Origin: a virus
Length of the DNA stretch: 23,893 bases
Virus record (IMG/VR): IMGVR_UViG_3300037882_001127
Span: 1-23,893 of that record
Strand: one strand, 5' to 3'
A program made the position numbers and the translations under genes. This document shows, one piece after another, positions 1-23,893 of this stretch (position 1 is the first letter of the stretch; every line of letters starts with the position of its first letter). The notes under the pieces are model-generated. The model did no database searches, was not told where the DNA came from, and saw only the letters and a program-made list of their open reading frames with translations.

Positions 1-88
1 AGTTTGGCATAGCCATAGCAGCTTCTTCCAAAGCCCTGACATGATCAATTGCCGCAACATCCATTGTTTTGATTATAAGGTCACTCAT
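1..88 (-). CDS. Partial unknown protein (N-terminus only)
   Basis: Only the first 29 codons are present; the gene runs off the left edge. The start ATG (88..86) overlaps the TGA of the upstream GNAT gene as ATGA, and AAGGAGTT lies just before it, so the start is well supported. The visible residues begin MSDLIIKTMDVAAIDHVRAL and look like an ordinary soluble start. It is the last gene seen of the leftward virion operon, after the tail nozzle and GNAT genes. The piece is too short to assign a family. Confidence 0.7.
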   Translation of the reverse strand, partial: MSDLIIKTMDVAAIDHVRALEEAAMAMPN

Positions 89-531
89 ATGAACTCCTTA
101 TAAAATGTTGTGTTGGTTGCTCTAAATCCCATGCGTGGCAAAATCTGTTCTAACTTGCCGCCTGTTGGCGCGCTGAATAAAATTCCAGAGCTGCCTTTTG
201 ATGCCGCAAATGATTGCGCCTCTCTAATCAGCTCAAGCCCTAATCCAAATTTACGGAATTGACTGGCAACAAACAAGCTCTCTGCAACGGCAACAGGCAC
301 ACCGAAATGAGGAATGACAGAAACAACCACGCTGACAAACCCAACCAGCTTATCGTTGACGTATGCCCCGAATAATTGGAAAAAACCTGCGTCCTCAATT
401 GTTTTATACATGGCAAACTTTTCCGCAATTGGAGGAAGCCCAGCAATAGCGCATTCGGCTGCGTATTCATCTCGCAGCTCTAAAAAGTTTGGGGCAGTTT
501 CCAACTCTGCAAATTTGATTTTCTTTATCAT
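85..531 (-). CDS. GNAT-fold acetyltransferase (virion-module copy 1)
   Basis: This 148-aa protein looks like a GCN5-related N-acetyltransferase. It has a central beta region with KLVGFVSVVV at about 61-70, then the acetyl-CoA pyrophosphate loop RKFGLG at 93-98 (consensus R/Q-x-x-G-x-G/A) followed by a helix. It ends with a typical GFRATNTTFYKEF strand. Its ATG overlaps the stop of the nozzle gene (ATGA) and its own stop overlaps the next start, so it is translationally coupled to virion genes. The substrate is unknown. T7 gp13-type internal virion proteins occupy a similar position, but I do not see clear similarity beyond the GNAT fold. Fold assignment is good; role in the virion is inference. 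Confidence 0.85.
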   Translation of the reverse strand: MIKKIKFAELETAPNFLELRDEYAAECAIAGLPPIAEKFAMYKTIEDAGFFQLFGAYVNDKLVGFVSVVVSVIPHFGVPVAVAESLFVASQFRKFGLGLELIREAQSFAASKGSSGILFSAPTGGKLEQILPRMGFRATNTTFYKEFI

Positions 532-2579
532 CTCGTCACCGCATGGTTAGCGTCAATCATAACACTGGTTATTGTAAACGGCAAAGGCTCATCTTGAACA
601 AAATAAAAGAATTTGTCTTTTGTGTTGTCGTCAACATAGGTCACATACTTTGTGCCATCAATCGGAATTGGAGGCAGATAGTTTATGTCATTTTGCGACA
701 ATTCTTGAACTGGCTCTAGCGCATAAAGTGAAGACCCAATTTTCCCACCAGCAGATGAAACACAACGAATGCCAACTTGAGAGATTGCTTTCATGGTTGT
801 TTGTGTATTCTCTGCTCCGGCTTGGAAGCCAAGGCAGAATGATTTTGCAATTGCCGTGTAACCGTAACCAATAACGGCGGTCAAAGTTTGCTGCCCTAAA
901 TCCTGTGTTCCGCCAGAGATTAAGAACTCGCTTAAATATCCGCCATCAGTAACAATCCCGACTGTATGCCCGTTGTATTGAGAGAGACCTGAAATAGTCC
1001 TAAAGGAAAGATACCATTCCGGATATGTGTTTGTTGTCGGCTCTTGTAAGACAGTTACATCAACAACCGTTGCGCTCACATATCCGGTTATTTCAAAACG
1101 TCCGCTTTCATATCCTGTCATGGTTTTATATGATATGTGCTTGCCGACATCTCCAGCCACAAAAACGCCGCTCGTTGCGGTTATTCTTCCGTTTGCAGGA
1201 TTATAAGTGATTGAGTTTTGTTGAAGGTTTTCAATTGTTGATGCGTTATCCAAATAAATACAATCGCAAAGCTGCTCCGCGATCACACGGTTATACGCTT
1301 CGGTGTCTCTTTTCTCTGCTTCCTCCGCAGTTTCAATAGCTGGATTGTATGTAAAAAATTGTGTGCGTTCAGCAAATTGAACATGATCCGCCATGCGCTC
1401 AATATAATACGAGCCATTTCTCACCACGAGGGCAAAGAGCTGTGGGTTTCCTTCGTTGTCTGTAATGACAGCCTGATCTTTAAAAACGCCTTGGCTGCGT
1501 TGTGTGTGCCAACCAATGATATTTTCTTTTTGCTTAAAATTTAACGTCAGCAAAACACCATCATTCCGGATGCCATAAATTAAATCGTTACGGTCTTTCT
1601 TCCAGCGGATTTTTCCAATGCCGCCTTGTGTGATGTCGTATGAAATAAAGTTCGCGTCTTCCGCAATAAAACTTTCAGTCAAAAGGTCGTAACTGAAATA
1701 ATACATATTGCGATTGTTGCGCCCAATGTAAAAAACAAGACCATCTTTTTTGAATGGAACTGTTCCATTTGCCCCATCAGCAGAAGTCAAGTTTGCTTCA
1801 ATTGAGCTGGCAGTAATTGCCGTTCCAACTCCGCCGCCATTCACCGCGACAATCCCATCCGCAGATGTAACGATGAGCGAGTTATCGCCACCGAATAAAT
1901 TCTCAATCGTTTGGGTAATGTCCGCAATTGTGAATTGCAATGGAGATGTGTCGGTCACAGTTCCGCCAATAACAAAATTATTATACTGCCCTGTTTCACT
2001 CGCCCACAAGGTTGTAATCTTTGCCTGTGTCGCTGCAAAATACAAACGAGCTTTATAATACAAACAGCAAGCCGGATATTGACCAGCACCAAAAGGGGCA
2101 GTTCCTCCGGTGTATGTGTAATCGGTCAAGGTAAAGTTATTGGCTGCAATCCGTTTTAATTGCTTAACCGGAAACGCATTATGAGTGATGATCATCACGT
2201 CCGCATTTTGCGCAAATTGCAGCTCACGACTTTGATCTAAAGTATATGGCGTTGTCACTTCAAGTGGCGATCCGGAACTTAATACCCATCCAAAATTTCC
2301 GTTGACATCATAAGATAAAAAACGGATTTTTGTGTTGTAAAAAACAAGCAAATAATTCTGGTTGTTTGAGAATTTAAACTCTTGAAAAACACAGTCTTGA
2401 AATGGAACGCCGAGCATATCCTCAAACCCTGTGCGATAAATGGCGTTACCCTTAAAATTCGTGAACAGGTTCTCAAGAACATCCCAGCCGGACGTATAAA
2501 TAGGAAGGTCATACCTTCCCATCATATCATGATCAATTTTTCCGCGAGCGAAATTATTATATGTGGTTACAATTCTCAT
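528..2579 (-). CDS. Tail nozzle / tail tubular protein B-like (T7 gp12-type)
   Basis: At 683 aa this is the large tail protein expected after the adaptor gene. The N-terminus (NNFARGKIDHDMMGRYDLPIYTSG.. then NLFTNFKGNAIYRTGFEDM) matches the conserved opening of podovirus nozzle/stabilisation proteins, in which a D-x-x-GR-x-DLP-x-Y stretch precedes a G-x-x-x-R-x-G segment. The remainder is beta-rich with many Thr, Asn and aromatic residues, as expected of a propeller-like tube protein. The start overlaps the stop of the 209-aa gene by ATGA and the end overlaps the GNAT start by ATGA. It would form the distal tube of a short tail. The name rests on order and pattern, not on a database hit. Confidence 0.85.
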   Translation of the reverse strand: MRIVTTYNNFARGKIDHDMMGRYDLPIYTSGWDVLENLFTNFKGNAIYRTGFEDMLGVPFQDCVFQEFKFSNNQNYLLVFYNTKIRFLSYDVNGNFGWVLSSGSPLEVTTPYTLDQSRELQFAQNADVMIITHNAFPVKQLKRIAANNFTLTDYTYTGGTAPFGAGQYPACCLYYKARLYFAATQAKITTLWASETGQYNNFVIGGTVTDTSPLQFTIADITQTIENLFGGDNSLIVTSADGIVAVNGGGVGTAITASSIEANLTSADGANGTVPFKKDGLVFYIGRNNRNMYYFSYDLLTESFIAEDANFISYDITQGGIGKIRWKKDRNDLIYGIRNDGVLLTLNFKQKENIIGWHTQRSQGVFKDQAVITDNEGNPQLFALVVRNGSYYIERMADHVQFAERTQFFTYNPAIETAEEAEKRDTEAYNRVIAEQLCDCIYLDNASTIENLQQNSITYNPANGRITATSGVFVAGDVGKHISYKTMTGYESGRFEITGYVSATVVDVTVLQEPTTNTYPEWYLSFRTISGLSQYNGHTVGIVTDGGYLSEFLISGGTQDLGQQTLTAVIGYGYTAIAKSFCLGFQAGAENTQTTMKAISQVGIRCVSSAGGKIGSSLYALEPVQELSQNDINYLPPIPIDGTKYVTYVDDNTKDKFFYFVQDEPLPFTITSVMIDANHAVTR

Positions 2580-3205
2580 CTTTTTTGAGGCTCCGACACG
2601 AAGCCAGTCCAGCGCGATTGACGGAAACGAGAAACGCTTTTCCGGATTGGCATATTTTCTTGAGCATTGAGACCGGACAATGTAGATATTTTCTCCGGCA
2701 ACATTTGCAGCAACAGTTTAGCTTTGTTTGCGTCCTGCGTGATGTCCATGCAAGCGTTGGATGCAAGGAATAAAGAGAATGTCATTTTAAATTCAGGTGA
2801 CATCATGGTCACGTCTTCAATGTCCTTGATGTATCTTAATGGCAATCCGTTTGGATAAGCCTGATCTGTCCAAATTAAATTGCCCTCAATGGCGTAATTA
2901 TTTTCTTTGTCTTTGACTTCCCCGATGCCTAAAACTTTTAAGCAATCAGCAGGGTATTCGTATGCCTGTTGATAGCCCTGATCAACTCCAAACGGGGCAG
3001 GAATAACAACTTGAGCCACGACCTTACGAGCGAGCGCAAAGTTTGGCATCAGCAGCTTTAACATTGTTTGGCGAGAAATATCATACCAAAGCGCAAAGGT
3101 GATTTCTTTGTCGTTTGATGGTGTATCAATATTTTGAATTGTGCCAAAATTTCCAAGGTGTCCTAGAGACATATTGCAAATATCAATCTTGGATGTGGTG
3201 GTCAT
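2576..3205 (-). CDS. Head-to-tail adaptor, tail tubular protein A-like (T7 gp11-type)
   Basis: This 209-aa protein starts TTTSKIDICNMSLGHLGNFG, the hallmark opening of podovirus adaptor proteins (I-x-x-CN-x-AL-x-x-LG). It continues with a helix-rich segment and YEYPADCLKVLGIG, the usual Y-x-YPxDCLR-type motif. In known podoviruses this protein forms a ring between portal and nozzle. The start ATG at 3205 is preceded by AGGGG at suitable spacing. The stop overlaps the nozzle start (ATGA), which fits stoichiometric coupling of tail components. Assignment by motif and position is strong. Confidence 0.88.
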   Translation of the reverse strand: MTTTSKIDICNMSLGHLGNFGTIQNIDTPSNDKEITFALWYDISRQTMLKLLMPNFALARKVVAQVVIPAPFGVDQGYQQAYEYPADCLKVLGIGEVKDKENNYAIEGNLIWTDQAYPNGLPLRYIKDIEDVTMMSPEFKMTFSLFLASNACMDITQDANKAKLLLQMLPEKISTLSGLNAQENMPIRKSVSRFRQSRWTGFVSEPQKR

Positions 3206-3234
3206 GGCAATCCCCTGCTTAAATTAAGGATGTA

Positions 3235-3258
3235 GAGGGGGCTTTTTAATTCCCCCTC
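3235..3258. other. GC-rich hairpin between decoration and tail adaptor genes
   Basis: GAGGGGG (3235-3241) and CCCCCTC (3252-3258) form a perfect 7-bp stem with a 10-nt A/T-rich loop, in the 72-nt gap between the 172-aa and 209-aa genes. There is no U-tract in the leftward direction, so it is not a classic terminator there. It may tune transcript stability or partial termination. Confidence 0.5.
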
Positions 3259-3277
3259 CACGAGCTTACACAGAAAC

Positions 3278-3796
3278 TTAGTTTGTGGTTGCTTCTTCGA
3301 TCCACACTTCCAAATCAAGCGTACCGTTTACGGATGGCTTGGTTGGGAATGTTAAGCCGAGGAATACGCCGCCAGCTGGCTCTTGATCCGCGCCCATCTG
3401 CAAAAGTTCGCCAATGTTTAAAGATTGGTTTAATGCAGAGTTCAAAGATGTCAACAAATCACGAGTTGATAGCGATGCAGCAAGCGTCACACCATTCCAC
3501 AACAGGGCATCAGAACCAGCCTTGATTAGTTTCAGCGTACCGTCTGACGGGTTGCGCATAAAGAAACCAAGTTTTGCATCTGTTGCCGAAGTAAGGGCAG
3601 GGGAAGCGTTAAGTGTTACAACACGAGCAATGCGTTCACCAAAGGTGAGTGGCCCTGCAAGTGTCAAGATGTCTCCGTTAACCATGGAAGCGGTCAGCAA
3701 AGCTGCATACGCCGGAACAGTACGGAATTTTTTACCTACCGAGTTGGAAGGATTTCTAGGCTTGTCGGTAAAGCCTTTTGTACGAAGTTCAGCCAT
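3278..3796 (-). CDS. Probable capsid decoration/cement protein
   Basis: This 172-aa protein is encoded directly after the major capsid gene, where many phages keep a head decoration or cement protein. The sequence is beta-rich with many Ala, Thr, Gly and Leu residues and no catalytic motif. Segments such as GPLTFGERIARVVTLNASP and a C-terminal VNGTLDLEVWIEE look like beta-sandwich or barrel strands. The start is set by AGGAG eight nt before the ATG. A hairpin separates it from the capsid gene, which could adjust relative expression. The function is inferred from position and composition; an uncharacterised head protein is the alternative. Confidence 0.6.
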   Translation of the reverse strand: MAELRTKGFTDKPRNPSNSVGKKFRTVPAYAALLTASMVNGDILTLAGPLTFGERIARVVTLNASPALTSATDAKLGFFMRNPSDGTLKLIKAGSDALLWNGVTLAASLSTRDLLTSLNSALNQSLNIGELLQMGADQEPAGGVFLGLTFPTKPSVNGTLDLEVWIEEATTN

Positions 3797-3830
3797 TTTA
3801 GTATCTCCTAAATGCTGTATTGTTGAAAGG

Positions 3831-3854
3831 GAAAGGGGAGGTTAAGCCCCTTTC
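3831..3854. terminator. Hairpin after the capsid gene (U-tract only on the plus side)
   Basis: GAAAGGGG (3831-3838) pairs with CCCCTTTC (3847-3854) across an 8-nt loop. On the plus strand it is followed by T5, so it could stop antisense readthrough. For the leftward capsid transcript it lies 7 nt past the capsid stop codon but lacks a U-run, so at most it is a leaky terminator or a 3' stabiliser separating capsid from decoration expression. Confidence 0.5.
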
Positions 3855-3861
3855 TTTTTAA

Positions 3862-4791
3862 TTACATTGTGGTTGTGATAATCTGAACCTTAACGCCCTC
3901 TGTACGCATACCGTTGATCCAAAGATCAATTGTGATGTCGTAAGAGTTAACTTTGGTTGAAGATTTCTCAACGCCCATATCACCGATTTCCATCGCCATA
4001 GCGATACTTTCGGGAGCCATAGACACGCATGAGCGAGTTGTAGCACCTTCCGGCAAGATTGGGGATGCAACTTGCAATCCGCCATTCTCTGACCCAGCAA
4101 ACAGGACGATAGGATAAGAACCAGCTTTATCCATTACACCTTTTTCGACTGGATAGCCTTGGATGTAACGGGTGTTGATGAATTTATCTTCGTTCATCAA
4201 CTGGTTATTTTCCTTGCCTGTTATAGCTAAGGTGGATTTCAGAGCCACTTCAAGAGGTACATCGTTATTGATATAGTTTTGAGTTAGCTTCTGAACGGTT
4301 GTATAAGTGAAACCCGCAGTCGCATCAATCGTCAACACGCCATCGGCGGCGGCTGTGATAGATGTGGCAGCAGCATCCGGCGCACCAACCAAAACAGCAC
4401 CAACAGCAGATGCAACCGCGATACGGTCAATCATACGCTCTTTGGCGTTGTCGAGCTGTGTCAAGATGTCCGAGGTCGGGTCTTTCAACAGTTCGTTGAT
4501 GTCATACTTTGCGTCAATTGTGACAGTCCGAGTGAAACGGCGTTTCGTGAACTGACGGTTATCAAGCGCATAGTCGCCATATTGTTTGTCCGGATTACGG
4601 GTGTTTACTTCCGCAAGTTCCACACGACCAATACGAGCCATGTTGTTTGTTTTACCTTGAGACGGAAGAAATTTAATTGCTCCTGTCGATACAAGGCGGG
4701 ATTTAGTTTGTTGAGCGAGAGCATAAAAGCTGTCCATAAAGTTCAACTTTGCGCCCTGATCAATACTTGGATTTACTGCGTTGGAAGGCAT
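3862..4791 (-). CDS. Major capsid protein
   Basis: The product is 309 aa. It has the profile of an HK97-fold podovirus capsid protein: an N-arm (NPSIDQGAKLNFMDSFYALAQQTKSRL), a TRTVTIDAKYDINELLKDPTSD segment like the E-loop/spine region, and a C-terminal SYDITIDLWINGMRTEG strand typical of BPP-1-like and related capsids. I choose ATG 4791 over the in-frame TTG at 4797 because GGAG (4802..4799) sits 7 nt upstream of the ATG. The gene follows scaffold and the 234-aa protein, and has its own terminator-promoter pair upstream, consistent with very high late expression. Assignment combines order, length and pattern. Confidence 0.85.
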   Translation of the reverse strand: MPSNAVNPSIDQGAKLNFMDSFYALAQQTKSRLVSTGAIKFLPSQGKTNNMARIGRVELAEVNTRNPDKQYGDYALDNRQFTKRRFTRTVTIDAKYDINELLKDPTSDILTQLDNAKERMIDRIAVASAVGAVLVGAPDAAATSITAAADGVLTIDATAGFTYTTVQKLTQNYINNDVPLEVALKSTLAITGKENNQLMNEDKFINTRYIQGYPVEKGVMDKAGSYPIVLFAGSENGGLQVASPILPEGATTRSCVSMAPESIAMAMEIGDMGVEKSSTKVNSYDITIDLWINGMRTEGVKVQIITTTM

Positions 4792-4918
4792 TTCCAAACT
4801 CCATTTTTTTAAGGGTTGATGATTTTGTTTTTTTCAAAAGCTACCCGTGAAACGGACTTTCTAACGATTAAGGTCGTATCGCCAATATGGATCGCAGGAC
4901 GCGACTACCCATAAACGA

Positions 4919-4946
4919 ATTATGCCAGAAATTGATTTATTTGCAA
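4919..4946 (-). promoter_or_regulatory. Extended -10 promoter driving the capsid gene
   Basis: Read leftward, TTGCAA (4946..4941), a 16-nt spacer and CATAAT (4924..4919) preceded by TGG make a sigma70-like extended -10 promoter. It lies directly downstream of an intrinsic terminator and about 120 nt before the capsid ATG. That leaves a long leader with three short predicted hairpins, including CCGT-TTC-ACGG. Confidence 0.7.
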
Positions 4947-4950
4947 GCAT

Positions 4951-4984
4951 GAAAAAAAGAGGGCGTTTTAAGCCCCCTTTTCTA
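4951..4984 (-). terminator. Intrinsic terminator after the 234-aa gene
   Basis: Read leftward, AAAAGGGGGC (4981..4972), a 7-nt loop and GCCCTCTTTT (4964..4955) form a stem with one mismatch that runs into a T7 tract (4958..4952). It lies 20-50 nt after the stop of the 234-aa gene and just before the capsid promoter. Confidence 0.8.
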
Positions 4985-5003
4985 CGCAAAACTGGACGCG
5001 ATG

Positions 5004-5708
5004 CTAGGCGGCTGCCGGAGCAGAACCACCATAAAGCAGACTGTAAAGCGCATCAAAACTGATGTCAACCGGATAGGAGATGTTTTTCATCTTGGCGATG
5101 CCCTTCAAATCATCCATTGACATAGTTGTTCTAAGTGTCGAACCAACTGGAGCGGCTTTTTGTTCTTGCTCAAGGATTTCTTCGTTTGTGATTTTTCCGG
5201 ACACATCACGAGAAACAGTTCCGCCAACAACCAAAGGAGGCAATGAGGCAAAATTAAATCCCTCTTTATCCTTGCCGATGTCATGCTTGAAGAAACGCAT
5301 TGAGTACGCATCATAAGCATAAATTCTCATCTCACGCAAAGACACGCCGGAGATTTCTTTTGGCAGAGGAACAGTTCGCAAATCATTAGCGGTTGCCAAA
5401 TCCTGCATTTCCTCAAAGCTCATATCTTTGATGTCCTTACCAACGAATGATAATTGATCACCTTCAATCTCTTTGATGTCGTCAATAAAAACTTGACGAG
5501 TATCTTCAACGCGCTCCGGATATTTTTTAGAACCGTCCGCATTTGTCGCGGCTTTAATCCAAACGTGCGCATAACGATCTCTGACGTGCATCATTGCCAA
5601 ATCATGATCAATAAACGGAATTACTCCGGTCACGTTTTCAAAGTCGATATTCTCTTTCTTTGAATTTCTGTACGATCCGGAAATTGTTACTTGTAAAAGT
5701 TTAGTCAT
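5004..5708 (-). CDS. Unknown virion-module protein between scaffold and capsid
   Basis: I do not recognise this 234-aa protein. It has a mixed alpha/beta N-terminus (LLQVTISGSYRNSKKENIDFENVTGVIPFID), a middle helix pair with KDMSFEEMQDLATANDLRTVPL that resembles a small SAP/HeH-like helical domain, and an Ala-rich tail (SAPAAA). The gene starts after AAAGG with 9-nt spacing and ends in TAG just before a terminator. Lying between scaffold and capsid suggests a head-completion or minor head protein, but no motif proves this. Confidence 0.8.
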   Translation of the reverse strand: MTKLLQVTISGSYRNSKKENIDFENVTGVIPFIDHDLAMMHVRDRYAHVWIKAATNADGSKKYPERVEDTRQVFIDDIKEIEGDQLSFVGKDIKDMSFEEMQDLATANDLRTVPLPKEISGVSLREMRIYAYDAYSMRFFKHDIGKDKEGFNFASLPPLVVGGTVSRDVSGKITNEEILEQEQKAAPVGSTLRTTMSMDDLKGIAKMKNISYPVDISFDALYSLLYGGSAPAAA

Positions 5709-5733
5709 TTTAGTTTACCTTTCTGTGGTCTAG

Positions 5734-6681
5734 TTATTTTTGTTTGTAAGTGTCGTTAAGTTTTTCAATGAGGGCTTGCTTTTCGGCTTGCGTGTGAGGT
5801 CGTGCAGAAATAGCGGAAATTTGCGCCCGTAAATCTGCCCGTTGCGCCGTAATATCAAGAGTGACTTTCGCCTCTCCGCCGTTACCTTGCGCGCCATTTT
5901 CATGAACGCCATGCTCTTTGAGTATTTTAGCAACTTCGGCAGCGTGTTTGTCAATCAGTTTATTGACGACCTTATCAACAGCAATTCGCTGCTCATTCGG
6001 CATATCATCAAAAACCTTTTTATCGGTATCATCCGAAACCTCTTTCAATGTCGCCTCTGCGCGCCCTAATGACGTTTTATAATTGTCACCAAAGGCAGCT
6101 TGAGAAAGTTTCATATAACCTTCTTCCGATGTTGATTGTGTCTGCATCTGCTCAAAGAATGGTGACAGGGCTTTGATAATTTCTTGACCCTGAAATTCAT
6201 TGATACCGGCTTTTTGAAATGCAGCCCCAACAGCTTTAGATGTCGGATCATCAGGCACAGCAAATTTATAAGCCGCTGTATCTTGAGGAGCTAACTTAGC
6301 GTGATGAGCCGCAATCTCTTCCGGTGTCGCTTTGGTGTAATCAATCGGCTGAATTGTTTTCTTGCCGATCAATTCCTGCATCCCATCAAACTGTTTATAT
6401 AAATCCTCTTCCGATTTAATGTTTGCTGACCAAGGCTTATCTTTGTACGCATCAGGTATTTTATATGCCGCTGGCTCTTGAGCCGGAGGCGTTACAGGAG
6501 GGGTCTGCGCAGCTGGAGAGGCTGGAGGTTGTGCGCCCGTTGGTTGTGCGGCTGGAGCTGCCGGAGCTGGTTGCGCTGGTGCTGGTGTCTGTGTTCCACC
6601 CCCGCCGCTTCCGCCCGATCCTTCTCCGCCATCAGCATTTAAGCAGAAACGAGAGTGTCCGTCTAAAAATCTAATAAACAT
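5734..6681 (-). CDS. Capsid scaffolding protein
   Basis: This 315-aa protein has a Gly-rich then Pro/Ala/Gln-rich disordered segment (about residues 18-70), followed by charged alpha-helical sequence with a TSEEGYMKLSQAAFGDNYKTSLGRAEATL region and a Lys-rich C-terminal helix. That build, with a basic helical C-terminus for capsid binding, is typical of podovirus scaffolds. It lies two genes before the capsid gene, the usual place. It would guide procapsid assembly and then leave the head. No protease motif is visible. Confidence 0.82.
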   Translation of the reverse strand: MFIRFLDGHSRFCLNADGGEGSGGSGGGGTQTPAPAQPAPAAPAAQPTGAQPPASPAAQTPPVTPPAQEPAAYKIPDAYKDKPWSANIKSEEDLYKQFDGMQELIGKKTIQPIDYTKATPEEIAAHHAKLAPQDTAAYKFAVPDDPTSKAVGAAFQKAGINEFQGQEIIKALSPFFEQMQTQSTSEEGYMKLSQAAFGDNYKTSLGRAEATLKEVSDDTDKKVFDDMPNEQRIAVDKVVNKLIDKHAAEVAKILKEHGVHENGAQGNGGEAKVTLDITAQRADLRAQISAISARPHTQAEKQALIEKLNDTYKQK

Positions 6682-6692
6682 TTTTCATCTTT

Positions 6693-7040
6693 CTATGGTT
6701 CTATGTTTTGCCGTAAGGTTTTATCAAGGTGCTGACGAACAAACGTAAAATAAAAATCACGATTTGCTTTTTCAGCTACTAGGGCGGCGGCATCTTTACA
6801 CGGCTCTGCATTGAATACCCCCAATGCCCTAATAAATGTTTTAAGGACAAGCTCACCCGCAGGAGTGGCGGCAACAATATTCAACGCCTTTGAATATTCC
6901 TGCATATCCTCAATTGCTATTTTCTTTTTATGCTCTTCCTCAAGTCGGCGAGCGAGTAATTTTTCAGCCGTTGATTTCGGCGCATCTTTTCCATCATCAA
7001 ATGGAATTTCTTTTTTATTGTCCTGTGGTTGATCCGACAC
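6693..7040 (-). CDS. Bbp19-like small virion-module protein
   Basis: The 115-aa product carries the pattern of the Bbp19 family first named in Bordetella phage BPP-1: a TPAGELVLKTFIRALGVF segment followed by a charged helix with a [E/N]-x-R-x-x-x-F-type motif (NRDFYFTFVRQHL). I place the start at GTG 7040..7038 because GGAGG (7051..7047) lies 6 nt upstream; the longer ATG forms at 7085 and 7055 lack a ribosome site. It overlaps the connector stop by 26 nt, so it is coupled to it. The molecular role is not known. The family and its place between connector and scaffold support a BPP-1-like lineage. Confidence 0.8.
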   Translation of the reverse strand: MSDQPQDNKKEIPFDDGKDAPKSTAEKLLARRLEEEHKKKIAIEDMQEYSKALNIVAATPAGELVLKTFIRALGVFNAEPCKDAAALVAEKANRDFYFTFVRQHLDKTLRQNIEP

Positions 7041-8832
7041 TCTTTGCCTCCGCATTGTCTCTGTTTGATTTAGCCATGTTCGCATTAGCTTTAGAACCCA
7101 TTTCTCCGGCTTGCAACATCATCATCTGTTTACGCTGTTCAGCAGCTTTTGCAACCTGTTCAGCAAATTTTTTCTCACCAATTAGAATTTGATTGTTTGC
7201 ATCTAAATTCTCGTTGATGTCAGAAAGTAATTTGTACCAGTTAACCGCTGCAATGATTTCCGGATATAGGGCGGCAATCGCAGTAATGGCTTGGATGATT
7301 TGAATGAGGTTTTGAACGGCTTCGGTGCGTGTCAATTTCTCAAGCTCGTTATTGAACTTCAAATCATACCAAGGCAAGCCCTGTTCCATGACTTGCAACA
7401 CAGCATCAGGAATAATGCGCTGGTCTTCTCCAATTTGGCGCAGCTGCTTAACCACGTCTTTGTTGTTTGGTCGTGTGCCAAGCTCACCGATACCCATGAG
7501 CAACGACACAACGCGCTTGACAGTCGGAACAAGAAACTCGTTCTTTTGTTGCAGTAAAAATCCGGCGAGTGATTTCCCACGAATGGCATAACGCTGCAAG
7601 CTCTCTGTTGCGGTCATTTCCGTTGCGCTGGAGAAGTCAAGCAAAATATCAACTTTAAATCCGGTTGTGATTTTCTCATTCAGATATGGAACAAGGAATT
7701 TTAAAATCGGCTCTGGATTTCCAACGTCATACAATGGAAATGCAGGACTGCCCCCAGCGGATTGAGCAAGGGCTTGATTGAATATGGTCAAACCATTTGG
7801 AGAGCTGTCAAGAACACTGTCGCCAAAAATAGCGTTGTTCCAAAGCCCCAAAGATGGATTTGACATCTTTTCAACGATCTCAATTGCTGTGCCAACCATG
7901 AAATTGACCGAGCGAATTGTTGACATCAACATTGTGCCGGATGCCCGACCATAAACCTCACCGCGAACTTTGATTGCACGAGCCATTGCAATAGGACGCT
8001 CTGCAAAATCTTCTTCATAGAAAGGCTTCTCTCCGCCAACATCATCCAGAAACCATGACCCCTTGTATCGTGCGCCACGTTTTCCCTTGAGCTTCATGTC
8101 GTAATCAGCGCGCGGGTAAACCATAAATATCAGTTTAAAAACCTGATTGTAATTTCCGGATTTATAAGCGTCTTGAATTGCCCTAGGCATCTTCAAAACT
8201 TTTTTATCGTCCGCATCGCCATCGGTAAAGCAAAACTCGCTGATAATCCGGTTGACTTTCCATTGATAGGTTGTTGCCACGATCTCCGGCTGCCCTGATT
8301 TACCCTCATCAATCATGGTATTATCAACGCCATAATTGCGGAATATGAGCGCGTTCTCTTCTGTCCGTTGCAGAAACGCCTTATTCAAAAAACATCCAAC
8401 GCCCGATGTGCCGAATGACATTTGATCGTATGTGTAGGGGCGCATTGCTGTAGAAAATCCGGCTTGTGGATTGTTCATGTGATAGAGAGCAGTATCAGTT
8501 GCGTATTTGTAGAACTTTTCAACCTCTGCCTTGCTGACAAGTGCTGTCACATAGCGAGATGGAACAATATCAAACGCCTGATCTCCAGTTCCCCACATGA
8601 TACCCATGAGATAATCGCCGGACTGATTAACACTTAACGCCGCTGTCGGATCGTCAATATAAACATCAAGGTCTTTCCCTTTTGTTTGGCTGGACATACC
8701 GCCGTTGTCCATGTAATTTGTATCAACAGTGATCCCAACGAATTGAGCAATACTATCCCATGTGGCTCGCTCACGCTGCCATGACACTTTTAATGCAGAA
8801 TATAACTGCGGGTTATTTTGATCTTGGCTCAT
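7015..8832 (-). CDS. Head-tail connector (portal) protein
   Basis: The 605-aa product matches the podovirus head-to-tail connector family (T7 gp8 type, Pfam Head_tail_con). It opens with a helical LKVSWQRERATWDSIAQF segment, continues with DDPTAALSVNQSGDYLMGIMWGTGDQAFDIVPS and a long core, and ends in a Gln/Lys-rich helical tail (KKFAEQVAKAAEQRKQMMML). It should form the dodecameric portal through which DNA is packaged. Order (after TerL and a small gp7.3-like protein, before scaffold) and length agree. The ATG at 8832 has GAGGG 11 nt upstream. Confidence 0.92.
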   Translation of the reverse strand: MSQDQNNPQLYSALKVSWQRERATWDSIAQFVGITVDTNYMDNGGMSSQTKGKDLDVYIDDPTAALSVNQSGDYLMGIMWGTGDQAFDIVPSRYVTALVSKAEVEKFYKYATDTALYHMNNPQAGFSTAMRPYTYDQMSFGTSGVGCFLNKAFLQRTEENALIFRNYGVDNTMIDEGKSGQPEIVATTYQWKVNRIISEFCFTDGDADDKKVLKMPRAIQDAYKSGNYNQVFKLIFMVYPRADYDMKLKGKRGARYKGSWFLDDVGGEKPFYEEDFAERPIAMARAIKVRGEVYGRASGTMLMSTIRSVNFMVGTAIEIVEKMSNPSLGLWNNAIFGDSVLDSSPNGLTIFNQALAQSAGGSPAFPLYDVGNPEPILKFLVPYLNEKITTGFKVDILLDFSSATEMTATESLQRYAIRGKSLAGFLLQQKNEFLVPTVKRVVSLLMGIGELGTRPNNKDVVKQLRQIGEDQRIIPDAVLQVMEQGLPWYDLKFNNELEKLTRTEAVQNLIQIIQAITAIAALYPEIIAAVNWYKLLSDINENLDANNQILIGEKKFAEQVAKAAEQRKQMMMLQAGEMGSKANANMAKSNRDNAEAKSVGSTTGQ

Positions 8833-8869
8833 GGTATAAATTGCCCTCGTGTTAATTCAGAAAATACAG

Positions 8870-9061
8870 CTAATTGCCTAACAACGTACTGCGCCGCCTT
8901 ACTTCATCAGGGTTTAATTCCTGACCTGTAACGCCGCCCTCTGTTTCATACAGGGCAGAACGTCCGGACTTAGCCTTTTTCTTTTCTTCCTCTGTCTGTG
9001 TGACCGCCGCAGTGCTAACCTTTGGTGATCCGCCAAGCAATCCGCCTAAAAATCCGCCCAT
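8870..9061 (-). CDS. Small Gly-rich protein preceding the portal (T7 gp7.3-like position)
   Basis: This 63-aa protein starts GGFLGGLLGGSPK, has a charged middle (EEEKKKAKSGRSAL), and ends DEVRRRSTLLGN. Small proteins with a Gly-rich N-terminus and a K/R-S-GR-type tail are encoded immediately before the connector in many podoviruses. T7 gp7.3, a tail assembly/virion protein, is the best-known case. The start is strong, with AAGGAG 8 nt upstream of the ATG. Function is inferred from place and composition only. Confidence 0.75.
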   Translation of the reverse strand: MGGFLGGLLGGSPKVSTAAVTQTEEEKKKAKSGRSALYETEGGVTGQELNPDEVRRRSTLLGN

Positions 9062-9064
9062 AAT

Positions 9065-9547
9065 CTAAACTCCTTTTTTGCCTAAAATAACTCCGATTTG
9101 CTCAAAGCCGTGACGCTTGAATAATCGCTCTGTTGCCTTTTGTATCAGCTCCCTATCTTGTTTGAAATATGCGCAAATTGCAACATGAGAATAAGAGGCT
9201 TTGTTTTCTTCCAACAGGGCAACCAATGTTTCGACAATTCGCGTTCCAACTCCGGAATTGCGATATGGGGGCGGCACATAAATGCTCACAATCTCAAAAT
9301 TCATCTTGTCGATATAATTCATGTCGATGTAAAGCGGGGCATATCCTACGACCTTACCCTCAATTTTGGCGACAACGCAAGCCGTTCCGTCCTGTGTAAA
9401 TGATTTGATGTATGTCCGGAACTTCTCGCCATTAAAACCAAGCTCCGAATAAATAAGGCTTTCACTGGCAAAGGTTTCAGTGATTTCTATAAGCTGATCA
9501 ATCGTGTCTATGTCGTCAGCTCTTAAAATTTCTATGTCAATATCCAC
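9065..9547 (-). CDS. GNAT-fold acetyltransferase (virion-module copy 2)
   Basis: This 160-aa protein has a complete GNAT pattern: an EGKVVGYAPLYID strand pair (about 63-75), FEIVSIYVPPPYRNSGVG with the acetyl-CoA loop RNSGVG at 96-101, and a C-terminal ATERLFKRHGFEQIG strand-turn (a typical F-Y/K-x-x-GF ending). It starts at GTG (9547..9545) with GGGG a few bases upstream; no ATG is available near the start. It sits between TerL and the gp7.3-like gene, so it is made with virion proteins. The substrate is unknown: a virion protein, a host protein or a small molecule are all possible. Confidence 0.85.
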   Translation of the reverse strand: MDIDIEILRADDIDTIDQLIEITETFASESLIYSELGFNGEKFRTYIKSFTQDGTACVVAKIEGKVVGYAPLYIDMNYIDKMNFEIVSIYVPPPYRNSGVGTRIVETLVALLEENKASYSHVAICAYFKQDRELIQKATERLFKRHGFEQIGVILGKKGV

Positions 9548-9596
9548 TTAATCCCCGTTTCTGGACGAATGCCTGATTTGCGAATTGTATATTAAA

Positions 9597-10976
9597 TTAA
9601 CCCTTGCGTCTAGTTCCAGTGTTGCGCCGGACGACTTGCTGCGCCGTGTTCCCGCCTATGGTGTTCGCATCTTTACCCATATGATACACAGCCCCAACGA
9701 CTGCCATCATCAAACTATCCAGATCATCGGGCGAATATTTCAGCTCTTTTTTCATATCAACTTTAGCCTGAATAATCCGGACACCGTTTGAGCGGTATTT
9801 GAATTTAATCTTTTCAGCCTGTTTGATGTACTCGGCATCCTTCTTATCAATGATCAAAAACTCATCATCAAACCACTCTTTGAGCTTAAAATAACCCTGC
9901 GCTCTCCAGTTGGCATAGTGTGTTGTTTCAACCCCATCTGTTGACCCACCATCAAACGGTATGACGTTTAAACCAAGTTCGATCAGGCGATCATAGACAA
10001 CCTTACCCATGCCGCCGATGTCAATGATGGTCACTTGCGGTTTAAATTTCCCGATGAGATGCACAATCTTTCCAATTGATGCCGCTGTGTCCGGCTCATC
10101 CCATACAACGCGCTCTGTTGGCTTCCAGTGCTGATTGGTCACACGGTCAAGAACTGTGGCAACGCATTGATCGTTACCCTGCGCCGCAAAGTCAATACCA
10201 AGGACGCGCTGATTTGACCATTTATCGCCCCAGCCCTGAACCTCATAAGCCTTGTGCAGCTTGTCGAAATTGAAAAGGTAATCATCCGCCTGTTGCAGCG
10301 GCTCACCCAACCAGATATGACGATAATCGCGCTCTGATTTTAGGCGCATGATCTCCGCTTGGTTTTTCAATGTGAGGGGGCAGAACTGATTTTCAAAGTA
10401 ATTGATTTTGATGTGCAGTGTTTCAGCAAGCCCAACCGCATAATCCGGCACAGCATCATCACGCAAATATCTATTCATCGTGAAAAAGATTTTGACATTC
10501 GCTTTACGCATTGTCGGCATGATAATATCAAGGGTAGGTTTTGAAATTGACTGCGCCTCATCAATCCACAATATATCAACACCCTCAAGACCCTTAACAG
10601 ATACGTTGCCTTGCTCTCTAAAGCCCTTGAATTTAAATTCAGTGCCAGACCATTTATGCACGATCTTATGTTTGAACACTTCATACGCAAGCCCGTACTG
10701 CTCAATTAAATCCTTGAGAAGCGTATAAACACTCTCCTCAATGTTTGCCTGTATCTCACGTCCGCATACAATACGAAGTTTCCTTTGCTCGCCGAGGAAC
10801 AAAAGGAAACGACCAACCGAATGTGATTTTGCTGATCCACGCCCACCCTCCAAAAGAAAAATCATAAACTCATTGAAACGAGTTATCATAGGCAACATTT
10901 TAGGGGGCATCGTCAGAATTTCAGGCAGTGACATTACGGGTGTCATTGCTGTTGACGATTGTAAATTATTGATCAT
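9597..10976 (-). CDS. terL: Terminase large subunit
   Basis: The 459-aa product is the packaging motor ATPase-nuclease. Visible motifs in order are Walker A GGRGSAKS (44-51), Walker B LWIDEAQ (136-142), coupling motif TMNR (166-169), and the RNase H-like nuclease acidic residues in GIDFA (D262), IIDIGG (D319) and SPDDLDSL (D417-D420). It would cut concatemers and pump DNA into the procapsid through the connector encoded downstream. The ATG lies 1 nt after the stop of the small RHH gene, with only a weak ribosome site, so coupling is likely. It is separated from TerS by four genes, which is unusual but seen in some podoviruses. Confidence 0.95.
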   Translation of the reverse strand: MINNLQSSTAMTPVMSLPEILTMPPKMLPMITRFNEFMIFLLEGGRGSAKSHSVGRFLLFLGEQRKLRIVCGREIQANIEESVYTLLKDLIEQYGLAYEVFKHKIVHKWSGTEFKFKGFREQGNVSVKGLEGVDILWIDEAQSISKPTLDIIMPTMRKANVKIFFTMNRYLRDDAVPDYAVGLAETLHIKINYFENQFCPLTLKNQAEIMRLKSERDYRHIWLGEPLQQADDYLFNFDKLHKAYEVQGWGDKWSNQRVLGIDFAAQGNDQCVATVLDRVTNQHWKPTERVVWDEPDTAASIGKIVHLIGKFKPQVTIIDIGGMGKVVYDRLIELGLNVIPFDGGSTDGVETTHYANWRAQGYFKLKEWFDDEFLIIDKKDAEYIKQAEKIKFKYRSNGVRIIQAKVDMKKELKYSPDDLDSLMMAVVGAVYHMGKDANTIGGNTAQQVVRRNTGTRRKG

Positions 10977-10977
10977 C

Positions 10978-11169
10978 TTAATATCCGATCAGTTTCGCAA
11001 TAAATCTTTTCCACTTAGGGGCGCGATCTTGACGAATGCAGCGCGCAACACAACTCCGGACTATTCTCCCCCTGAACGCACCAAGTTTTTCTGATGCCCC
11101 GATAATCTCCGCATACATAGCGTCATTCATTCTGACACTTACTTGATTTTCAAGGTCTCGGTCTTTCAT
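10978..11169 (-). CDS. Ribbon-helix-helix-like DNA-binding protein (63 aa)
   Basis: The sequence begins with a short beta strand (NQVSVRMND), then two helices with the turn EKLGAFRGRIVRSCVARCI, which is the ribbon-helix-helix (CopG/Arc/MetJ) pattern, and ends in a basic tail (KWKRFIAKLIGY). Such proteins bind DNA operators as dimers. It abuts TerL (stop, 1 nt, ATG), so the two are probably coupled. It could be an autoregulator of packaging genes or help terminase recognise DNA; neither is shown by the sequence. Confidence 0.7.
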   Translation of the reverse strand: MKDRDLENQVSVRMNDAMYAEIIGASEKLGAFRGRIVRSCVARCIRQDRAPKWKRFIAKLIGY

Positions 11170-11170
11170 C

Positions 11171-12604
11171 TTATGTTACGTTTACCGCCTCTAAAATTGC
11201 CTCTGCAATAAACCTATTGCCGGACTCGTTCGGATGTAATTTATCGCTCTCAACCCTTGAAATCAAAGCTCTATTTTTTGACTTTGTATAAGCGTCCGCA
11301 TATCTCAAACCATTGGTCACAGCAAGTTCTCTGGTAGCCAAGTTGTAATCTTCATGAATTGTAGAATTTGCACCAGTAAAACCAGCGTCATAATTATAAT
11401 CTCTGATATAAGGAACATTACAAAGGATAATGTCGTTTACCCCATATCCTGCGCCAAGTAGCCCCGTGATAACTTCCTGATAATCGGATTTAAATAAAGC
11501 TCTTGTCCAGTTTGTTTCTGCAGTATTCCCAAAGTCGTTTGCGCCGTAAAGGATCACAACAACGTCTTTTTTAGAACCACCTGTGAGAGTTGAAGCATAC
11601 CTGTCACGCCCGTTGTTTGAGAAAGGCAATCCTGTAGAAATCCTATTTGTGTTTTGCATTGGCGTAGAGTTGATACCATTATTTGTAAGGGTTGCTCCCA
11701 TTTTAGCAGCGATTAAATTAAGCCAACGATCATTAACTTGTGCGGGACCAGCAAATCCAGCCGTTATACTATCTCCAAATCCTGAAACAGTGCTACGTCC
11801 AGTTAAGAAGGAAGGTAGGTCAGTAATACCAAAATTTAAAGGCGAAACAGGAATATTCCATTTCAAAGATAAATAGTTATTTACAGCATTTACTTGTGCC
11901 TCCGTATGTGTAGCCTCATAAATTAAAACCTCACACATCCGTCCGTCCATAAGAGAATTAAACGACCCGTTATTTGATGCGCCTATCCACGTTCCAAATG
12001 TTGCGGTGAACCCGACAGACGGAACTTTACTTGATCCAAACATACCATCTCTAAATATTCTAAATTCTGTTGCATTTTTTCTAAGCATAGAAATGTGCGG
12101 AGCAATTGTAGTTGATAAAGCCACCTCATCAGATATTGTTCCAAAAGACGTTGATACACCACGGAAAGCCGTAGATGTGTAATACATTGCCAAACCATTA
12201 CCAGCGGCTTCATTCGCAAAAAGAGTGTCCGTTCCTGCTGTGGTGTCTGGTCTGAATGCGATATAGATTGTGTAATCTTTTGTAGATAGATTATCGAAGT
12301 AAGCAGGCAAAGCCATTGCGCTATTTGTTCCGTTGAAATCAATGGCGTTTAATCCGTTGACCGTTGTTGTGCCTGTGATTGGCTGGTTTAAAGCTATTCC
12401 TTGTGTAGCGTGTCGAGAGTTACCAGATTTATCATTCCACTGTGAAACAAGACCTGCAAGGCTTGTGATTGTAGCTGTATCACTTGCGTCCAGCCATAAG
12501 GCTGGATTTAAAGATAGAGGCGTAAAAGGAGACCCAGCACCAAATCCAGACAAGCCCCGTTGCCGTGTTCGTGTGATCCTTGGTCTGAAATCTGGTAAAG
12601 CCAT
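11171..12604 (-). CDS. LamG-like lectin fused to SGNH/GDSL hydrolase
   Basis: This 477-aa protein has two modules. Residues about 31-250 form a concanavalin/LamG-like jelly roll (NPALWLDASDTATI.., VSQWNDKSGNSRHATQ.., then ATHTEAQVNAVNNYLSLKW). Residues about 265-477 form an SGNH hydrolase: block I FGDSITAG with Ser279, block II Gly in NNGINS (~308-312), block III GAND (354-357, Asn356), and block V D454-x-x-H457. All catalytic residues are present. SGNH enzymes of phage tails typically remove acetyl groups from capsule or O-antigen sugars, so a receptor-modifying virion protein is likely. It starts directly after the stop of the 101-aa gene (TAA|ATG). No trimer or chaperone domain is visible. 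Confidence 0.85.
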   Translation of the reverse strand: MALPDFRPRITRTRQRGLSGFGAGSPFTPLSLNPALWLDASDTATITSLAGLVSQWNDKSGNSRHATQGIALNQPITGTTTVNGLNAIDFNGTNSAMALPAYFDNLSTKDYTIYIAFRPDTTAGTDTLFANEAAGNGLAMYYTSTAFRGVSTSFGTISDEVALSTTIAPHISMLRKNATEFRIFRDGMFGSSKVPSVGFTATFGTWIGASNNGSFNSLMDGRMCEVLIYEATHTEAQVNAVNNYLSLKWNIPVSPLNFGITDLPSFLTGRSTVSGFGDSITAGFAGPAQVNDRWLNLIAAKMGATLTNNGINSTPMQNTNRISTGLPFSNNGRDRYASTLTGGSKKDVVVILYGANDFGNTAETNWTRALFKSDYQEVITGLLGAGYGVNDIILCNVPYIRDYNYDAGFTGANSTIHEDYNLATRELAVTNGLRYADAYTKSKNRALISRVESDKLHPNESGNRFIAEAILEAVNVT

Positions 12605-12910
12605 TTAAGCACCCGCACCACGTTGAATACGAAGATTAGTTGTTCCGGTTGGCGTGATGCAAGCGATGTGTGTATGATCCGGATCAATCTCATATGTCGC
12701 TTTTTCGTTGGCTGCGATGTGTGTATCGCCAAGGGTTGCCTGAACATTAGAAAGCCCTGTCTTAACGTAGCACTCCGCATTTCCTGCGAGCGTGTTATCA
12801 ATCAGGATAAACCCCGATGATCCTTTGCCACCCACAAAAGCCGTTGCAGCTGAAACGGTTGTGACTGCGACTGGAGTTGTTGGAGAATTGATGTTGATTA
12901 AATCGGTCAT
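12605..12910 (-). CDS. Small beta-rich phage protein of unknown function (101 aa)
   Basis: The 101-aa product is rich in Thr, Ala and Gly, with strand-like runs (TPVAVTTVSAATAFVG, SGFILIDNTLAGNAECYVKTG, TTNLRIQRGAGA) and no charged core. It looks like a small beta-sandwich virion protein. It is encoded immediately upstream of the SGNH hydrolase and its stop directly abuts that start codon, so the two are probably made together; it could be an adaptor or cap for the hydrolase. The ribosome site is AAGGGG 7 nt before the ATG. No family recognised. Confidence 0.72.
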   Translation of the reverse strand: MTDLININSPTTPVAVTTVSAATAFVGGKGSSGFILIDNTLAGNAECYVKTGLSNVQATLGDTHIAANEKATYEIDPDHTHIACITPTGTTNLRIQRGAGA

Positions 12911-12937
12911 GATGAAGCCCCTTTGATTAGATAATCA

Positions 12938-12960
12938 TCATCATACACGCTCTATGATGA
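12938..12960. other. Perfect 8-bp inverted repeat between membrane-protein and 101-aa genes
   Basis: TCATCATA (12938-12945) and TATGATGA (12953-12960) flank a 7-nt spacer in the 53-nt gap. The repeat starts 3 nt after the stop of the upstream leftward gene. There is no U-run, so an RNA stabiliser or a protein-binding site is more likely than a terminator. Confidence 0.45.
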
Positions 12961-12963
12961 AAT

Positions 12964-13155
12964 TCAACGTAGAAATATAGGCAAGGCGAAAGAGACAATC
13001 ACGATAGAGCCATAGAATATGACAACAAACGAGATATAACGCCCCCATTTGTCCGGATCTTTGACTTCCATGATTTCCGTCATGCACCCGACAAACAGCA
13101 TCAACAAAACGATAACGGTCAGAAATCCGGTGTAGATATTAACCAGCAGTTCCAT
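12964..13155 (-). CDS. Small two-helix membrane protein (holin candidate)
   Basis: The 63-aa protein has two hydrophobic helices, about residues 4-22 (VNIYTGFLTVIVLLMLFVG) and about 40-60 (YISFVVIFYGSIVIVSFALPI), joined by a charged loop (EIMEVKDPDKWGR). I choose ATG 13155 rather than 13176 because GGGAG (13168..13164) is 8 nt upstream. It overlaps the TerS stop by 17 nt. Two-helix size and topology fit a class II holin, and no other lysis gene is seen here, but there is no adjacent endolysin, so holin is only a possibility. Confidence 0.72.
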   Translation of the reverse strand: MELLVNIYTGFLTVIVLLMLFVGCMTEIMEVKDPDKWGRYISFVVIFYGSIVIVSFALPIFLR

Positions 13156-13714
13156 TCGGATCACTCCCAACTTCAAACGTGAGGGCTGTCATTTTAGGCT
13201 TGCCCGTTTCAGGATCAGGGGTAGGATCGCCAATCATGACGGTTGGCATTTGTGTGAATGTGTGTTTCTGCTCTGAAACGTCCGTGAATATTTTCAGGTG
13301 TTTTCCAAGCAGCTCAAGCGCGCCCTTTTTATCGGTCATTTTGACCCTGATACCGTCTTTGGTTTCTGATATTTCAGATATGCAGCGGCGATCATCTTCC
13401 GATAACATTCCGGTAGGTGTCAAAACAACCCTTCCGCCCTCATCAATAGAGACAATCTTTGACGGATCAAGAAAAGCCATGCGCGCAAGCTCATTAAGAA
13501 CACGATCAGCCGTGATTGTTGTCCGCTTTAGTTGTTCAGCCTTCAAATATTGGATATATTCGGCAATTTGTGGACGCTGGAGAAGCTCATACGCATAAGA
13601 GCTGTAATTTTCCGCTGAATAACCAGCAGCTTGAAGCGCACGAGAGCGATCAAGGTCTATGATATATTCCTCGGCAAACCGTCTTTCTTTATCGTTTAGC
13701 TTCCCCGCGAACAT
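13139..13714 (-). CDS. terS: Terminase small subunit
   Basis: This 191-aa protein fits the Terminase_2 (TerS) family. The N-terminal helix-turn-helix segment LNDKERRFAEEYIIDLDRSRALQAAGYS is the family signature (K-x-x-F-x-x-EYL-x-D-x-x-x-x-x-A-x-x-AGYS). It is followed by RPQIAEYIQYLKAEQLKRTTITADRVLNELARMAFLDP and a GALELLGKHLKIF helix. It recognises the packaging site and hands DNA to TerL. The C-terminal 40 residues are Pro/Thr-rich and probably disordered. It lies near the start of the leftward virion transcript, right after the 127-aa gene. Confidence 0.93.
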   Translation of the reverse strand: MFAGKLNDKERRFAEEYIIDLDRSRALQAAGYSAENYSSYAYELLQRPQIAEYIQYLKAEQLKRTTITADRVLNELARMAFLDPSKIVSIDEGGRVVLTPTGMLSEDDRRCISEISETKDGIRVKMTDKKGALELLGKHLKIFTDVSEQKHTFTQMPTVMIGDPTPDPETGKPKMTALTFEVGSDPNGTAG

Positions 13715-13722
13715 TTTAACCC

Positions 13723-14106
13723 CTATTCGATCTCGGTTTCTTTCGGTTGTTCAGCCGCTACAGCTGCCCCGACATCTACAGGTAATCCTAACACAGTTGT
13801 TTTAACGATTTCAATCTCTGCGTTACAAGATTTAACCATCTCCTCAATGCGTTTGTTTCCGGCTTGTGTCATTTCGTCAACTTTCGCAGTCATTTCCGCA
13901 AAAGCTGCAACCAGTTCCTCCGATGGGTTAATCATCGTTAAGGACGTATTCCATACATTCGCACCGTCCGCAATTTGGACATAGACCCGTTTATCTTCAT
14001 TAACGAAAATCGCCCTCACTTCGCCTCTGCCCCGATGCACTTTGAGTTCTTTGTCTGCTCTGGCATAAGATACGACATCGCCTATTTGTGGGTAAGTTGT
14101 GTTCAT
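13723..14106 (-). CDS. Unknown protein with SH3-like start and coiled coil (first gene of leftward operon)
   Basis: This 127-aa protein is not recognised. Residues 1-55 are strand-rich (IGDVVSYARADKELKVHRGRGEVRAIFVNEDKRVYVQIADG) and look like a small beta-barrel/SH3-like domain. Residues about 60-105 (ELVAAFAEMTAKVDEMTQAGNKRIEEMVKSCNAEIEIVKT) form a likely coiled coil. It is the first gene after the leftward promoter in the control region and precedes TerS by 8 nt. The ATG has AAAGG upstream. A role in packaging or early virion regulation is possible but unproven. Confidence 0.78.
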   Translation of the reverse strand: MNTTYPQIGDVVSYARADKELKVHRGRGEVRAIFVNEDKRVYVQIADGANVWNTSLTMINPSEELVAAFAEMTAKVDEMTQAGNKRIEEMVKSCNAEIEIVKTTVLGLPVDVGAAVAAEQPKETEIE

Positions 14107-14159
14107 AATTTTGAAACCTTTCTATGTGTTGATTTGCTCGTGATTTTTAACAATGGTTA

Positions 14160-14187
14160 ATCATACATAAAACCGTTAATAATTCAA
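14160..14187 (-). promoter_or_regulatory. Leftward promoter for the packaging/virion operon
   Basis: Read leftward, TTGAAT (14187..14182), a 16-nt spacer and TATGAT (14165..14160) form a sigma70-like promoter about 55 nt before the first gene's ATG at 14106. Its -35 abuts the first ATGGCAGA repeat, so a protein bound there could block or activate it. Confidence 0.55.
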
Positions 14188-14359
14188 TGGCAGAAAACAG
14201 TTAATATTGCTCTGCTATGATTATGAATATCTTTTAAAAATAGAGCATTGATTTTGTTGAATAATTTAATGCTTTCCATATGTATAGCAGCGGACATAAT
14301 ATTTTTCTGCCATAGTTTCTGCTATTGTTCTGGAAATTGTTTCTAAGGTTAAGCCATTG

Positions 14360-14401
14360 TATTATATATATATTATTTTTAAAAATATAATAATAATAAT
14401 A
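14360..14401. other. 42-bp pure A/T tract
   Basis: Every base from 14360 to 14401 is A or T. The centre TATTATTTTT/AAAAATATAA is close to palindromic. It sits within the ATRGCAGA array and is a natural candidate for a DNA unwinding element. Confidence 0.65.
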
Positions 14402-14434
14402 GAGATGGCAGAGGAATTTAAAAATATACACCCT

Positions 14435-14466
14435 CATACGCGCACACACACGCGCACACGCACACA
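14435..14466. repeat. Alternating purine/pyrimidine (CA/CG) tract, Z-DNA-prone
   Basis: From 14435 to 14466 pyrimidine and purine alternate without a break, mostly CA and CG steps. A purine run with G6 and then a long pyrimidine run (to about 14490) follow directly. Under negative supercoiling such sequence can adopt left-handed DNA. Confidence 0.65.
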
Positions 14467-14710
14467 GGAGGGGGGCTTCTTTTTTTTTCTGCTCTGCCAT
14501 TTTAATTTTGATAATGTTTTTTATCTTTGTATTTCAGGGGTTTAAATATCAAATGCAATGGCAGAAAACGTGGCAGAGGCTTTTTAGGTGCATTTTAACC
14601 ATTTGATTTAATTGAATGTTTTTTGCGCCGGATGGCAGAGGCATAGCAGAAAAAAATGAAAAACCCATTTTTATCAACCACGAAATCAAAAACATAAGGA
14701 ATTATTTAAA

Positions 14711-14866
14711 ATGATTACTAAAGAAAGATGGAACTTGAATATTTTACAAACTGTAAAACGTGACGTGAAGGTGTTCGCGGCACAGACCGGAACAACCGAA
14801 AGCGAAATTGTTCAAGTCGCTATTATTGAATACCTGATCAAAAAAGAAGCCGAAAATAGGGGATAA
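14711..14866 (+). CDS. 51-aa ribbon-helix-helix-like DNA-binding protein
   Basis: This short frame starts MITKERWNLNILQTVKRDVK and ends in IEYLIKKEAENRG. An N-terminal strand (RWNLNIL), a helix (QTVKRDVKVFAAQTG) and a second helix (TTESEIVQVAIIEYLIKK) give the ribbon-helix-helix layout. AAGGA lies 10 nt before the ATG, and a hairpin terminator follows 15 nt after the stop. It sits beside the ATRGCAGA array and near the GTCAAACA palindrome, so it may be the regulator of one of them. That link is inference. Confidence 0.72.
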   Translation: MITKERWNLNILQTVKRDVKVFAAQTGTTESEIVQVAIIEYLIKKEAENRG

Positions 14867-14876
14867 TGATTTAACG

Positions 14877-14907
14877 AAAAAACCCCGCCTTTTTTATCGG
14901 GCGGGGT
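14877..14907. terminator. Bidirectional hairpin terminator
   Basis: ACCCCGCC (14882-14889) pairs with GGCGGGGT (14900-14907). Read leftward it runs into T6, making a strong terminator for the small leftward operon. Read rightward it is followed by CTTATAT, a weaker tail, and can end the 51-aa gene transcript. Confidence 0.8.
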
Positions 14908-14952
14908 CTTATATCGGGGGGATATGATTTTAGTGTCGCATAATATGGTTAA

Positions 14953-15060
14953 TTATTCATTATCATTGCTAGGCTGTTTAATTATAATAATCTTTGATCC
15001 ATAATCTGCGCGGGTAATTGCTTTTTGAGTTTCAGCCTCGGTCAAATCAAATATTTTCAT
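14953..15060 (-). CDS. 35-aa hypothetical protein
   Basis: This frame begins MKIFDLTEAETQKAITRADY and ends KQPSNDNE. GGAG sits 5 nt before the ATG. The start lies inside the end of the 29-aa gene (14-nt overlap) and the stop precedes the 14877-14907 terminator, so it is the last gene of a three-gene leftward operon. No family recognised; the alternation of charged and hydrophobic residues looks like a real folded mini-protein. Confidence 0.6.
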   Translation of the reverse strand: MKIFDLTEAETQKAITRADYGSKIIIIKQPSNDNE

Positions 15061-15136
15061 GTAAACTCCAAGCGTATTGATATATGAAAATGATAAGCGG
15101 CACGACAACCAAAGCGATCCGGATGCGGTATTTCAT
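15047..15136 (-). CDS. 29-aa single-pass membrane mini-protein
   Basis: The frame starts MKYRIR and continues with a hydrophobic helix at about residues 7-19 (IALVVVPLIIFIY), then QYAWSLHENI. AAGGGGG lies 5 nt before the ATG, and the start is 2 nt after the stop of the 104-aa gene, which argues for real coupled translation. The basic N-terminus predicts a cytoplasmic N-end. Function unknown. Confidence 0.6.
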   Translation of the reverse strand: MKYRIRIALVVVPLIIFIYQYAWSLHENI

Positions 15137-15138
15137 GA

Positions 15139-15453
15139 TTACCCCCTTGCCTTGGCGATTGCGCTCCTGATTATAGAATAATCAGCTTTTGTTTTTGTGT
15201 TTTCACTAGAATGCAAATGCATATAATCCGCCGCGATTTCACAAGCCTCCAACAATTCAGGGGCGGCGGCAATTAGTCGGGCGTTAATAAAACTTTGCTC
15301 TTTACTCAAAAATAAATTGGTGTTGCAATCAGCAACCCTTACACCGTTATAAGCATCATCGGGTGAATTGCAATAAACCATAGCAGCATCTTCGCCGCGA
15401 TCTGCTCTTCCAATTTCCCAAGGGGCTGGGGTGTGTTTTGTGTTTTGTGTCAT
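15139..15453 (-). CDS. Conserved phage protein of unknown function (HTPAPWEIG family)
   Basis: This 104-aa protein has the marks of a widespread phage/prophage family: an N-terminal HTPAPWEIG segment, a middle RVADCNTN stretch and NARLIAAAPELLEACEIA near the C-terminus, ending AIAKARG. No activity is known to me. It has its own promoter (15488-15515) reading leftward out of the GTCAAACA palindrome, with AAGGAG before the ATG, and heads a compact operon with the 29-aa and 35-aa genes. It runs opposite to its right-hand neighbours. Confidence 0.85.
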   Translation of the reverse strand: MTQNTKHTPAPWEIGRADRGEDAAMVYCNSPDDAYNGVRVADCNTNLFLSKEQSFINARLIAAAPELLEACEIAADYMHLHSSENTKTKADYSIIRSAIAKARG

Positions 15454-15487
15454 AATTCGATCTCCTTATAAATTGTTCGTATGATCT

Positions 15488-15515
15488 TTTATACAGATAT
15501 TTTAAAAAACGTCAA
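15488..15515 (-). promoter_or_regulatory. Leftward promoter for the 104/29/35-aa operon
   Basis: TTGACG (15515..15510), a 16-nt spacer and TATAAA (15493..15488) form a strong sigma70-like promoter. The -35 is one arm of the GTCAAACA/TGTTTGAC palindrome, so binding there should shut it off. Confidence 0.75.
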
Positions 15516-15529
15516 ACATTTTGTTTGAC
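15511..15529. promoter_or_regulatory. Operator palindrome A between divergent transcripts
   Basis: GTCAAACA (15511-15518), 3 nt and TGTTTGAC (15522-15529) make a perfect 19-bp dyad. The right arm plus the next base supplies a rightward TTGACA (15525-15530); the -10 with 17-nt spacing (TAAAAC) is weak, so the rightward start may need help. The left arm supplies the leftward -35. Confidence 0.75.
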
Positions 15530-15602
15530 AACATTAAAATAAATCTTTAAAACGATAATGCTGATCGGAAATCATTCCGCAAAAACACAGGAGAAATAAA
15601 TC

Positions 15603-15968
15603 ATGTCACTAACTCAAATCGTACAATCTGCACAGACTGAATGCTTTAATAATCACGGCGTATTTTTCGCATTCTCAAACGAGCAACTTGATCAACAGAA
15701 AAAAGAGGGCGTTATTTATGTGAGCTTGGGGGGCGGTCTGATCTGTCCTAAAGCTAACGTCAAGGCGTTTGTTAATGATCATGCGAATATAATTTCCAAT
15801 GGCATCAAAACCGATATTGAGAAAAACGGTAAAGATGCAATCATTCGCCGCGAATTAGACAATCATGAATGTTTCTACACTGGAGACGTTGAGGACTGCA
15901 TTGATGCGCTGGACGGTTACGGCTTCACAAGAGAGGACATCATAGCCGTTTATAACAAGGGCGAATAA
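15603..15968 (+). CDS. Conserved phage protein of unknown function (121 aa)
   Basis: The product is a 121-aa soluble protein with FFAFSNEQLDQQKKEGVIYVSLGGGLICPKANVKAFV, a pattern I associate with small conserved phage early proteins of unknown function, and an acidic C-terminal half (DVEDCIDALDGYGFTREDIIAVYNKGE). GGAG lies 9 nt before the ATG. It is the first rightward gene after operator palindrome A. The first copy of the two-hairpin RNA element follows 10 nt after its stop. No catalytic motif seen. Confidence 0.8.
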   Translation: MSLTQIVQSAQTECFNNHGVFFAFSNEQLDQQKKEGVIYVSLGGGLICPKANVKAFVNDHANIISNGIKTDIEKNGKDAIIRRELDNHECFYTGDVEDCIDALDGYGFTREDIIAVYNKGE

Positions 15969-15970
15969 TT

Positions 15971-16021
15971 CTAGGTGAGAGGACAGGGTTTATCCTGTCT
16001 TCAAATCTGGAATTAACCAGA
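15971..16021 (+). ncRNA. Two-hairpin RNA element, copy 1
   Basis: Ten nt after the upstream stop, hairpin 1 pairs GAGGACAGG (15979-15987) with CCTGTCTTC (15994-16002). The linker AAAT follows, then hairpin 2 TCTGG/CCAGA (16006-16010, 16017-16021) with an AATTAA loop. The 5' flank AGGTGA is shared with copy 2. No U-tract follows, so it is not a terminator. The next gene starts 23 nt downstream with a weak ribosome site. Confidence 0.7.
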
Positions 16022-16044
16022 GCTTAAACACAGAAAGACAGATC

Positions 16045-16311
16045 ATGAAATATAAAACACACAACACAGATAAATCATTTTCAATCGTTGGCACGTCCTT
16101 AATGGGTTACTGTGACGCGAATACAACTTATGCCGAATTAGTCGCTTGTTTTGGTGAGCCTGAAACGGATATTGATGGCGAAAAAGTTGATGCGGAATGG
16201 TGCATCAAATTTGAAGATGGAACGATTGCGACAATCTATAATTATAAAAACGGCAGAAATTATCTAGGCAAAGAGGGAATGGACGTTGTGGACATGACCG
16301 GAGATGATTAG
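16045..16311 (+). CDS. Conserved phage protein, probably truncated at an amber codon
   Basis: This 88-aa product resembles a phage family with the pattern FGEPxxxxDGxKVDAEWxIxFEDGTxATIYNYKxGxNYLG, followed in relatives (from memory) by a WHIGG motif. Here the frame stops at TAG (16309-16311) exactly where Trp (TGG) would be expected, and the next codons read HIGG in the same frame. Function of the family is unknown. The ribosome site is weak. It may be a real short protein, the front half of a longer product made by amber suppression, or a nonsense mutant. Confidence 0.75.
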   Translation: MKYKTHNTDKSFSIVGTSLMGYCDANTTYAELVACFGEPETDIDGEKVDAEWCIKFEDGTIATIYNYKNGRNYLGKEGMDVVDMTGDD

Positions 16312-16323
16312 CACATTGGCGGC

Positions 16324-16698
16324 GTGAGCAAATCGGCAATTGATCGCGTACAAGAAACCATTAACGCGCATCGTGATTGGGTAAAGACAAACGGCGGCAA
16401 TGCTCCGACCCAAAAAACAAATATTGATGATATAACTCCGGATGAAAACAAAGAGCGTCCACAATATACCGAGCAAGAAAAACAAGAGATGCGCGATAAA
16501 TTGGAAGCAATGATAAAAAATAATCATGGGGTTTTATTGATGAGCGTTTCCCAAAATGAAAAAGAGATTGCAGTAAACAGTCATATCATGAATGTTTCGG
16601 ACGAAGAAATCGGCATTTCGTTTTATTCTATAGTCGAAGATCATCCGTTTGTTTTGGTTGAATTGATGGAAAATCTTAGAAGAAGAAAAGCCGCCTAA
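16324..16698 (+). CDS. Downstream part of the amber-split protein, or separate 124-aa protein
   Basis: This frame is continuous with the 88-aa gene apart from one TAG: HIGG then VSKSAIDRVQETINAHRDW.., which looks like the family's C-terminal tail. From about residue 54 a separate segment (MRDKLEAMIKNNHGVLLMSVSQNEKEIAVNSH..) continues to LRRRKAA and may be a second small domain. The GTG at 16324 has only a poor ribosome site (GGCGG just upstream), so independent initiation is doubtful. The two-hairpin element copy 2 follows 11 nt after its stop. Confidence 0.6.
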   Translation: MSKSAIDRVQETINAHRDWVKTNGGNAPTQKTNIDDITPDENKERPQYTEQEKQEMRDKLEAMIKNNHGVLLMSVSQNEKEIAVNSHIMNVSDEEIGISFYSIVEDHPFVLVELMENLRRRKAA

Positions 16699-16702
16699 AT
16701 TT

Positions 16703-16749
16703 CAGGTGAGAGGGCGACATTGCGCGCCCTCAAATCTGCAATTATGCAG
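16703..16749 (+). ncRNA. Two-hairpin RNA element, copy 2
   Basis: Eleven nt after the upstream stop, hairpin 1 pairs GAGGGCG (16710-16716) with CGCCCTC (16725-16731). The linker AAAT follows, then hairpin 2 CTGCA/TGCAG (16736-16740, 16745-16749) with an ATTA loop. Relative to copy 1, pairs 5 and 7 of hairpin 1 (A-T to G-C) and pair 4 of the CTGG/CCAG stem in hairpin 2 (G-C to C-G) change on both sides, so pairing is kept. It lies just before the clamp gene. Confidence 0.72.
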
Positions 16750-16771
16750 GATCGAAGAAAGAGGAAATAAA

Positions 16772-17347
16772 ATGAAAGCAATACAATTCGCAGTTCCAAT
16801 TCAAAAGCTAAAAGCCGTTAATGTCTTTTCATCCAAAGAGGAAGTCAGATATTATTTAAACGGCGTTTATGTTGATATTGATGAGAGCGTTTGTACTATG
16901 GTCGCAACGGATGGTCATAGATTGATAAAAATAGATCATCATGATGAAAGCTATGAGGGCGATAAATTTAAGGGAATTATCCCACGTCAAATTATAGACA
17001 AAATTAAAATCACAAGAGGAATGGACGATGCCTTGATCCACGTTGCAGAGAGCGGGAAAATCACAATCGAATATGATGGTGATAGTTTTTCAGGCGAATT
17101 AGTTGATGGAACATATCCGGACTACACAAGAGTTATTCCTAAAGTTCCAAAAAATAATAAAGGTGCTGCACAGATGGGATTTAATCCGAAATATTTGGCT
17201 GATTTTGAAAAGATCAACTCCATTCTTGGATATAAAACTAGCGGCATCAAAATGATCATCACCGGAGAAAGAGAGCCTGTTATCATCACGAGAGACGGGG
17301 GCATCAGCGAATATTTTGCAGTCCTCATGCCGTTGCGCGTGGCTTGA
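16772..17347 (+). CDS. Sliding-clamp-like protein (DnaN-related, two domains)
   Basis: The 191-aa product carries marks of the bacterial beta clamp: VRYYLNGVYVDI then MVATDGHRLIKI (about 25-54), DGTYPDYTRVIP (112-123), and a C-terminal EYFAVLMPLRV matching the clamp's last strand (Y-x-VMP-x-R). It is about half the length of bacterial DnaN (about 366 aa, three domains), so only two clamp domains fit. I place the start at ATG 16772 with GAGG 7 nt upstream; the longer frame to 16706 runs through RNA element copy 2. It would tether a polymerase or nuclease to DNA. The polymerase is not in the window. Confidence 0.82.
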   Translation: MKAIQFAVPIQKLKAVNVFSSKEEVRYYLNGVYVDIDESVCTMVATDGHRLIKIDHHDESYEGDKFKGIIPRQIIDKIKITRGMDDALIHVAESGKITIEYDGDSFSGELVDGTYPDYTRVIPKVPKNNKGAAQMGFNPKYLADFEKINSILGYKTSGIKMIITGEREPVIITRDGGISEYFAVLMPLRVA

Positions 17348-17349
17348 TT

Positions 17350-17398
17350 ACAGTCCGGAGCGCATCCTATGGGTGCGTTCTAGTCTGCAATTATGCAG
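17350..17398 (+). ncRNA. Two-hairpin RNA element, copy 3
   Basis: Ten nt after the clamp stop, hairpin 1 pairs GAGCGCATCC (17358-17367) with GGGTGCGTTC (17371-17380) around a TAT loop. A 4-nt linker (TAGT) and hairpin 2 CTGCA/TGCAG with an ATTA loop (17385-17398) follow, identical to copy 2. Pair 4 of hairpin 1 is C-G here against G-C in copies 1 and 2. The fold is kept although the stem sequence differs. Confidence 0.7.
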
Positions 17399-17400
17399 AG

Positions 17401-17500
17401 AGGCGGAAAAGGAGAGGCAACGAGTACGAAAGCCGATCCGGATTGTGGTGCGTTACTGGAAACAGAGAAAGCAATCCCCGCCTATTTTTTTAAAAGGAGA
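17401..17500 (+). promoter_or_regulatory. Structured leader before the 98-aa gene
   Basis: AGGCGG (17401-17406) can pair with CCGCCT (17478-17483). Inside, GGATTG (17440-17445) pairs with CAATCC (17472-17477) and encloses a CTG-GAAA-CAG tetraloop hairpin (17456-17465). The closing stem is followed by A then T7 (17485-17491) and immediately by AAAAGGAG. This resembles an attenuator: a terminator-like end just ahead of the ribosome site. Confidence 0.5.
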
Positions 17501-17504
17501 GATC

Positions 17505-17801
17505 ATGACACCGGAAAAAATAAACACACTTTGCGCAGATTTAAGACACGCCCTTGAAAATGGCGGTCATGTCTTTATGGCGGCATGGACGAAAAAACCG
17601 GAGGGGCAAACTTGCTGTTCTGATCCGGATTGTATTTCTAATAAAATGATGGCTGTCAATTATGGAGAGTTTACAGGAATTGAGCTTGCCTTGATGATTG
17701 TTTCAGCGTTCAAAGAAAATCCAGATGTTAAAAGATGGGTAGATCAGATGGTGGATGATGAGGATTTAAACACCGCATTTCAACCAGTCCTGAAACATTA
17801 G
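17505..17801 (+). CDS. Unknown small protein with Cys pair motif (98 aa)
   Basis: This acidic 98-aa protein has a helical start (EKINTLCADLRHALENG), a CCSDPDC cluster at about residues 39-45 that could bind a metal, and a helical C-terminus (ELALMIVSAFKENPDVKRWVDQMVDDEDL). I place the start at ATG 17505 with AAGGAG 5 nt upstream; a longer in-frame reading from 17316 crosses RNA element copy 3 and is rejected. It is followed 5 nt later by the 87-aa membrane protein, so they are co-transcribed. No family recognised. Confidence 0.78.
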   Translation: MTPEKINTLCADLRHALENGGHVFMAAWTKKPEGQTCCSDPDCISNKMMAVNYGEFTGIELALMIVSAFKENPDVKRWVDQMVDDEDLNTAFQPVLKH

Positions 17802-17806
17802 GGGGC

Positions 17807-18070
17807 ATGATGGAAATTTTATTAGTGATTATACTTTTTATATTTTTTGTTATTCCATTCGTTGTATGGGTTGCATTGCAAATGCAGATAGATGAATTAA
17901 AAAAACAACCGCGCACACAGACAACCGTAAATGAAGCCCCGCGCTTTGTAATGACCACATTTAGAAATGTTATTATAATTGCGGACAATAAGCAGGGAAA
18001 AATTAAAGAGCTTTCTCTTGACGATAATGAAATGTATCAAATCAAAACGATTGTTGAATTTTCTAAATAA
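17807..18070 (+). CDS. Single-pass membrane protein of unknown function (87 aa)
   Basis: Residues about 4-27 are a strong hydrophobic helix (ILLVIILFIFFVIPFVVWVALQM), followed by a charged, strand-rich cytoplasmic or periplasmic part (PRFVMTTFRNVIIIADNKQGKIKELSLDDNEMYQIKTIVEF). There is no lipobox or cleavage site, so it is a membrane anchor. GGGGG lies just before the ATG; ATG 17810 is an alternative start. It is the last gene before the 18081-18115 terminator. Possible roles include superinfection exclusion or membrane localisation of early functions; none is shown. Confidence 0.75.
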   Translation: MMEILLVIILFIFFVIPFVVWVALQMQIDELKKQPRTQTTVNEAPRFVMTTFRNVIIIADNKQGKIKELSLDDNEMYQIKTIVEFSK

Positions 18071-18080
18071 TATTAACAAG

Positions 18081-18115
18081 TGAAGCCCTAAGTTTTTCTA
18101 GGGCTTCATTATTTT
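18081..18115 (+). terminator. Strong intrinsic terminator ending the first early operon
   Basis: TGAAGCCCTA (18081-18090) and TAGGGCTTCA (18099-18108) form a perfect 10-bp stem with an 8-nt loop, followed by TTATTTTT. It lies 10 nt past the 87-aa gene and just before operator palindrome B. Confidence 0.92.
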
Positions 18116-18125
18116 TGTGCAAAAT

Positions 18126-18144
18126 ATCAAACAAAGTGTTTGAC
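18126..18144. promoter_or_regulatory. Operator palindrome B before the primase-helicase operon
   Basis: ATCAAACA (18126-18133), 3 nt and TGTTTGAC (18137-18144) repeat the 8-3-8 design of palindrome A, with one mismatch at the outermost pair. It overlaps the -35 of the promoter described next. Confidence 0.72.
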
Positions 18145-18168
18145 ATTTATTTCAGTTTCATCATTATA
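18140..18168 (+). promoter_or_regulatory. Promoter for the primase-helicase operon
   Basis: TTGACA (18140-18145), a 17-nt spacer and ATTATA (18163-18168; CATTAT and TATAGA are alternatives) form a good sigma70-like promoter, 30 nt before the ATG at 18199. The -35 is the right arm of palindrome B. Confidence 0.75.
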
Positions 18169-18198
18169 GACTGGCTGATTTGATTTTACGGGGGATTT

Positions 18199-21003
18199 AT
18201 GTCCGATTTTATTCATGACTTTACATCTGCTATGCGCGCCGCTGGCTACTCTCCGAAGAGTGGCAGCGTAAAGGCTGACGACAAATGGCATCCCGCATAT
18301 TATGGCGATGAGCGCGGCGCAAAATGCACTGGCACATACACGATGAAAATCGTTGATGATAATTTTGCTATCGGTTGTTTCTTCACACGCAAAGACCCCG
18401 ACAATAAAAATAATTGGCACTCATCAAACGCCGATGAAATGACAGCCGAGCAACGCAGGGCTAACAAAGCTAAACTTGAGGCGTATGAAAAAGAGAAAGC
18501 CGAGCAAGAGAAAAAGCGTCACGATAAAATTGCGCGCCTATTGACGAAGGTTTATAAAAATTTATCAGTCAATAATGGTCATGAATATTTAACCAGAAAA
18601 GGCATTGAAGGTCACGGCATTAAGAGCCGGAAAAAAGGACAAGAGTTAATCATCCCCTGCTACGGTGCGGATGGTCGTGTTTATACAGTCCAGAGAATTA
18701 CAAAACAGGGCGGCAAGTTTTTATTTGCTGGCGGCAGAAAAAAAGGCAGCTATTTTCCATTCGTAAAAAAGGGCGAGGATTTAAGTGTTATTTTAATCTG
18801 CGAAGGATTTGCAACCGCTGCCAGTGTGAGACAGGCAACGGGCAAGCCAACAGTTGCGGCAATTGACAGCGGTAACTTAAAGCCCGTTCTTGAAATCCTG
18901 AAAATGAAATTTCCTGAAAGCCGCTTTGTTATCTGCGCGGACAATGACGCATTCACATTCCACGAAAGCAAAAGACCAAAGAGCATCAAGCCGAAAGAAA
19001 TCGCCGGAGATGATCCGCGATGGAAAGAATGGCGCGAGGCTGATCTATTGTGGAATGTCGGAATTGATAAAGCCAAACAAGCGGCAGCAGCTAACGGCGG
19101 CGCGTCCGTTGTGTGTCCTGTATTCCACGATGAAGACATCAAAGATAAGCCAACAGATTTTAATGACCTCCACGCCCTCTATGGGCTTTCATCTGTCAAT
19201 AAACAGATCATGGAAGTCATTAACGCAATCCCCGAAAGGGGTGAAACTGCCGGAGGGATGGAAAACTCCCGTGATCCAAATCAGCAACCCTCCGGCAGCC
19301 ATTATTCAACCGATCCAATTGAGGACGATTATCCAGACCCGACATATGGGCTAGAGCCAATTGAGATTATGAAACAGGGTGATTTCGGGCTTGCTTTCCG
19401 TTGCCTAGGACATCACGCCGGATTAAATTATTATTTTTCATTTAAACAACGGCGCATCGTATCACTGTCAGCAGGGCAGCACACGATCCAAAACCTTTTG
19501 CAGCTGGATAATCTGCGCAATTGGTATAATTCAAAGTTTGGGAACGGCGGCGACATCACAGAAAAGAAACTCGCATTGTTTGCGCAGGATGCCATGAACC
19601 AAGTTTGCACAGAGCGCGGCGTATTCAAAGAGGAGGATAATGTTCGCGGGGCTGGTGCATGGGTTGATCAAGGGCGCATCGTTGTGCATTGCGGCGATAG
19701 GCTTTTTGTTGATGGTCGGCTCGTGGCTTTTGACCAGATTGATAGTGAGCATACCTATGTCGCATCTCCAAGGTACATGAGACCGGATAGCACAGTTCCA
19801 CTCACAAAATCAGAGGCGGTCATGCTCCGGAAAATATGTGAGGCTGTATCATGGGAAAATCCATTGTCCGGCGCGTTGCTGGCTGGCTGGCTTGTGATAG
19901 CCCCTATTTGTGGCGCGCTGAATTATCGCCCCCATATCTGGATTACAGGGGAAGCGGAAAGCGGAAAGTCAACCGTTATCAATAAGATTGTGCGCGGGGT
20001 ATTGGGGCGGATTGCAATCTCTGTTGAGGGCGGCACTACAGAAGCCAATTTAAGACAGACAGCGGGGCATGATGCGCGCCCGTTGGTATATGATGAGGCT
20101 GAACCATCTCAAACCATGCTGAACGTGATTGAGCTGGCAAGGAAAGCATCCACGGGCGGCGTTGTTGGGAAGCATGGTCAGGGTCAAATGCGCATTCGTT
20201 TCGCCGCCTGTTTCTCATCTATCAATCCTCCAGTTAATAAGACCGCAGATGAGAGCCGGATCAGTTTCTTGGTCATAAAAAAGAATAGAAGAAAATCAGC
20301 TGCTCAAGAGTATGAAGATTTACTGACATTGATTGATGAGCATTTAACGCCCGAATTTTCTAACCGTTTGATCGCTCGCACGATTGCCAGAATGGATGTT
20401 TTATTTGAAAATATTAAGACGTTCCAAAAGGCGGCGCGCAGAATTATAGGCGGGGCTAGGGCATCAGAACAGATTGGAACAATGCTCGCCGGATTGTATT
20501 CTTTGCACAGTGACGGAACAGCGGAGTTAGAATTTGCCGAAGGTTGGTTGAAAAAATACGACTGGAAAGATCATACCATTGTTGAAGAGGACACTGATCC
20601 GGTGCGCCTGATCCAGCATTTAGCATCATCAGTCGTCCGTTATCAATCAAGTTTAACCGGAAGCTCTGATAAAGCCATTGGTGAGTTGATCATTGAAGCT
20701 GACCGCGAAAATTGGGAAAGCAAAGCCCTGCGTCAAAATGGTATTGCTCGCATAGGTCAAAGAGTTTTCATCGCCGCTCGCTCTCAAAGCATCGCCCGTT
20801 TATTGCGTGGCACTGATTGGGAAATGAGATGGTCAAATTCTCTACTCAATCTTGATGGGGCGCAAAAACATTCGGTTGTTTATTTTGCCGCTGGTATTAA
20901 GACAAGCGCAGTATCAATTCCACTTTCAATATTTGCATCAAAGGATGAGCAAGTAAAAATGGATTTCAGAAAACCCGATCCGGAGGAGATACCTCTTGAC
21001 TAG
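18199..21003 (+). CDS. TOPRIM-domain primase/helicase
   Basis: The 934-aa protein has two parts. The N-terminal third contains a TOPRIM-like domain: IIPCYGADGRVYTVQRI (about 151-167), CEGFATAASV (201-210) with the catalytic Glu, and VICADNDAF (244-252) with the paired acids. The C-terminal half is a P-loop helicase/ATPase of the DUF927 or related type with Walker A GEAESGKST (584-592), a PLVYDEAEP Walker B-like segment (about 628-636) and FSSINPPVN further on. No zinc-finger cysteine set is visible at the N-terminus, unlike T7 gp4. It would prime and unwind at the phage fork. Its end overlaps the helicase start by 8 nt. It is first in the second early operon. Confidence 0.87.
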   Translation: MSDFIHDFTSAMRAAGYSPKSGSVKADDKWHPAYYGDERGAKCTGTYTMKIVDDNFAIGCFFTRKDPDNKNNWHSSNADEMTAEQRRANKAKLEAYEKEKAEQEKKRHDKIARLLTKVYKNLSVNNGHEYLTRKGIEGHGIKSRKKGQELIIPCYGADGRVYTVQRITKQGGKFLFAGGRKKGSYFPFVKKGEDLSVILICEGFATAASVRQATGKPTVAAIDSGNLKPVLEILKMKFPESRFVICADNDAFTFHESKRPKSIKPKEIAGDDPRWKEWREADLLWNVGIDKAKQAAAANGGASVVCPVFHDEDIKDKPTDFNDLHALYGLSSVNKQIMEVINAIPERGETAGGMENSRDPNQQPSGSHYSTDPIEDDYPDPTYGLEPIEIMKQGDFGLAFRCLGHHAGLNYYFSFKQRRIVSLSAGQHTIQNLLQLDNLRNWYNSKFGNGGDITEKKLALFAQDAMNQVCTERGVFKEEDNVRGAGAWVDQGRIVVHCGDRLFVDGRLVAFDQIDSEHTYVASPRYMRPDSTVPLTKSEAVMLRKICEAVSWENPLSGALLAGWLVIAPICGALNYRPHIWITGEAESGKSTVINKIVRGVLGRIAISVEGGTTEANLRQTAGHDARPLVYDEAEPSQTMLNVIELARKASTGGVVGKHGQGQMRIRFAACFSSINPPVNKTADESRISFLVIKKNRRKSAAQEYEDLLTLIDEHLTPEFSNRLIARTIARMDVLFENIKTFQKAARRIIGGARASEQIGTMLAGLYSLHSDGTAELEFAEGWLKKYDWKDHTIVEEDTDPVRLIQHLASSVVRYQSSLTGSSDKAIGELIIEADRENWESKALRQNGIARIGQRVFIAARSQSIARLLRGTDWEMRWSNSLLNLDGAQKHSVVYFAAGIKTSAVSIPLSIFASKDEQVKMDFRKPDPEEIPLD

Positions 21004-22516
21004 CGTTTTACAATTATACCCCGATCAAGCGGAGTTGATGGGTCGTGTCAGTGATGCGATGAAAAGGTTTAAGGCTATTCTGTTGCAGTCAGCAACCGGA
21101 TCGGGCAAAACCGCAATGGCTTTATGGATGATTTATAAATCCGGAGCGAAAAGATCATCGTTGCCACACCTCGCAGATAAAAAAATCATATTCACTGTGC
21201 CGCGCAAGGACTTGCTGGAGCAGACAAGCGAGAGCATGACCAAATACGGCATCTCTCACAGCTTTATTGCGTCCGGTAAGTTCTTTGATCCGTCCGCAGA
21301 TGTGTATATCGCGATGGTCGAGACAATGGGAAGCCGGATTATATCTGATATTGATGGCAAACTTATTCCCAAAGATGGAACAATTCCACAAGGCTATATT
21401 GTCATTGTGGATGAGACACATTTCGGGGCTGGATCGCTTGGCAAGATCATTGAGTATTATAAAAAAATGGGGGCGTGGGTCATTGGTTTATCTGCGACAC
21501 CTTGGAAGCTCAACGGCAAAGGTCTTGGCGAATGGTACGATCATATGGTCGAGGGTAAATCAATCGCATGGCTGATCGAAAATAAACGCCTATCCGATTA
21601 CGATTATTATTATGGTCGTCATGCTCCGGATTTGTCAAAGGTAAAGATTTTAGAGGGGGAATATAACCAAACGCAACTTGTCGCGCAGATGGAAAAAGAG
21701 AACGTCATTATCGGCGATTGCGTAGCTGACTATTTGCGATTATGTAGGGGCAAGAGACACCTTGTCCGATGCGTATCAATCAAACATAGTAAAATGGTTG
21801 CTGCCAGTTTTCAGGCTGCCGGAGTAAACGCCGTTCATGTTGACGGTGATACAGATATGGACGAGCGCAAAAGGATATTTATTGCATTCGCCAAAAAAGA
21901 AATTGATGTCCTGTGTTTCTGTGACCTATTGACATTCGGCTTTGACCTTTCTCAAGCATCCGGTCTTGATGTGTGTATTGAGAGCGGATCAGATTTGAAG
22001 CCGACAAAATCACTCGCCGCTCAATTGCAATGGTGGGGCAGACTGTTGCGCTACATGGCAGGGAAAACGGCAACCATTATCGACCATGTGAATAATTGGA
22101 AAGACCACGGCTTTCCGGATGATGATCGTGAATGGTCTTTGATGGGTAAAAAGAAAAAGAAACGGGGTGAAGTCGAAGAGCCAAAAGCCCCAACACGCCA
22201 ATGTCCAGAATGCCAATGCGCGCATAAGGTTAGACCGGACTGTCCACAATGCGGATATGTTTATCCGATTGATAGCCGCATGGTTGAAGAGGTTGCTGGA
22301 ACACTGGTCAAATTATCCAAGGAAGAGGCGGCGAAGTTAAAAGAGGCGGCAAAGTTTGCCCGTGTGAATGAGATTTATAATCTTAAAACATTAGATGAGC
22401 TGGTTAATTATGCCAGACAGAAAAAATATAAAAGTCCGATGAATTGGGCTTTGAGAATTTTCAACGCCAGACAAGCCAAGGAAAGGGCAAAACATGGAAA
22501 TCAACGAGCAATTTAA
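20996..22516 (+). CDS. SF2 DEAD/DEAH-type helicase with C-terminal zinc ribbon
   Basis: The 506-aa protein has Walker A ATGSGKT (33-39), a DETH box (139-142), motif III SATPW (166-170) and motif VI QWWGRLLR (345-352): the full SF2 set. Residues 403-419 hold Cys pairs (CPEC.., CPQC) forming a likely zinc ribbon, after a Lys-rich linker. I choose the TTG at 20996: GGAGGAG lies 7 nt upstream, and later ATGs would lose the N-terminal LYPDQAELM segment that matches the family's start. It would act in replication or recombination, coupled to the primase gene (8-nt overlap) and the exonuclease gene. Confidence 0.9.
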   Translation: MTSVLQLYPDQAELMGRVSDAMKRFKAILLQSATGSGKTAMALWMIYKSGAKRSSLPHLADKKIIFTVPRKDLLEQTSESMTKYGISHSFIASGKFFDPSADVYIAMVETMGSRIISDIDGKLIPKDGTIPQGYIVIVDETHFGAGSLGKIIEYYKKMGAWVIGLSATPWKLNGKGLGEWYDHMVEGKSIAWLIENKRLSDYDYYYGRHAPDLSKVKILEGEYNQTQLVAQMEKENVIIGDCVADYLRLCRGKRHLVRCVSIKHSKMVAASFQAAGVNAVHVDGDTDMDERKRIFIAFAKKEIDVLCFCDLLTFGFDLSQASGLDVCIESGSDLKPTKSLAAQLQWWGRLLRYMAGKTATIIDHVNNWKDHGFPDDDREWSLMGKKKKKRGEVEEPKAPTRQCPECQCAHKVRPDCPQCGYVYPIDSRMVEEVAGTLVKLSKEEAAKLKEAAKFARVNEIYNLKTLDELVNYARQKKYKSPMNWALRIFNARQAKERAKHGNQRAI

Positions 22517-23057
22517 AGATAGGATTGTCTTTATTGACACCGAAAGCACAAAGTTTATTAAAGGCGGAGGATTAAAACAAGAGGGGCAAGCTCGCGTTTG
22601 CCAGATCGCTTTAATATCCTGCGATGGGGTCGGGAATATTCTTGATGAATACTCATCAATTATTAAACCGGATGGCTGGTCAATATCAGAGGGCGCATAC
22701 AAAGTCCACGGTTTCACAGATGATCATTGCGCCGAGCATGGATTTGATATGAAAGATGTCATTCAGGTTTATCTTGGTTATGTTGCCTCTGCGACAAGCG
22801 TTGTTGCACATGGAATACATTTTGATAAGCAGATCATGGATATAGAATGCGCTTATCAGGGGCTAGAAAATCCCCGTAGGAGTTGGTTTTGTACTATGGT
22901 TGCCAACAAACATTTAAACAATGGTAAGTATGCCAGCCTTGCAAAATGTTACGAGCATTATTGCGGTGAGCCGATGCCAGAAGGTGCGCACGATGCGGTT
23001 GTTGATGCTCACGCGCTGCGGAAAATTTACTTTGCAATGAGGGGGATTAAATTATGA
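22494..23057 (+). CDS. DEDDh 3'-5' exonuclease
   Basis: The 187-aa product has the DnaQ/RNase T-type motifs in order: Exo I FIDTES (D15, E17), Exo II HGIHFDKQI (D111), and Exo III HDAVVDAHAL (H166, D171). These four acids plus His make a complete DEDDh site. The protein could proofread, degrade host DNA or trim recombination ends. It starts 23 nt inside the helicase gene and ends by ATGA overlap with the methyltransferase. Length is typical of stand-alone phage exonucleases. Confidence 0.9.
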   Translation: MEINEQFKDRIVFIDTESTKFIKGGGLKQEGQARVCQIALISCDGVGNILDEYSSIIKPDGWSISEGAYKVHGFTDDHCAEHGFDMKDVIQVYLGYVASATSVVAHGIHFDKQIMDIECAYQGLENPRRSWFCTMVANKHLNNGKYASLAKCYEHYCGEPMPEGAHDAVVDAHALRKIYFAMRGIKL

Positions 23058-23474
23058 GTGATAGAAGCGGTAAACCAGATGATGATCATTGGCAAACTCC
23101 CCAATGGTTATACGATCAATTAAATGCAGAGTTTAATTTTGATTTTGACCCCTGCCCTATCCATGCAGATTTTGATGGATTAAAAGTGTCGTGGGGGGGG
23201 GGCAAACTTTGTCAATCCTCCTTACAATCGGGTGGACAAGCCGAAGTTTATCAAAAAAGCATACGAAGAATGGAAGCAGGGGAAAACGTGTGTTCTGCTT
23301 ATTCCTGCGGCTACGGGTACGGCTCAATTTCACGACTTAATTTTGCCGAATGCAGAGGTTAGATTTTTACGGGGCAGGATTGCTTTTGTTGCCCCTGACC
23401 AGCCACGAAATGCAAAGGCAACCAAAAAAGGAAAGCACGACAGCATGATAGTAATTTTTAGAGGAAACAAATGA
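23054..23474 (+). CDS. Phage DNA N6-adenine methyltransferase, frameshifted at a G10 tract
   Basis: The first frame reads through DDHWQTPQWLYDQL and FDFDPCP to DGLKVSWGGG, then leaves frame. Skipping one G of the run at 23193-23202 restores SWGGANFVNPPYNRVDKPKF, with the catalytic NPPY, and continues to the TGA at 23472-23474. The repaired protein is 139 aa, matching the phage Dam-type methyltransferase family. As written, the first frame ends at 23362 without NPPY. The cause may be sequencing error, mutation, slippage or phase variation. It is tightly coupled: ATGA overlaps at both ends. Confidence 0.85.
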
Positions 23475-23848
23475 CACTAGAAGCCCCAATATTAGCAGCA
23501 ACCAGACTTGAAGCCAGCAATCTAGGCGGTAGGCTTTTCCGAAATAATCGCGGGTTATTTTACACCATGTCCGGATCAAAAACACGGGCGGGGCTGGAGG
23601 CTGATGGAGCGAGCGATTTAATAGGCGGCTTCCCTGTTGTCGTCACTCCGGAAATGGTTGGTCATACGGTCTTTATCTTCACGGCAGTTGAGACAAAGAA
23701 ATCTGCATGGACAGCCCCCAAAGGAGAGACAGAAGAACAGCAGCAGAAATTCATTAACTTTGTTAATAAAATGGGGGGCATTGCTTTTTTTCTAAATAAT
23801 GCAAATAATTTAAAAAAGATGATTGACGAACGCATAAAAGCTCTGTAA
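23471..23848 (+). CDS. VRR-NUC domain nuclease
   Basis: This 125-aa protein matches the VRR-NUC (PD-(D/E)XK-like) family: RLFRNNRG (21-28), GASDLIGG (46-53) with D49, TPEMVGHTVFIFTAVETKK (59-77) with E74 and K76, and the EEQQQKFINFV helix with the conserved Gln. Its catalytic set is complete. Such nucleases are common beside phage helicases and are thought to cut branched or replicating DNA. Its ATG overlaps the methyltransferase TGA. It is the last gene of this operon, followed by operator C. Confidence 0.9.
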   Translation: MTLEAPILAATRLEASNLGGRLFRNNRGLFYTMSGSKTRAGLEADGASDLIGGFPVVVTPEMVGHTVFIFTAVETKKSAWTAPKGETEEQQQKFINFVNKMGGIAFFLNNANNLKKMIDERIKAL

Positions 23849-23852
23849 ACAT

Positions 23853-23873
23853 TGTTTGACAAATCGTCAAACA
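23853..23873. promoter_or_regulatory. Operator-like palindrome C upstream of the next gene
   Basis: TGTTTGAC (23853-23860), 5 nt and GTCAAACA (23866-23873) form a dyad from the same half-sites as A and B, but in everted order. It begins 4 nt after the VRR-NUC stop and lies just before AGAAAGGT, a probable ribosome site for a gene beginning beyond the right edge. Confidence 0.65.
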
Positions 23874-23893
23874 AACATAGAAAGGTACTAAAA

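Follow-up and report, generated by a model that had tools for sequence, protein, structure and literature searches.

A repeated intercistronic phage RNA element with two mutually exclusive predicted folds

Introduction

Three intergenic gaps in one phage genome carry similar inverted repeats, raising the question of what these elements are and how they might act on the genes they separate. The window studied here is the whole virus record of 23,893 bases. It derives from a tailed phage with structural genes running leftward and early and replication genes rightward. A sequence-only reading had placed three copies of a two-hairpin RNA element in the gaps at 15971-16021, 16703-16749 and 17350-17398, and all three were recovered there. 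We sought to define the extent of the element, its fold, its occurrence in related phages and its possible role.

Genomic context

All copies lie within a single rightward early operon. Its likely start is an operator/promoter near 15512-15550 and its likely end a terminator-like hairpin (18079-18110), directly followed by a second operator/promoter. The gene order is DUF7659, copy 1, two small proteins, copy 2, a clamp-like protein of 191 residues, copy 3 and a small protein. A fourth copy was not found in the record on either strand at zero mismatches, and the three copies are its only strong model matches. The features are as follows.

15512..15528, no strand assigned: operator-like palindrome TCAAACA-N3-TGTTTGA, overlapping a TTGACA box
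15603..15968, + strand: DUF7659 protein gene (PF24692; Pfam E 1.3e-32), upstream of copy 1
15966-16022, + strand: copy 1
15966..15976, + strand: copy 1 arm A (TAATTCTAGGT), starting with the DUF7659 gene stop codon
15979..16002, + strand: copy 1 hairpin 1 (GAGGACAGGG TTTA TCCTGTCTTC)
16005..16015, + strand: copy 1 arm C (ATCTGGAATTA), the 5' arm and loop of hairpin 2
16017..16020, + strand: copy 1 arm D (CCAG), the 3' arm of hairpin 2
16697-16751, + strand: copy 2
16697..16707, + strand: copy 2 arm A (AAATTTCAGGT), overlapping the stop codon TAA 16696-16698
16710..16731, + strand: copy 2 hairpin 1 (GAGGGCG ACATTGCG CGCCCTC)
16734..16744, + strand: copy 2 arm C (ATCTGCAATTA)
16746..16749, + strand: copy 2 arm D (GCAG), with the clamp ATG 22 nt downstream
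16772..17347, + strand: beta-clamp-like protein gene, DNA polymerase III beta central domain (Pfam E 7e-16), between copies 2 and 3
17345-17400, + strand: copy 3
17345..17355, + strand: copy 3 arm A (TGATTACAGTC), starting with the clamp-like gene stop codon
17358..17380, + strand: copy 3 hairpin 1 (GAGCGCA TCCTATGGG TGCGTTC)
17383..17393, + strand: copy 3 arm C (GTCTGCAATTA)
17395..17398, + strand: copy 3 arm D (GCAG)
18079..18110, + strand: terminator-like hairpin with a T-rich tail

Several observations concern the surroundings of the element. A second perfect TCAAACA-N3-TGTTTGA palindrome, again overlapping a TTGACA box, is located at 18127-18143, and a weaker palindrome of this type near 23849-23873; these palindromes are likely phage repressor operators. 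The clamp-like family is called 'RusA-like Holliday junction resolvase' by PHROGs 3007 and 12598. Pfam instead matches it to the DNA polymerase III beta central domain, and the resolvase label, carried by many enteric phage genes, is probably wrong. After copy 3, about 105 nt (17399-17504) lack a convincing start codon, possibly reflecting an insertion or a lost small gene; in the related phage contig L182 a Shine-Dalgarno sequence and ATG directly follow the element. Elsewhere, a run of ten G (23193-23202) splits an apparent single methyltransferase-like gene into overlapping frames (23054-23362 and 23232-23474), and is possibly a sequencing error or a phase-variable tract.

An additional arm at the upstream stop codon

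Hairpin 1 (H1) opens with GAG 10, 11 and 10 nt past the upstream stop in copies 1, 2 and 3, as originally described, and the 4-nt linker to hairpin 2 reads AAAT, AAAT and TAGT. The proposed form CTGN...NCAG of hairpin 2 holds with a 6-nt loop (CTGN-AATTAN-NCAG) in place of the 5-nt AATTA first assigned. In hairpin 1, pairs 4, 5 and 7 indeed vary among the copies while remaining complementary throughout, as does pair 4 in hairpin 2; pair 3 of hairpin 1 varies as well (G-U/G-C). Hairpin 1 is variable in sequence with its pairing always kept, and hairpin 2 is conserved.

The 10-nt offset does not mark the start of the element, which lies at the stop codon itself. A model of the element also matched the opposite strand, at copy 2 with 18.2 bits and, with a longer model, at all three copies, indicating an imperfect inverted repeat; this led to the recognition of a previously overlooked segment, arm A (AATTNCAG), which begins at the upstream stop codon. 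The order of parts is thus arm A, H1, arm C and arm D. The upstream stops are TAA 15966-68 (copy 1), TAA 16696-98 (copy 2) and TGA 17345-47 (copy 3), and each arm A begins at the stop or one base into it.

Two competing structures

The copies fold more stably than their dinucleotide shuffles, with z-scores of -5.64, -2.92 and -3.92 for copies 1, 2 and 3, and 0, 1 and 0 of 200 shuffles doing as well. The minimum free energy fold of copies 1 and 2 is one long stem rather than two hairpins: the stop-codon segment pairs with ATCTGNAATTA around hairpin 1, in copy 1 with 11 of 11 bases of arm A paired to 16005-16015. More generally, arm C (ATCTGNAATTA or GTCTGCAATTA) can pair with arm A to give a long form, an imperfect stem of about 17-20 pairs that encloses H1 and contains a symmetric internal loop. 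Alternatively, C pairs with D to give the short hairpin 2 with its 6-nt loop. The two pairings are mutually exclusive because the 5' half of C serves both A and D. The two-hairpin description therefore stands as one fold of the element, and falls as its only fold.

Constrained folding gave energies for the long and two-hairpin forms of -27.4 and -20.7 kcal/mol in copy 1, -21.1 and -20.1 in copy 2, and -23.1 and -23.7 in copy 3. The folds lie within about 1 kcal/mol of each other in copies 2 and 3 and in the relatives L182, L195, L188 and L204 (see below). In most relatives the long form is predicted to be favoured, by a median of 5.5 and up to 10.5 kcal/mol, so the two-hairpin form would need help to appear. 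The long form is predicted in every copy once D is blocked, and the two hairpins form only with arm A unpaired. A pseudoknot between the 5' half of A and the hairpin 2 loop, with C:D kept, was considered and rejected, since it fails to explain why the 3' half of A tracks C.

Homologues in related phages

Relatives were sought by alignment-based protein scans, single-sequence peptide scans having given too few. Scans for clamp and primase relatives yielded 160 loci, with the clamp-encoding contigs being the best 80 of 396. A close DNA relative of the window phage was not found in the phage collection. A model (R1), built on copies with hairpin 1 loops trimmed to equal length, picked out L182, the closest clamp relative among the loci kept (39% identity). 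Its element (TTGATTACAGACCGGAGCCGCtcaagaatggGCGGCTCTAGCCTGCAATCATGCGGG, at 4671-4712) directly follows the clamp stop codon, the site of copy 3, and L182 shares with the window phage both the gene neighbourhood and the operator palindrome (near 2755). Compared with copy 3, pairs 5, 6 and 7 of hairpin 1 are all altered with pairing intact, the outer pair of hairpin 2 has changed from U-A to C-G, and pair 2 of A:C from G-U to G-C.

The 75 nt past the clamp stop were then read unfiltered in 51 relatives. The A-H1-C-D plan, in other sequences, occurs just after or just before the clamp gene in at least a dozen further contigs. L183-L185 carry CTATTGC ... TGGC-AATAGT-GCCA, and ten contigs (L194, L195, L199, L209, L212, L216, L242, L243, L248 and L260) carry CTAACGCCA ... 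TGGC-GCTAGT-GCCA; a second copy in L260 reads CCTAGCACCA ... TGGC-ACTAGG-GCCA. In several relatives there are two copies, either on both sides of the clamp or after it. A block CCGGA(G)C beside A is common to L195, L243, L260b, copy 3 and L182, which ties these groups to copy 3 and L182.

Of 3496 post-stop windows scanned with a descriptor, 26 matched, about 20 of them adjoining a clamp gene; these include a further lineage (L188, L190, L204) with the element just upstream of the clamp. Thirteen matches directly follow clamp stops (at most 80 such windows) compared to 13 in the 3416 windows elsewhere, an enrichment with a rough Fisher value of 1e-15 among contigs that are not independent; matches away from the clamp look like chance. 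When the requirement for D was dropped, 150 windows matched. Complementarity of the D type is near-universal only in true elements.

The element was not found in enteric phages with the clamp gene as the last of its operon, which carry ordinary terminators or nothing after the clamp. Vibrio phage 1.087.A has a gene downstream of the clamp, but the element was not found there. This distribution fits a role between cistrons and not one devoted to the clamp itself, since the elements sit between genes of the same direction and are absent where the clamp ends the operon, as in the enteric phages.

Two other structures were observed near clamp genes. Clamp-bearing phages L221 and L223 (three copies each) and L211 and L259 (two each) repeat a simple GC hairpin of another kind, built around GGCAATCCCGCC or GGCAATCCTGCC; a T-rich stretch follows it, and the Shine-Dalgarno of each successive gene lies directly downstream. 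In L250, L252, L253 and L254, a module boundary is marked, immediately before the clamp gene, by the inverted repeat TCAAATCAAAGCGCA...TGCGCTTGAGTTTGA.

A number of candidate matches were set aside. Exact matches to the hairpin 2 pattern occur in viral and genome collections in about the numbers predicted by chance, with no good hairpin 1 adjoining except in L059. L059 (1434-1473) matches the two-hairpin model perfectly (32.5 bits), occurs once in its contig, and has no arm A. An unrelated phage gene has it in its 5' leader, a short way past a TATAAT box; the match is doubtful, being either chance or a distant relative. L164 reaches 32.3 bits with two broken pairs, illustrating the reach of chance scores. 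Matches in alphaproteobacterial genomes (L355, L356) lie inside coding genes at a frequency not above chance, and the pattern of the L199 group has one unrelated match in 385 such genomes. G187, a bacterial-genome contig whose capsid protein is 52% identical, contained no element in the 20 kb searched.

Covariation of both partners of arm C

To compare the two pairings, we hand-assembled a gapless alignment (A9) of trimmed A, C and D arms taken from 17 distinct copies. For A:C, 80% of cells are paired and double changes affect 8 of 10 pairs. There are 28 double-changed cells compared to 9.8 ± 3.1 after shuffling, and covariation is 0.442 compared to 0.181 ± 0.028, neither value being reached in 500 shuffles. 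For C:D, 95.6% of cells are paired, with 9 double-changed cells compared to 1.9 ± 1.1 (0 of 500 shuffles). Copies within a phage are paralogues and the contigs are related, so these counts are not independent and the shuffle contrasts are inflated by kinship. Each slid register of A:C is only 24-45% paired. In a swap test, arms make 8.0 of 10 A:C pairs with their own partner and 5.45 across different superfamilies; for C:D the figures are 3.8 and 2.9 of 4. The register control and superfamily swap test support the same conclusion as the shuffles, and a two-state architecture is well supported.

The proposal of a selected RNA fold is supported by these homologues with compensatory changes; the lack of covarying homologues in related phages, named at the outset as the outcome that would count against it, did not materialise.

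Proposed role and alternatives

In post-stop copies arm A starts -2 to +8 nt from the stop codon, and it lies 0-18 nt beyond that codon. A ribosome terminating there has a footprint that reaches this region and, given the position of A, would cover it. From this we infer a possible mechanism. A terminating ribosome would hold A, leaving C free to pair with D as one of two hairpins; on a message that lacks a ribosome at this point, A would capture C and the long duplex would form. More speculatively, the long form may be a processing or decay site of the RNase III type, or a polarity barrier, in which case the fate of the downstream segment might depend on translation of the preceding gene. Our leading reading, tentative and given somewhat less than an even chance, is a two-state phage RNA between cistrons, its fold chosen by a ribosome that terminates at the preceding stop codon and its long form serving as an mRNA-processing site. 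The position of A near the stop codon could also be explained simply by compact gene spacing. The long stem spans the gap from stop codon to Shine-Dalgarno sequence; Shine-Dalgarno-like sequences fall outside both folds, and a direct route to translation control is therefore not visible. RNA processing or expression control by the element is possible. A bolder and rather unlikely version is that of a new phage RNA switch family at gene junctions, in which the terminating ribosome picks the fold, each junction thereby registering whether the gene before it is translated and adjusting processing or polarity further along the operon, with the sliding-clamp gene as main client.

It is also conceivable, if on balance unlikely, that only the long A:C stem matters, as a single-fold processing or stabilising site of the RNase III type, with C:D a by-product of sequence repeats. 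For most copies the long stem is predicted to be more stable than the alternative; it is an imperfect duplex of ~20 bp with a symmetric internal loop, and its placement between the stop codon and the Shine-Dalgarno of successive genes would, by analogy, resemble T7 intercistronic sites. Against this, D is complementary in nearly all copies and changes along with C, and a D arm of 4 pairs and a 6-nt loop is rare among post-stop inverted repeats outside the element. We consider a site acting as DNA improbable: here a short motif would occur three times (as + - + in A, C and D), bound by a phage protein or serving as a recombination boundary for swaps of the clamp and neighbouring genes. Read together, C and D look like the A motif inverted and present twice with overlap (e.g. 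CTAACGCCA ... TGGCGCTAGTGCCA), the clamp gene of L199, L209 and L216 has near-identical copies on both sides, and conservation in L250 and L252-L254 starts exactly at the inverted repeat before the clamp. However, H1 pairing is kept despite sequence change, which a linear DNA site would not need, the arms differ within one genome (copy 1 and copy 2) with pairwise compensation, and attC core sites are absent.

An antiterminator RNA resembling HK022 put, whose two-hairpin form would bind elongating RNA polymerase and suppress termination in the early operon, is very improbable. What recalls put, which is ~70 nt with two stem-loops (PMC9378689), is a pair of hairpins joined by a short linker in the early operon of a phage. 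The window, however, has three intergenic copies rather than one near each promoter, copy 1 lies ~400 nt from the likely promoter, and formation of the conserved A:C stem would abolish the two hairpins. That the copies are no more than chance hairpins, few and unrelated to each other, or neutral duplicates within a single phage scarcely merits consideration: the conserved hairpin 2 string alone is about as frequent as chance predicts in viral and genome collections, and the window holds only three copies, but the shuffle z-scores, the orthologous copy in L182 and the covariation over lineages contradict it.

If the ribosome-dependent switch is real, it would be a translation sensor located at stop codons inside operons and not in a leader. 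Were the long form the sole functional one, the element would still represent a phage RNA family, so far unlisted, that accompanies a sliding-clamp-like gene. The covariation over several lineages gives it a specific, testable anatomy, with one strand having two conserved partners, one of them at the expected site of a terminating ribosome.

Comparison with known systems

The window had no match in Rfam (release 15) at the gathering score, and a relaxed E-value returned only far sub-threshold chance matches. The sequence-only reading that the copies are not terminators is supported: no T-tract follows D (AGCTTAAACACA, GATCGAAGAAAG, AGAGGCGGAAAA), and no terminator-like site was found at any copy. 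Integron attC sites are imperfect inverted repeats with conserved ends and a variable interior just past a stop codon, a description that also fits the element. The attC cores GTTRRRY (R') and RYYYAAC (R'') are absent from copies 1-3 on both strands, and the suggestion that the copies mark gene cassettes is, in the integron sense, unsupported. T7-like phages have intercistronic RNase III sites between the early genes of a polycistronic transcript, and the element shares with these a long imperfect stem, predicted as a duplex of near 20 bp between cistrons. We know of no conserved alternative pairing or conserved terminal sequences in the T7 sites, unlike the element.

HK022 putL and putR are early-operon phage RNAs able to form two stem-loops with a short linker, as the element is predicted to do only with arm A unpaired. 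putL and putR occur as one copy each near early promoters and bind the zinc-binding domain of the RNA polymerase beta-prime subunit (PMC9378689), whereas the element is multi-copy and intercistronic, and a conserved long stem competes with its two-hairpin form.

Among described phage features, the nearest are the Extended Start-Associated Sequences (ESAS) of cluster K mycobacteriophages. These imperfect inverted repeats recur in gaps between non-structural genes, have a lineage-specific consensus and keep the same gene-family neighbours, and they are tied to a 13-bp SAS (GGGATAGGAGCCC) at the start codon (PMC3203893, PMC12699233). The element likewise consists of inverted repeats with a spacer in non-structural intergenic gaps, has a lineage-specific consensus and is retained beside the same gene families. 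The SAS is absent from the window at up to 2 mismatches, its best matches having 3 mismatches and lying elsewhere. Unlike ESAS, the element starts at the upstream stop, encloses a hairpin free in sequence, and has an extra arm D that competes for C. Repeated intergenic inverted repeats of phage early operons such as ESAS have remained without functional explanation. The element belongs to these repeated intercistronic phage RNA structures, among which its two-partner design is apparently new.
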